From Acidiphilium iwatense (GTDB taxonomy: Bacteria > Pseudomonadota > Alphaproteobacteria > Acetobacterales > Acetobacteraceae), in NCBI RefSeq assembly GCF_021556475.1, contig NZ_JAKGBZ010000004.1, forward strand, positions 1 to 64,000: a DNA stretch of 64,000 nucleotides, written 5' to 3'. The notes below the pieces were generated by a model. It made no database searches and was not told the DNA's origin. It saw only the letters and a list, made by a program, of their open reading frames with translations. Shown in pieces: positions 1-64,000 of this stretch; the stretch's first letter is position 1; every line of letters starts with the position of its first letter. Both the position numbers and the translations under genes were made by a program.

Positions 1-121
1 CCACCTCGCAACATCAATGACCACGCTCAGAACAACAATCGCCCGCACCCTCGCCAGAACCCTGCCTAGATGCCCGTGTTGCCAACGACAAATCGAGAAT
101 GCTCGATTTATGACACAGTAA
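1..121. other. Left-edge segment ending in a breakpoint; no gene recognised
   Basis: No protein is recognisable here. The glycosyltransferase frame that follows is open only from base 122 because an in-frame TAA occupies 119-121, although the first residues after it (YEDVDLCFRVR) are internal to a GT2 domain. The domain has therefore been cut at about this point. Bases 90-109 form a perfect 8-bp inverted repeat (AAATCGAG, 4-nt loop, CTCGATTT). The segment may be the end of a mobile element or a rearrangement junction; I cannot identify an element from 121 bases. Confidence 0.4.
90..109. repeat. Short perfect inverted repeat beside the GT breakpoint
   Basis: AAATCGAG at 90-97 and its reverse complement CTCGATTT at 102-109 flank a 4-nt loop. 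It lies 12 bases before the point where the truncated glycosyltransferase frame begins. There is no T-tract, so it does not look like a terminator. Confidence 0.5.
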
Positions 122-151
122 GATTACGAGGATGTCGATCTGTGTTTCCGG

Positions 152-1459
152 GTGCGCGCGGCGGGCAGGCGCGTGGTGGTGCAGCCGGCCTCCGAGATCG
201 TGCATCTCGAAGGGGTGAGCAACGGCACCGACACGGCGGGCACCGGGCTGAAGCGCTATCAGGCGGTCAATCACCGGAAATTCTTTCTCCGCTGGAAGGA
301 CACGCTGGCCCGGCACCGGATGAACGGCGAGCACCCCGCGCTGGAAGCCGAACGGGATGTTATCCGCCGCGCCTATTTCATCGACGATACGATATTGACG
401 CCGGAGCAGGATGCCGGTTCCAACGGCGCCTTGCAGCATATCCTGGCGCTGCAGCAGCTCGGCTACAAGGTGACGTTCATTCCGTCCGACAACATGGCAC
501 GGCTCGACCCGCATACGCGGGCGCTGGAGAAAATCGGCGTCGAATGCCTGTATGCGCCGTATTTCTGGTCGGTCGAGGAGGTTCTGCGGAAGGCGCTGGT
601 GGCGCCGGATCTGGTGTATTTCCATCGGTTTTCCAATGCGTCGAAATACGCCGCGATGGCGCGCGAGAAATTTCCGAAATGCCGGCTGGTGTATAATGTG
701 TGCGATCTGCACTTCCTGCGCGAGGAGCGGGAAGCCGAACTGGCCGACGACGCCGCGCTGCGCGCCAGTGCGGCGACCAAGCGCAAGCGCGAGCTGGCGG
801 CGATGCAACAGGTGGATTGCGTGATCGTCTATTCCACCGCCGAGGCCGAATTGCTGCGGACCATTCTGCCGGAGGTGCCGGTCGAAATCGTCTTCTGGGC
901 GGTCGAATCGCGCCCGACGACGCTGCCATTCGCGCAGCGCGCCGGCTATGCGTTTTTCGGCAGTTACAAGCACCCACCGAACGAGGATGCGGTGCTGCAT
1001 TTCGCCGACGCGATCATGCCGCTTCTGCCGGAATTACCGGATCAGCGGTTTGCGGTGATCGGCAGCAACATGCCAGAGAGCATCGCCCGGCTGCACGGGC
1101 CGGCCATCGACGTGCGCGGCCATGTGCCGGTGCTGGCGGATGCGCTTCACACGCTTCGCTGCACCATAGCACCGCTGCGCTACGGCGCGGGGGTGAAGGG
1201 CAAGGTGCTGGAGAGCTTTGCGCACGGGCTGCCTTGTGTCATGAGCGAGATTGCCGCCGAGGGCCTGCCGATCGAGGGCGATCTGGCCTGGCTGGTGGCG
1301 CGCTCGCCGGAAGATTTCGCGGCGAAACTCAATCGCGTTCTGACCGATGCGGCGTGGAACGAAAAAATGGCGAGGGCCGGGCTGGCGATGATCGACGAGA
1401 AATTCGGTAAGGCGGCGATGGTTAAAGAAATGCAGAAGGCGTTGGAGCAAACGCGGTGA
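152..1459 (+). CDS. Glycosyltransferase, 5'-truncated (end of GT2 domain plus GT4-type domain)
   Basis: The product would transfer sugars in surface polysaccharide or glycan synthesis. The frame starts with the last part of a GT2 domain (YEDVDLCFRVR is encoded from 125, followed by an H-x-E-G-type VHLEG). After a linker, a full GT-B-fold region begins near IDDTILTPEQDAGS and ends with a GT4-like tail (APLRYGAGVKGKVLESFAHGLP, split here only for description). Such GT2-GT4 fusions are normally over 700 residues, so the N-terminal half is missing. GTG at 152 is simply the first possible start in the open frame and lies inside the GT2 remnant. The C-terminal transferase domain may still be intact. 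A tiny ORF overlaps its stop codon. Confidence 0.75.
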   Translation: MRAAGRRVVVQPASEIVHLEGVSNGTDTAGTGLKRYQAVNHRKFFLRWKDTLARHRMNGEHPALEAERDVIRRAYFIDDTILTPEQDAGSNGALQHILALQQLGYKVTFIPSDNMARLDPHTRALEKIGVECLYAPYFWSVEEVLRKALVAPDLVYFHRFSNASKYAAMAREKFPKCRLVYNVCDLHFLREEREAELADDAALRASAATKRKRELAAMQQVDCVIVYSTAEAELLRTILPEVPVEIVFWAVESRPTTLPFAQRAGYAFFGSYKHPPNEDAVLHFADAIMPLLPELPDQRFAVIGSNMPESIARLHGPAIDVRGHVPVLADALHTLRCTIAPLRYGAGVKGKVLESFAHGLPCVMSEIAAEGLPIEGDLAWLVARSPEDFAAKLNRVLTDAAWNEKMARAGLAMIDEKFGKAAMVKEMQKALEQTR

Positions 1460-1614
1460 TCGTCAATAGTCATAAAATTGATAATGATCTGTGTTCGTTT
1501 CTATCGAGCATCGCCAACGAGCAGAACACTGTAGAGTTAATTTCAGTAATATACGCTGAAAACATTACGGAGGCAGAGTTCTGCACGATCAAAAAATTGA
1601 AAAATATGATATAA
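1456..1614 (+). CDS. Small 52-residue ORF, overlapping the glycosyltransferase stop
   Basis: GTG at 1456 overlaps the upstream TGA (GTGA), an arrangement typical of translational coupling. The frame stays open for 52 codons and ends in TAA at 1612-1614, 28 bases before the next gene. Base composition changes abruptly to AT-rich here. I recognise no family. It may be a genuine small gene, or the remnant of a longer gene from which the AT-rich island was assembled. Confidence 0.35.
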   Translation: MIVNSHKIDNDLCSFLSSIANEQNTVELISVIYAENITEAEFCTIKKLKNMI

Positions 1615-1642
1615 ATATTTAACAAGAATTGAGGGCAGATCA

Positions 1643-3799
1643 ATGTCACATAAAGATTTTTACGAAGTTCATTGCGACAATGAAAATCAGTTTAATGAAT
1701 TAGCTGTTCATGATGATAAATTTCCGTATATAAGAGACTGCATCGCCGATATATATTCCAGGAACGGTGCACCCCAAGAGGCGTTCGGTCGGTGGAATCA
1801 TTTAGACGTCGTCAAGCATGGAGGATTCGAAATTATATGCCCATTCTCCGGGATCAAGATTGGTTCGAGTGACTCAATTATTTTACCCAATAAAACTACT
1901 TTTTTCAGATTTCCGGCTCAGCCCGATATCTTGGCGGCCGTAGCCAATTTAGGACAGGGCTTTCCTATATCATCAATTATTGTATTGTCTGCTCGGATCA
2001 TCTTTAATTTTGGCGATCCACTATGGGGGGTAAAAATCGCCGACGCAGAGAAAATCTTAGAGATACTTAGCAAGCAAGAATGGGATATAATATCTCGAGA
2101 GTCTAAGGACGTTAGAATTGTTGTCGGCGACCCAAATTTTGCGCACTATGCTTGGAATCAACTCGTCGCATTAGAGACGCTAGCTGGAATCATAGATCAC
2201 TCACGGTCTCTCTCAATCATTTCAACGCATGAGCCACTAGGTCAAACTTCAGACTTATTTCCAGAATTCCAAAATTGGATTCACTCTTATCATGCCGATA
2301 GTTTATTGCTGGAGTTAAATAAGCCGGGTTGTACATTCGTACCAGTTGGCGGCTTTCGCGTTACAGAGCGTGTACGAAATCGCTTAATGAATTACGGAAG
2401 CAAAAAACTTTCAAGAGAAGGTGTGGATCTTGTTGAGCAGATCCAGGGGAAGTACTGGCCAACAATATGGTTAAGCGTTCGCACTGAGAATAGGACGCCG
2501 GTTAATCAGGTTCAATTTTTGACGGTTTTGATCGATCGTTTTTCGCAAAAATATCCACAATGCTGTTTCATTATTGACGGCTATTCACTCCAAGACGACT
2601 TCCCAATCAATCCATCATATGACAGATATGCGGCGAACAAAATAATTATGTCCGATAAGTTGGCATATGAAGAAATTAATAGGTCTGTTATATTAAATAA
2701 AATGCTATCTGATAGGCAAAAAATATTTTCCGCCATAGGAGAAAATGTACTTTATTCTTTAAAAATTTCCAGTGTTGTTGATTTTTATTGCTGTCATCAC
2801 GGTACAATACAGCATAAAATTGGCTGGTTTTCAAATAAACCAGGAGTTATACATTGTAATTCAGAAATTTTGCAACGAAACCCTGCTGAATGGGTTGCAA
2901 ATCAAGCGGAAGGAAGCGTTTTTCCGTCATATTGCCTTGAAGAGTTTATTAAAGACGTTGATATAAATAATGAAAATTTATCAGAGGAACAGATTGATTT
3001 AGCCCACGGCTTATATTGGATTGCTGATATTCCTAAAATGGTAGATTTCGTTTTAGACAAATTTGATGAAACTCTCCTTTCTGTTGAAGATCATAAAGGA
3101 TTACATTACACAGATTTATTGACGTTGTTTCACAGAAAATTGAATCCTCGATCTTATCTTGAAATAGGGGTCCAAAAAGGTGTAACATTTTCACTTTCGC
3201 AGGCCAGATCGATTGGCGTTGATCTTGAGTTTCAAATTAACGCAGACAGCATTGTGGGAGAAAAGCCTAGCGCGCTCCTGTTCCAGACCACTAGTGACGA
3301 GTTTTTTGATAATTATAGGGTTGATGCGCTTTTAGGTGTGCCATTAGATATGGCATTTCTTGATGGGATGCATCATTTTGAATATTTACTTAGAGATTTT
3401 ATTAATGTAGAGAAATTTTGCCGTCCGAGTTCTGTGATTCTGATGCATGATTGTCTTCCAGTTGAAGTTCCGATGGCTGATCGTGCACCAGGGTTGCCAT
3501 CGATCCGGGAAAGCCGGAGCGGCGCGTGGACGGGAGATGTCTGGAAAGTTTTTTTGATTCTAAAAAAATATCGACCAGACCTAAAAATAGTTGCATATGA
3601 TGCGCCCCCGACAGGTTTGATTGTTGTTACCAATTTATCACCAAATTCAATAATTTTAAAACAGAATTATTCAAAAATTATAGAAGAAATGTCGGGGTTG
3701 GATTTAAAGGAATTCGGTTTGTCGAGACTTTTTGCTGAATGTGATGTTCAGTCAACCTCTGTTCTTGAGAATGAATGGCCATTTGACTTGATGCTTTAG
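1643..3799 (+). CDS. Glycosyltransferase-like / class I methyltransferase fusion protein, 718 aa
   Basis: The C-terminal 230 residues look like a class I SAM-dependent methyltransferase: YLEIGVQKG is motif I, GVDLEF follows as the acidic strand, and MAFLDGMHHFEYLLRDF plus SVILMHDCLP match the Methyltransf_24-type H-D pattern. The N-terminal 450 residues (VVGDPNFAHYAWNQL, VDFYCCHHGTIQHKIGW) resemble GT-B-like polysaccharide enzymes, but I cannot assign a family. The gene is markedly AT-rich with AT-ending codons, unlike every neighbour, which suggests horizontal acquisition. GAGGG at 1631-1635 is a plausible ribosome binding site for ATG 1643. A role in modifying surface glycans is inferred from the adjacent glycosyltransferase. 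Confidence 0.6.
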   Translation: MSHKDFYEVHCDNENQFNELAVHDDKFPYIRDCIADIYSRNGAPQEAFGRWNHLDVVKHGGFEIICPFSGIKIGSSDSIILPNKTTFFRFPAQPDILAAVANLGQGFPISSIIVLSARIIFNFGDPLWGVKIADAEKILEILSKQEWDIISRESKDVRIVVGDPNFAHYAWNQLVALETLAGIIDHSRSLSIISTHEPLGQTSDLFPEFQNWIHSYHADSLLLELNKPGCTFVPVGGFRVTERVRNRLMNYGSKKLSREGVDLVEQIQGKYWPTIWLSVRTENRTPVNQVQFLTVLIDRFSQKYPQCCFIIDGYSLQDDFPINPSYDRYAANKIIMSDKLAYEEINRSVILNKMLSDRQKIFSAIGENVLYSLKISSVVDFYCCHHGTIQHKIGWFSNKPGVIHCNSEILQRNPAEWVANQAEGSVFPSYCLEEFIKDVDINNENLSEEQIDLAHGLYWIADIPKMVDFVLDKFDETLLSVEDHKGLHYTDLLTLFHRKLNPRSYLEIGVQKGVTFSLSQARSIGVDLEFQINADSIVGEKPSALLFQTTSDEFFDNYRVDALLGVPLDMAFLDGMHHFEYLLRDFINVEKFCRPSSVILMHDCLPVEVPMADRAPGLPSIRESRSGAWTGDVWKVFLILKKYRPDLKIVAYDAPPTGLIVVTNLSPNSIILKQNYSKIIEEMSGLDLKEFGLSRLFAECDVQSTSVLENEWPFDLML

Positions 3800-4041
3800 A
3801 AAATACTTAACTCAAATCCCGGCGTGTTTAGGAGCAACCAAGTCACGCGGCCCAATGGTGAAGGGTGGCGGCGTGACCGGATCGACCTCCCGCGGCAACC
3901 GCCCGGACATGGACCGTCGCCAGAACGCTGCATCCGGTAAATTTGAATAAGGATTGGACACCGATTTGGATTAGGGGACAGGCGCCTCGCCCGTCAAGAA
4001 CCGAATGATCCGGGCCAGGGCGGTCGCTGATCGCGGCGAGC

Positions 4042-4078
4042 ATGGATCGCTTCGTCGCGTTGCTTCTCGCGATGACGG
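4042..4078. repeat. Dispersed intergenic repeat, copy 1
   Basis: Starts ATGGATCGCTTCG and ends CTCGCGATGACGG. The same ends recur at 4243-4309 (inverted), 4336-4417, 13026-13055 and 44307-44348, always outside genes. Similar CGTCATTGCGAG / GCAATCCAT repeats are widespread in Alphaproteobacteria. Confidence 0.65.
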
Positions 4079-4242
4079 CAATGATGCGGCATTTCTGAAT
4101 TGTTTCGTCGGCGGAGTCTCCTCGCGTTCAAGGTCGGGTTCCGCGTGATGACGGTCGGCTGGATCGTCGAGCCTCATCCGCCGATGACGATGGTGTCAGA
4201 GACTCAACCGCCGTAGCCTGCGACTCACGCCTGACGCCAACG

Positions 4243-4417
4243 CGTCATTGCGACGCCGGGCGTCACACGAAGGCATGCATTCGCACGACGCGCGGCGGAA
4301 GCAATCCATTTTTCCGTGCATAACACTGCAATAAAATGGATTGCCTCCGCGCCGTTCCAACAATCCCTTGAATTGCCGGAACCTTTCGACGCTCCGCCGC
4401 GCCGGCTCGCAATGACG
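4243..4417. repeat. Two inverted copies of the dispersed repeat, one carrying a palindromic insert
   Basis: Copy 2 (4243-4309) runs CGTCATTGCGA to GCAATCCAT. Copy 3 (4336-4417) runs ATGGATTGCC to CGCAATGACG in the opposite orientation, so the pair forms a large inverted repeat. Within copy 3, bases 4348-4402 match the palindromic element at 39351-39411: GCCGTTCCA, then GGAACCTTT at the identical 27-base offset, then CTCCGCC. By hand count 30 of 45 core bases agree. This looks like a degenerate third copy of the element inserted into a repeat. Confidence 0.6.
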
Positions 4418-4554
4418 GGGTGATGGGTCATTGTCCAGGGCGGCCGGTATCATACTCCATGGACCAAAAATGTTACTAAAATCTAAAAATTGAGTGACAT
4501 TTCTGAAAACGGACGTTAAACGAGACGGTAACCGTCCGAAAGCCAGACACGCCC

Positions 4555-6179
4555 ATGAGCACCATCACTCTCACGGTCTCCGGCTCGCTCCCGTCCCTCG
4601 CCAGCGGCGAAGACGTTGTCGTCACCGGGTCCGGCGTCGTTGTCACCGCGACGAACGGCACGCTCGGCGGCAACAACGTGGTGACCGCGCAGGACGGCGC
4701 CACCTTCCTCGATAACGAATCCGGCAGCCTGCTGCTCGCAGCGAAACCTTCGTCGCCGGGCCGGGCGGCACGCTCGCCTTCGGCGCCAATGCGAGCGCCG
4801 GGGCGCTGTTGTCGGCGGACACATTCGAATTTTCCGGCACCGGCAGCACCATCCTGTTCGAAAGCGGGGCGAATGCCGGCCTGCTCGCCGACGTATCGGG
4901 TTACGCGGTCGGCGACGATTTCGTGTTTTTCGGCGACGGCACGGCGGGAAGCGTTGCCATCGTACAGAATCCGGGGATTCTGGGGCTCGGGGCGAGCACC
5001 GCCATCGAATTCGTCAACGCCACCGGCGGCACCTTCGCCAGCTATACGCTTGCCGCCGTCAACTGCTCCCTCACCGCCGCCGATTTCTCGGTAACGCGCG
5101 ACCCGACCGGAACCGGCATGGAGGTCGCCTATATCGCCTGCTATTGCCGGGGCACCAGAATCGCCACGGATGGCGGTGAGCGGCCGGTGGAAGATCTCGC
5201 CATCGGCGATCGCGTCGTCACAAGCGGCGGGGGGCTGCGGCCGATACGCTGGATCGGGTATCGCGCCTACGCCGCCCCGTTCATCGCCGGCCAGGCGCAT
5301 CTTCTGCCGATCCGCATCGCCGCCGGTGCGCTGGATGACAATGTTCCGGCGCGCGACCTGATGGTCTCGCCCGAACACGGCATCTATCTCGACGGCGTGC
5401 TGATCCCGGCGCGGCACCTGATCAACGGCGAGTCGGTCCGGCAGGAGGACGCGCGCGATCTCATCGAGTATTATCATGTCGAACTCGACAGCCACGGCGT
5501 GCTGCTGGCCGAGGGGGCTTCGGCGGAATCCTACGTCGATGACGGCAATCGCGCCATGTTCCAGAACGCGGCTTCGTATCGGGCCGCGCGTGGCGATGAT
5601 GCGGCGATTCCCGCCGCCTATTGCGCCGAGCGGCTGACGCGCGGGGACCGGTTCGAGGCAATTCGCGAGCGGATCGACCGGCGGGCCGGGTTGCGCGGGC
5701 GGTTCAGCGACGATCCCGATCTGCATCTGCTCGCGGACGGGGTTGTGGTGCGCCCGAGCGAGGCGGACGGCGAGCGGTACCGGTTCGACCTGGACAAGCC
5801 GGCAAGGACCCTGATCGTGAAATCGCGCATCGGGGTGACGGAGGGCGATGATGCGCGGATCCTCGGCGTCGCGATCAGCGCAATGCAGTGCGACGGCGCG
5901 GCGGTCGATCTCGCGCAACTCGCGGCGCCGGGATGGCATGGCGCCGGGGGCGATTCCGCAAGACGCTGGCGCTGGACCGATGGCGCGGCCCATCTGCCGC
6001 CGGGCGAAGTAGCCAAAAGTTCCTGCAATCTGCGGAATTGCAGGAATGGCTACGAAGGGGGAGCGCGGCGGATCGACATCACCGTATGCGGGCGATTGCG
6101 GTATCGCGAGATTATCGCCGAGGCGCCGCCCGGCCGCGTCGCGACATCCTGGCGGCAGCCGATGCCGACCGCGCGATGA
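4555..6179 (+). pseudogene. Hint_2-domain protein, frameshifted and carrying an in-frame palindromic insert
   Basis: The frame from ATG 4555 runs MSTITLTVSGSLPS up to SGSLLLA, then leaves the family sequence near 4740. The next frame continues it (ETFVAGPGGTLAF, GALLSADTFEF) to the stop at 6177-6179. One missing G at 4738-4743 (GCAGCGAAACC for GCAGGCGAAACC) explains this; real decay or a sequencing error are both possible. The C-terminal half is a Hint domain: CYCRGTRIATDGGERPVEDL, DLMVSPEHGIYLDGVLIPA, EYYHVELDSHGVLLAEG, matching the intact gene at 22780. Near the C-terminus an extra stretch of about 18 residues (VAKSSC...NGYEGG) is encoded by a palindromic element. The N-terminus resembles secreted beta-rich surface proteins. 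Substrate and function are unknown. Confidence 0.75.
6001..6061 (+). repeat. Palindromic element inserted in frame in a coding sequence, copy A
   Basis: The core 6009-6053 is a 45-base hairpin: GTAGCCA pairs with TGGCTAC, a 4-nt bulge AAAG sits on the 5' side, and TTCCTGCAAT pairs with ATTGCAGGAA around a 7-nt loop. With conserved flanks (CGGGCGAA before, GAAGGGGG after) it aligns gap-free with the reverse complement of 39351-39411. It is read as V-A-K-S-S ... N-G-Y-E-G-G in the same phase as the other copy. The homologous Hint protein at 22780 lacks it. Confidence 0.8.
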
Positions 6180-6200
6180 CGGGCAGGACAGCGCGAACAA

Positions 6201-6824
6201 TCAGGCCGAGGCGCCGCCGAATTTCGGGATGACGGCTTCGATCCGCTTGCGCGCCTTGCCGATCCGGGCGACGTCGGCGAGCCTTCGATCGAGAAAGGCG
6301 ATGGTTTCGGCATCGTCGTCCGAGGTGTCCCGCAGCCAGAACAGCAGCGTGCTCGTATAGACCCCGGCGAGCAGCGCGCGCTTGGTGTACCATGAAAAAT
6401 CCGCCGATCGGTCGCCCGCCGCGTGCCAGATCGCATCCACCGTGCGCGCGGTGATCCGCGCGGCGAGCCGTGCATGGCCCGGCACAGCGAGCACCGCCAG
6501 CGCCCGGCGCAGCGCCTCGCGATGCGGGCGGTTATGCTCAAGGCGCAGCGAAACGATCGCCCGCACCCGCGCGGGCGTGCGATAGGCGGCGAGATCGGCC
6601 GCGCGCGCGGCCGCCACCATGTCCCGGTCGGCGAGCTCGGACCAGGCTTCGATCATCTCGGGCGCACCGCCGGGAAACAGCAGCACCGCATCCGCCGGGT
6701 CGCGGCCATTCGCAAGCAATGCGCGCCGTAAGGCGCGCGTCGTCCATCCGTCGAACGGCACGTCCACGAGCAAGGCGCGGATCACCGCATCGTCCTCGTG
6801 GTGCGTCGGATCGGTCCCGGTCAT
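6201..6824 (-). CDS. COQ9 family protein (ubiquinone biosynthesis)
   Basis: COQ9 proteins bind lipids and support COQ7-type hydroxylation in ubiquinone synthesis. The 207-residue product has the family pattern: an early helical segment with LFPGGAPEMIEAW, a middle VRAIVSLRLEHNRPHREALRRALA, and the C-terminal DFSWYTKRALLAGVYTSTLLFWLRDTS with its conserved W-Y-x-K-R and hydrophobic lipid-binding helix. Length is typical for the bacterial form. It is transcribed with def, whose start lies upstream at 7401, and is separated from the converging Hint pseudogene by only 21 bases. The assignment to the family is firm; the exact partner enzyme is not in the window. Confidence 0.88.
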   Translation of the reverse strand: MTGTDPTHHEDDAVIRALLVDVPFDGWTTRALRRALLANGRDPADAVLLFPGGAPEMIEAWSELADRDMVAAARAADLAAYRTPARVRAIVSLRLEHNRPHREALRRALAVLAVPGHARLAARITARTVDAIWHAAGDRSADFSWYTKRALLAGVYTSTLLFWLRDTSDDDAETIAFLDRRLADVARIGKARKRIEAVIPKFGGASA

Positions 6825-6840
6825 CGCCCCTGCTCCCTCA

Positions 6841-7401
6841 TCACATCGCCCGCTCGGCGCCGAACGCGAGAATGTCGTCGCGGTACCGCGCGATTTCCTC
6901 GTTGAACCCGATCATACGCGGATCGTCCATCCGGGCCAGATAGAGAATGCCGTCGAGATGGTCCGCCTCGTGCTGGATCACCCGCGCGTGAAACCCCGAA
7001 GCCGCGCGGGTGAACGCCGCACCCGCGGCATCCCGGCCGCGCAGGGTAATCCGCGCGGCGCGGGGAATCCGGGCGGTCAGGCCGGGGATCGACAGGCAGC
7101 CCTCCCAGTCGGCGACCATGGGGCCGTCATGCAAAGTGAGCTCCGGGTTGATCACCGCCGAAAGGCCGCGCGGCGCATCGTCCTCGGCGCCGCTGCTCCG
7201 GCGTTCGGGCACCCGGTAGATGAACAGGCGGAGCGGCACGTGAACCTGAGGTGCCGCCAGCCCGACGCCGCCGGCATCGTCCAGGGTTTCCGCCATGTCC
7301 GCGAGCAGGCGGGCGATTTCGGGCGCGGTCGGGTCGTCGACCGCCTCGGCGCGCGCGAGCAGGACGGGATGGCCCAGCCGGGCCAGTTTCAGAATCGCCA
7401 T
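6841..7401 (-). CDS. def: Peptide deformylase
   Basis: Removes the N-formyl group from nascent proteins using a metal ion. All three signature motifs are present: GVGLAAPQ, EGCLSIPG (metal-binding Cys) and QHEADHLDG (HExxH with the two metal-binding His and the catalytic Glu). The start at 7401 (MAILKLARLGHPVL) is chosen because family members begin just before this sequence; an in-frame ATG at 7464 would add 21 residues with no family character. At 186 residues it has normal length. It lies 16 bases upstream of the COQ9 gene on the same strand. Because it is not beside fmt, it may be a second deformylase of the cell, which cannot be judged from this window. Confidence 0.88.
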   Translation of the reverse strand: MAILKLARLGHPVLLARAEAVDDPTAPEIARLLADMAETLDDAGGVGLAAPQVHVPLRLFIYRVPERRSSGAEDDAPRGLSAVINPELTLHDGPMVADWEGCLSIPGLTARIPRAARITLRGRDAAGAAFTRAASGFHARVIQHEADHLDGILYLARMDDPRMIGFNEEIARYRDDILAFGAERAM

Positions 7402-7571
7402 GGACCGAACATGGCGCGAAACCCGGCTTTCGCAAACAGGCGTTTGGCGGGGATGACGGCCCATTGCCCACCCTGCCGTTACCCGGCATTTTCGCCGGTC
7501 ACGGTTTCAAGGAGGCACGATGCCGGATCTGTTGATTTTGCCGGGCCCTCGGCAATGCGGAAAAAAGGGGT

Positions 7572-7599
7572 TTGGCAAAGCCTGGATTTTTGCTATAGG
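7572..7599 (+). promoter_or_regulatory. Likely sigma-70-type promoter of rpsU
   Basis: TTGGCA at 7572-7577 and TATAGG at 7594-7599 are separated by 16 bases, 108 bases before the rpsU start. Transcription would begin near 7606 and give a leader of about 100 nt that contains a terminator-like hairpin. Confidence 0.5.
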
Positions 7600-7637
7600 G
7601 CGGCAAGCGCACCGATTCCAACCCGGTGATCGAGCCC

Positions 7638-7670
7638 GCTGCGTCTTGCCTGACGCGGCGTTTTCTTGTT
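7638..7670 (+). terminator. Terminator-like hairpin in the rpsU leader
   Basis: GCTGCGTC (7638-7645) pairs with GACGCGGC (7652-7659, one G-T pair) around a 6-nt loop, followed at once by GTTTTCTTGTTT. It sits between the predicted promoter and the rpsU start, where an intrinsic terminator could act as an attenuator or end a short leader RNA. Confidence 0.5.
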
Positions 7671-7707
7671 TATCGTAACGCCTTAACCCGATGGAGTGTC
7701 AGGCCAA

Positions 7708-7911
7708 GTGCAAGTTCTCGTTCGCGACAACAATGTCGATCAGGCGCTGAAGGCGCTCAAGAAGAAGCTTCAGCGTGAAGGCGTGTTCCGCGAGATGAAG
7801 TTGCGCCGCCACTACGAAAAACCCTCCGAGCGCCGCGCCCGCGAAGCCGCCGAGGCGGTTCGCCGCGCCCGCAAGATGGAGCGCAAGCGGATCGAGCGCG
7901 AAGGATTCTGA
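7708..7911 (+). CDS. rpsU: 30S ribosomal protein S21
   Basis: Small-subunit ribosomal protein. The 67-residue product begins [20 protein letters not shown] and continues [21 protein letters not shown], the conserved S21 core, with a basic C-terminal helix ([16 protein letters not shown]). GTG at 7708 is chosen because family members start directly before QVLVRDN and GGAG at 7693-7696 gives a suitable ribosome binding site; a GTG at 7696 would add four residues. The gene stands alone, with its own promoter, a terminator-like leader hairpin and a strong downstream terminator. Confidence 0.93.
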
Positions 7912-7924
7912 GGCCGGTCTATCT

Positions 7925-7952
7925 ATGCGTTCGTCGAATTCGATGAACGCAT
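7925..7952. repeat. 28-bp near-perfect palindrome downstream of rpsU
   Basis: ATGCGTTC at 7925-7932 and GAACGCAT at 7945-7952 are perfect inverted repeats, and the centre TCGAATTCGA continues the symmetry with only one mismatched pair. It lies 13 bases after rpsU and before the rpsU terminator, so it may be a 3' UTR structure or a protein-binding site. Confidence 0.45.
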
Positions 7953-7972
7953 CATTTGATCGGGGTCGAGAT

Positions 7973-7999
7973 AAGGCGCGGGGCCGTTCCGCGCCTTTT
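7973..7999 (+). terminator. Intrinsic terminator of rpsU
   Basis: AAGGCGCGG (7973-7981) pairs perfectly with CCGCGCCTT (7989-7997) around a 7-nt loop; the T-tract TTTT covers 7996-7999. Confidence 0.8.
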
Positions 8000-8067
8000 G
8001 GCTGTCAGACGGGCGGTTTTCCTTATCCCGGCGAATCCTGTATGAGCCTGAGCGTGGAGACCCGCAC

Positions 8068-8715
8068 ATGACCCCTCCTGCCGATTCCGTTCTCGATTTC
8101 GCCGGCCTGGACGCGACGCCGGTTTCGGCCGATCCCTTCCCGCATCTGCTGTTGCGCAATTTCGTCCGCCCTGATCGCCTCGCCGATGTGGTGGCGAGCC
8201 TGCCGCCGCTCGGCAGCCGGGGCAGTTTCCCGGTCGAATCGGTGCGTCTCGGCCCCCCGGCAGCGCAACTGATGCGCGAAATGCAGGGTACGGCGCTGCG
8301 CGCGGCGATCGCCGCGAAATTCGGGCTCGACCTGTCGGACGCGCCGGTGATGGTGACGCTGCGTGGCCAGACCGGCGAGCGCGACGGCCAGATCCATTGC
8401 GATTCGGCGGCCAAGCGGGTCACGGTTCTGCTCTATCTCAACCCGGCGAGCGCCGCCTGGGCGCGGCAGGAAGGGTGTCTGCGCCTGCTGCGTGGGCCGA
8501 ACGACCTTGAGGATTACGTCGTGGAGGTTCCGCCGGTGGACGGCACGCTGCTGGTTTTCCCGAACGGGCCGACGACCTGGCACGGCCATCGGCAATTCGT
8601 CGGGCGGCGCTACACGGTGCAGCTCAACTACATGACCACCGATGCCAAGGCGAAATACGAAATGCGCCGGCACCGGGTTTCGGCAATCGTCAAGCGGCTG
8701 CTGCCGGCGGCCTGA
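8068..8715 (+). CDS. 2OG-Fe(II) dioxygenase-like protein
   Basis: The 215-residue product looks like a prolyl-4-hydroxylase-type 2-oxoglutarate/Fe(II) oxygenase. The iron-binding H-x-D is seen in QIHCDSAAKRVTVLLYLN, the distal His in TWHGHRQFVG, and the 2OG-binding Arg in GRRYTVQLNY. The N-terminal third (PFPHLLLRNFVRPDRLADVV) is the usual entry to this fold. Target amino acid or small molecule is unknown. It is monocistronic between the rpsU terminator and the transporter gene. Confidence 0.72.
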   Translation: MTPPADSVLDFAGLDATPVSADPFPHLLLRNFVRPDRLADVVASLPPLGSRGSFPVESVRLGPPAAQLMREMQGTALRAAIAAKFGLDLSDAPVMVTLRGQTGERDGQIHCDSAAKRVTVLLYLNPASAAWARQEGCLRLLRGPNDLEDYVVEVPPVDGTLLVFPNGPTTWHGHRQFVGRRYTVQLNYMTTDAKAKYEMRRHRVSAIVKRLLPAA

Positions 8716-8768
8716 TACGCGTTTGCCTGCGGTTCGGTTTCGCCGGAATCGCGGGTAGAGTTGATATC

Positions 8769-9980
8769 ATGAGGGATGCGCCAGAGCTCGGCACCGCGAA
8801 GGCGCCGCACCACCGGGTGCGTGGCGTGCTGCTGCTCGCCGGGATTCTGCTGATCGCCGCCAATCTGCGCCCGGCGATCGCCTCGGTCTCGCCGCTGCTG
8901 GTGCCGATCGGGGCGGCGCTCGGGTTCGGCGCGTTCGGGCTGACCGCGCTGGCGACAATTCCGGTGGTGTGTTTCGCCGCCCTGGCCCCAGCGAGCCTGC
9001 CGCTGCAGCGGCGGCTCGGGCTGGAACCGGCGATGCTGATCGCGCTTTCGGTGCTGCTCGCGGGGCTGCTGCTCCGGCTGTTCGACGCGGCGCTGCCGCT
9101 GTTTCTCGGCACCGCCCTTGCCGGTTCGGCGATCGCGATCGGCAACGTGCTGCTGCCCGCCATCGTCAAGCGCGATTTTCCCGGCCGGATCGGGCTGGTC
9201 ACCGGGCTCTACACTACCATGCTGAACGGGGCTGCGGCGGTCGCCGCGGCGATCAGCGTGCCGTTGGCCGATGCGAGCGGGCTGGGATGGCGCGCCGCGC
9301 TCGGGTTCTGGGCGATCCCGGCACTGGCGGCGCTCATGCTGTGGCTGCCACAGCTTCGCCATGGCGTCCATCGCGCGACCCTGCCGCGCATTCCCGGCGG
9401 CTTCATCCGGCTCGCGCGGATGAAACGCGCCTGGGCGGTGGCGATGTTCATGGGGCTGCAATCGCTCGGCTATTACGCCGTGCTGTCCTGGCTGCCGGCG
9501 ATTCTGCATTCGGTCGGCATCGCGCCGGCCCGCGCCGGGCTGATGCTGTCGATGACCACGGTGGTCGCGATTCCGGTCGCGCTGATCACGCCGGGACTGG
9601 CTACGCGCGGCCGCGACCAGCGCGCGCTGCTGGCGCTGGTGCTCGGCGTCACCGCGATCGGCTATCTCGGGCTCGATATCGCGCCTGGCGCGGCGCCGTG
9701 GCTGTGGGTGGTGATCATCGGGATCGGCCAGGGGGCGAGTTTTCCGCTCGCCCTCACCCTCATCGTGCTGCGCGCCGGCGGGGTGGTCGAGGCGATGAGC
9801 GTTTCGGCGTTTTCCCAGGCGATCGGCTATGCGGTGTCGATCGCCGGGCCGCTCGGCATGGGCGCGATCCATGCCGCGACCGGGGCGTGGTGGCCGGCGA
9901 CGGCGTTCCTGACCGCGACGCTGATCCCCGCCCTGCTGTTCGGCCTCGCCGCCGCGCGGTCGGAGACGATCAGGCTGTAA
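8769..9980 (+). CDS. Major facilitator superfamily transporter, CynX/NimT type
   Basis: The 403-residue protein is strongly hydrophobic with about twelve membrane segments and is likely an inner-membrane transporter. LLLAGILLIAANLRPAIASVSPLL at its first helix (described in two parts: AANLRPAIASVSPLL carries the N-L-R-P-A signature) is characteristic of the CynX/NimT/YycB group, which includes cyanate and 2-nitroimidazole transporters. The substrate cannot be read from sequence. Its last 11 bases overlap the end of the convergent VapC-like gene. Confidence 0.8.
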   Translation: MRDAPELGTAKAPHHRVRGVLLLAGILLIAANLRPAIASVSPLLVPIGAALGFGAFGLTALATIPVVCFAALAPASLPLQRRLGLEPAMLIALSVLLAGLLLRLFDAALPLFLGTALAGSAIAIGNVLLPAIVKRDFPGRIGLVTGLYTTMLNGAAAVAAAISVPLADASGLGWRAALGFWAIPALAALMLWLPQLRHGVHRATLPRIPGGFIRLARMKRAWAVAMFMGLQSLGYYAVLSWLPAILHSVGIAPARAGLMLSMTTVVAIPVALITPGLATRGRDQRALLALVLGVTAIGYLGLDIAPGAAPWLWVVIIGIGQGASFPLALTLIVLRAGGVVEAMSVSAFSQAIGYAVSIAGPLGMGAIHAATGAWWPATAFLTATLIPALLFGLAAARSETIRL

Positions 9981-10401
9981 CGGCAACGCCGAGGGCGAGG
10001 GCGGCTTCGGTCATTTTGCGGTCGAAGGTGGCGATGGTGGCGCCGATCCGGTCGGCGATGGCGATGTGCAACGCGTCGCCGGTGCGGAGCGGGGTGTCGA
10101 GCCGGCGGATGGCGGCAGCGGCGGCGATCAAGTCGGCCGGGGCGGTTTCGATGCGGGTGGCGATTCGGACGGTCCACGAGTCGAAGGCGGCGAGGGCCGC
10201 TTGGGCGGCGTCGGGTTCGAGCAATTTCATGCGGCAGCGTTGCGCAACCGCGGACCCGAATTCGAGTTTGGCAAAGTCGCTGACCAGGAGTTCGGCATCC
10301 GCGCCGTTCAAGAATTGGATCGCCCGTTCGTTCAGGTCGTCCTGGACGAAAAAACTGACGAGGATGTTGGTATCAAGATAGAGGGGCAAGGCGCTCATCA
10401 C
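9970..10401 (-). CDS. PIN-domain toxin, VapC-like
   Basis: PIN-domain ribonuclease of a type II toxin-antitoxin module. The four acidic active-site positions can be followed: YLDTNILVSF (first Asp), KLEFGSAV (Glu), LRTGDALHIAIA (Asp) and ATFDRKM (last Asp). At 143 residues it has standard length. The start codon lies inside the end of the upstream small gene (29-base overlap), the usual antitoxin-toxin arrangement. Its 3' end overlaps the convergent transporter gene by 11 bases. Confidence 0.85.
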   Translation of the reverse strand: MMSALPLYLDTNILVSFFVQDDLNERAIQFLNGADAELLVSDFAKLEFGSAVAQRCRMKLLEPDAAQAALAAFDSWTVRIATRIETAPADLIAAAAAIRRLDTPLRTGDALHIAIADRIGATIATFDRKMTEAALALGVAVTA

Positions 10402-10564
10402 TCTCGTCGCGCAGTGCTCTGACGAGGGCGACGGCGTCCGGGCCGGGCAGGCATGGAACGCGGTGGCGGATCAGCCAGTCGATATCGGCCTGGGTGATGC
10501 GGCGGGGTGGCGGGGTGACGGGTTTGAGCGTCACCACCGGGACGCCGTGGCGGGGTTGGAGCAA
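10373..10564 (-). CDS. Putative antitoxin partner of the VapC-like toxin
   Basis: A 63-residue frame directly upstream of and overlapping the PIN toxin, which is the position of a VapB antitoxin. The first possible start is TTG at 10564, only two bases after the pnp stop; GTG codons at 10537 and 10534 are alternatives. The sequence (KPVTPPPRRITQADIDWLIRH ... ALVRALRDESDE) has an acidic, helical C-terminus suited to covering a toxin, but I see no clear DNA-binding motif. Called by context. Confidence 0.55.
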   Translation of the reverse strand: MLQPRHGVPVVTLKPVTPPPRRITQADIDWLIRHRVPCLPGPDAVALVRALRDESDERLAPLS

Positions 10565-10566
10565 AA

Positions 10567-12723
<2,157 letters not shown>

Positions 12724-13070
12724 CATGCAGTCCTTAAACACGGGATCGGACCGGCCGGGTTCGGTGTGCGCGATGCGGGAGACGGCGTCTCGGGCGGCAT
12801 GGGTCGGGCTGTGGGAGACGAAACTCGTCACAGCCACGGGCCATGTGGCCGGAAACGCCGGGCAAATCCCGGCTTTGCGCGCAACCGACGGACCTGGGAC
12901 CGTTCCGATCGCTCCGGGAGACCATCCCCCGGTTCAGCCGCGCCATCCCGGCGCGTCGTGGGGTGATAGCGGAAAACCAGCGCCTCCGCTACTCCGGCTT
13001 GGAAATGGGAGAGTCGCGGTTTGAGATGGATCGCTTCGCTCCGCTCGCGATGACGATCAGGCAAGGTCGA
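12724..13070. other. 347-base intergenic region upstream of pnp
   Basis: Contains the pnp leader and no gene. The only recognisable structure is a copy of the dispersed repeat at 13026-13055. No clear promoter hexamers stand out for pnp. Confidence 0.4.
13026..13055. repeat. Dispersed intergenic repeat, copy 4
   Basis: ATGGATCGCTTCG through CTCGCGATGACG, nearly the same ends as the copy at 4042-4078. It lies between pnp and ccdB. Confidence 0.6.
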
Positions 13071-13388
13071 TCACGCCGTGCTCAGAAACTCGTCCATGAC
13101 GCGGATCAGCTTGGTGCGCGACTCGTCATCGGCAAGCGATGCAGCCGGCGGGCCGAGGCGATCGGCCGGTATCGTGGCGAGATTGAAGACATCCAGAACC
13201 ACGGCGGTTCCATCGACGATGAATCGCGGAGCCAGATAATGCGCCTCGACGGGCGCGGCCGATTGGCGAACCAGGGGCGCGACAAAGCGTGTCGCGCTGC
13301 GGCTGAGACGGTCGGTTTGCAGGACGACGACATACGGGATCGCTTCCCTCTGGCGCCCCGGATTATGGTGAACGTCGAATTGCGCCAC
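13071..13388 (-). CDS. ccdB: CcdB-family toxin
   Basis: CcdB poisons DNA gyrase. The 105-residue product follows the family: MAQFDVHHNPGRQREAIPYVV at the N-terminus (conserved F-D-V and P-Y-V-V-x-L-Q-x-D), VAPLVR in the middle, and a C-terminal helix MDEFLSTA, whose end in F is the usual gyrase-contact region extended here by four residues. It lies three bases after the CcdA-like gene. Whether it is active cannot be judged. Confidence 0.82.
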   Translation of the reverse strand: MAQFDVHHNPGRQREAIPYVVVLQTDRLSRSATRFVAPLVRQSAAPVEAHYLAPRFIVDGTAVVLDVFNLATIPADRLGPPAASLADDESRTKLIRVMDEFLSTA

Positions 13389-13391
13389 GGG

Positions 13392-13637
13392 TCAGAGGGC
13401 GGAAAATTCGTCGCTCAGCAGGCCGTGGCTGTGGTGGAAAGCGTTGAGACCGTCGATCACGCGGTCGATCGCCGCGTCTTCGTCGCGGCGGCGCAACGCT
13501 TCCCGGTCGACGAACTCGCCGAGCAGGGTTTCGACCGTCGCGCTCAGATTTTTCGTATAGGATCGCGCCCGATGAACCAGGTTTTCGTTCATGCTGAGAT
13601 TGATGGGCCGTTTGCGGGCGTTGCGATCATACCCCAT
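13392..13637 (-). CDS. ccdA: CcdA-family antitoxin
   Basis: The 81-residue protein has the CcdA layout: a short ribbon-helix-helix DNA-binding N-terminus (RKRPINLSMNENLVHRARSY) and an acidic C-terminal tail (EDAAIDRVIDGLNAFHHSHGLLSDEFSAL) that would bind and neutralise CcdB; the D-E-F near the end is typical. It is followed three bases later by ccdB, forming a two-gene autoregulated module. Confidence 0.82.
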   Translation of the reverse strand: MGYDRNARKRPINLSMNENLVHRARSYTKNLSATVETLLGEFVDREALRRRDEDAAIDRVIDGLNAFHHSHGLLSDEFSAL

Positions 13638-13711
13638 CGATTTGTCCTGCGCACGTTATGCGCATGAATATGGCTGAAGGACCGAAATCGTGCAAGAGTT
13701 CCATCGAAAGC

Positions 13712-14590
13712 TCAGGCGCGCAGGTTGAACGCAGTGAGGGCGGCGAGATCGCGGTCGCCCCAGCCCTCGCGCGTCGCATCATGCGCGAGGCGGCGCACCG
13801 CCTCGGTCACCGGCAGGTTGAAGCCCAGCTTGCGGCCGGCTTCGTCGATCAGGCGCAGATCCTTCTCGACCGCTTCGAGCGAGAAGCCGACGGTGTTGGC
13901 GCGGCGTCCCTGCATTTCCGCGAGGATCGCTTCCGCGCGCAGTCCGATGGCCGGCGCGCCGCCGGGGCTGCCCGCGATGATCGAGACCAGCCTTTTCTGG
14001 TCGATTCCGAAATCACGGGTCAGCAAAGCCGCCTCGCCCAGCGCCTGGAACGCGACGAGGAGCGGCAGGTTGATCGCGAGCTTCATCGCCGCGGCCGCTT
14101 GCGGCGTGTCGAAGCGCTCGATGCGCTCGCACAGCTCATCGAGAACAGGCTGGACGCGGCCGATCGCGGCGGGATCGCCGCCGGCGAGACCGAGCAGCTT
14201 GCCGGACCGCGCCGGGCCGACCGTGCCGCCGACCGGACAGGCGACGAAGAAGCCGCCGGCGCCGATGACGGCGTCGGCATTGGCCTGCATGTCGGCGGGC
14301 TTCAGCGTGCTCATATCGACGACGGTTTTGCGCTCCAGCCCGACGGCGAGAATGCCGGCATCGCCACGATAGACCGTCTCCGCGGCGTCCTCATCGAGCA
14401 GCGAGACGAGGATGGTATCGGCACCGGCGACGACATCGGCGGGGCTGGCCTTGACGGCGAGGCCGCCGATCGCGGCGGCGCGCTCGATGGTCCGGTTCCA
14501 GCCGCCGACCGCGTGGCCGCGCTCGATCAGCCGTGCGGCCATCGCCGCCCCCATCCGTCCCAATCCGATCATGCCGATCCGCAAAACCAT
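13712..14590 (-). CDS. NAD(P)-dependent beta-hydroxyacid dehydrogenase
   Basis: Member of the 3-hydroxyisobutyrate/tartronate-semialdehyde reductase family. The Rossmann fingerprint IGMIGLGRMGAAMAARL is at the N-terminus. GGFFVACPVGGTVGPARSG is the substrate-binding segment (usual form D-A-P-V-S-G-G; here the Asp is Cys-shifted) and AAAMKLAINL carries the catalytic Lys (consensus K-x-x-N-N). The start at 14590 (MVLRIGMIGLG) is preferred over an ATG at 14677 that would add a non-homologous tail overlapping the ftsH terminator. At 292 residues the length is normal. The exact substrate is not readable. Confidence 0.82.
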   Translation of the reverse strand: MVLRIGMIGLGRMGAAMAARLIERGHAVGGWNRTIERAAAIGGLAVKASPADVVAGADTILVSLLDEDAAETVYRGDAGILAVGLERKTVVDMSTLKPADMQANADAVIGAGGFFVACPVGGTVGPARSGKLLGLAGGDPAAIGRVQPVLDELCERIERFDTPQAAAAMKLAINLPLLVAFQALGEAALLTRDFGIDQKRLVSIIAGSPGGAPAIGLRAEAILAEMQGRRANTVGFSLEAVEKDLRLIDEAGRKLGFNLPVTEAVRRLAHDATREGWGDRDLAALTAFNLRA

Positions 14591-14640
14591 CGTGCCGTCC
14601 TCTTTGTTGCGCACTTGGGATATGGCGCGGCGCGGGCAGG

Positions 14641-14671
14641 AAAAAAGCCGGAGAATTGCTTCTCCGGCTTT
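14641..14671 (-). terminator. Intrinsic terminator of ftsH
   Basis: AAAGCCGGAGA (14644-14654) pairs perfectly with TCTCCGGCTTT (14661-14671) around a 6-nt loop. On the minus strand it is followed by a run of Ts (the A-run at 14641-14646), just after the ftsH stop. Confidence 0.85.
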
Positions 14672-14693
14672 CGTCATCGTTAGAGGACAGGGT

Positions 14694-16619
<1,926 letters not shown>

Positions 16620-16819
16620 CAGACTTCATCCAGTTTCATTGTCGCCCGGAGCCTCTCCGGGTGGCCGGAAAGCCGGCCGAACACGCAAACGTCCATCAAC
16701 ATCATCCGTCTATATCATGGCATGGCGTGCCAGGCACCACCACCCGTCTTTCCAAATGGGCATGGCAGGCGATTTTCCTATCCCATGCCCTTGCTTCGCG
16801 CGCAGATGTGCATGGCGAT

Positions 16820-18019
16820 TTATGCCGGGACGAAAGGCAAGGCGGCCGCCGGCGCCGGAGGCGCGAAGGCGAGGCGTGCGGACGGACCCGCGCCGAGATG
16901 CGGCACCGCGAGAACCTCGCCCGATCGGCAGAAGGCCGGCAGGGCGCGCAGAACCGCAGCGGGCAGCCTGGTCGCATGACGGAATGTCGTGGCGCGATCG
17001 CCGAGCGCGCCGATCGCATCGGCACCTTGCGGGACGGCGAGAATGCGGAACCGCCCATCCCACAGCGCGCCGGCTCGCGGTGCGGCGGGCGCGGCGCAGG
17101 CGCTCGCTTCGCGGAGCAGGAGCCAGCCGGGCCCGAGCCGGCCCGCCTTCATGATCCGCACGCCGCCCAGGGTTGCCGGACGCAGCCCCGCCGCGAGGCG
17201 CGCGACGCGATCCCGGCGCGGCGGATAGAGGGCACCGCCGATCGCGCGGATCAAAACCGCGAGCGCGTCCTCCGGTGGCCGGTCGGTGTGCAGAATCGCA
17301 TAGCCTTCCGGGGCGATTGTCGTGTGCCCGGCGAGGAAGCGCGCGGTGTCGCGCTGGGCGGCGGCGAGCGCGGCTGCCTCGGACGGGTTTGGTACCGCCG
17401 GCTCAAGACCGGAGGCACGCAGCCGGGCACGTTCGAAACGGGGATCGGCGTTCGAGGGGTCTTCGATCCAGCCCATGCCGCGCGCGCGAAGTTCGGCGCG
17501 GAGTTCGGCGGGATCGGTGCCGAGCAACGGACGCAGCAGCACGATATCGTGACGTGCGGCGAAGCCCGCCATGCCGGCGGCACCGCGCTTGCCGCGCGCG
17601 GCCCGCATGGCGAGCAGTTCGGCCTGATCGCCGGCATGGTGCCCGAGCAGGAGATGGACCGCGCCGGCTGCGCGCGCCGCCTCCGCCAGCGCCGCATGGC
17701 GGGCGGTGCGGGCACGGTCCTGCAGGGCCGAGCCGGGGGCGATGCTAAGCGTGAGAATGCGCGCTTCGATGCCGCGCGCGGCGAGACGGCGTGCCGTGAG
17801 GGCGGCTTCGGCACCGGATTCCGCGCGCAGCCCGTGATCGGCGATCAGGGCGAGGACCGATCCCCGCGCCGGGCGAACCCAGTCCTGCGCGAGCAGGGCG
17901 AGCGCGGTGCTATCGGCGCCGCCGGAGACGGCGACGGCAAGCCGCGGCGTCGGGCCGAACGGTCCGAGCCGCGCCATCGCCTCGGCAAAGCGTTCGGATA
18001 GTGTCCCGGTCAGCCGCAA
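16820..18019 (-). CDS. tilS: tRNA(Ile)-lysidine synthase
   Basis: Converts C34 of tRNA-Ile(CAU) to lysidine so that it reads AUA. The N-terminal PP-loop SGGADST (within VAVSGGADSTALALL) binds ATP, followed by IADHGLR, HLLLGHHAGDQAELLAMR and PLLGTDPAELRAELRARGMGWIEDPSN (the conserved W-x-x-D-P-S-N segment, given here in pieces). The 399 residues match the longer family form. The start overlaps the end of cpoB by 10 bases, indicating translational coupling in a pal-cpoB-tilS transcript. Confidence 0.93.
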   Translation of the reverse strand: MRLTGTLSERFAEAMARLGPFGPTPRLAVAVSGGADSTALALLAQDWVRPARGSVLALIADHGLRAESGAEAALTARRLAARGIEARILTLSIAPGSALQDRARTARHAALAEAARAAGAVHLLLGHHAGDQAELLAMRAARGKRGAAGMAGFAARHDIVLLRPLLGTDPAELRAELRARGMGWIEDPSNADPRFERARLRASGLEPAVPNPSEAAALAAAQRDTARFLAGHTTIAPEGYAILHTDRPPEDALAVLIRAIGGALYPPRRDRVARLAAGLRPATLGGVRIMKAGRLGPGWLLLREASACAAPAAPRAGALWDGRFRILAVPQGADAIGALGDRATTFRHATRLPAAVLRALPAFCRSGEVLAVPHLGAGPSARLAFAPPAPAAALPFVPA

Positions 18020-18894
18020 TGCGCGCGGCTGCGCGCGGCGCGGACCTGTGCCGCGAGACCGGCGGGTGGCGAGGCGATTTGGTGGGTCAGCGAATCCAGC
18101 GTGTCGCAGGCCGCCTGATCCTGGTGGATCGCGGCCAGTGAGTTGGCGAGGCCGAGCAGCGCATAGGGCGCATGGGGGCCGGTTTTATCCGCCGTATAGG
18201 CATCGTCATAGGCGATCGCCGCCGCCTGATGATTGCCCTGATGGGCGAGCGCCTCTGCCAGGGTGAATTCGGCGGCTCCGCCGTCCGCGCCCTTGCCCTG
18301 GTGCGCGATCACCGCCCGCGAATCGGCTTCGGCGGTGCGGTAATCATGCGCCGCCAGCGCGCGGCGCGCGGCGGTGACCGAGGCGACGGTGCGGACTGGG
18401 TGCGGCGGGGTCGTCCGGCTGGATTTCGGCAGTGTGCCCAGCGTGCCGCCGGCAGGCGGCGATGCGGGCGGCGCGCCGTTCTGCTCGGTCACGCCCCCCG
18501 AACCCTGGCCGCCCTGGTTGAGCTGGAATTTCAGATTGCCGATTTCCTGCTTGATTTCGTCGTGCTGGGTCGCGACCTCGTGCTCCAGCGTATCGACCCG
18601 GCCGCGCAGCGACTGGACCTGATCCTCCAGCGTCTGCACCTGCTGAAGCATGTTGGGCAGCAGCGGATTCGTCGCACCTTCATTGCCGGGGGATCGCGGC
18701 TGCGACGGGGCGAGCACGGAGCCGCCCGAATTGTTCTGCTGCAGCGCCTGGATCTGCTGGCGCAGCTCCAGGATCTGATTTTCGAGCGCAATGCCTTCTC
18801 GGCTGGAAATCATTTGCGCGCGGGCGGCGGAGAGCGGGATCAGGCTCGCCAGGGCAAGCGCGGGAAGGACGGACGCAGAACGAAGACGACGCAT
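18010..18894 (-). CDS. cpoB: Tol-Pal associated periplasmic protein CpoB (YbgF)
   Basis: CpoB coordinates cell-wall synthesis with outer-membrane constriction through Tol-Pal. A signal peptide (residues about 1-26, ending SAARA-Q) precedes a coiled-coil trimerisation region (ALENQILELRQQIQALQQN; MLQQVQTLEDQVQSLRGRVD). After a Gly/Pro linker the C-terminal third is a TPR-like domain (ARRALAAHDYRTAEADSRAV, AEFTLAEALAHQGNHQAAA). At 294 residues it fits the family. It lies between pal upstream and tilS downstream. Confidence 0.9.
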   Translation of the reverse strand: MRRLRSASVLPALALASLIPLSAARAQMISSREGIALENQILELRQQIQALQQNNSGGSVLAPSQPRSPGNEGATNPLLPNMLQQVQTLEDQVQSLRGRVDTLEHEVATQHDEIKQEIGNLKFQLNQGGQGSGGVTEQNGAPPASPPAGGTLGTLPKSSRTTPPHPVRTVASVTAARRALAAHDYRTAEADSRAVIAHQGKGADGGAAEFTLAEALAHQGNHQAAAIAYDDAYTADKTGPHAPYALLGLANSLAAIHQDQAACDTLDSLTHQIASPPAGLAAQVRAARSRAHCG

Positions 18895-19080
18895 GTGACA
18901 TCCTTGGGACGATGGCGGCGCGAAATGCGCGATGATGTCTTAAATCCGTTTGGCGGCAAAGGGAATTGTCGCGGCGTACAGCCTGGCCGCAAACGCAAAC
19001 CGGCGACCCGTGCAAACGGATCGCCGGTGCCGGGCCGCCGGACCGCAATGGCCGGGCGGCAGGTCTTGATGGCTATTCGA

Positions 19081-19584
19081 TCAGTGGCAGTTCTGGGGGT
19101 TGAAGCCCTGAACCGAGGTGATCGCGACGCGATCCTGCGCATAATCCTCCGAGGTATTGCCGGGGGAAACGAGGCAGGACTTGCCGTAGGACACCGTCTG
19201 GACGCGCGACGGGCTCACGCCCCTGGCGACCAGATAGTTGCGGGCGGCGTTGGCACGGCGATGGCCGAGGGCGAGGTTGTAAGCCTCGGTGCCGCGCGGG
19301 TCGGCATTGCCGGCGATCAGAACGTCCACATTCGGGTATTTGGCGAGCCAGGCCGACTGCCGGTCGAGCGTCGCACGGTCGGCGGAGGTCAGATCCGACC
19401 GGTTAAAAGCGAAGAAAGCCCGATCGCCGACGCTGGCGACCAGTTGCTGCTCGCTTCCCGGAGCCGGGCCCGTGGACGTCGCCGTCGCACCGGAGCCGGT
19501 AGTGGCCGTGGTGGTTTTAGGGGCGCTCGAGCACGCCGCCAGCAGGGCAACAGCAGCAAGTGCGCCCAGAGCTTTGATTTTCAT
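19081..19584 (-). CDS. pal: Peptidoglycan-associated lipoprotein Pal
   Basis: Outer-membrane lipoprotein that anchors the membrane to peptidoglycan. The signal peptide MKIKALGALAAVALLAAC ends in the lipobox LAAC, so Cys18 would be lipidated. A Thr/Ser/Ala-rich linker leads to the OmpA-like domain (FFAFNRSDLTSADRATL, VLIAGNADPRGTEAYNLALG, RRANAARNYLVARGV, SYGKSCLV). Two C-terminal Cys could form a disulphide. The start at 19584 places the signal peptide correctly; an ATG at 19629 would add 15 unrelated residues. tolB, normally just upstream, is missing here: the next gene is a peptidase 512 bases away. Confidence 0.93.
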   Translation of the reverse strand: MKIKALGALAAVALLAACSSAPKTTTATTGSGATATSTGPAPGSEQQLVASVGDRAFFAFNRSDLTSADRATLDRQSAWLAKYPNVDVLIAGNADPRGTEAYNLALGHRRANAARNYLVARGVSPSRVQTVSYGKSCLVSPGNTSEDYAQDRVAITSVQGFNPQNCH

Positions 19585-20096
19585 TGTGTACCATCCCGGT
19601 TTGTTTGGGTGCCAAAGATTGAAAGCCACCGATTATTCATCGGCTGGTGCAGTCCGTAACCTCGAGTCGTCCCGAGCTTCTTCCTTCGGAAAATCGTTTC
19701 CTGAAGATAGCGACACGAAACGCTCCGCGCAAATGACTAATTCGAAACGTTCGAACGACCATTTCGCTTTCGGGGCGTTTACCCCTACCGGAGCGGTCCT
19801 TCAAGCGGCCTCTGAACAAATGGGCGGGCGGGGCCGCTTCAATTCGGAAATTTCGCCGCAACGCGACTTTTTTGACACGGTTTGCGGCGGATTTGCCTCG
19901 GATCTGGGCGCGGGTGAGCGAGAAAATATGATGCGGAAACCGGCCGTTAATATCTCTGGCAGATAACCGTGATGAGGCCTGTGGTCTCCGTTTCCTCCTG
20001 CCGGCCGTGATCCGACGGCCCGCCTGACGGGCGTTTTCCGCGAATCAATCACGGAAAACGCCCGGTTTTTATCGGAGCCGGATTACCTGAAGCCGA
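19585..20096. other. 512-base intergenic region between pal and the peptidase gene
   Basis: No protein gene is supported. It holds the pal upstream region and, at 20003-20070, two consecutive hairpins with a T-tract directed along the plus strand, although no plus-strand gene precedes them. Confidence 0.45.
20003..20070 (+). terminator. Strong plus-strand terminator with no assigned gene
   Basis: GGCCGT (20003-20008) pairs with ACGGCC (20015-20020); then CGGGCGTTTTCCG (20028-20040) pairs perfectly over 13 bp with CGGAAAACGCCCG (20052-20064), followed by GTTTTT. The T-tract points away from the flanking minus-strand genes. It may end an unannotated small RNA, or the long stem may serve the convergent minus-strand peptidase transcript. 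Confidence 0.6.
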
Positions 20097-22376
20097 TCAC
20101 GTTCCAGTTTTTGCCGAATGACCTTGGTTATGGCTCGGTTGAACCACCATCCGTTTCGGCGGAGTTCCGGCGCCGAAATCCGGCTGGAATCCCGCAACAC
20201 CCAGTTGCCAGAACAGGAACGCGTCCTGATCGGCGAGCGAGCGGACATACTGGTCCTTGGTCGAGCCGATACCGTGGCCGGACTGGTAGCTCACCCGCAG
20301 CAGGACCGGCCGGCCGGAGGTGCTCGCCGCCTGCATCCGGGCTGCGAATTTGGCGACTTCCCAGGGCTCGACCCGCGGATCGTTCGCCCCGGTGATCGCG
20401 AGGATCGCCGGGTATTTCACCCCGGTGCGGATATGGGCCATCGCATCCATCGCGTAGATCCAGTGGAAATCGCGCCTTTTCAGCACGTTGCCGAACTCGA
20501 TCTCGTTCGGCGGGCCGTTCGGGCTGAACTGCATGCGCAGCGCGTTGGTGTCGCCGTGGCTGTCGATCGCCGCGGCGAACAGATCGGGCCGCCAGGCGAC
20601 CGCGCCGCCGATGGTGATGCCGCCGGCGCTGCCGCCCTCCCCGGCCAGATGCGCCGGCGAGGTATAATGGTGATCGACCAGGTATTGCCCGGCGGCGATG
20701 AAGTCGAACACCGTGTTGATTTTCCACTGCTTCTGCCCGGCCTTGTGCCAGGCCTGGCCATACCAGCCGCCGCCGCGGACATGGGCGACCGCGAGGATGC
20801 CGCCGCGATCGAGCCAGGCCAGCGAGGTCGGGTCGAAATAGGGGGTGATGGTGATGCCGTAGCTGCCATAGCCGATCAGAAGCGTGGGATTCCTGCCGTC
20901 GAGCCTGGTGCCTTTTTTCATGATGATCGAGACCGGGATCATCGTGCCGTCCCAGGAGACCGCCTTGACCTCTTTCGATTCGATGCCGGCGAAGCTGACC
21001 TTGGGCGGCTTCTGCAGGCCGGTATTCGCGACTTTACCGGTCGCGGGGCTGAAATCGTACCAGGCGGGCGGCGTGGTCCAGCCGGCGAGATGGAACCAGA
21101 CGCCGGGGGCTTGCGGATCGGCGATGATCTGGCCGAGGCCGCCCTGGAACGGCATTTTCACCTTAGTGGTTTTGCCGGACCGGTAGCCGACCCGCATGAT
21201 CCTGCCCATGCCGTCGCGCATCGCGCCGACATAGAGCCCATCCTTGCCCGCGGCCAGGCTGGTGATGACGTCGCGGCCGGGGGCGACCACGGTTTTCGGC
21301 GCACCGGGGGCGGTCACGTCGTAGCGGATCACTTTATAGCGAGGTGCATGGTGCGCGCTGATGATGTCGAGAGTCGCGCCGTGCAGGGCGAAGCCGGTGA
21401 TCGCCGCCGCGCGCCCGGCCACCTTGCGCCAGGCCGGCGCGCCGCGTTCGAGATCGGCGACCTTGGCGGCGTAGATGGCGTCGACCGACTGGAGTTCCTC
21501 GTTTTCGGTGAAGACGCCGAGCGCGTATTTCGAATTCGGCACGGTCATCACCAGCGCGTCCTGCGCCAGGGTCATCGGCGCCGATCTGGCGACGCCATAG
21601 CCGAATACCGGCTTGTCCCGCGCGCCGGTGGGATCGTTCGCGCTCAGCAGATGCAGATAGTCGCGGCTTTTCTGGTAGAAATCGGTGACCGGCGCGCCCG
21701 CGCCGAATTTGTGCAGCCGGTAATAGATGAAACCCTTGGAATCCGGCAGCCAGGAAACCGGCGGGAAGTCGGTGTTGTCGCCGTCGACCCGCGTGATGCC
21801 GATCGGCAGGAGCTTGCCGGTCGCGACATCGAGCACCCGGAGCTTGGCCTGCTCGGACCCGCCGCCGGAGACGCCGAAGGCGACGTATTTGCCGTTGGGC
21901 GAGACGAAATAGAAATTGAGCGCCTGCGGGATATGGTTCGTGCTGAAGCGCATCGGGTCGATCAGCAGACGGGGCTTGGCGCCGATTTTATCGAGTACGA
22001 AGAGATGCGCGGTGTCCTGGCCGGGCTCGAGGCCCATGTAGAAGATCTTGCCCGCGGTGCGGGTGACCCAGAATACCGCGGCGCCGACATTGGCGTCCTG
22101 CTTGATCTGTTCGTAGAGCGCCTGCTTGCCGGGAATCGCATCCAGAACCTTGCGGGTATAGGCGTTCTGTTCGCGCATGAAAGTGGCGAGCCGCTTGCTG
22201 CCGGGCTTTTCCATCCAGCGATAATCGTCGACCACCGGCGTGCCGAAATCGTGGCTGACATGGCGGATCGCCGGGGCCGACGGTGGTTTCGGCGGCATCG
22301 GCGCGGCCAGGGCGGCAGGGACGAGGCCGGAAACCGCCAAGGCGGCGAGACCAATTCGTTTTGATATCAACGACAT
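20097..22376 (-). CDS. Secreted prolyl oligopeptidase family serine peptidase
   Basis: S9A-type peptidase that cleaves short peptides after proline or related residues. A signal peptide (about residues 1-24, AALAA-P) predicts export. An N-terminal beta-propeller (VDDYRWMEKPGSKRLATFM onward) is followed by an alpha/beta-hydrolase domain with the catalytic triad at Ser583 in GEGGSAGG, Asp666 in GANDPRVEP and His701 in SGHGIG. The HVRGGGWYGQAWHKAG segment is also typical. At 759 residues it matches prolyl oligopeptidases. It stands alone between two large intergenic regions. Confidence 0.9.
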   Translation of the reverse strand: MSLISKRIGLAALAVSGLVPAALAAPMPPKPPSAPAIRHVSHDFGTPVVDDYRWMEKPGSKRLATFMREQNAYTRKVLDAIPGKQALYEQIKQDANVGAAVFWVTRTAGKIFYMGLEPGQDTAHLFVLDKIGAKPRLLIDPMRFSTNHIPQALNFYFVSPNGKYVAFGVSGGGSEQAKLRVLDVATGKLLPIGITRVDGDNTDFPPVSWLPDSKGFIYYRLHKFGAGAPVTDFYQKSRDYLHLLSANDPTGARDKPVFGYGVARSAPMTLAQDALVMTVPNSKYALGVFTENEELQSVDAIYAAKVADLERGAPAWRKVAGRAAAITGFALHGATLDIISAHHAPRYKVIRYDVTAPGAPKTVVAPGRDVITSLAAGKDGLYVGAMRDGMGRIMRVGYRSGKTTKVKMPFQGGLGQIIADPQAPGVWFHLAGWTTPPAWYDFSPATGKVANTGLQKPPKVSFAGIESKEVKAVSWDGTMIPVSIIMKKGTRLDGRNPTLLIGYGSYGITITPYFDPTSLAWLDRGGILAVAHVRGGGWYGQAWHKAGQKQWKINTVFDFIAAGQYLVDHHYTSPAHLAGEGGSAGGITIGGAVAWRPDLFAAAIDSHGDTNALRMQFSPNGPPNEIEFGNVLKRRDFHWIYAMDAMAHIRTGVKYPAILAITGANDPRVEPWEVAKFAARMQAASTSGRPVLLRVSYQSGHGIGSTKDQYVRSLADQDAFLFWQLGVAGFQPDFGAGTPPKRMVVQPSHNQGHSAKTGT

Positions 22377-22779
22377 AAGGACGACTCCGAAATATTGTGT
22401 CGCCAGATTATCGGGCTATGCGGCGCGCCGGAAGCCCCCATTCGACTCGTGCAGGCGCGGTTTTCGGAAAATGTCTCCCGCCGTGTGGTCCATGTCGGTC
22501 TTGCGGCGTTTGTTATGAAACTGAGACCATTTCGCTAACCATCGTCCCAGGCGAGAAAAACAGCCAAAATATGATTTTGTTAAATTATATTTAGAGTTTA
22601 TTGATTTAATTGGACTAAAATTTGACAATTCAAAGCAAAAATCGAAAAATTATTTAAATAATTTAGATTAGAATCAAAATATTTGAGAAGTTTTATAATA
22701 TACATTCGAGTTTTTGTTGCGAAGCATTGATGTTAACGTTAGTGGCGCTCCCGAATTTTATTTCCCAGGGAGCGCTCTC
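22377..22779. other. 403-base AT-rich intergenic region upstream of the Hint protein gene
   Basis: Bases 22540-22720 are strikingly AT-rich for this genome. TTGACA occurs at 22622-22627, and TATAAT at 22694-22699 is a perfect -10 hexamer for the gene starting at 22780, though without a good -35 at 17 bases. The region looks like an acquired or silenced-type promoter region; no gene is seen. Confidence 0.45.
22694..22699 (+). promoter_or_regulatory. Candidate -10 element of the Hint protein gene
   Basis: TATAAT lies 80 bases before the ATG at 22780 in an AT-rich tract. The -35 position holds GAATCA, a poor match, so an activator or alternative start may be involved. Confidence 0.35.
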
Positions 22780-25518
22780 ATGGCCAATTCCGACAGCAGC
22801 CGAGGCACGATCGGCTCGACCACTTGGACTGCCGACAGCGGCGGGAATAATGGATTCTACAGTAACTACAGTAACTGGTTCACCGGCTCGAACTGGTCGA
22901 ACGGCGTGCCAGTCGAGTCTTCGGACTCGCTGCAAGGCGTGGTGATTCCGGGTTCGGCGACGCCGGGCCCGACGATCGCGTCCATACTGCAGGGCAATAC
23001 GCTGCCGTCATCAAACTACAACGTTGTTGACGTCTATCAGGCGATACCATCGTATCAGGGCGGCACGCCCACCGCCTTCTTCGAATATCAGCTCGACGGC
23101 CAGGCGATCACCCTCGCCGCCGGCGCGACGCTGACCGAGCAAGGCCTGGCACTCGGACGGCCGGGCGGAACGGGCAGTCTCGGCGGCGTTGACGGCACGA
23201 TTTCCGGCCTGTCGCCGGCAAGCTCGAAGACGCCGGTGTTCGACACGCTGGCGAGCATCGTCGCGCAGGGCGGCGATACCGTCATTTCCAATGACGTGAA
23301 TCATAATTTCGGCTTCATCGGCGCCAATGGCGCCGGCAACGACCTGAACATCGCGATCGAAATCGGCGGCAATACCCAATCGCCGCATGGCCTGGTCAAT
23401 TACGGCGAAATCGACGCCTCGAATCGCGGCACGGTCGATATCCAGGTTACCTCCGCCAGCGGCTATACCGTCAATTTCTATAACGAGGGCTGGGTTCTGG
23501 CCGATGGCGGCACCTTCATCGCCAACAGCGTGGCCGACAGCCCGAACGCGGCGAATCCCGGCCATGCGCCGGACGGCTATATCGAGATTTCCCATGGCGG
23601 CGAGGCGGTGCTCGGCACCGTCGCGGCGAAGGAACAGGTGGTTTTCGCGGGCGGGACAAACAACACCCTGGCTCTGACCGATGCCGCCGGATTCGCAGGA
23701 TCGGTCGATGGATTCGGTACGGGCCAGACGATCGAGATCGACGGTTTTTCCGGCACGGCCAATGTCACCACCGCAACCGTCCACGGCGTGACCGAACTGG
23801 AGACGAAAAACGGCAAGAAGACCGACATCATCACCCTGGCCGGTTCGATCGCGCCATTCTTCACCGCGCGCACCATCAGCCAGGGCGGCAAGACCACGGA
23901 AATCATCACCGCGGGGGCGGACTATACCTTCACCGGCGGCGGCACCACCACGAGCTGGTTCAATCCGTCCAACTGGAGCGGCGAGGTTTCGCCCGGCGAG
24001 ACCGTGTATCCCGGCGAAACGGTATCGATCCCGACCGGAACCGCCTCGATCGGCGGGACGATGGTGACCGATAACGGCACGATCGGCGTGACCGGCTCGC
24101 ACACCAGCTTCACCGATACCACCTCGCTGGCGGGCGACGGCACGATTTTCATCGATCACGGCACGCATGTCACTCTGGCCAACAGCACCGGCAATGACGG
24201 ATCGATCACCGTCGATTTCGGCACCCATGGGACCACGCTTGCCCCGAACGTGCTGGACATCAACGGCAGTCCGGCCGGTTTCGGCGGGACGATCAGGGGT
24301 TTCGGCCCGAACGACCGGATCGTCCTGGGCAACAGCACCGAGAAGACGCCGGGCAGCGCCAAGGATGTCAGCCTCAGCTATGATCCGAAGACGGGCGAAC
24401 TGACGGTGACGGATATCGTCGCGGGCCATACCTATACCGAATCGCTGCATCTGACCGGCACGTTCGACACCGACCCGGCCAACACGCTGTATGATACCGT
24501 TGGCCCGAACGGCATCACGATTTCGGTGCCCTGCTTCGCCGAGGGGACGCGGATTCTCACCGCGAGCGGCGAGATCGCGGTGGAGGCGCTGGAGGTTGGC
24601 GACCTTGTGGTGATCGGCCGCGAGGGCGGGGTTCGGACGCGCGGCGTCGTGTGGATCGGGCACCGGCATATCGCGCTGGATCGGGTCAAGGATCGCGCGA
24701 CGGTCGAGCCGATCCGCATCCTGGCCGGAGCGTTCGGGCCGGGTCTGCCGGCGCGGGACCTCACGGTCTCGCCGGATCACGCGATCTTTGTCGACGGCGC
24801 GCTGATCGAGGCCAAGACGCTGGTGAACGGCGCGACCATCCAGCGCGACCGGGCGGCCCGGCGCGTGACCTACTACCATGTCGAACTGGACGCGCATGAC
24901 GTGCTGCTCGCCGAAGGGCTGCCGGCCGAGAGCTATATCGACGACGACAACCGCGCGATGTTCGCCAACGGCGCCGGTGCCGTGGCGCTGCATCCCGATT
25001 TCGCGACCGGCGCCAGGGCGGCGCGCTGCGCGGAGCTGCTGACCGGCGGCGCCCGGGTGCGGGACGTGCGGACGCGGCTGCATGAGCGCGCCAAAACGCT
25101 CGGGTTGCAAACAACCGATACGCTGGCGGCGAAACTGCTGGCGGGCGGCGATGCGATCGCCGCCTTGCCGGGCGAGACCGGCGTGCTGCGCTTTGCCTTG
25201 CCGGCGGGCGTGACAGCGGCGAGCCTGGCGGTCGCGACCGGGGTGCCGGCGGAGGTCGACCCCGGCTCGGACGACCGGCGGTCGCTGGGACTGAAAATCG
25301 TTTCGGCGAAGCTGATCGATGCGGCGGGGCGCCAACCTGTCGGGCTCGATTCGATGGACGGGCTGTTCGCGGCGGACGATCATCGCGGACGGTGGAGCGG
25401 CGCGCGGGTCGCGCTCGCGCTGCCGGAGGGCGTTGGCGCGCGCGTTCTTGAAATCACCTATGACGCCATCGCCTGCCGCTGGGCGCCCTGGGCGCAACAA
25501 GAGGCGGCGTTCGCCTGA
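22780..25518 (+). CDS. Large Hint_2-domain surface-type protein, 912 aa
   Basis: Begins MANSDSSRGTIGSTTW after AGGGAGCG, a good ribosome binding site; an upstream TTG at 22714 is not needed. There is no classical signal peptide. About 600 residues of Gly/Thr/Asp-rich repeated beta-strand sequence (ITLAAGATLTEQGLALG, DGTIFIDHGTHVTLANSTG) resemble autotransporter or RTX-like adhesin material. The C-terminal 310 residues form a Hint domain: CFAEGTRILTASGEIAVEAL, DLTVSPDHAIFVDGALIEAK and YYHVELDAHDVLLAEGLPAES. Hint domains self-cleave at Cys in inteins and hedgehog proteins, so Cys at the domain start suggests processing or autocatalysis. Function is unknown. The frameshifted gene at 4555 is a shorter relative. 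Confidence 0.8.
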   Translation: MANSDSSRGTIGSTTWTADSGGNNGFYSNYSNWFTGSNWSNGVPVESSDSLQGVVIPGSATPGPTIASILQGNTLPSSNYNVVDVYQAIPSYQGGTPTAFFEYQLDGQAITLAAGATLTEQGLALGRPGGTGSLGGVDGTISGLSPASSKTPVFDTLASIVAQGGDTVISNDVNHNFGFIGANGAGNDLNIAIEIGGNTQSPHGLVNYGEIDASNRGTVDIQVTSASGYTVNFYNEGWVLADGGTFIANSVADSPNAANPGHAPDGYIEISHGGEAVLGTVAAKEQVVFAGGTNNTLALTDAAGFAGSVDGFGTGQTIEIDGFSGTANVTTATVHGVTELETKNGKKTDIITLAGSIAPFFTARTISQGGKTTEIITAGADYTFTGGGTTTSWFNPSNWSGEVSPGETVYPGETVSIPTGTASIGGTMVTDNGTIGVTGSHTSFTDTTSLAGDGTIFIDHGTHVTLANSTGNDGSITVDFGTHGTTLAPNVLDINGSPAGFGGTIRGFGPNDRIVLGNSTEKTPGSAKDVSLSYDPKTGELTVTDIVAGHTYTESLHLTGTFDTDPANTLYDTVGPNGITISVPCFAEGTRILTASGEIAVEALEVGDLVVIGREGGVRTRGVVWIGHRHIALDRVKDRATVEPIRILAGAFGPGLPARDLTVSPDHAIFVDGALIEAKTLVNGATIQRDRAARRVTYYHVELDAHDVLLAEGLPAESYIDDDNRAMFANGAGAVALHPDFATGARAARCAELLTGGARVRDVRTRLHERAKTLGLQTTDTLAAKLLAGGDAIAALPGETGVLRFALPAGVTAASLAVATGVPAEVDPGSDDRRSLGLKIVSAKLIDAAGRQPVGLDSMDGLFAADDHRGRWSGARVALALPEGVGARVLEITYDAIACRWAPWAQQEAAFA

Positions 25519-25545
25519 GATCGGGATACCGGACGTGACGGGAAG

Positions 25546-25573
25546 CGGCTTCCGGGTGACCGGAAGCCGTTTT
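25546..25573 (+). terminator. Intrinsic terminator after the Hint protein gene
   Basis: CGGCTTCCGG (25546-25555) pairs perfectly with CCGGAAGCCG (25560-25569) around a 4-nt loop, followed by TTTT. It separates the Hint gene from pheS. Confidence 0.85.
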
Positions 25574-25635
25574 CCTATCTGGATATCGCGCGGCGCTGCT
25601 TGACATTTCCGGCCCGCCACGCTCCCTGCCCGACC

Positions 25636-26709
25636 ATGTCAGACGATCTCTCCATCATCGAAACCGAAGCCCGCGACGCGATCGCCGCCGCCGCCGATCC
25701 CGCCGCGCTGGACGCCGTGCGCGTCGGCCTGCTCGGCAAGTCGGGCCGGGTCACCGCCCTGCTCAAGACGCTGGGAACGCTCGATCCCGAGACGCGCAAG
25801 GCGTTCGGCGCCTCGGTCAACGACCTCAAGGCGGGGCTGGCCGACGCGATCGAGCAGCGCCGCGCGATGCTGGATGCGGCGGCGCTGGCGGCAAGGCTGG
25901 AGGCCGAGCGGATTGACGTGACCTTGCCCGCGCGGCCGGAGCGGCGCGGTTCGATCCACCCGATTTCGCGCACCATGGAGGAAATGGCGGCGATTTTCGG
26001 CGCGATGGGGTTCGCCGTCGCCGACGGGCCGGATGTCGAGGAGGATTGGTATAATTTCGGCGCACTGAACATTCCGGCTCACCACCCGGCGCGGGCGATG
26101 ATGGACACATTTTATCTGAAATCCGCCGGGCGCAACCGGCCGATGGTGCTCCGCACCCAGACCTCGCCCTTGCAGATCCGCACCATGCTGAGTGCCGAGC
26201 CGCCGATCCGCATCATCGCGCCGGGGCGGACCTATCGCTCGGATCACGACGCGACCCACAGCCCGATGTTTCATCAATGCGAGGGGCTGGTGATCGACCA
26301 GGGGATCACCCTCGCGCATCTGAAAGGCTGCCTGATCGACTTTCTGCGTGCCTATTTCGAGCGGCCCGACCTCAAGGTGCGGTTCCGGGCCAGCTATTTC
26401 CCGTTCACCGAACCGTCGATGGAGGTGGATATCGCCTGGGACCGCAAGAGCGGCGAGATCGGCGGCGGGGCGGACTGGCTGGAAATCCTCGGCTCGGGGA
26501 TGGTGCATCCCAACGTGCTGGCCAATTGCGGGCTCGACCCGCGCGACTTCCAGGGCTTCGCCTTCGGCATGGGGGTGGAGCGCCTCACCATGCTCAAGCA
26601 CGGAATCGCCGATCTGCGGCCGTTTTTCGAAAGCGATATCCGCTGGCTCGCGCATTACGGCGCCTCGCCGATGGCGCCGGTGACGCTTCACGAAGGGGAT
26701 GCGCGATGA
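25636..26709 (+). CDS. pheS: Phenylalanyl-tRNA synthetase alpha subunit
   Basis: Catalytic subunit that charges tRNA-Phe. An N-terminal coiled coil (residues 1-85) precedes the class II core: HPISRTMEEMAAIFGAMGF, motif 2 RIIAPGRTYRSDHDATHSPMFHQCEG (given in parts: GRTYRSD and FHQCEG) and motif 3 GFAFGMGVERLTMLKHGI. ATG 25636 gives 357 residues, the usual length; an upstream frame extension to 25600 lacks homology. The stop overlaps the pheT start (ATGA). TTGACA at 25599-25604 is a possible -35 element, but no good -10 follows. Confidence 0.96.
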   Translation: MSDDLSIIETEARDAIAAAADPAALDAVRVGLLGKSGRVTALLKTLGTLDPETRKAFGASVNDLKAGLADAIEQRRAMLDAAALAARLEAERIDVTLPARPERRGSIHPISRTMEEMAAIFGAMGFAVADGPDVEEDWYNFGALNIPAHHPARAMMDTFYLKSAGRNRPMVLRTQTSPLQIRTMLSAEPPIRIIAPGRTYRSDHDATHSPMFHQCEGLVIDQGITLAHLKGCLIDFLRAYFERPDLKVRFRASYFPFTEPSMEVDIAWDRKSGEIGGGADWLEILGSGMVHPNVLANCGLDPRDFQGFAFGMGVERLTMLKHGIADLRPFFESDIRWLAHYGASPMAPVTLHEGDAR

Positions 26710-29222
26710 AGTTCACGCTCGGATGGCTGAAGACGCATCTCGAAACCGATGCGCCGATCGAACGGATCGCGGAGACGCTGAATGCGATCGGGCTGGAGGT
26801 CGAGGGTATCGCGGATCGCGCCGCCGCACTCGCGCCGTTTCGGATCGCCCGCGTGATCGAGGCGGTGCCGCATCCGAACGCGGACCGGCTACGCGTGTGC
26901 CGGGTCGATACCGGGAGCGGCGAGGTTTCGGTGGTGTGCGGCGCGCCGAACGCGCGCACCGGCATGACGGGCGTGTTCGCGTCGCCGGGCGCGTTCATTC
27001 CGGGGACTGGAATTACCCTGAAGACGGGCGAAATCCGCGGCGTCGCCTCGGCAGGGATGCTGCTCTCGGCGCGTGAAATGGGGCTCGGCGAGGACCATGC
27101 CGGCATCGTCGAGCTGCCGGAGGATGCGCCGGTCGGCGCGGCCTATGCGGCGTGGGCGGGGCTCGACGATCCGGTGATCGAAATCGGGGTCACGCCGAAT
27201 CGCGGCGATGCCTTCGCGGTGCGTGGCGTGGCGCGCGATCTCGCCGCCGCCGGGCTGGGTACGCTGAAGCCATGGTCCGCGCCGAAAATCGTCGGTGACG
27301 GGCCGAGCGTGGTGGTCTGGCGCAACGACTATCCCGAAGCCTGCCCCTGGGTGCTGGGGCGCACGGTGCGGGGCGTGACCAACGGCGAAAGCCCGGACTG
27401 GCTGAAGCGGCTTCTGACCGCGATCGGGCTGCGGCCGATCAATGCACTGGCCGATATCACCAATTTCTTCACCGTTGATCTCGGCCGGCCGCTGCACGTG
27501 TTCGACGCGAACAAGGTGGCGGGCGGTGCGCTGGTGCTCCGGCGCGGTGCCGGCGAGACGTTCAGGGGGTTGCACGGGCGCGACGTGACGGTCGAGTCCG
27601 AGGATTGCGTGATCGCCGATGCTGCGGAGGTTCAGTCGCTCGCCGGCATCGTCGGCGGCGAGGCCACCGGATGCGATGCGACGACGACCGACGTGTTCAT
27701 CGAATGCGCGCTGTTCGACCGGGTGCGGGTCGCGCTGACCGGGCAGCGGCTCGGAATCCATTCCGATGCGCGGCAGCGTTTCGAGCGCGGCATCGATCCG
27801 GCGCTGCTGCCGGCCGGGCTGGACGCGGCGACCGCGATGATCGTGGAAATTTGCGGCGGCGTGCCGAGCGAGGTGAGCGTGGCCGGCGCGGAGCCGGCGT
27901 GGCGGCGGCGGGCTGCGATGCGGTTCGAGCGGCTGGCCGGGCTGGGCGGCGCCGATATCGAACCGGAGCGCGCGATCGATATTCTGCGGCGGCTCGGTTT
28001 CGGCGTCGCGGGGCGGGGTTCGGATTCAGTCACCGTCGATGTGCCGTCCTGGCGCAACGATATCGCCGTCGCGCGATCCAACTATGCCTATGACCCCGAT
28101 ATCTATTTTGAAGGGTCCTTGACCGGCATTCTCGATCCGGCGCCCGATCTTGACGCCGGACGCGTCAGGACAGTGCGTGAAGGCGCTTCGGCGATCGGAG
28201 CAGAAATCGATCTGATCGAGGAGGTGCTGCGGATCGACGGGCTCGACCGGATCGCGCCGGTGTCGTTGCCGGGCATCCCGGCGGTGCCGCGCGCGACTCT
28301 GACGCTCCGGCAGGGGCGCGCCGTGCGGGTGCGCCGGCTGCTCGCCGCGCGCGGCATGGCCGAATGCGTGACCTTCAGCTTTCTCGACCGGGAGAGCGCG
28401 GCGCGGTTCGGCGCGACGCCTGAGGCGCTGGCGCTGGCCAACCCGATCGCCGCCGATCTCGACCAGATGCGTCCCACCCCCCTGGCGACGCTGGCGCTGG
28501 CCGCCGCAAAGAACGTCGCGCGCGGCTTTGCCGATCCGGCGCTGTTCGAGATCGGGCCCGGTTTTCGCGACGCGACACCGGAGGGACAGGATTCGATCGC
28601 CGCCGGGCTGCGGGTGGGCGAAACGCCCTTGTCCTGGACCAGCCCGGCGCGTGCCGTGGATATCTGGGATGCGAAGGCGGATGTTCTCGCGGTTCTGGCC
28701 GAACTCGGCGTACCGATGGAGGCGCTGAGCGTGACCGCCGATGCGCCGGGGCACTATCATCCGGGCCGGTCCGGCACGGTGCGGCAGGGGCCAAAAACCG
28801 TTCTCGGGCATTTCGGGACGCTGCATCCGGCACTCTGCGCGGCGCTCGACCTGCCGGCGAACAGCGCGGGATTCGAGATCATGCTGGACGCGATCGCCGA
28901 ACCGAAGCGGCGGCGCAAATCGGCGCCGTCGCTGCCGCCGTTCCAGCCGATCCGGCGGGATTTCGCGTTCGTCGTCGATGCGGGAATCTCCGCCGAGGCG
29001 CTGCTCCGCGCGGCGCGCGGCGCGGACCGGGCGCTGATCGCCGAGGCGGCGCTGTTCGACCGCTATGCCGGAAACAAGCTGCCGGGCGGGCAATTGTCGC
29101 TCGCCATCGCGGTGACCATCCAGCCGCGCGAGGCGACCCTGACCGACGCGGAGATCGAGGCGCTGTCGGGCAAGATCGTGGCGGCGGTGGCCAAGGCGAC
29201 CGGCGCGACGCTGCGAAGTTGA
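26706..29222 (+). CDS. pheT: Phenylalanyl-tRNA synthetase beta subunit
   Basis: Editing and tRNA-binding subunit of the alpha2-beta2 enzyme. Domains in order: EMAP-like tRNA-binding domain (HPNADRLRVCRVDTG), B3/B4 editing domain, B5 (about 400-460), the inactive synthetase-like core, and the C-terminal FDX-ACB domain (FQPIRRDFAFVVDAG). The ATG overlaps the pheS stop. At 838 residues it is longer than many homologues. Part of this is a segment of about 44 residues (roughly 453-497) between VPSWRNDI and GAEIDLIEEVLRI, where many bacteria have only two or three residues. The segment may be clade-specific. Confidence 0.95.
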   Translation: MKFTLGWLKTHLETDAPIERIAETLNAIGLEVEGIADRAAALAPFRIARVIEAVPHPNADRLRVCRVDTGSGEVSVVCGAPNARTGMTGVFASPGAFIPGTGITLKTGEIRGVASAGMLLSAREMGLGEDHAGIVELPEDAPVGAAYAAWAGLDDPVIEIGVTPNRGDAFAVRGVARDLAAAGLGTLKPWSAPKIVGDGPSVVVWRNDYPEACPWVLGRTVRGVTNGESPDWLKRLLTAIGLRPINALADITNFFTVDLGRPLHVFDANKVAGGALVLRRGAGETFRGLHGRDVTVESEDCVIADAAEVQSLAGIVGGEATGCDATTTDVFIECALFDRVRVALTGQRLGIHSDARQRFERGIDPALLPAGLDAATAMIVEICGGVPSEVSVAGAEPAWRRRAAMRFERLAGLGGADIEPERAIDILRRLGFGVAGRGSDSVTVDVPSWRNDIAVARSNYAYDPDIYFEGSLTGILDPAPDLDAGRVRTVREGASAIGAEIDLIEEVLRIDGLDRIAPVSLPGIPAVPRATLTLRQGRAVRVRRLLAARGMAECVTFSFLDRESAARFGATPEALALANPIAADLDQMRPTPLATLALAAAKNVARGFADPALFEIGPGFRDATPEGQDSIAAGLRVGETPLSWTSPARAVDIWDAKADVLAVLAELGVPMEALSVTADAPGHYHPGRSGTVRQGPKTVLGHFGTLHPALCAALDLPANSAGFEIMLDAIAEPKRRRKSAPSLPPFQPIRRDFAFVVDAGISAEALLRAARGADRALIAEAALFDRYAGNKLPGGQLSLAIAVTIQPREATLTDAEIEALSGKIVAAVAKATGATLRS

Positions 29223-29308
29223 TTTATGCAAAGCCCTCAGACGCCGGGCGCGCGCATCCGCGCGCTTGGCTTCCGCAGCTAAAGCTGCGCGTCCGCGTTG
29301 CGGCCGGC

Positions 29309-29343
29309 AGCGGAACGAGCCAAGGCTACGTTCCGCTGTTTTT
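29309..29343 (+). terminator. Terminator of pheT, shared with the convergent lipoprotein gene
   Basis: AGCGGAACG (29309-29317) pairs perfectly with CGTTCCGCT (29329-29337); the loop itself folds (AGCC with GGCT). GTTTTT follows at 29338-29343 and reaches the end of the minus-strand lipoprotein gene. Confidence 0.8.
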
Positions 29344-29999
29344 CAATCGGACGGCGTGGGCAGCGGTTCCGCCTGGATGCCGCTATTGCCCGAATAGGGC
29401 GGCGGGGTCGCCGAGGCCGGCGCCATGCCGACGCCCGGCGCATAGGCGAGCCAGTCCGGCAGGCTCTTCTGGATCTGGTATTGCAGCTCGACATTCATGT
29501 CGGCCATCATCCGCTTGGTCAGGTCGTAGAGGGCGGCGCGCATCCGGTCCGGGCTCTCGTTCGACGGCGCGGTGGTGCTGCGCGACACCGTGGCATCGGC
29601 ATAGCCGGCGCGCTGGCCGTTGCTGGCGCGGACATCCAATTCCACCGTCATCGTGCCGTCCAGCATGTCGCCAACCTGATCGAGCGCGGCGCGCTTGATG
29701 ACGAACACGGCGGCGCCGGGACTGCCATCCGCGACCAGGCGTTCCTGCGCCATGCGTGCAAGCGCCGAGGCGGGCGCTTCCGGTGCCAGGGTGATCATCT
29801 GCGCCGCGTTCGGGCCGGGCAGGTATTCGTCGCGCACCTGAACGCTCGCCACCTTCAGGGTGATCGGCGGCAAATAGGAATAGTCGAGCGGCGGGAAACT
29901 GGTTGGCACCGGCGGCCCGCTCGAACACGCGGCGAGACCGAGCGGGACGGCGAGCAGGGCGGAAGCGAGCAGCCTGCGCGTCATTTTCGGGCGGGTCAT
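29343..29999 (-). CDS. Putative lipoprotein of unknown function
   Basis: The 218-residue product has a lipoprotein signal (MTRRLLASALLAVPLGLAAC, Cys25 in lipobox LAAC) followed by SSGPPVP. The mature part (TLKVASVQVRDEYLPGP, ALARMAQERLVADGSPGAAVFVIKRA, TVELDVRASNGQRAGYADATVSR) reads as an alpha/beta domain with a late helix MRAALYDLTKRMMADMNVELQYQI. I do not recognise a named family. Its ATG at 29999 overlaps the hslO stop (ATGA), so the two are translationally coupled; ATG 29984 is an alternative start. Confidence 0.75.
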   Translation of the reverse strand: MTRPKMTRRLLASALLAVPLGLAACSSGPPVPTSFPPLDYSYLPPITLKVASVQVRDEYLPGPNAAQMITLAPEAPASALARMAQERLVADGSPGAAVFVIKRAALDQVGDMLDGTMTVELDVRASNGQRAGYADATVSRSTTAPSNESPDRMRAALYDLTKRMMADMNVELQYQIQKSLPDWLAYAPGVGMAPASATPPPYSGNSGIQAEPLPTPSD

Positions 30000-30958
30000 C
30001 TCGATGTCTCCTGGCGTTCGGCGGGTCCGCTGGCTTCGATATCGGCGCGCGGGAACCGGAAATCGACATTGCAGAATTCGCAGGTCATGGTGATCGTCCC
30101 ATCGACGGTCATATGGTCCAGATCCTCCTCGGAAAATCCGCCGAGCACATCCGCAAGGCGGGCACGCGAACAACGGCAGCCATAGGCGAGCGCGCGCGGG
30201 CGGTCCACCGCGACGCCTTCGCCGTGAAACAGTCGGTAGAGCACCCGGTCGGGCGGCAGCGAATCGTCGAGCAGTTCGGCCTCGGTGATCGTCGCGGCAA
30301 GAATTTTCGCGGTGCGCCAGGATTCTTCCTGCGCGGCCTCGGACAAAGCAGGGTCGATGCCGCCGGCACCGGCGATCCGCTCGAGGATCAGCGCGGCGGC
30401 GCGCCAGCCACCTGGCGTTTCGGCGCAAGCGAGATGGATCGCGCAAGGGAGCTGTTCGCTGGTGGAAAAATAGTGCAGTACCATGTCCGCGAGGCTGTCG
30501 CCTTCCAGGCTGACGATGCCCTGGTGGCGCTCCATGTCCGGGCCCTGATCGACGGTGAAGGCGAGAAACCCGTCGCCCATCAAGGCGCGGGCGGTTGGGG
30601 TTTCCGGGAGTTCGGCGGCGTCGGCGAGCCGGGCATAGCCGCGCAGCGCGCCGGATTCGGTGCAATCGGCGAGCAGGAGCGGCACCGCGCCGTCGCCTTT
30701 CGCCTGGAGCGAGAAGGTGCCGGAGAATTTCAGCGCGGTGGCGAGGCCGGCGACCAGGGCCAGAGCCTGGCCGAGCAAGGCGCGCACCGGCGGCGGATGG
30801 TCGTGGCGGGTCAGCAGCGCATCGGCGAGCGGGCCGAGGCGCACCAGGCGGCCGCGCACCGGCTGTTTCGGCAGAAAGAAGGGCGTGACGCCGCGCGGCA
30901 CCGAAAGATCCGGCACGTCGGGGCGGTTGCGGTCGAGAAACGGCGGCAGGTCGGTCAT
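29996..30958 (-). CDS. hslO: Redox-regulated chaperone Hsp33
   Basis: Hsp33 is a holdase switched on by oxidation of four zinc-binding Cys. The 320-residue product has an N-terminal substrate-binding domain (LKFSGTFSLQAKGDGAVPLLLADCT, here split as FSGTFSLQAKGDG) and the C-terminal zinc module with CRCSR and CEFC, matching the CxC ... CxxC pattern. ATG 30958 (MTDLPPFLDRN) is preferred over an upstream frame start at 31051, which would overlap the divergent hldE region. The lipoprotein gene overlaps its stop codon. Confidence 0.92.
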   Translation of the reverse strand: MTDLPPFLDRNRPDVPDLSVPRGVTPFFLPKQPVRGRLVRLGPLADALLTRHDHPPPVRALLGQALALVAGLATALKFSGTFSLQAKGDGAVPLLLADCTESGALRGYARLADAAELPETPTARALMGDGFLAFTVDQGPDMERHQGIVSLEGDSLADMVLHYFSTSEQLPCAIHLACAETPGGWRAAALILERIAGAGGIDPALSEAAQEESWRTAKILAATITEAELLDDSLPPDRVLYRLFHGEGVAVDRPRALAYGCRCSRARLADVLGGFSEEDLDHMTVDGTITMTCEFCNVDFRFPRADIEASGPAERQETSR

Positions 30959-31065
30959 AGGGCTTAGATAGAGGCTTGCGCGCGGCTTTGCCATTGCCCG
31001 GCGGTCCGATCGCCATGCGGTTGAAACCGCTTGCCGGGCGCGGCCGCGCAAGCTAGCGATACGGC

Positions 31066-32526
31066 ATGACCGAGCATGACGACGGCGACCTGATCGCGGC
31101 GATCCAGACCCTTTCGCGCGCGAGCGTGCTGGTGGTGGGCGATCTGATGCTCGATCGCTACGTCTATGGCCTGGTTGCGCGGGTCAGCCCGGAGGCGCCG
31201 GTGCCGATCCTGACCGTCTTGCGCGAGATCGCGATGCCGGGCGGCGCGGGCAATGTGGTGCGCAACCTGACCGCGCTGGACGCCGCGACCGCTTTCGTCT
31301 CCGTGGTGGGCGACGACCAGGAAGGGTCGGACCTGACCGCGCTGATCGGCGGGCAGCCGAATGTCGAGCCCTGGCTGCTGGTGGAGAACGGGCGGGCCAC
31401 CACGGTCAAGACGCGCTATATCGCGGCGGGGCAGCATCTGATCCGCGCCGACCGGGAACGGACCAGCGTGCTGCCGGAAAAACTCGCCGAGCGGCTGCTG
31501 CGCATCGCGAACGATGCGATGGCGGCGACGACGGTGACGGTGCTGTCCGATTATCGCAAGGGCGTGCTGGCGCCCTCGCTCGCGCGCGCGCTGATCGCGG
31601 CCGCGAAGGCGATCGGCCGGCAGATCGTGGTCGACCCCAAAGGGGCCGACTGGTCGCACTACGCGGGCGCGGACGTGATCACCCCCAACCGGCGCGAATT
31701 GGGGGAAGCGGTGGGGCGGGAACTGGCCGATGAGAACGCGATTGTCGATGCGGCGCGGGAGATGATCGGGCGGTTCGGCTTCGGCGCGGTTCTGTGCACC
31801 CGCGCCGAGGACGGCATGAGCCTGATTTCCGGCGAAATCGTGCGGCATTATCCGGCCGAGGCAGCGGAAGTTTATGACGTGTCGGGCGCGGGCGACACGG
31901 TGGTTGCGGCGCTGGCGGCGGGGCTGGCGGCCGGATTGCCGCTGACCGTGGCGGCGCGGATTTCGAACATCGCCGGCGGGCTGGTGGTGGGCAAGGTCGG
32001 CACCGCCGTGGCACGGCCGAACGATCTGATCGACGCGGTGAAGCCCGCCTCCGGCGCGCTGCGCAAGGTGGTGACGCGGCAGGCCGCCGCCGAGGCCGCC
32101 GAGCGCTGGCGCCAGCGCGGCTGGCGAGTCGGCTTCACCAATGGCTGCTTCGATCTGCTGCATCCGGGCCATGTGCATCTGCTCGAACAATGCCGGGCCG
32201 CGTGCGACCGGCTGATCGTCGGGATGAACGCCGACGCCTCGGTGCGGCGGCTGAAAGGGGCCTCGCGCCCGGTGCAGCCGGAGGCGGCGCGCGCGGCGGT
32301 GCTGGCCTCGCTCGCCAGCGTCGATCTGGTGGTGATCTACGAGGAGGATACGCCGCTCGAATTGCTGGATGCGATACGGCCCGATCTGCTGGTGAAAGGC
32401 GCGGATTACACGCACGATACGGTGGTTGGGGGGCGCGAGGTGGAATCCTGGGGCGGGCGGGTGATGCTGGCCGAGCTGCTGCCCGGCCATTCCACCACGG
32501 CGACGGTCACGCGCCTGAGACGATAG
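31066..32526 (+). CDS. hldE: Bifunctional heptose 7-phosphate kinase / heptose 1-phosphate adenylyltransferase
   Basis: Makes ADP-heptose for the LPS inner core. Residues 1-330 are a PfkB/ribokinase-type kinase (VVGDLMLDRYVYG; the ATP-site DVSGAGDTVVAALAAGL). Residues about 350-486 are a nucleotidyltransferase with GFTNGCFDLLHPGHVHLL containing HxGH (HPGH). The 486-residue fusion is standard HldE. It is divergent from hslO (107-base gap) and convergent with gltB. It acts in the same pathway area as kdsD and lptCAB in this window. Confidence 0.95.
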   Translation: MTEHDDGDLIAAIQTLSRASVLVVGDLMLDRYVYGLVARVSPEAPVPILTVLREIAMPGGAGNVVRNLTALDAATAFVSVVGDDQEGSDLTALIGGQPNVEPWLLVENGRATTVKTRYIAAGQHLIRADRERTSVLPEKLAERLLRIANDAMAATTVTVLSDYRKGVLAPSLARALIAAAKAIGRQIVVDPKGADWSHYAGADVITPNRRELGEAVGRELADENAIVDAAREMIGRFGFGAVLCTRAEDGMSLISGEIVRHYPAEAAEVYDVSGAGDTVVAALAAGLAAGLPLTVAARISNIAGGLVVGKVGTAVARPNDLIDAVKPASGALRKVVTRQAAAEAAERWRQRGWRVGFTNGCFDLLHPGHVHLLEQCRAACDRLIVGMNADASVRRLKGASRPVQPEAARAAVLASLASVDLVVIYEEDTPLELLDAIRPDLLVKGADYTHDTVVGGREVESWGGRVMLAELLPGHSTTATVTRLRR

Positions 32527-32547
32527 TCGTCAATTGTTAGTGGACCG

Positions 32548-37103
<4,556 letters not shown>

Positions 37104-37107
<4 letters not shown>

Positions 37108-38555
37108 TCCGCTGCCGTCGCGAAGGCGCTTGCCTCGCGCGCGGCGCTCCGTTCGAGATAGGTGTGCATCGAGGCCGCCGCGTCGCGGCCATCCTTGATC
37201 GCCCAGACCACGAGGCTGGCGCCGCGCACGATGTCGCCCGCCGCGAACACGCCGGGCAGTGCGGTCATGAAGCTGCGCGGATCGATTTTCAGCGTGCCCC
37301 AGCGGCTGAGCCCGAGGTTCTTTTCGCCGAACGCGCCCGGCAGATCTTCCGGGTCGAATCCGAGCGCCTTGATGACCAGATCGGCCTCGACGGTGAAGGA
37401 GGAGCCGGCGATCGGCTCGACCGTCTGCCGCCCCGAGGCGTCGGCGAGGCCGAGATGCATCCTGACCGCGCGGACGGCGGTGACGCTGGTATCGCCGAGA
37501 AACGCCTCGGGTGCGGCGAGCCAGGTGAACTTGATGCCTTCATCCTCGGCATTGGACACTTCGCGCATCGAGCCGGGCATGTTGGCGCGGTCGCGGCGAT
37601 AGAGGCAGGTGACCGAGGTGGCGTCCTGTCTTATCGCGGTGCGCACGCAATCCATCGCGGTATCGCCGCCACCGATCACCACCACGCGCTTGCCCGCGGC
37701 ATTGAGCAGGCCGGAGTCGAAATCGGGAACCATATCGCCGAGCCCCTTGCGGTTGGAGGCGATCAGGTAATCGAGCGCGGGCACGATGCCGGCAAGGCCG
37801 GAACCGGGGGCGGCGATCTCGCGCGCCTTGTAGACGCCGGTTGCGATCAGCACCGCGTCGTGCCGGTCGCGCAGTTCGGTGAAGCTCAGCGCGCCGCCGA
37901 TATCCTGGTTCAGGTGGAACGCGATGCCGCCATCCGCGAGCCAGGCACGGCGGCGTTCGACAATGGATTTCTCCAGCTTGAAGCCGGGAATCCCGTAGAT
38001 CAGCAGGCCGCCGACCCGGTCGTGCCGGTCATAGACATGCACTGCATAACCCTGGCGGCGCAGCGCCTCGGCGGCGGCGAGGCCGGCCGGTCCCGCGCCG
38101 ATAATGCCCACGGACCGGCCGCGTTCGCGGCGCGGGCGGATCGGTCTGACCCAGCCGTTGTCGAACGCGGTATCGGTGATGTAGCGCTCGATCGCGCCGA
38201 TGGTGACGCTCTCGAAGCCTTTCTCGATGACGCAATTGCCCTCGCAGAGCCGATCCTGCGGGCAGATCCGGCCGCAGATTTCGGGGAAGGTGTTGGTCGC
38301 GGCGGAGATTTCGTAGGCTTCCTCCAGCCGTCCTTCGGAGGAGAGCTTCAGCCAGTCGGGGATGTTGTTGCCGAGCGGGCAATGAATTTGACAGAACGGA
38401 ATGCCGCACTGGCTGCACCGGCTGGCCTGGGCGCGCGCGCCCTCCTGGTCGAATCCGCGATAGATTTCCGCGAAATCCGCGCGCCGTTCGCTCACCCCGC
38501 GCTTGGCCGGCGGACGCTGGGGAAGACGCACGAATTGCTGCATGTGCTCGGCCAT
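37104..38555 (-). CDS. gltD: Glutamate synthase small subunit
   Basis: Passes electrons from NADPH to GltB. The N-terminus carries the Cys clusters CSQCGIPFCQIHCP and CGRICPQDRLCEGNCV for two 4Fe-4S centres. The FAD site GIIGAGPAGLAAAEAL and the NADPH site VVVIGGGDTAMDC follow, and the C-terminal GVFAAGDIVRGASLVVWAI closes the FAD domain. ATG 38555 (MAEHMQQFVRLPQ) has GGAG about 9 bases upstream; the frame opens at TTG 38564. At 483 residues it is normal. It is the first gene of a gltD-gltB operon. Confidence 0.95.
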
Positions 38556-38743
38556 TCGGCACAACTCCGTTTCCGTAACTGGGTTTCCGAAGCGTGTTTA
38601 GCCGAGCAAAAGGGACGATGCCAGCAATAATCCGCCTATAAGGCAGTTATTATGACCTTTTTTCGTGATTTTCTGCGTTGCGGAAATGTATGGGTGCCGA
38701 AATCCTGTAAAATAGGTCCGATTTGTTTCCTATCGTGTTTTCC

Positions 38744-39733
38744 CTACTCGCGCAGCCCGGCGGGACGATAGCGCCGCAGATAATCCGGCACGATCAGGCG
38801 GATCGGCGTGGGCGTAATGCCGAGCGATTGCAGCCCCGAAGCTCCCTCGGCCACCACATTGTCGCGGCGGAGCTGCAGGAGCTGATCGCGGGTCAGCATT
38901 TTGCCGGGCAAGCGCTCCAGCAAAGCTGCCTGAACGCCGGCGAGCCAGCGCGGGATCGTGACCAGCGTACGATGCTGGCGGGTTTCCCGGAGGATATCTT
39001 CGAGCAGGTCGCGGAAGCTGTGAATGTCCGGGCCGCCGAGCTCGAAAATCCGGCCGGCCGCGTCCGGCCGGCCGATCGCCGCCATCACCGCATCCGCGAC
39101 ATCGCCGACATAGACCGGCTGGAACCGCGTTTGTCCCTCGATCACCGGCAGGATCGGCGAGACCGTCGCCATCCGGGCGAATCGGTTGAAGAACTGGTCT
39201 TCCGGCCCGAACACGATGGAGGGGCGCAGGATGACGGCTTGCGGGAAAGCGGCGCGCACCGCAGCCTCGCCCATGCCCTTGCTGCTTGCATAAAGGCTCG
39301 GGCTCGCGGGGTCGGCGCCGATCGCCGAGATATGGACCAGCGAGCGCACGCCCCCTTCGTTGCCGTTCCAGCGATGCTGTGCATCGCTGGAACCTTTGGC
39401 AACTCCGCCCGAAGCCGCGAGCCGGGCCACGGTTTCGGCGCCCTGGCGATGCACCCGATCGAAATCGCCGCGCCGGTGCTCGGCGAGAATGCCGACCAGA
39501 TTGACCACGCAATCGGCGCCGTCGATCGTGCGTTTCATCGCGGCTTCGTTGCCGAACGGCGCATAGAGCGGCACGATCTGGCCGACCCGGCCGAGCGGCC
39601 GCAGGAAGGCGCAGCTTTCGGGATCGCGCGTCGCGGCGCGCACGATATAGCCGCGATCAGCCAGATGTTTCACCACATAGCGGCCGATGAAGCCGGACGC
39701 GCCGAATACCGTTGCGATCATGCGGGGGTCCAT
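38744..39733 (-). CDS. NAD(P)-binding protein, complex I NDUFA9-like
   Basis: Atypical short-chain dehydrogenase/reductase fold related to the mitochondrial NDUFA9 subunit and to NAD-dependent epimerases. The Rossmann motif is VFGASGFIGRYVV, followed by RAATRDPES (NADP-type), NLVGILAEH, LVHISAIGADPASPSLYASSKGMGE and FGPEDQFFNRFARM. The start is ATG 39733 or ATG 39721. An extra 18-residue stretch (VAKGSSDAQHRWNGNEGG) interrupts the usual AAAAGVxxLVHISAIGAD region. It is encoded by a 61-bp palindromic element and keeps the frame open, so the protein should still be made. Confidence 0.85.
   Translation of the reverse strand: MDPRMIATVFGASGFIGRYVVKHLADRGYIVRAATRDPESCAFLRPLGRVGQIVPLYAPFGNEAAMKRTIDGADCVVNLVGILAEHRRGDFDRVHRQGAETVARLAASGGVAKGSSDAQHRWNGNEGGVRSLVHISAIGADPASPSLYASSKGMGEAAVRAAFPQAVILRPSIVFGPEDQFFNRFARMATVSPILPVIEGQTRFQPVYVGDVADAVMAAIGRPDAAGRIFELGGPDIHSFRDLLEDILRETRQHRTLVTIPRWLAGVQAALLERLPGKMLTRDQLLQLRRDNVVAEGASGLQSLGITPTPIRLIVPDYLRRYRPAGLRE
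39351..39411 (-). repeat. Palindromic element inserted in frame in a coding sequence, copy B
   Basis: Core 39359-39403 is 45 bases: GTTGCC pairs with GGCAAC, GTTCCAGCGATGC pairs with GCATCGCTGGAAC around a 3-nt loop, with a CTTT bulge (plus-strand reading). Read on the minus strand it aligns without gaps with 6001-6061. Of 13 differences in the 45-base core, six form three compensated base pairs, five are in the loop, and two are elsewhere. The coding phase matches copy A. Confidence 0.85.
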
Positions 39734-39883
39734 GGTTGCTCCTGACACAGCATATGGTGAGGCTGGTTGCATGATTGCAGCGCTCAGGACAACCGCGCCC
39801 CTACATTGACGCACCGGCGCGGCTTCGCTACAGCCCTGGCCAGCGGGACGGGCCGGTTCGGCGCCGTTCATCGAAGCCCCCTT

Positions 39884-39969
39884 GCCCAGGTGGCGGAATG
39901 GTAGACGCGCAGGTTTCAGGTACCTGTGGCCGCAAGGCTGTGGAAGTTCGAGTCTTCTCCTGGGCACCA
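39884..39969 (+). tRNA. tRNA-Leu (anticodon CAG)
   Basis: Folds as a class II tRNA of 86 nt including an encoded CCA. The acceptor stem pairs GCCCAGG with CCTGGGC. The anticodon loop is TTCAGGT, anticodon CAG (reads CUG). A long variable arm follows (GGCCGCAAGGCTGT), and the T-arm is GTTCGAGTC. It lies 38 bases before an RNase D-type exonuclease gene. Confidence 0.95.
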
Positions 39970-40007
39970 GGGTTTTTCCGAGACATGATGTTCGGTGTGA
40001 TGAAACC

Positions 40008-40661
40008 ATGAGCCAGACGCAATTCGCCGCCGGGGCGACCATCCATATCCATCGTCACGATCTGCCGGACGGTGTCGATTTCGGCGCGATGGCCGCGATC
40101 GATACCGAGACGATGGGGCTCGATCCGCGCCGCGACCGGCTCTGTCTGGTCCAGCTATCGGCGGGGGACGGGGTGGCGCATCTGGTGCAGATCATCCCCG
40201 AGACGCTGGGCGGACGCGGCGCCGATTGCCCGAACCTCAAGCGCCTGCTGACCGATCCTGCCGTGACCAAGCTGTTCCATTTCGCAAGATTTGATGTCGC
40301 GGCCCTGTGCCAGGGCCTGGGCGCCGTGACGGCGCCGGTGATCTGCACCAAAATCGCCTCGAAGCTGGTGCGCACCTATACCGACCGGCACGGGCTGAAG
40401 GATTTGTGCCGCGACCTGATCGGGGTGGAATTGTCTAAGCAGCAGCAGACCAGCGACTGGGGCGCCATTGATCTCAGCCCCGAGCAATGCGCCTATGCCG
40501 CATCGGACGTGCTGCATCTTCATGCGATCTGGGCGCGGCTCGATGCGCTGCTGAAGCGCGAAGGACGGCGCGATATCGCCCAGGGATGCTACGATTTCCT
40601 GCCGATGCGCGCCCGGCTCGACCTGCTCGGCTATGACGAGCCGGACATCTTCAGTCACTGA
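40008..40661 (+). CDS. RNase D-type 3'-5' exonuclease (short form)
   Basis: The 217-residue product consists of the DEDD exonuclease domain alone: AAIDTETMGLDPRRDRLCLVQ (first D and E), FHFARFDVAALCQ (second D), and CAYAASDVLHLHAIW (DEDDy Y-x-x-x-D). The HRDC domains of full-length RNase D are absent; such short forms are common in Alphaproteobacteria. ATG 40008 is chosen because the frame upstream runs through the tRNA gene. It probably trims RNA 3' ends, and the tRNA-Leu gene directly upstream may be cotranscribed with it. Confidence 0.88.
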   Translation: MSQTQFAAGATIHIHRHDLPDGVDFGAMAAIDTETMGLDPRRDRLCLVQLSAGDGVAHLVQIIPETLGGRGADCPNLKRLLTDPAVTKLFHFARFDVAALCQGLGAVTAPVICTKIASKLVRTYTDRHGLKDLCRDLIGVELSKQQQTSDWGAIDLSPEQCAYAASDVLHLHAIWARLDALLKREGRRDIAQGCYDFLPMRARLDLLGYDEPDIFSH

Positions 40662-40736
40662 TCTCTTGCCGCGCGATTACATTTGGTTGCGCCGAGTTGA
40701 GTTGACCCGGCGCGCCGCATCGTCTCATACAAAGAT

Positions 40737-41774
40737 ATGATGACCAGCCAGACCGTGCGCCGGACGGAGACGCGGAGCCGCGCCGACCGATCGCCCGGCG
40801 AAATCGCATCCGATGTGCCGGAACTGGAGATCGCCCGCGACGTGCTGATGACCGAGGCGGCGGCGCTGTCCGCGCTGGCGGATTCGCTCGGGGCGCCGTT
40901 CGCCGCCGCGATGGACGTGCTGCACGGCGTCGCCGGGCGGGTGGTGGTGACCGGCATGGGCAAATCCGGCCATGTCGCGCGCAAGATCGCCGCGACCCTG
41001 GCTTCGACCGGCACGCCGGCTCTGTTCGTGCATCCGGCGGAAGCGAGTCACGGCGACCTCGGCATGATCGTGCCGGGCGATGCGGTGCTCGCTTTGTCCA
41101 ATGGCGGCGAGGCGGCGGAACTCGCGGCGATCGTCACCCATGCGCGGCGCTTCGCGCTGAAGCTGATCGCGATCACCGCGCGGGCGGACAGCACGCTGGC
41201 GCGCGCCGCCGACCTGGTTCTGCTGCTGCCACCCGCCCCCGAGGCCGGGCCGATCGGCCTGGCGCCGACCACCAGCACGACGATGCAGATGGCGCTCGGC
41301 GATGCGCTGGCGGTGACGCTGATGATGCGCCGGCGGTTGACCGCCGCGGAATTCGGCCAGTTCCATCCGGGCGGCACGCTCGGCGCCCGGCTCAAGCGGG
41401 TGCGCGAACTGATGCATGAAGGTGACGCGGTGCCGCTCGCCGGGCCGGAGACCACGATGGACCGGGCGATTTTGCGGATCACCGAAAAGCATTTCGGCTG
41501 CCTCGGCGTCGTCGATGCCGAGCGGCGGCTGCTCGGGATCGTCACTGACGGCGATCTGCGCCGCGCCATGGCGCCCGAACTGCTGGGGCGGCGGGTCGAT
41601 GCGGTGATGACAAGCGAGCCGCGGGTGATCGGGCCGGACGCGCTCGCCGAGGAGGCGCTGCACGATATGACCGCGCTGGTGCCGAAAGTGACCAGCCTGT
41701 TCGTGGTCGACGCGGAGCGGTGCGTGCTCGGCATCGTGCATATCCACGATCTCTTGCGCGCCGGTGTGGCATGA
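40737..41774 (+). CDS. kdsD: Arabinose-5-phosphate isomerase (KpsF/GutQ family)
   Basis: Interconverts ribulose 5-phosphate and arabinose 5-phosphate, the first step to Kdo of LPS. An N-terminal SIS domain (VVVTGMGKSGHVARKIAATLASTGTPALF, seen here as TGMGKSGHVARKIA; HGDLGMI; LALSNGGEAAEL; PTTSTTMQMALGDALA) is followed by two CBS domains (LGVVDAERRLLGIVTDGDLRRAM; VVDAERCVLGIVHIHDLLRAG). The 345 residues are normal. lptC starts seven bases after its stop, so kdsD heads an LPS operon. Confidence 0.93.
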   Translation: MMTSQTVRRTETRSRADRSPGEIASDVPELEIARDVLMTEAAALSALADSLGAPFAAAMDVLHGVAGRVVVTGMGKSGHVARKIAATLASTGTPALFVHPAEASHGDLGMIVPGDAVLALSNGGEAAELAAIVTHARRFALKLIAITARADSTLARAADLVLLLPPAPEAGPIGLAPTTSTTMQMALGDALAVTLMMRRRLTAAEFGQFHPGGTLGARLKRVRELMHEGDAVPLAGPETTMDRAILRITEKHFGCLGVVDAERRLLGIVTDGDLRRAMAPELLGRRVDAVMTSEPRVIGPDALAEEALHDMTALVPKVTSLFVVDAERCVLGIVHIHDLLRAGVA

Positions 41775-41781
41775 GGCGCGC

Positions 41782-42504
41782 ATGACCCCGCCGAATCCGG
41801 CAGGCAAACCGGCCAAGGCGGCGGCGCTGCTGTCGATCGACGGCGTGTTCGCGACGCTCGCGCGGACCCGCGACGAGCAGCGTGCCCTGCTCGGCCGGCA
41901 CCGGCGCACTGTATCGATCGCGAAATTCGTGCTGCCCGCACTGGCGGCGGTGCTGCTGGTTGCGCTGGCGGTGTTTCCGAACCTGCGCAGCGGGGCGAAT
42001 TTCGGGCGCATCTCCTATAAGAAGCAGACCACGGCGCATAAGACCCCGCTGTCGCGCATGAGCGTCGCGCGCTATCGCGGGGTCGACGCGCAGGGCCAGA
42101 AATTCACCGTCACCGCGAAACACGCCTTGCAGATCAGCGAGAACCGGCTGAGCCTGACCCGGCCCAAGGGCGATATCATGCTGAATTCCGGCGCCTGGCT
42201 GATGCTGAATGCCAGAACCGGCCTGTATCACCAGAAAACCCAGATGCTCGGACTCGCCGGCAAGGTGACGCTGTATCGCGCCGACGGCACCACGCTCCGC
42301 ACCCACCGCGCGGCGATCGATCTCAAGAACGACAGCGCAGCGGGCAGCGATCCGGTCTTCGCCTACGGGCCGTTCGGCAAATTGCGGTCGAAGGATGGGT
42401 TCGCCGTGCGGGACCGGGGCTCGAAAATCCTGTTCAAGGGCATTTCGCACCTGACCCTCGATCAGGTAAGCGCGCCGCCTTCCGGCACGGGCGGCACGCA
42501 GTGA
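41782..42504 (+). CDS. lptC: LPS export protein LptC
   Basis: Bitopic inner-membrane protein of the Lpt transenvelope bridge. One N-terminal membrane helix (FVLPALAAVLLVALAVF, about residues 47-63) is followed by a beta-jellyroll periplasmic domain (SVARYRGVDAQGQKFTVTA and repeated strands). ATG 41782 follows kdsD by seven bases; the frame is open from 41764. At 240 residues it is a longer alphaproteobacterial form. Its end overlaps the GTG of lptA. Confidence 0.88.
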   Translation: MTPPNPAGKPAKAAALLSIDGVFATLARTRDEQRALLGRHRRTVSIAKFVLPALAAVLLVALAVFPNLRSGANFGRISYKKQTTAHKTPLSRMSVARYRGVDAQGQKFTVTAKHALQISENRLSLTRPKGDIMLNSGAWLMLNARTGLYHQKTQMLGLAGKVTLYRADGTTLRTHRAAIDLKNDSAAGSDPVFAYGPFGKLRSKDGFAVRDRGSKILFKGISHLTLDQVSAPPSGTGGTQ

Positions 42505-43472
42505 CGAAGCACTGCGATGTTATCCTGGGCCTGATCGTGCTGATCGCACCGATCGCCGCGTCCGCGCAGTCGCTCGGCTTCGGCGGCAATTCGGGCGGCA
42601 CGCCGCAGCCGATCAACATCACCGCGAGCAACGGCATCGCCTGGAACCAGAATGCGCGCACCGTGACCGCAATGGGCAATGCGCAGGCGGTGCGCGGCAA
42701 GGTGACCATCACGGCGGATCAATTGATCGCGCATTATCAGCCGAAGCCGGGGCCAAAGCCGGCGGGCGGGGCGGCAGGGACGAAGCCGGCAGCGGCGCCG
42801 GATGCGCTTTCAAGCCTCGATTCCGGGGAATCGCAGATCACCCGGCTCGACGCGGTCGGACACGTGCATATTTTCACCAGGACCGACCAGGCCTTCGGCG
42901 ACCTTGCCGTCTATCACATGGCGCTCGGCGAGCTAGTGCTGACCGGGCATGATCTGAAACTGATTACGCCGAACGATACGGTGACCGCGCGCGACCAGCT
43001 CCAGTACTGGTCGAAAGCGCGCAAGGCGGTGGCGATCGGCAATGCGCTGATCGTGGCCAAAGACCATCGCTCGATCGCGGCGGACCGGCTGACCGGATAT
43101 TTCGTCCCCGGTGCTGCGCAAACGGCGACGCAGAGTTCGGCCAATGCGACGCCCGACCAGTCCGACAAATTGCGCAAGGTGGTCGCCGAGGGGCATGTGG
43201 TGGTGCGCACCGCGACCGATATCGCGACCGGCGACCATGGCATTTATCATCCGGCGACCGGCATCGCGATCCTGACCGGCAATGTGCATGTCACGCGCGG
43301 ACCGAACGAACTGGCCGGGCAGAAAGCGCGGGTCAATACCAAGACCGGCCTCGCCACGCTGCTTTCGGCGCCGGGTCAGCGGGTCGAAGGGCTGGTGCTG
43401 CCCAATTCGGCGCCCCCCCCGAAGCAAGGTGCCGCGAAACCGCCGCAATCCGGGGCGAAACCCGCACCATGA
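42501..43472 (+). CDS. lptA: LPS transport periplasmic protein LptA
   Basis: Periplasmic bridge protein carrying LPS across the cell envelope. A signal peptide (about 1-22, ending AASA-Q) precedes OstA/LptA-type strands (NGIAWNQNARTVTAMGNAQAVRGKVTITADQLIAHY, noted here by NARTVTAMGNAQAV). A Pro/Ala-rich insertion splits the beta domain, and the C-terminus is Pro/Lys-rich. At 323 residues it is longer than enterobacterial LptA. The GTG start overlaps the lptC stop (GTGA) and its stop overlaps the lptB ATG. Confidence 0.87.
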   Translation: MTKHCDVILGLIVLIAPIAASAQSLGFGGNSGGTPQPINITASNGIAWNQNARTVTAMGNAQAVRGKVTITADQLIAHYQPKPGPKPAGGAAGTKPAAAPDALSSLDSGESQITRLDAVGHVHIFTRTDQAFGDLAVYHMALGELVLTGHDLKLITPNDTVTARDQLQYWSKARKAVAIGNALIVAKDHRSIAADRLTGYFVPGAAQTATQSSANATPDQSDKLRKVVAEGHVVVRTATDIATGDHGIYHPATGIAILTGNVHVTRGPNELAGQKARVNTKTGLATLLSAPGQRVEGLVLPNSAPPPKQGAAKPPQSGAKPAP

Positions 43473-44245
43473 AGGAAAAACTGCGCGTGCTGGATGGTGG
43501 GTTGCGGGACGGCGGATCGCCCAATGCGGGCCTCATCGCGCGCGGGCTGGGCAAGAGTTTCCGCAAGCGGCCGGTGGTGCGCAACGTCTCGGTCACGCTC
43601 CGGCGCGGCGAGGCGGTGGGGCTGCTCGGCCCGAACGGCGCGGGCAAGACGACCACGTTCTACATGATCGTCGGGCTGATCCAGCCGGATACCGGCTCGA
43701 TCATGCTCGACGGCGCGGATATCTCGGCCCTGCCGATGTATCGCCGCGCGCGCCTCGGCATCGGCTATCTGCCGCAGGAAGCCAGCGTGTTCCGGGGCCT
43801 GACCGTCGAGCAGAACATCACGGCGGCGCTGGAGGTGGTCGAGGCCGATCGCGACCGGCGCGATGCGATGCTCGATGCGCTGCTCGCCGAATTCGGCATC
43901 GCCCATCTGCGCCGCACCCCGGCGCTGGCGCTGTCGGGCGGTGAGCGGCGGCGGGTGGAGATCGCGCGGGCTCTGGCGACCGGGCCGAGCTATATCCTGC
44001 TCGACGAGCCGCTGGCGGGGATCGACCCGATCGCGGTGGGCGAGATTCGCGATCTGGTGGCGCATTTGAAGGATCGCGGGCTCGGGGTGGTGATCACCGA
44101 CCACAATGTGCGCGAGACGCTGGAAGTGATCGACCGCGCCTATATTCTGCACGACGGCCAGGTTCTGATGGAGGGCCCGCCCGAGGCAGTGGTCGCGCAT
44201 CAGGATGTGCGGCGGGTCTATCTGGGCGAGCGGTTTATTTTGTAG
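43469..44245 (+). CDS. lptB: LPS export ABC transporter ATP-binding protein LptB
   Basis: ATPase that powers LPS extraction with LptFG and LptC. Walker A is GPNGAGKTT, the signature is LALSGGERRRVEIARAL, Walker B is ILLDEPLAGIDP, and the switch His lies in VVITDHNVRETL. The QEASVFRGLTVEQN Q-loop region is typical of LptB. ATG 43469 overlaps the lptA stop. The 258 residues are normal. rpoN, a frequent downstream neighbour, is not present; rplY follows after 228 bases. Confidence 0.95.
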   Translation: MKEKLRVLDGGLRDGGSPNAGLIARGLGKSFRKRPVVRNVSVTLRRGEAVGLLGPNGAGKTTTFYMIVGLIQPDTGSIMLDGADISALPMYRRARLGIGYLPQEASVFRGLTVEQNITAALEVVEADRDRRDAMLDALLAEFGIAHLRRTPALALSGGERRRVEIARALATGPSYILLDEPLAGIDPIAVGEIRDLVAHLKDRGLGVVITDHNVRETLEVIDRAYILHDGQVLMEGPPEAVVAHQDVRRVYLGERFIL

Positions 44246-44306
44246 GGTGGGTTTCGGGTTGTGGGCCAAGGCGGTTTTGAGCCGAAAGTGCACGATGCGC
44301 CCACAT

Positions 44307-44348
44307 ATGGATTGTTTCCGCCTCGCGAAGCTCGACGTCGCAATGACG
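44307..44348. repeat. Dispersed intergenic repeat, copy 5
   Basis: ATGGATTGTTTCCGCC through GTCGCAATGACG, sharing both ends with the copies at 4042, 4243-4417 and 13026. It lies between lptB and rplY. Confidence 0.6.
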
Positions 44349-44425
44349 GCTGCGCCGTTCGCGATTGTTCCGCCATTTTTCAGGGTTGCTTGCCTTGGGC
44401 GGGGCGATCGGCTAATCCGGGCCGC

Positions 44426-44452
44426 GCCGGCACCCCTGGAGGCCGGCTTTTT
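44426..44452 (+). terminator. Terminator-like hairpin just upstream of rplY
   Basis: GCCGGC (44426-44431) pairs with GCCGGC (44442-44447) around a 10-nt loop, followed by TTTTT. It ends 21 bases before the rplY start. It could terminate the lpt transcript, or act in the rplY leader as seen also for rpsU. Confidence 0.5.
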
Positions 44453-44473
44453 CCATTGGATCAGGAGCGACAT

Positions 44474-45148
44474 ATGGCCACATTCGAGACCATCACGGCC
44501 GAGGATCGCGCGCGGGCCGGCAAGGGGGTGGCGCGGGCGACACGGCGGGACGGCAAGGTGCCGGCGGTGATTTACGGCGCGAAGCAGGAACCCAGCCTGA
44601 TCGCGCTCGACCCGCGAATCGTGCTGCGCGAACTCAAGCGCGGCGGCTGGCGCTCGCGGCTGTACGAAATCGATACCGGCAAGACCAAGACGCGCGCGCT
44701 GATGCGCGACGTGCAGTTCCACCCGGTAACCGATCGGCCCGAGCATGTCGATTTCCAGCGCCTCGCCGCCGGCGAGAAGGTGCGCGTCGCGGTGCAGGTG
44801 ACCTTCCTGAACGAGGCGATCTCGGTCGGGCTGAAGCGCGGCGGGATGCTCAACGTGGTGCGCCACGCGGTCGAGGTACTGTGCGACCCCGACAGCATCC
44901 CCGATCATTTCGAGGCGGATCTCGGCCCGCTCGACATCAACGACAATATACGCTGGCATGATCTGAAAGGCACCGAAGGCGCGCGCCCGACCATCATCGA
45001 CCGGGATTTCGTGGTCGCGACCGTGGCCGCGCCGACCGTGATCGCCGAGACGGCGCCGGAACCGGCCCAGGCCGCGACCGCGCCGGCACCGGCGAAAGGC
45101 GGCCCGGCCAAGGCTGCTGCTCCGGCCAAGCCTGCCGCGAAGAAGTAA
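44474..45148 (+). CDS. rplY: 50S ribosomal protein L25/general stress protein Ctc
   Basis: Binds 5S rRNA in the large subunit. The 224-residue protein has the L25 N-terminal domain ([23 protein letters not shown]) and the C-terminal TL5 beta domain ([26 protein letters not shown]), then an Ala/Pro/Lys-rich tail of about 25 residues typical of the Ctc form. AGGAG at 44463-44467 supports ATG 44474. pth follows nine bases later, the common rplY-pth pair. Confidence 0.94.
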
Positions 45149-45157
45149 AGCCTCGCC

Positions 45158-45736
45158 GTGAAGCTGTGGGTCGGCCTCGGCAATCCCGAACCGGGGATGG
45201 CGCGGAACCGGCACAATATCGGCTTCATGGCGATCGACGTGATCGCCGACCGCCACGGGTTCTCGCCCTGGCGGCGGCGCTTCAGCGGTGTGGCTGCGGA
45301 GGGCAGCATCGGCGGCGAGAAGATCATCGCGCTGAAGCCGGCGACCTACATGAACTGCTCCGGCAATGCGGTTCAACCGGCGGCAGCGTTTTTCAAGCTC
45401 GCACCGGACGCGATCACGGTGTTCCACGACGAGCTCGATCTGGTTCCCGGCAAGATCCGGGTCAAGCGCGGCGGCGGGGCGGCGGGACATAACGGGCTGC
45501 GCAGTATCGACCAGCGGCTTGGCGCGCAGGATTACTGGCGGGTGCGGCTCGGCATCGGCCATCCGGGCGACAAGGCGCGGGTGCATGGCCATGTGCTCGG
45601 CAATTTCACCAAGGACGACGAGGACTGGCTGATCGCGACCCTGGAAGCGGTGTCCGACGCGGCGGCGCTGCTCGCGCAGGACAAGCCGGAAGAGTTCATG
45701 ACCAGGGTTGCGTTGCTGAACAATAACGGAGCGTAG
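45158..45736 (+). CDS. pth: Peptidyl-tRNA hydrolase
   Basis: Recycles peptidyl-tRNA released during translation. Conserved segments are [21 protein letters not shown] (catalytic His in RHNIG), [23 protein letters not shown] (Asp that assists His) and [13 protein letters not shown]. The 192 residues match the family. It lies between rplY and ychF in a close run of plus-strand genes, with ychF starting one base after its stop. Confidence 0.96.
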
Positions 45737-45737
45737 A

Positions 45738-46832
45738 ATGGGCTTCAACTGCGGCATCGTCGGCCTGCCGAATGTCGGCAAATCGACTTTGTTCAACGCG
45801 CTGACCGCGACCGTCGCGGCGCAGGCGGCGAATTACCCGTTCTGCACGATCGAGCCGAATATCGGCCGGGTCGCGGTGCCGGACGCGCGGCTGGAGACGC
45901 TGGCGAAGATCGGCAAGTCGGCGAAAATCGTGCCGACCAGCCTGGAATTCGTCGATATCGCCGGGCTGGTGCGCGGCGCTGCCAAGGGCGAAGGGCTGGG
46001 CAATCAATTTTTGGCCAATATCCGCGAAGTCGATGCGATCATCCACGTGCTGCGCTGCTTCGAGGATGACGACGTGACGCATGTGGAGGGCGGCATCGAC
46101 CCGCTGCGCGATGCCGAGACGGTCGAAACCGAACTGATGCTGGCCGATCTGGAGAGCTTGCAGAAGCGAGTGCCGAATTTGCAGAAAAAGGCGCGCGGCA
46201 ACGATCGCGCTGCGGCAGCGGAGCTTGCTTTGGTCGAGCCGATCCTGGCGGCATTGGAGGCAGGCCGGCCGGCACGGGCCGCGATCCCGAAAGGCGAGGA
46301 CGAGGCAGTGCGGCGACTCAATCTGCTCACCGCGAAGCCGGTGCTTTACGTAAGCAATGTCGAGGAGGCTTCGGCGGCGAGCGGCAATGCCCAATCGGTA
46401 AGGGTTGCCGCGATGGCGGCGGCGCAGGGCGCGGCTCATGTGGTGGTTTCGGCGGCGATCGAAGCCGAGGTCGCGCAATTGCCGCCGGGCGAACGCGCCG
46501 AGTTTCTCGAAGGGCTGGGGCTGGCCGATTCCGGGCTCGACCGGGTGATCCGCGCGGGCTACGATTTGCTCGGGCTGATCACCTATTTCACCGTCGGGCC
46601 CAAGGAAACCCGTGCCTGGACGATCACGCGCGGCACCGCCGCACCGGCGGCGGCGGGAGTGATCCATGGCGATTTCGAGCGCGGCTTCATCGCCTGCGAA
46701 ACCATCGCCTATGACGATTACGTCACGCTGGGCGGCGAGGCCGGCGCGCGTGACGCCGGCAAGCTGCGAATCGAGGGACGCGCCTATACCGTGCAGGATG
46801 GCGACGTTTTGTTGTTCCGCTTCAACGTTTGA
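45738..46832 (+). CDS. ychF: Redox-responsive ATPase YchF (OLA1 family)
   Basis: Obg-family P-loop protein that prefers ATP and binds ribosomes. Walker A is GLPNVGKSTLFNAL, G2-G3 are ANYPFCTIEPN and EFVDIAGLVRGA, and a coiled-coil insert (about 128-180) plus a C-terminal TGS domain (LITYFTVGPKETRAWTI) follow. The G4 position reads YVSNVEE rather than NKxD, as expected for ATP-specific YchF. The 364 residues are normal. It is adjacent to pth, the usual neighbour. Confidence 0.96.
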   Translation: MGFNCGIVGLPNVGKSTLFNALTATVAAQAANYPFCTIEPNIGRVAVPDARLETLAKIGKSAKIVPTSLEFVDIAGLVRGAAKGEGLGNQFLANIREVDAIIHVLRCFEDDDVTHVEGGIDPLRDAETVETELMLADLESLQKRVPNLQKKARGNDRAAAAELALVEPILAALEAGRPARAAIPKGEDEAVRRLNLLTAKPVLYVSNVEEASAASGNAQSVRVAAMAAAQGAAHVVVSAAIEAEVAQLPPGERAEFLEGLGLADSGLDRVIRAGYDLLGLITYFTVGPKETRAWTITRGTAAPAAAGVIHGDFERGFIACETIAYDDYVTLGGEAGARDAGKLRIEGRAYTVQDGDVLLFRFNV

Positions 46833-46856
46833 GCAGACGGTCACTCGGGGCGGGTC

Positions 46857-49016
46857 ATGATGATCCGCCGGGTCGCGGTCCTGCTGCCTTACCCGTTCGA
46901 CCGTGCGTTCGACTATGCGGTGCCGGCGGGGATGGAGCTTGTGCCGGGTGCCATCGTGACGGTGCCGCTGGGCAAGCGGATGATGCCGGGCGCGGTGTGG
47001 GACGATGTGCCGGACGAAACCCTGCCGGACCGGCGGCTTAAACCGGTCGCCGGGATGTGCGACGCCCCTGCCCTGCCCGCGACGCTGCGCCGCTTCGTCG
47101 ACTGGGTGGCGCAATACACCATGGCGCCGCGCGGCGAAGTGCTGGCGCTCGCGCTGAAATCCAACCTGCTGCAACGCCCGCCCGAGAGTTTCGGCTGGGC
47201 CGCCGGCACGCCGGGCGATCGGCGGATGACGGCTTCGCGCGGTAGGGTACTCGCGGCGCTGGCCGAACTCGACCGGCCGGACACCGTGGCGCTGGCGCAA
47301 GCCGCCGGGGTTTCGGCGGGCGTGGTGCGCGCGATGGCCGATGCCGGGTTTCTCGTGCCGGCCCGGCGCGGCGCGGCAACGCCGGCTCCAGATCCCGATC
47401 ATGCCGCGCCAAACCTGTCCCCGGAGCAGGCAGAGGCCGCCACAGTGCTGCGAAACAGCGTCGCCGCGCGGCGCTTCGGCGTGACCCTGCTGGAAGGCGT
47501 GACCGGCTCGGGCAAGACCGAGGTGTATCTGGAAGCGGTTGCCGAGGCGTTGCGGCAAGACCGGCAGGCGCTGGTTCTGCTGCCGGAAATCGCCCTCTCG
47601 GCCCAGTTCACCACACGATTCGCGGCGCGGTTCGGCGCGGCACCGACGCTGTGGCATTCCGGCCTGACGCCGTCGGTCCGGCGGGCGAATTTTCACGCCG
47701 TGGCGCGCGGCGCGAGCCGGCTGGTGGTCGGCGCGCGTTCTGCCCTGTTCCTGCCTTTCGCCGATCTCGGGGTCGTCGTCGTCGATGAGGAGCACGAATC
47801 CGCCTATAAGCAGGAGGACGGCGTGGCCTATCACGCGCGCGACATGGCGGTGGTGCGCGCGCGGCTGGCCGATGCGGCGGCGATCCTGGCTTCCGCCACG
47901 CCGAGCCTGGAATCGGCGGTGAACGCGGACTCCGGGCGCTATGCGCATATCACTCTCGCGGCGCGGCATGGCGGCGCGGCATTGCCGGCGATCGCGGCGA
48001 TCGACCTTCGCGCATTCCCGCCGCCGCGCGGAAAATTCCTCTCCCCTGTGCTGACCGACGCCCTGGCCGCGACCCTGGCGGGGGGCGGTCAGGCGATGCT
48101 GTTCCTGAACCGGCGCGGCTATGCGCCGCTGACCCTGTGCCGCGCCTGCGGACACCGGATCACCTGCCCGAACTGCACCGCGTGGCTGGTGGCGCACCGC
48201 GCGCCGGCGGGCCTGCTGTGCCATCATTGCGGCCATACCGAGGCCTTGCCGGAAACCTGCCCATCCTGCGGCGCCGCCGAGAGCATGGCGCCGATCGGGC
48301 CTGGGGTGGAGCGGATCGCCGAGGAAGCCGCTGAATTGTTCCCCGATATGCGGCGCATCGTGATGGCGAGCGATGCGATCGCTTCGCCCGATGACGCGGC
48401 GGCGGCGGCGCGCGCCATTGTCGACCGCGAGGTCGATCTGATCATCGGCACCCAGATGATCGCGAAAGGCTGGCATTTCCCCGATCTGGCGCTGGTGGGC
48501 GTGGTCGATGCCGATCTCGGTCTCTCCGGCGGCGATCTGCGCGCCGCCGAACGCAGTGCGCAATTGCTGCATCAGGTGGCCGGGCGCGCCGGGCGCGCGG
48601 GAGTGCCGGGACGCGTGCTGCTGCAGAGCTTCGCGCCGGATCATCCGGTGATGCGCACGCTGATCGACGGCGATCTCGCGCAATTTCGCCGCGCCGAAGC
48701 CGCGCTGCGCGCCCCCGGCCATTGGCCGCCGTTCGGCCGGCTCGCCGCGCTGATCGTGAGCGCCGCCGATTCCGGGATCGCCGATACGGCCGCGAGCGCC
48801 CTCGCCCGCGCCGCGCCGCCGCCGGACGAGGCGCTGGTGCTCGGCCCGGCACCCGCCCCGTTCGCGCTGCTGCGCGGGCGGCACCGGCGCCGCCTGCTGC
48901 TGCGCACGCCGCGCAATGTCGCGGTGCAGCCGATCCTGCGCGCGTGGCTCGAACGGGCCGATGTGCCGCGCGCGGCCCGTGTTGATATCGATATCGATCC
49001 GGTCTCATTCCTGTGA
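46857..49016 (+). CDS. priA: Primosomal protein N' (replication restart helicase PriA)
   Basis: Reloads the replisome at stalled forks. The N-terminal DNA-binding domain (VAVLLPYPFDRAFDYAVPAG) is followed by helicase motifs: Walker A EGVTGSGKTEVYLE, DEEHESAYKQ (DEEH box), and ASATPSLES. The zinc-binding module is CRACGHRITCPNC and CHHCGH ... CPSCG. The final GTQMIAKGWHFPDLALVGVV and HQVAGRAGRAG are motifs V and VI. 719 residues. It lies just upstream of the atp genes. Confidence 0.95.
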   Translation: MMIRRVAVLLPYPFDRAFDYAVPAGMELVPGAIVTVPLGKRMMPGAVWDDVPDETLPDRRLKPVAGMCDAPALPATLRRFVDWVAQYTMAPRGEVLALALKSNLLQRPPESFGWAAGTPGDRRMTASRGRVLAALAELDRPDTVALAQAAGVSAGVVRAMADAGFLVPARRGAATPAPDPDHAAPNLSPEQAEAATVLRNSVAARRFGVTLLEGVTGSGKTEVYLEAVAEALRQDRQALVLLPEIALSAQFTTRFAARFGAAPTLWHSGLTPSVRRANFHAVARGASRLVVGARSALFLPFADLGVVVVDEEHESAYKQEDGVAYHARDMAVVRARLADAAAILASATPSLESAVNADSGRYAHITLAARHGGAALPAIAAIDLRAFPPPRGKFLSPVLTDALAATLAGGGQAMLFLNRRGYAPLTLCRACGHRITCPNCTAWLVAHRAPAGLLCHHCGHTEALPETCPSCGAAESMAPIGPGVERIAEEAAELFPDMRRIVMASDAIASPDDAAAAARAIVDREVDLIIGTQMIAKGWHFPDLALVGVVDADLGLSGGDLRAAERSAQLLHQVAGRAGRAGVPGRVLLQSFAPDHPVMRTLIDGDLAQFRRAEAALRAPGHWPPFGRLAALIVSAADSGIADTAASALARAAPPPDEALVLGPAPAPFALLRGRHRRRLLLRTPRNVAVQPILRAWLERADVPRAARVDIDIDPVSFL

Positions 49017-49181
49017 ATGCATGTGTTGCGCGGGCATGGGGGCTATGCTAGTCGCCGCACGCCGGCCGAAAGGGCGGACGGATAGCCGCGCCTGTGATGC
49101 CGAGAACGGTCATGGCCGGAATGTTCCGAGGCTGAAACGTCGAATCGCATCGGGAACGGGAACGCACGCTTGTCGTCCACC

Positions 49182-49748
49182 ATGTCAGCATCTGGCATTT
49201 CTGAGCGGCCGTCCGGCCTGTCGCAGCGCTATGCCCGCGCGCTCTACGAACTGGCCGACGAGCAGAAGCAACTCGACCGGACCATCGCGGAGATGGAGGC
49301 GCTCGGCGCGCTGATCGGCCAGTCCGAACCGCTGAGCCGGCTGATCGAAAGCCGGGCGATCGACGTGACCGAGGCCGGACGCGCGATGGATGCGGTGCTG
49401 GCGAGCCAGGGTTTTTCCGATCTGGTGAAGCGTTTTGTCGCCACCGCGATCGCCAATCGAAGGCTGCACGAGCTGCCTGGGCTGATTTCGGGATTTGCCG
49501 GCTTTGTCGCGGAGAAGCGCGGAATCGTCACCGCCGAGGTCGCCACCGCCCACAAGCTGACCGACACCCAGCGCGCGCAGCTCGCGGCACGCCTCGCCGA
49601 AGCCGGGTATGGCCGGGTGGTCATTCGCGAAACCGTCGATCCCGCGCTGCTCGGCGGCATGTCGGTCAAGATCGGTTCGCGCCTGTACGACACGAGTTTG
49701 AAATCGCGCCTGCAACGCCTGCGCCATGTGATGAAGGGAGCCGCCTGA
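49182..49748 (+). CDS. atpH: ATP synthase F1 subunit delta
   Basis: Links F1 to the peripheral stalk. The 188-residue product has the OSCP/delta pattern: [20 protein letters not shown] at the N-terminus, [25 protein letters not shown] in the middle, and the C-terminal [28 protein letters not shown] (noted here by [15 protein letters not shown]). ATG 49182 is used; a TTG at 49170 in the same frame is equally possible because neither has a strong ribosome binding site. It opens atpHAGDC. Confidence 0.93.
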
Positions 49749-49749
49749 T

Positions 49750-51294
49750 ATGGAGATCCGCCCTGCCGAAATCTCCGAGATTCTGAAGCGTCAGATCGCG
49801 AGTTTCGACACCGATGCGAATGTCGCCGAGACCGGACAGGTGCTGTCGGTGGGTGACGGTATCGCGCGCGTCTTCGGCCTTGCCAACGCGATGGCTGGCG
49901 AACTGGTCGATTTCCCCAATGCCGGCGTCAAGGGCATGGCGCTCAATCTTGAAAACGACAATGTCGGCATCGTCATTTTCGGCGAGGACCGTGCGATCCG
50001 CGAAGGCGACACCGTGACCCGCACCGGGCAGATCGTCGACGTGCCGGTGGGCAAGGGATTGCTCGGCCGCGTGGTCGATGCGCTCGGCAACCCGATCGAC
50101 GGCAAGGGCCCGATCGAGACCACCGAACGCCGGCTGGTCGAGGTCAAGGCGCCGGGCATCATTCCGCGCAAATCGGTGCACGAGCCGATGCAGACCGGCA
50201 TCAAGTCGATCGACGCGCTGATCCCGATCGGGCGCGGCCAGCGCGAGCTGATCATCGGCGATCGCCAGACCGGCAAGACCGCAGTGATCATCGACACGAT
50301 CATCAACCAGAAAATCATCAACGCCCAAGGCAACGAAACGAACGACGAGAGCAAGAAACTCTATTGCATCTATGTCGCGATCGGCCAGAAGCGCTCGACC
50401 GTCGCGCAACTGGTGCGCACCCTCGAAGAGAACGGCGCGATGGAATATTCCATCGTGGTCGCCGCGACCGCCTCCGAGCCCGCGCCGATGCAGTTCCTCG
50501 CCCCCTATACCGGCTGCGCGATGGGCGAGTATTTCCGTGACAACTCGATGCACGCGGTTATTTTCTATGACGATCTGTCAAAGCAGGCGGTCGCCTACCG
50601 GCAGATGTCGCTGCTGCTGCGCCGGCCGCCGGGGCGCGAAGCGTATCCCGGCGACGTATTCTATCTGCATTCGCGGCTGCTGGAGCGGGCGTGCAAGATG
50701 TCCGACGAGTTCGGCGCGGGCAGCCTGACCGCGCTGCCGGTGATCGAAACCCAGGCAGGCGATATCGCGGCCTATATTCCGACCAACGTGATCTCGATCA
50801 CCGACGGCCAGATATTCCTCGAAACCGAATTGTTCTTCAAAGGCATCCGTCCGGCGGTGAGCGTGGGGGCCTCGGTGTCGCGCGTCGGTTCGGCGGCGCA
50901 GATCAAGGCGATGAAGCAGGTCGCCGGCAAGATCAAGCTCGATCTCGCGCAGTATCGCGAGATGGCGGCGTTTTCGCAGTTTTCCTCCGACCTCGACGCC
51001 TCGACCCAGAAGCTGCTGGCACGCGGCGCGCGGCTGACCGAACTGCTCAAGCAGCCGCAATATAAGCCGCTGCCGGTCGAGGAGCAGGTGGTGGCGATCT
51101 TCACCGGAACGCGTGGCCATCTCGACGACGTACCGATCGACCGGATCGGCGATTTCGAGAGCCAGTTGATTTCGGAACTGAAGGCCCGCGCGCCGGAGAT
51201 TCTGAAGTCGATCCGCGACGACCGCGAAATCAAGAAGGATGTCGAGGCGAAGCTGACCGAGTTTATCCAGTCTTTCGCGAAGAGCTTCGCGTGA
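49750..51294 (+). CDS. atpA: ATP synthase F1 subunit alpha
   Basis: Regulatory nucleotide-binding subunit of F1. N-terminal [18 protein letters not shown]-loop [11 protein letters not shown], and the alpha signature [17 protein letters not shown] are present. The 514 residues are near the bacterial norm. It starts one base after the atpH stop. The F0 genes are elsewhere, as is usual in Alphaproteobacteria. Confidence 0.98.
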
Positions 51295-51310
51295 GCGACG
51301 GACCCGGCCG

Positions 51311-53645
<2,335 letters not shown>

Positions 53646-53655
53646 GGAGCGGATC

Positions 53656-54066
53656 GTGACCGTCGCTCTCGAAATCATCAGCCCGGAGCGGCTGCTCCTG
53701 GCGCGCCCGGTGGACATGGTGGTGATCCCCGGCACTGAAGGCGATCTCGGCATTCTGCCGGGCCATTCCAGGCTGATCACCAGCCTGCGCGGCGGCATGA
53801 TCGATCTGTATGAGAACGACGCCGTGGTCGACCGCTACTTCGTCTCGGGCGGATTCGCCGAAGTGACCGAAGAGCGCTGCACCGTGCTCGCCGATGCGAT
53901 CATGAAGCTCGCCGAACTCGACGCGCAGGACGCCGCCGACGAGCTTGCGCGCGCGGAGGCCGACTATCGCGAGGTGGACGAGGCGGACGCGAGCGCTTAC
54001 CGCGCCGCCTCCGACCGGCTGATCACCGCCCAGGCGAAGGTGGACACGCTCGCCGAAAGAAGCTGA
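53656..54066 (+). CDS. atpC: ATP synthase F1 subunit epsilon
   Basis: Rotor subunit with an N-terminal beta-sandwich (LEIISPERLLLARPVDMVVIPGTEGDLGILPGHS, noted here by IPGTEGDLGILPGH; VVDRYFVSGGFAEV) and a C-terminal helical pair (ADELARAEADYREV). The 136 residues are typical. GAGG just before GTG 53656 acts as ribosome binding site. It ends the F1 operon. Confidence 0.95.
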   Translation: MTVALEIISPERLLLARPVDMVVIPGTEGDLGILPGHSRLITSLRGGMIDLYENDAVVDRYFVSGGFAEVTEERCTVLADAIMKLAELDAQDAADELARAEADYREVDEADASAYRAASDRLITAQAKVDTLAERS

Positions 54067-54144
54067 CCGCACATGCCGGCTCTGGTATCGATAGGCGATC
54101 GCCCTTTAATAGTAAGGGACCGCTCGTCGTAAGGAGACCAGGGC

Positions 54145-55668
54145 ATGGCCGAGCCAGCATTGTCGTCCGTACCGCCTGACCGGCCGACCCGCTCCTGGCT
54201 CGACCGGCTGTGGTCGTCGATCGCCGAGCACGGGCGGCATTTCGTCACCTTCCCGAATGCCGACCTGCCGTCGCGCGAGCGTGCCGAACTCCTGGCCGAT
54301 TCGCTGCTCGGCGGCAGGGGCGAGGCGTCCGGCGCCGCCCTCGCGGCGGGGCTGCTGAGCGCGATCGGCGGACTTTCGCCGGCCGACCGGATCGGCTTTC
54401 TGGAGTTTCTCGCCACCCATTTCGAGCCCGATCACGACCGCCTGGAGACAGCTGCGCGCGCCTATCTCGCGGCGCCGGGCGCGGAGACCGCGACCGTGCT
54501 GGCCGATGCCGCCGAACCGCCGCGCCAGGAATTGCTGCGCCGGATGAACATGGCGCCGGGCGGCACCGCCGCTTTGGTCGCGATGCGCCGCGCCGCGCTC
54601 GCCGAATTGCCGCGCAACCAAGCGCTCCGGCCGCTCGACGCGGATTTGCGGCATCTGTTCGCCTCCTGGTTCAACCGCGGCTTTCTCGAACTGCGCCGAA
54701 TCGACTGGCGAACCCCCGCCTTCGTTCTGGAAAAGCTGATCGAATACGAGGCGGTTCATGAAATCCAGGGCTGGGAGGATCTGCGCCGCCGCCTGGCGCC
54801 GGACCGGCGGTGTTTTGCGTTTTTTCACCCATCCCTGCCGGACGAACCGCTGATTTTCGTCGAAGTAGCACTGGTCAAGGGCCTCGCCGAGGCGATCGGT
54901 CCGCTGCTCGCGCGCGAGTCCGAGGAGCTTGCCGCCGAAGCCGCGCTGCACGATGCCGCCGAACGCGCGGATACCGCGATTTTCTATTCGATTTCCAACT
55001 GCCAGGAGGGGTTGCGCGGAATTTCCTTCGGCAATTTCCTGATCAAGCAGGTGGTTGAGGAGTTGCAGGCCGAATTGCCGCGCCTCAAGCGTTTTTCCAC
55101 CCTTTCGCCGGTACCGGGCCTGCGCCGCGCGGCACTCGCTTTGCTCGATCTTTCGGTACCGCCGGCGCCCTGGCTCGCGCCGGAAGAACGCGAGACGCTG
55201 ATGCGCGCGGCGGGAATCGCCGCCGATCCGACGCCGGACCCGGCCCGCGACGCCGATCTGCTGAAGACGGTCCTGGAGACAAGGAACTGGTGGAGCGACG
55301 TATCGCTCGCCGGTGCCCTGCGCGCGCCCTTGCTACGATTCGCGGCGCTTTATCTGACCGGCGGATTCAAGGCGAGCGAGGTGCGGGAAGCCGCCCGTCC
55401 CGATCCGGTCGCCCGGTTCCATCTGGGCAACGGGGCGCGGCTGGAGCGAGTCAACTGGCTGGGCAACCCGTCGGCGCGCGGCATCGCCGAATCCTTCGGG
55501 GTCATGGTGAACTACCTCTACGATCCCGATGCGATCGAAGCCCGGCACGAAGCCTATCTGCGCGACGGCACGGTGGCGCGCGCCTCGGGCGTCGATCAGC
55601 TCATGGCGATGCCCGGCCAAAGCTGGTTCGCCCGGCGCGCGCGCGGCGTTGCCGCCGCCGGACCCTGA
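54145..55668 (+). CDS. Malonyl-CoA decarboxylase
   Basis: Converts malonyl-CoA to acetyl-CoA and CO2. The 507-residue product has an N-terminal helical domain and a C-terminal GNAT-like catalytic domain: EAVHEIQGWEDLRRRL, CFAFFHPSLPDEPLIFVEVAL, FYSISNCQEGLRGISFGNFL, FSTLSPVPG, and VARFHLGNGARLERVNWLGN (catalytic Ser and His regions). GTAAGGAG at 54129-54136 is a good ribosome binding site for ATG 54145. It follows atpC by 78 bases and precedes shc by 61 bases. No malonate transporter or synthetase gene is adjacent. Confidence 0.9.
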   Translation: MAEPALSSVPPDRPTRSWLDRLWSSIAEHGRHFVTFPNADLPSRERAELLADSLLGGRGEASGAALAAGLLSAIGGLSPADRIGFLEFLATHFEPDHDRLETAARAYLAAPGAETATVLADAAEPPRQELLRRMNMAPGGTAALVAMRRAALAELPRNQALRPLDADLRHLFASWFNRGFLELRRIDWRTPAFVLEKLIEYEAVHEIQGWEDLRRRLAPDRRCFAFFHPSLPDEPLIFVEVALVKGLAEAIGPLLARESEELAAEAALHDAAERADTAIFYSISNCQEGLRGISFGNFLIKQVVEELQAELPRLKRFSTLSPVPGLRRAALALLDLSVPPAPWLAPEERETLMRAAGIAADPTPDPARDADLLKTVLETRNWWSDVSLAGALRAPLLRFAALYLTGGFKASEVREAARPDPVARFHLGNGARLERVNWLGNPSARGIAESFGVMVNYLYDPDAIEARHEAYLRDGTVARASGVDQLMAMPGQSWFARRARGVAAAGP

Positions 55669-55729
55669 TCGCGCCGCACCGCGCGACCGGCTATGGCCCG
55701 GTGCGGCGATCGCCGGTATATCGGCACCC

Positions 55730-57679
55730 ATGCTGACCACATTGTCACCCGACCTTGCCGAACTCGACGACGCGATCGGCCGCGCCCAGGAACGGCTCGC
55801 AGCCGAGCAGCAACCGGACGGCCATTATGTGTATGAGCTGGAGGCCGACGCGACGATTCCGGCGGAGTACGTGCTGCTGGAGCATTTCCTCGACCGGATC
55901 GACCCCGAACTCGAAGCCCGCATCGGCGTGTATCTGCGGGCGATTCAGGGAAACTCGCCGCAGAACCCCGGCGGCTGGCCGCTATTTCATGACGGGGCGA
56001 TGGATATCTCGGCCAGCGTGAAGGCGTATTTCGCGCTCAAGGCGATCGGCGACGATCCCGAGGCGCCGCATATGCGCCGCGCCCGCGCCGCGATCCTGGC
56101 GCGCGGCGGAGCCGAGCGCACCAACGTGTTCACCCGCATCCAGCTCGCTTTGTACGGCGCGGTGCCGTGGCGAGCCTGTCCGGTCATGCCGGTCGAGATC
56201 ATGCTTCTGCCGGGCTGGTTCCCGATCACCATGTGGAAAATCAGCTACTGGTCGCGAACGGTGATCGCGCCGCTGCTGGTGCTGATGACCGAGCGGCCGG
56301 TGGCGCGCAACCCGCGCGACGTGCGGATCGACGAGCTGTTCGTTACCCCGCCCGAGCAGGTGCGCGACTATATTCGCGGCCCCTACAAATCGTGGATGGG
56401 CAATGCGTTCAAGGCGCTGGACACCGTGCTGCGCCCGCTGGAGCGGCATTTCCCATCTCGGTCGCGCAAGCGCGCGATCCAGGCCGCGATCGACTTCATC
56501 ACCCCGCGCCTGAACGGCGAGGATGGGCTGGGCGGCATCTATCCCGCCATGGCCAATGCGGTGATGATGTTCGATACGCTCGGCTATGCGCCGGACCACC
56601 CCGATTACGCCATTGCCTGGGCCTCGGTGCACAAGCTGGTGACCGATGCCGCCGCGCGGATTCCGGGCGGGATCTATGTCCAGCCCTGCCTGTCGCCGGT
56701 GTGGGATACCTCGCTCGCCGCCCACGCACTGGCCGAGGCGGCCGGGGCGCAGGATGCGCACGTCGCCGCCGCCTGCGACTGGCTGATCCCCCGCCAGGTG
56801 CTCGATGTGAAAGGCGACTGGGCCTATCGCAAGCCGGACGCGCCGCCGGGCGGCTGGGCGTTCCAGTACAACAACGCTTATTACCCGGACGTGGACGATA
56901 CCGCCGTGGTGGGGATGCTGCTCGACCGCGCCGGCGACCCCGCGCATCGCGAGGCGGTGGAACGGGCGCGGTTGTGGATTCTCGGGATGCAGAGCAAATC
57001 CGGCGGCTGGGGCGCCTTCGATTCCGACAACGAATTCGACTATCTCAACCACATCCCCTTCGCCGATCACGGCGCCCTGCTCGATCCGCCGACCGCCGAC
57101 GTCGCCGCGCGCTGCGTGTCGTTCCTGGCCCAGCTCGGTCATCCCGAGGATCGGCCGGCGATCGCGCGCGGGGTGGATTATCTGCGGCGCGAGCAGAAGC
57201 CGGACGGCTCCTGGTTCGGCCGCTGGGGCACCAACTATATTTACGGCACGTGGTCCGCTTTGTGCGCGCTGAACGCTGCAGGCCTGCCGCATGATTCGCC
57301 GATGATCCGGCGCGCCGCCGAATGGCTGATCGCGCGCCAGCGCGAGGATGGCGGCTGGGGCGAGGATTGCGAGAGCTATGCCCATGCGCCGCCCGGCGAG
57401 TATCATGAAAGCTTGCCGTCGCAGACCGCCTGGGCGCTGCTCGGGCTGATGGCGGCGGGCATGGCCGGGCATCCGTCGGTGGCGCGCGGCATCGACTGGC
57501 TGCAATCGGCGCAGGACGAGGATGGCTCCTGGCGCGAGAAACCCTATAACGCGGTCGGGTTCCCGCGCGTATTCTATTTGCGCTATCACGGCTATCCGCG
57601 CTTCTTCCCGCTGCTCGCGCTGGCGCGGTTCCGCAACCTCGCGCGCGGGAACAGTGCGCGCGTCGCCTGCGGGTTCTGA
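55730..57679 (+). CDS. shc: Squalene-hopene cyclase
   Basis: Cyclises squalene to hopene for membrane hopanoids. The protonating motif DVDDTA is at about residues 387-392 within YYPDVDDTAVVGMLL. Several QW-type repeats are visible (QQPDGHYVYELEAD at the start; GGWGAFDSDNEFDYLN; KPDGSWFGRWGTNYIYGTW; REDGGWGEDCESY; DEDGSWREKPYNAVGFPRVF, each shown separately). ATG 55730 gives 649 residues, the usual size; the longer open frame upstream overlaps the decarboxylase gene. Other hopanoid genes (hpn) are not in the window. Confidence 0.96.
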   Translation: MLTTLSPDLAELDDAIGRAQERLAAEQQPDGHYVYELEADATIPAEYVLLEHFLDRIDPELEARIGVYLRAIQGNSPQNPGGWPLFHDGAMDISASVKAYFALKAIGDDPEAPHMRRARAAILARGGAERTNVFTRIQLALYGAVPWRACPVMPVEIMLLPGWFPITMWKISYWSRTVIAPLLVLMTERPVARNPRDVRIDELFVTPPEQVRDYIRGPYKSWMGNAFKALDTVLRPLERHFPSRSRKRAIQAAIDFITPRLNGEDGLGGIYPAMANAVMMFDTLGYAPDHPDYAIAWASVHKLVTDAAARIPGGIYVQPCLSPVWDTSLAAHALAEAAGAQDAHVAAACDWLIPRQVLDVKGDWAYRKPDAPPGGWAFQYNNAYYPDVDDTAVVGMLLDRAGDPAHREAVERARLWILGMQSKSGGWGAFDSDNEFDYLNHIPFADHGALLDPPTADVAARCVSFLAQLGHPEDRPAIARGVDYLRREQKPDGSWFGRWGTNYIYGTWSALCALNAAGLPHDSPMIRRAAEWLIARQREDGGWGEDCESYAHAPPGEYHESLPSQTAWALLGLMAAGMAGHPSVARGIDWLQSAQDEDGSWREKPYNAVGFPRVFYLRYHGYPRFFPLLALARFRNLARGNSARVACGF

Positions 57680-57728
57680 AGCGGGACATTTGCCACGGAC
57701 GGCGCGCCCGTGGCAGGAGACCGGCGCG

Positions 57729-57815
57729 GCGGGTGTGGCGGAATCGGTAGACGCAGCAGACTTAAAATCTGTTGCCCGACAGGGCGTGCGGGTTCAAGTC
57801 CCGCCATCCGCACCA
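57729..57815 (+). tRNA. tRNA-Leu (anticodon UAA)
   Basis: Class II tRNA of 87 nt with encoded CCA. GCGGGTG pairs with CATCCGC in the acceptor stem; the anticodon stem GCAGA/TCTGT encloses CTTAAAA with anticodon TAA; the variable arm is GTTGCCCGACAGGGCGT and the T-arm is GGTTCAAGTCC. Confidence 0.95.
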
Positions 57816-58009
57816 GTAAATTAGGGCTGGCCGTAGAATGGGCAGCCGATGGTCATGGTCTCGATGATTTCTTGACGTTGGCTCCGGGCGGCCTTCTTGC
57901 GCCAAGCACCGACGATTCCGGCTCTGGTTCGCTCCACTGCCCGCTTTCCCGCAAAATTTCGCCCGGCTTGTGATATGGTAAAGGTCTGTGACGGAGTCGA
58001 AGGGAAGAC

Positions 58010-58948
58010 ATGATGAATGATCCGCCCCAATGCTCCGCTCTGGACGCGTGGCCAGAGCTTCCGCTCTCGGCGTGGGAGGATACCTGCGCCACGCTTCATC
58101 TCTGGACCCAGGTGGTCGGGAAAATCCGCCTCGCCCATGCGCCGATGATCAACCATTGGTGGCAGGCGACGCTCTATGTGACCAGCCGGGGGCTGACCAC
58201 CTCGCCGATCGCCCACGGTTCCCGCGGCTTTCAGATCGACTTCGATTTCATCGACCATTGCCTGACGCTTCGGACGAGCGACGGCGCGACCGAAATGATC
58301 CGACTTGGTCCATGCACCGTCGCCGATTTTTACGCCGAGGTGATGGGCCGGCTGCGCGGGCTTGGGCTGGAGACCCGGATTTGGACCATGCCGGTCGAGA
58401 TACCGGATGCCATCCCGTTCGAGCAGGATCGGGAGCATGGCTTCTACGACCCGGAATACGCCCACCGCTTCTGGCGCATTCTGGTCCAGGCGCACCGGAT
58501 CTGCAGCCGGTTTCGATCGCCATTCCTCGGCAAGGCGAGTCCGGTGCATTTTTTCTGGGGGAGTTTCGATCTGGCGGTCACCCGGTTTTCCGGGCGTTCC
58601 GCGCCGCCGCTGACCAGCAACTCTCCCAACCTCGGGGCGTGGGTCATGCGGGAGGCATATTCGCATGAGGTGAGCAGTTGCGGCTTCTGGCCGGGCAATG
58701 GGGGATTCGGCCAGCCCGCGTTCTACAGCTATGCCTATCCTGAGCCGCCGGGATTTGCGGCAGCGCCGGTTCGCCCGAATGACGCGTTCTACAGCGAAAG
58801 CCTCAGACAGTTCATCCTGCCCTACGATGCGGTCCGTCGGGCGGCGTCGCCGGATGACCACCTGATGGCGTTCCTGCGGAGCAGTTACGACGCGGCCGCC
58901 GGGCTGGCGCGGTGGGATCGCGCCGCGCTGGAACGCGCGGAAAACTAG
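58010..58948 (+). CDS. DUF5996 family protein
   Basis: The 312-residue protein matches the DUF5996 pattern: WPELPLSAWEDTCATLHLWTQVVGKIRLA near the N-terminus (noted here by TCATLHLWTQVVGKIRLA), NHWWQATLYVTSRGLTTSPI, FDLAVTRFSGR and SHEVSSCGFWPGNG with FYSYAYPEPPGF. Function of the family is not established. There is no signal peptide, so it is likely cytoplasmic. It follows the tRNA gene after 194 bases in which I see nothing else, and the TMEM175-like gene begins 18 bases after its stop. Confidence 0.8.
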   Translation: MMNDPPQCSALDAWPELPLSAWEDTCATLHLWTQVVGKIRLAHAPMINHWWQATLYVTSRGLTTSPIAHGSRGFQIDFDFIDHCLTLRTSDGATEMIRLGPCTVADFYAEVMGRLRGLGLETRIWTMPVEIPDAIPFEQDREHGFYDPEYAHRFWRILVQAHRICSRFRSPFLGKASPVHFFWGSFDLAVTRFSGRSAPPLTSNSPNLGAWVMREAYSHEVSSCGFWPGNGGFGQPAFYSYAYPEPPGFAAAPVRPNDAFYSESLRQFILPYDAVRRAASPDDHLMAFLRSSYDAAAGLARWDRAALERAEN

Positions 58949-58966
58949 GCCGGGGGCGGTGTCGCC

Positions 58967-59650
58967 ATGAACTCGAAGCCGCGATCCGAGGATGGGCACG
59001 ACATACCGCCGGCGGCCACGGAGCGGGACACCGGGCGCGTCGAGGCGTTCAGCGATGGCGTTTTCGCCATTGCGATCACGCTGCTCATCCTGGAGATCAA
59101 GGTGCCGCACGCCCATGGATCGTCGCGGCCGTTCAGCCTTCTCGGCTCGTTGACCGGGCTTTGGCCGTCCTATTTCAGCTATCTCCTCAGCTTCACCATG
59201 ATCGGCATCTACTGGGCGAATCATCATTACATTTTCAAGTTGTTCACGCGGACCAATCACACGCTCAACCTTCTGAACCTGCTGTTCCTGCTGACGATTT
59301 CCTTTCTGCCGTTTCCGACAGCGACCTTGGGAAATTACATGCTCGATGCGGCGAACCGGACGACGGCGGCGACCTTCTACGCAGTCGGCCTCCTGCTTCC
59401 GGCATGCACCTGGCTGCTCATGTGGCTCTACGCCACCACGGGACGCAGACTGGTTCACCCGCGCCTGGAGTCTGCCTTCCTGCACCATCTGACCATCCAA
59501 TATGCCGGCACGGTCGCGATCTATCTCGGGGCCGTACTGCTCTGCCTTGTGGATGTCAGACTCGGACTCGGGGTCTGCGTGGGGCTGACGCTGCTCTATC
59601 TTCTGCCGCCGGCCAGCTACGCTTATGCGCGGGGGAAACGGACGCCATAA
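58967..59650 (+). CDS. TMEM175-family (DUF1211) potassium channel-like protein
   Basis: The conserved first-helix motif RVEAFSDGVFAIAITLLILEIKVP (its core FSDGVFAIAITLL forms the pore in TMEM175 channels) is present at about residues 24-46. Six membrane segments can be followed in the 227 residues, against twelve in the animal protein, so a tetramer of single units is expected as in other bacteria. It starts 18 bases after the DUF5996 gene. Potassium transport is inferred from the family. Confidence 0.85.
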   Translation: MNSKPRSEDGHDIPPAATERDTGRVEAFSDGVFAIAITLLILEIKVPHAHGSSRPFSLLGSLTGLWPSYFSYLLSFTMIGIYWANHHYIFKLFTRTNHTLNLLNLLFLLTISFLPFPTATLGNYMLDAANRTTAATFYAVGLLLPACTWLLMWLYATTGRRLVHPRLESAFLHHLTIQYAGTVAIYLGAVLLCLVDVRLGLGVCVGLTLLYLLPPASYAYARGKRTP

Positions 59651-59683
59651 CAGTCAAGTCAGTGCCGAGGGTACGTCAAAATC

Positions 59684-60976
59684 CTACGTCACTGCCGTCG
59701 GGTCGCGGCTGATGCGGACGCGCTCGACCCGGCGACCGTTCATCGCCAGCACCTCGAAGCGCCAGCCGCCGAAGGCGATGGCGTCGCCCTGGCGTGGCAC
59801 CCGTTTCAGCAGAGCGAGCAGGAAACCACCGAGCGTGTGGTAGGAGCCGTGCGCGGGAAGCTCGATCAGCCGGAGACGATGCGCGACCTCGTCGATCGGC
59901 TCCAGCCCGTCGAGCTCGAATCGTTCGGGCACGGTTTCGCCCCCTTCGGCGTGGGTGGGCTCCTCGACATCGCCGACGATAGCTTCCAGAAGATCGCCGA
60001 CCGTGACCATGCCTTCAAAGCTGCCATATTCGTCGAGCACGAAGGCGACGCCGAGCGGATCGGCTTTCAGCCGTTCCAGCGCGTCGAGCGCGGAGATCGC
60101 GTCCGGCACCGCGAGCGGCTGACGCAGCGACGTGGCGATCGAGATGTCCTTGCCGTCCAGCATCCGGTCCAGGATGTCCTTGGCCTGGACGATGCCGACC
60201 ACGTTGTCGATGCTGCGGTCGCACACCACGAAGCGCGAATGGGGCGCGGCCTTGAGGGCGGTGATCACCTGGCCGCGCGGCGCGGTACGGTCGAGCCAGG
60301 CGATGTCCTGGCGCGGCGTCATGATCGCGCGCACCGGCTTGTCGGCAAGCCGCATCACCCGCTCCATCATGTCGCGCTCCTCGGATTCCAGCATCCCGGA
60401 CGCGGTGCCCTCGGCGAGGATGGCTTTCAGCTCCTCCTCGCTGATCGCCCGACGGTGCGGATCGGCGGGACCGAAGGCGCGGAGCAGAAGATCGGAGGTC
60501 GCGCCCAGCAGCCAGACGGCCGGGGCGGCGACGCGGGCGAACATGTCGATCGGCCAGGCGACCGCGCAGGCGATCCGCTCGGCGTTGCGCAGGGCGAGCT
60601 GCTTGGGCACCAGTTCGCCGCAGACCAGGGTGAGAAACGTCACCAGGACGATTGTGATGATTAGCGCGACCGTGCCCGCCGCCGGCGCGATGAATGCGAC
60701 GCGGCGGAGCAGCGGGGTGAGCGCGGTGGCGAGCTTGGCGCCGCCGACCACGCCGGTCATGATGCTGATCGCGGTGATGCCGATCTGCACGGTGGGCAGG
60801 AAACGGTCTGGCGCCTCGGCCAGAAGCCGTGCGTGGACGGCGCCGCGGACGTGTTTTTGCGCGAGCAGCGCGAGGGCGGCACGGCGCGACGAGACCAGCG
60901 CCATCTCAGCCAGCGCGAAACCCGCGTTCAGCAAAATCAACAGGAACAAAAAACCAATTTCGACAACGATCTGCAT
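59684..60976 (-). CDS. Hemolysin-type CNNM/CBS membrane protein (CorC/HlyC family)
   Basis: Inner-membrane protein of the CNNM transporter family, linked to magnesium or cobalt efflux. The N-terminus has the DUF21/CNNM domain with three to four membrane segments (FLFLLILLNAGFALAEMALV; FLTLVCGELVPKQLALRNAE carries the G-E-x-x-P-K motif). Two CBS domains follow (VRAIMTPRQDIAWLD; VVGIVQAKDILDRML; ADPLGVAFVLDEYGSFEGMVTVGDLLEA, described by DEYGSFEGMVT), then a CorC_HlyC domain (FELDGLEPIDEVAHRLRL). 430 residues. Convergent with the TMEM175-like gene. Confidence 0.88.
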   Translation of the reverse strand: MQIVVEIGFLFLLILLNAGFALAEMALVSSRRAALALLAQKHVRGAVHARLLAEAPDRFLPTVQIGITAISIMTGVVGGAKLATALTPLLRRVAFIAPAAGTVALIITIVLVTFLTLVCGELVPKQLALRNAERIACAVAWPIDMFARVAAPAVWLLGATSDLLLRAFGPADPHRRAISEEELKAILAEGTASGMLESEERDMMERVMRLADKPVRAIMTPRQDIAWLDRTAPRGQVITALKAAPHSRFVVCDRSIDNVVGIVQAKDILDRMLDGKDISIATSLRQPLAVPDAISALDALERLKADPLGVAFVLDEYGSFEGMVTVGDLLEAIVGDVEEPTHAEGGETVPERFELDGLEPIDEVAHRLRLIELPAHGSYHTLGGFLLALLKRVPRQGDAIAFGGWRFEVLAMNGRRVERVRISRDPTAVT

Positions 60977-61140
60977 GACGACCTTGAGATTCCGCGCGAT
61001 TTCCGCCCAGCATAGACCATTTCAAGGGCGTTCGGGAAAGCCGGAACGGATAGCACGGCTGACGTGTTGAAACCGTATCGAATGCCATGCTTCCGCCATA
61101 ATCTAGCCGGGGCAATGCCTCACTGCACACGCATCTGCGA

Positions 61141-61168
61141 GGCAACGCAGGAGGCTCCCTGCGCTGCC
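61141..61168 (+). promoter_or_regulatory. Hairpin in the leader of the GH17-GT2 gene
   Basis: GGCAACGCAGG and CCTGCGCTGCC form an inverted repeat with one mismatched pair, ending 16 bases before the ATG at 61185. It lies where it could sequester the start region; no T-tract is present. Confidence 0.35.
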
Positions 61169-61184
61169 AACCGGATGACCGTTC

Positions 61185-63908
61185 ATGACGCATCACGCCC
61201 AACTTCGCCCGCTCGCTCCGCTCGTCAGCCGCTCGCGCACGCGTGGCGGCTGGCGCAACCCCGGCACCTGGTTCGCCGCGATCGGCGCCGCCGCAGCGAC
61301 ATTCGGCATCTGGGCGGCGCTCAACCGTCCGGTCGCCAACATCCCGGCCTATCGCGGCGAGATCGGCGGTTTCGCCTTCTCGCCGTTTCATGCCGGCGAG
61401 AGCCCGCAGAGCAATGTCTATCCCACGATCGCGCAGATCAAATCGGACCTCGCGCTGGTCGCGACGAAAACCCGCGATATCCGCACCTATACGGTGCAGG
61501 GCGATCTCGGGCGGATTCCCGCGCTGGCCGCGAAATATCATCTGAACGTCACGCTCGGCGCGTGGCTCGATCAGCATCTCCGCGCCAATGCGCGCGAGCT
61601 GCACAAGGTGGTCGCAGTCGCCAACGCCAACCGGGACGTGAAGGCGGTGATGGTCGGCAACGAGGTGATTCTGCGCCGCAACCTGACGGTCGATCAGCTC
61701 GCCGCCGATATCCGCTACGTGAAATCGCGCGTGCATGTGCCGGTTTCCACCGCCGAGCCGTGGCATGTCTGGCTGCATCACCCGGCGCTCGCCAAATCGG
61801 TCGATTTCATCACCGTGCATCTGCTCCCGTATTGGGAGGGTGTGCCGGAGAAGGACGCGATCGCCTATGCCCTGCACCGGCTGCATCAGGTGCAGCGGGC
61901 GTTCCCCGGCAAGCGCGTGGTGATCGGCGAGATCGGCTGGCCGTCCGACGGCATCGATATCGGCGCGGCCCGTGCCTCACGCGTGCTGCAGGCGACGTTC
62001 CTGCGGGATTTCTTCAATGTCGCGCAGAAGCAGCATCTCCAGTATTTCGTGATGGAGGCATTCGACCAGCCCTGGAAAACCAGTTTCGAGGGCCGCGCCG
62101 CCGGCTACTGGGGCATGTGGTCGCTGTCGCGCCAGCCGAAATGGTCGTTGACCGGCCCGGTGACGCCGAACCGAGCCTGGCTGCCCTGGGCGGCCGGCAG
62201 TGCCGCCCTGGCGATGTTGATTACGCTTCTGCTGCTGTCGCGCCGACCTGATCTGCGCGTTCAAGGCAAGCTGATTTTCGCGGCCCTGGTGCAGGGATTC
62301 GGCGCGGCGCTGGCGATGCTGCTGATGACCATGGGCGAGACCTATCTATCCTGGTCGGCCGCCGCCGTCTGGACCACGCTCGCCGCCGGCCAGGCGCTTT
62401 TGCTGTTCCTGCTGATCGCCGACAGTTTCGACCTGACCGAAACCCTGTTCGGCCGAGTGCACAAGCGGCACTTTGAACCCGTCCCTGCTCCGCAGGGAAC
62501 GAAGCTTGCGAAGGTTTCCTTGCATCTGCCGATCTGCAACGAGCCGGCGGAGATGGTGAAGCAGACGCTGAACGCGCTCGCCGCCCTCGATTACGAGGAT
62601 TACGAGGTGCTGGTGATCGACAACAACACCGCCGATGCGCGCGCCTGGGAGCCGGTTGCCGAGCATTGCGCGCGGCTGGGGCCGAAATTCCGCTTCTTCA
62701 CCCTCGGCAAATATCCGGGGTTCAAGGCGGGTGCCTTGAATTTCGCGCTGCGCGAGACCAGCCCGGATGCCGAAATCGTCGGCGTGCTGGACAGCGACTA
62801 CATCGTCGATCCCGACTGGCTGCGCTGCATGGTGCCCGCCTTCGCCGATTCGCGCGTGGGCTTCACCCAGAGCCCGCAGGATTATCGCGACAATGACGGC
62901 TCGATCTTCAAGCGCATGATGTTCTGGGAATATGCCGGGTTCTTCCATGTCGGCATGGTCAATCGCAACGAGCGCAACGCGATCATCCAGCACGGCACGA
63001 TGACGCTGATCCGCCGCGACGCGCTGGTGAAAGGCTCTTCCGATCAAGCGGGGGGCTGGGCCGAGTGGTGCATCACCGAGGACAGCGAGCTCGGCCTGCG
63101 CCTGTTCCGCGACGGGTATGACGCGGTCTATTCCAAGCGCAGCTTCGGCCGGGGCGTGATGCCGGACGACTTCAACGCCTTCCGCAAGCAGCGCTACCGC
63201 TGGGCCTATGGCGCGATGCGGATTTCGCGCCGGCACTGGAAGGCGCTGCTCTCGCCGTTCGACCGCTCGCTGACCATCGGCCAGCGCTGGCATTTCGTCA
63301 CCGGCTGGCTGCCCTGGATCGGCGATGCGCTGGGTCTCGCCTTCCTGATGCTGGGGCTCGCGTGGTCGGCGGGGCTGATCCTCGATCCGGTACGGTTCGA
63401 ATTCCCGATCCTCCTGTTCATGCTGCCCTCGATCGGGTTGTTCGCCTTCAAGATCGTGCAGATTCTGGCGCTGTATTCCGCCCGTGTGCCGTGCGGCTGG
63501 CGCGACCGGATCGGCGCGGCGGTTGCCGGATTGGCGCTGTCGCACACGATCGGCAAGGCGGTGTGGAAGGGTTTGTTCACCAACAGGCTGCCGTTCCTGC
63601 GCACCCCGAAAATGAAGGATGCGCCGGCCCTCGTGCAGGGGCTGGTGATGGCGCGGGAGGAGCTTGTCCTCCTCGTGCTGACCTGGGCGGCGCTGCTCGG
63701 CGTGGGCATCGGCCATCACTGGGCGACGCCGGAATCGAAGCTCTGGTGTCTGGTACTGTTCACCCAGTCCCTGCCCTATCTGGCATCGGTCGCGGTGTCG
63801 GTGATTGCCGCCCTGCCGGAAAGGGCGCCGCGCGCGCTGCCGGTGGCACAAACCCTGCTGCCCGCCTCGCGGATGCCGATCTCGGCACGCACCGCGGCGG
63901 GGGATTGA
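61185..63908 (+). CDS. Glycoside hydrolase family 17-like / glycosyltransferase family 2 fusion, 907 aa
   Basis: Predicted inner-membrane enzyme that would build or remodel a beta-glucan. One helix (about 29-47) precedes a GH17-like periplasmic domain (GFAFSPFHAGESPQSNVYP, MVGNEVILRRNLT with the acid Glu, VVIGEIGWPSDG with the nucleophile Glu, to about residue 330). Three or so helices lead to a GT2 domain with ICNEPAEMV, VLDSDYIVD (D-x-D), ITEDSELGLRLF (T-E-D) and RKQRYRWAYG (Q-x-x-R-W), then four to five C-terminal helices. The architecture recalls NdvB-like beta-1,3-glucan synthases, but the product is not proven. Confidence 0.85.
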   Translation: MTHHAQLRPLAPLVSRSRTRGGWRNPGTWFAAIGAAAATFGIWAALNRPVANIPAYRGEIGGFAFSPFHAGESPQSNVYPTIAQIKSDLALVATKTRDIRTYTVQGDLGRIPALAAKYHLNVTLGAWLDQHLRANARELHKVVAVANANRDVKAVMVGNEVILRRNLTVDQLAADIRYVKSRVHVPVSTAEPWHVWLHHPALAKSVDFITVHLLPYWEGVPEKDAIAYALHRLHQVQRAFPGKRVVIGEIGWPSDGIDIGAARASRVLQATFLRDFFNVAQKQHLQYFVMEAFDQPWKTSFEGRAAGYWGMWSLSRQPKWSLTGPVTPNRAWLPWAAGSAALAMLITLLLLSRRPDLRVQGKLIFAALVQGFGAALAMLLMTMGETYLSWSAAAVWTTLAAGQALLLFLLIADSFDLTETLFGRVHKRHFEPVPAPQGTKLAKVSLHLPICNEPAEMVKQTLNALAALDYEDYEVLVIDNNTADARAWEPVAEHCARLGPKFRFFTLGKYPGFKAGALNFALRETSPDAEIVGVLDSDYIVDPDWLRCMVPAFADSRVGFTQSPQDYRDNDGSIFKRMMFWEYAGFFHVGMVNRNERNAIIQHGTMTLIRRDALVKGSSDQAGGWAEWCITEDSELGLRLFRDGYDAVYSKRSFGRGVMPDDFNAFRKQRYRWAYGAMRISRRHWKALLSPFDRSLTIGQRWHFVTGWLPWIGDALGLAFLMLGLAWSAGLILDPVRFEFPILLFMLPSIGLFAFKIVQILALYSARVPCGWRDRIGAAVAGLALSHTIGKAVWKGLFTNRLPFLRTPKMKDAPALVQGLVMAREELVLLVLTWAALLGVGIGHHWATPESKLWCLVLFTQSLPYLASVAVSVIAALPERAPRALPVAQTLLPASRMPISARTAAGD

Positions 63909-63918
63909 TGACGCGATG

Positions 63919-63945
63919 GCCTGACGGTCCGCGAGGCCGTCAGGC
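63919..63945 (+). terminator. Hairpin after the GH17-GT2 gene, weak terminator candidate
   Basis: GCCTGACGG (63919-63927) pairs perfectly with CCGTCAGGC (63937-63945) around a 9-nt loop, ten bases after the stop. There is no T-tract. Confidence 0.35.
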
Positions 63946-63990
63946 TCCAATGTCGGCAGATCGCGAAACATTGAATCAGCGGAGGGTGTG

Positions 63991-64000
63991 ATGGCGGCCA
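63991..64000 (+). CDS. Start of a gene continuing beyond the window
   Basis: ATG at 63991 is preceded by GGAGG at 63981-63985, a consensus ribosome binding site five bases away. Only M-A-A is visible, so nothing can be said about the product. Confidence 0.4.

What the first reader, a model, noticed from the sequence alone, without database searches (positions are those of the whole stretch)
39351..39411. Palindromic element that inserts in frame into protein genes (copy B, with copy A at 6001-6061)
A 61-bp segment in the NDUFA9-like gene and one in the Hint-domain gene align without gaps when both are read on their coding strands. They share GTWGCCAAARGTTCC on one side and GGAAYGGCWACGAAGGGGG on the other. 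Each core folds as a 45-base hairpin with the same 4-nt bulge. Of 13 core differences, six make up three compensated pairs (A-T to T-A, T-A to A-T, A-T to G-C), five are in the loop and two elsewhere, so the fold looks maintained or the copies derive from structured progenitors. Both are in the same orientation and phase and encode VAK(S/G)S...NG(Y/N)EGG. The host proteins are unrelated, and the family sequence resumes on either side. This is the behaviour known for Rickettsia palindromic elements, but I know of no such element described in this group.
Basis: partly seen in the sequence, partly recalled or inferred. Interest (0 to 1): 0.92.

Follow-up and report, generated by a model that had tools for sequence, protein, structure and literature searches.

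The report
Mobile hairpin inside bacterial genes
A roughly 54-letter DNA hairpin has spread to dozens of places in a group of bacteria related to the acetic acid bacteria, including the inside of protein genes, where surviving copies add a short extra peptide without breaking the gene; how it moves is unknown.

Summary
Both copies are real, and a third (4338-4398, minus) lies in the window. A covariance model gives 33 matches in the 4.16 Mb genome and matches in 31 of 299 genomes of the order; in 385 genomes of the class only this one matched. Two named plasmids carry it: Acidiphilium multivorum and Sphingomonas hankookensis. Base pairs covary. 80 of 80 distant and 10 of 10 aligned in-genus NDUFA9-like orthologues lack the 18 residues, as do 6 of 6 galM orthologues: insertion, not ancestral loop. 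Related empty sites put the insertion after (G/T)GGC, with no target duplication seen.

It is not a strictly in-frame element. Of 8 insertions in identified non-transposase genes 8 are multiples of three; of 33 in transposase genes 12 are: selection on a general inserter that often lands in insertion sequences and other palindromes. It works like Rickettsia palindromic elements but differs in length, host and target; no Y1 (RAYT) gene in 16 of 18 carriers tested, no Rfam family, no paper found. New variant of a known kind; mobilising enzyme unknown.

The parts
39353..39406 (-). Copy B, net inserted unit of 54 bases (GGAG...GAAGG + 1 base), 18 codons inside the NDUFA9-like gene
   Evidence: Family model hit 39348-39409; residues absent from 80 of 80 distant orthologues and 10 of 10 in-genus orthologues aligned
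39407..39410 (-). Target tetranucleotide GGGC preceding copy B
   Evidence: 112 of 140 distinct contexts have GGGC, 11 TGGC at this place; related empty sites keep it
39393..39396 (-). 4-nt bulge on the 5' arm of copy B (model columns 14-17), between outer stem (columns 7-13/45-51: 39397-39403 and 39359-39365) and inner stem (columns 18-29/33-44: 39381-39392 and 39366-39377)
   Evidence: Structure given to the model and counted; the fold of copy B itself shifts the bulge by one base
38744..39733 (-).
   Evidence: SDR-type NCBIfam matches, all below their cut-offs; predicted fold mean pLDDT 93.1 with the insert blocks at 56 and 66 between helix 90-108 and strand 131-135
6006..6059 (+). Copy A, net inserted unit of 54 bases, inside the Hint-domain gene
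   Evidence: Family model hit 6003-6064; length
4809..6179 (+). Host gene of copy A: Hint_2-domain protein
   Evidence: Pfam PF13403 E 1.5e-47
4338..4398 (-). Copy C (model match), nested in a CGTC-type palindromic repeat; not in a called ORF; net unit 53 bases
   Evidence: CGTCATTGCGAG at 4406-4417 minus

Best explanation
A non-autonomous mobile palindromic element. SHOWN: a dispersed family with fixed ends (GGAG or GAAG at the 5' foot, GGAGG or GAAGG plus one base at the 3' end), an imperfect hairpin with a one-sided 4-nt bulge, AAGGTTCC/GGAA kept and the rest of the stems varying by compensated changes; net lengths mostly 54, 51 or 50 bases; insertion after (G/T)GGC with no target-site duplication seen, into intergenic palindromes, transposase genes and ordinary genes. 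SHOWN by comparison: the identified copies in ordinary genes keep the reading frame and add 18 or 17 residues; in the one well-modelled host the insert is a low-confidence segment between a helix and a strand. INFERRED: the element is moved in trans, most likely as folded single-stranded DNA by an enzyme not yet recognised (a fixed 5' flanking tetranucleotide, no duplication, an asymmetric hairpin and insertion into other hairpins resemble HUH-type peel-and-paste); gene insertions that break needed reading frames are removed by selection.
For: 33 model matches in this genome and 39 in G313. Covariation: 13 of 19 pairs changed on both sides (shuffled mean 6.2), 93.9% of cells paired against 82.2% shuffled on 22 own copies aligned without the structure. 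Empty sites: 8 of 9 filled/relative pairs gave one gap of 50, 51 or 54 nt; the ninth relative, an IS5 on an Acidiphilium multivorum JZ-6 plasmid, turned out to carry the element itself, while another plasmid of the same strain has the IS5 without it. Orthologues lack it. Frame: 8 of 8 against 12 of 33, Fisher p 0.0013. No Y1 transposase in 16 of 18 carriers tested. In-frame copies on multi-copy or multi-genome IS elements (L070/L079/L086 and L220; L074/L083; L302/L308; L222/L223).
Against: No mobilising enzyme found; the single-strand route is an analogy only. The frame test mixes lineages whose elements differ in length (mostly 54 in G000, 50 in G313); within G313 alone it is 2 of 2 against 4 of 16, p 0.098. 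Out-of-frame copies also recur across genomes (L106/L116, L069/L119, L059/L117, L217/L225). Copies in G000, G003 and G007 often share flanks and spread as larger composite repeats, so copy number overstates independent insertions. On the wider alignment, fitted to the structure, the count of pairs changed on both sides is 14 against 11.7 shuffled and 21 of 500 shuffles reach it, although the other four measures were reached by none. The extra 3' base depends on the base 4 before the insertion (G in 102 of 112 against 4 of 22, p 7e-12), which a simple insert-after-GGC model does not explain. The compared empty sites are homologues at 68-83% identity, not the same locus, so a 1-2 base duplication could be hidden.
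Confidence: 0.68

Rival explanations
1. A member of the RAYT-mobilised REP (GTAG-type) family: the 5' GGAG foot and bulged hairpin are cut by a Y1 tyrosine transposase.
For: GGAG next to an imperfect hairpin, insertion without visible duplication and neighbours in opposite orientation (L050/L052, L056) are REP-like. A GGAG variant of the foot is recalled, not from a call.
Against: No Y1_Tnp match in this genome and none in 16 of 18 carrier genomes tested, including G000, G003, G047, G156 and G313; the two with a match are G005 (5) and G007 (1). The control rang in 5 of 14 known genomes, E. coli and Caulobacter among them.
Confidence: 0.1
2. A translational bypassing element (like T4 gene 60 or the byps of Magnusiomyces mitochondria, both recalled): ribosomes hop over the insert, so frame does not matter.
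For: Many 50-nt copies sit out of frame in transposase genes that stay open on both sides, one gene (G313:C54) with three; two out-of-frame variants at the same IS256 site occur in several genomes (L106/L116, L069/L119).
Against: All 8 copies in identified non-transposase genes are multiples of three; if bypassing worked they need not be. Some out-of-frame hosts have other damage (L059, L117, L106). The copies in galM, the NDUFA9-like, DinG-like and Hint genes read through without a stop.
Confidence: 0.05
3. An intergenic RNA element (terminator or mRNA stabiliser) that is useful to the host and only occasionally lands in genes.
For: By the simple caller 25 of 34 own copies do not overlap a called ORF; in G003, G007, G047 and G156 it sits in larger hairpins, some with T-runs.
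Against: Patchy distribution, 31 of 299 order genomes; repeated presence inside transposases; copies embedded in other repeats. Usefulness was not tested.
Confidence: 0.15
4. The family spreads only passively: as a passenger on insertion sequences and composite repeats, plus gene conversion between palindromes, with no enzyme of its own.
For: Many copies are on IS elements and in composite repeats with conserved flanks; both plasmid copies found are in transposase genes or what reads like one (IS5 in L332; an IS66-like gene in L339, by eye).
Against: Single insertions in galM and the NDUFA9-like gene leave an orthologous sequence interrupted by exactly 18 residues with no IS remnant in the alignment; a fixed target motif argues for a cutting enzyme.
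Confidence: 0.12

Closest known systems
Rickettsia palindromic elements (RPE-1 and others)
   Same: Small palindromes, dispersed, found in frame inside unrelated protein genes.
   Different: RPEs are given as about 150 bp, 44 gene insertions in R. conorii (PMC10969869, passages seen); here 50-54 bp, Acetobacteraceae-like hosts, target (G/T)GGC, many in transposases. No direct comparison with RPE sequences was made beyond Rfam.
CGTC-tagged REP repeats (include RPE-4 and RPE-6)
   Same: Short palindromes common in alphaproteobacteria, some intragenic, no dedicated transposase known (PMC3733652, passages seen).
   Different: The CGTC tag is absent; here the feet are GGAG/GAAG and GGAGG/GAAGG. This element is found inserted INTO CGTC-type repeats (L050-L058; window 4338-4417).
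GTAG-tagged REPs with RAYT transposases
   Same: Imperfect hairpin with a conserved foot, single or in opposite pairs.
   Different: Different foot, longer, often in genes, and no Y1 transposase in 16 of 18 carriers tested.
IS200/IS605-type single-strand transposons (analogy; family facts recalled)
   Same: No target-site duplication seen, fixed tetranucleotide on the 5' side, hairpin structure.
   Different: One hairpin only, no tnpA of its own, no Y1 gene in most carriers tested.

Membership tests
Rickettsia palindromic elements | Dispersed palindrome inserted in frame in unrelated protein genes and missing from orthologues | tested here: met
   8 of 8 identified non-transposase hosts keep a multiple of three
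Rickettsia palindromic elements | Homologous in sequence to a known RPE family | tested here: inconclusive
   No Rfam match for 10 loci; no RPE sequence set was compared. In 385 class genomes only this one matched the model
Rickettsia palindromic elements | Length about 150 bp as given in PMC10969869 | tested here: not met
   Net unit 50, 51 or 54 bases in 142 of 174 distinct copies
GTAG REP / RAYT | GTAG foot | tested here: not met
   First four bases of the unit are mostly GGAG, then GAAG: position 2 is G in 72% and A in 20% of 140 contexts
GTAG REP / RAYT | RAYT (Y1) gene in the genome | tested here: not met
   16 of 18 carrier genomes without PF01797
CGTC REP | CGTC at one end | tested here: not met
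   Ends listed
Translational bypass element | Frame of the insert is irrelevant in functional genes | tested here: not met
   8 of 8 multiples of three in identified non-transposase genes
IS200/IS605-like single-strand element | Fixed 5' target tetranucleotide and no duplication | tested here: met
   empty sites are homologues, not the same locus
IS200/IS605-like single-strand element | Y1 transposase in the genome | tested here: not met
   16 of 18 carrier genomes without PF01797
IS200/IS605-like single-strand element | Moves as single-stranded DNA | not testable with these tools
   Needs an experiment

The most novel reading that the evidence does not exclude
A previously undescribed class of structure-recognised mobile hairpin, found so far almost only in one alphaproteobacterial family, that inserts after (G/T)GGC without target duplication by means of an unknown, non-Y1 enzyme, and whose sequence (stop-free in all six frames in 77 of 149 distinct units, against 7.5% of mononucleotide shuffles; commonest length 54 = 18 codons) has been tuned by selection so that it can land in coding genes in either direction and be translated as a glycine-flanked loop.
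Probability: 0.35. Interest if true: 0.8.

Novelty: new variant of a known kind. Interest (0 to 1): 0.62.

Why it matters
Palindromes that sit translated inside protein genes have been discussed mainly for Rickettsia (as far as I know). A second case in GC-rich bacteria of another order, with related empty sites, a target motif and 174 distinct copies collected here, makes old questions testable: what moves such elements, how often they hit genes, and whether they seed new protein loops. The contrast between ordinary genes and transposase genes gives a natural readout of selection.

Tried and rejected
Sphingomonad origin: my first guess, dropped when named matches to the NDUFA9-like gene were Acetobacteraceae and other Rhodospirillales. 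RAYT-driven REP: no Y1 gene. Known RNA family: only a tRNA was found. Translational bypass: taken up, tested by host class, not supported. A 4-bp duplication (TGGC...TGGC in L034, L070) was rejected because GGGC copies and the Acidiphilium empty sites do not show it. GG|CGGAG...GGAGG was my first junction rule; the empty sites moved it by one base. Strand bias: 33 of 41 host sites are sense against 58% expected from TGGGC in coding strands (p 0.004), but I looked harder for sense hosts, so I do not rely on it. Replication-strand bias was not tested. Literature: no description found in eight full-text searches; most subscription papers are not held, so this is weak. The galM model is poor (mean pLDDT 68.0, six sequences); only its low confidence over the insert is noted. 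Left out of the 41-site table by hand: hosts recognised on one side only, or only by eye, or ORFs without a family (among them L036, L049, L054, L085, L088, L104, L109, L113, L121, L279 at 2710, L319, L330). L106 and L295 are in the table through the same gene or site in L116 and L310. Own-genome gene calls use a codon score trained on the window and are rough; an earlier 36-site tally was replaced. The plasmid search with the element missed the diverged Acidiphilium copy found later, so plasmid absence is not shown.

Full report
WHAT IS THERE. The two copies read are members of one family. A short pattern of the left end gives 21 hits in the 4.16 Mb genome with up to two mismatches, the reversed control 0. 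A covariance model built from 22 copies (R1) gives 33 matches at E up to 0.01 in the genome; in one fetched locus a 34th, weaker one adjoins another copy (L056). With filters off the window itself holds three: 39348-39409 minus, 6003-6064 plus and 4338-4398 minus; the fourth row there is the inner hairpin of copy B read on the other strand.

STRUCTURE. On the 22-copy alignment, made without the structure, 93.9% of cells are paired (shuffled 82.2%), 13 of 19 pairs have changes on both sides (shuffled mean 6.2), 0 of 500 shuffles reach any of the five measures, and no slid version exceeds 47.7% paired. On 74 copies (70 distinct) from several genomes it is 92.8% against 70.2% and a covariation score of 0.546 against 0.167; there the count of pairs changed on both sides, 14 against 11.7, was reached by 21 of 500 shuffles. 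That alignment was fitted to the structure. TTCC/GGAA next to the bulge is nearly invariant, the rest of both stems varies by compensation. Folded as DNA, copies A and B have z-scores of -5.3 and -7.7.

DISTRIBUTION. 13 of 40 genomes searched with R1, this genome included: 10 of 13 in the genus, 3 of 11 other members of the family, 0 of 16 in other families. In 299 genomes of the order, 31 have a match to R2 at E up to 1e-4, 11 of 65 genera; at most 18 candidates were scored per genome and weak matches may be lost. In 385 genomes of the class only this genome matched (14 candidates scored each). 0 matches in 80 named loci around the NDUFA9-like gene. Plasmids: a blastn search with one copy found one place, Sphingomonas hankookensis, 79.7% identity; it missed a diverged copy in an IS5 on a plasmid of Acidiphilium multivorum JZ-6, which the model finds at 50.7 bits (L332). 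G313 has 39 matches. Acidiphilium is in Acetobacteraceae by its record.

INSERTION, NOT ANCESTRAL LOOP. The NDUFA9-like protein carries 18 residues that are missing in 80 of 80 distant orthologues (79 by 18 residues, one by 19) and in 10 of 10 in-genus orthologues that I aligned (L375-L384; 13 genomes were searched, G005 and G009 gave only weak or split matches). galM has an 18-residue insert right after the LHGG motif, missing in 6 of 6 in-genus orthologues aligned (L342-L347, 64-70% identity; a seventh match, L348, does not reach the site; five of them realigned). The Hint protein of copy A has many paralogues and the insert lies at their variable C-terminal edge; consistent with insertion but not proved. 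In the predicted structure of the NDUFA9-like protein (mean pLDDT 93.1) the insert lies between helix 90-108 and strand 131-135 with block pLDDT 56 and 66, and is drawn with a short helix at 118-123.

JUNCTIONS. Nine filled insertion sequences were aligned with relatives on plasmids; 8 of 9 pairs gave one gap of 50, 51 or 54 bases. The ninth, L332, showed no gap because it carries a copy, one base shorter; another plasmid of the same strain, L335, has the IS5 empty. IS5 L070 against Acidiphilium cryptum and A. multivorum: TGGC, 51 bases, GGCAG. IS5 L067 against Sphingomonas sp. ERG5 and A. cryptum: TGGGC, 51 bases, CGA. IS256 L116 against Rhizobium: TGGGC, 50 bases, GGT. So the unit GGAG...GGAGG+N enters after (G/T)GGC; I see no duplication, though the relatives are 68-83% identical and 1-2 bases could be hidden. 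In L302 and L074 the aligner placed the gap elsewhere and the junction is less sure. Across 140 distinct contexts the four bases before the unit are GGGC in 112 and TGGC in 11; the model itself favours GGC, so this is partly circular, the empty sites are not. The last base N depends on the first base of the target: N is G in 102 of 112 contexts with GGGC and in 4 of 22 others ending in GGC. I cannot explain this.

WHERE IT LANDS. In this genome a simple caller places 9 of 34 copies over a called ORF and 25 not. Many intergenic copies lie inside other palindromes: CGTC-type repeats (L050-L058), GC hairpins in G003 and G007, T-run hairpins in G156. In genes, hosts supported by Pfam, NCBIfam or annotated homologues are non-transposase genes (galM, NDUFA9-like, a DinG-type helicase ORF below the NCBIfam cut-offs, Hint, two toprim-type genes of G313, and antisense in DUF2497 and a TraI-type helicase) and transposase or helper genes of IS256, IS5, IS3, IS21, IS66, IS110, IS630-like, IS701, IS1182, ISAs1 and ISL3 (for homologues).

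FRAME. I tabulated 41 host sites: 8 of 8 non-transposase sites carry a multiple of three, 12 of 33 transposase sites do (Fisher p 0.0013). Lineage confounds this: element length differs between genomes, and within G313 it is 2 of 2 against 4 of 16 (p 0.098). Site L327 has an unclear end and was counted as 51; L300 is counted by length although its ORF stays open. By eye all six sense non-transposase insertions follow an in-frame glycine GGC codon, giving peptides such as GGVAKGSSDAQHRWNGNEGGV. Of 149 distinct units 77 are open in all six frames against 7.5% of mononucleotide shuffles; the units share ancestry and palindromy, so this is suggestive only. Together this reads as a general inserter filtered by selection.

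MECHANISM. Not shown. No Y1 transposase in this genome, nor in 16 of 18 carriers tested. Fixed ends, a fixed target on one side, no visible duplication and a one-sided bulge point to a folded single strand as substrate; that is inference. Bypassing by ribosomes was considered because of the 50-nt out-of-frame copies, and is disfavoured by the frame table, not excluded for transposase genes.

KNOWN OR NEW. Seen in papers: passages of PMC3733652 on GTAG and CGTC repeats, including the statement that CGTC repeats are missing in Acetobacteraceae; passages of PMC10969869 on RPEs; passages of PMC2680597, not relevant. Search listings only; no listed title or abstract start describes this element. 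Rfam has none among 10 loci. I file it as a new variant of the palindromic-element kind, not as an RPE.

Noticed in passing
window 4338-4417: A third copy, nested in a CGTC-type repeat (CGTCATTGCGAG at 4406-4417 minus). PMC3733652 states that CGTC repeats are missing in Acetobacteraceae; if the host is of that family this is an exception.
   Followed up: partly
contexts ending in GGC: The base right after the 3' GGAGG tends to match the first base of the target tetranucleotide (G with GGGC, T with TGGC). Unexplained.
   Followed up: partly
L248 (G313:C54) 5117-5748: Three copies inside one IS701-like transposase gene, each 50 nt, with coding sequence open between them.
   Followed up: partly
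L332 and L335 (Acidiphilium multivorum JZ-6 plasmids NZ_CP041719.1 and NZ_CP041720.1): The same strain holds an IS5 with the element and one without it: a named, culturable starting point for mobility tests.
   Followed up: partly
L205-L243 (G047, G164, G236), L249-L264 (G156): Intergenic copies sit in larger hairpins with conserved outer arms (CCAAAGGG...CCCTTTGG; T-run hairpins), possibly terminators.
   Followed up: no
L302 and L308; L070, L079, L086, L220; L074 and L083; L222 and L223: Insertion sequences that occur in several copies or genomes while carrying an in-frame copy, suggesting that the transposase tolerates the extra 17-18 residues.
   Followed up: partly
window 39884-39966 plus: An ordinary tRNA gene next to the host gene of copy B (Rfam).
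   Followed up: no
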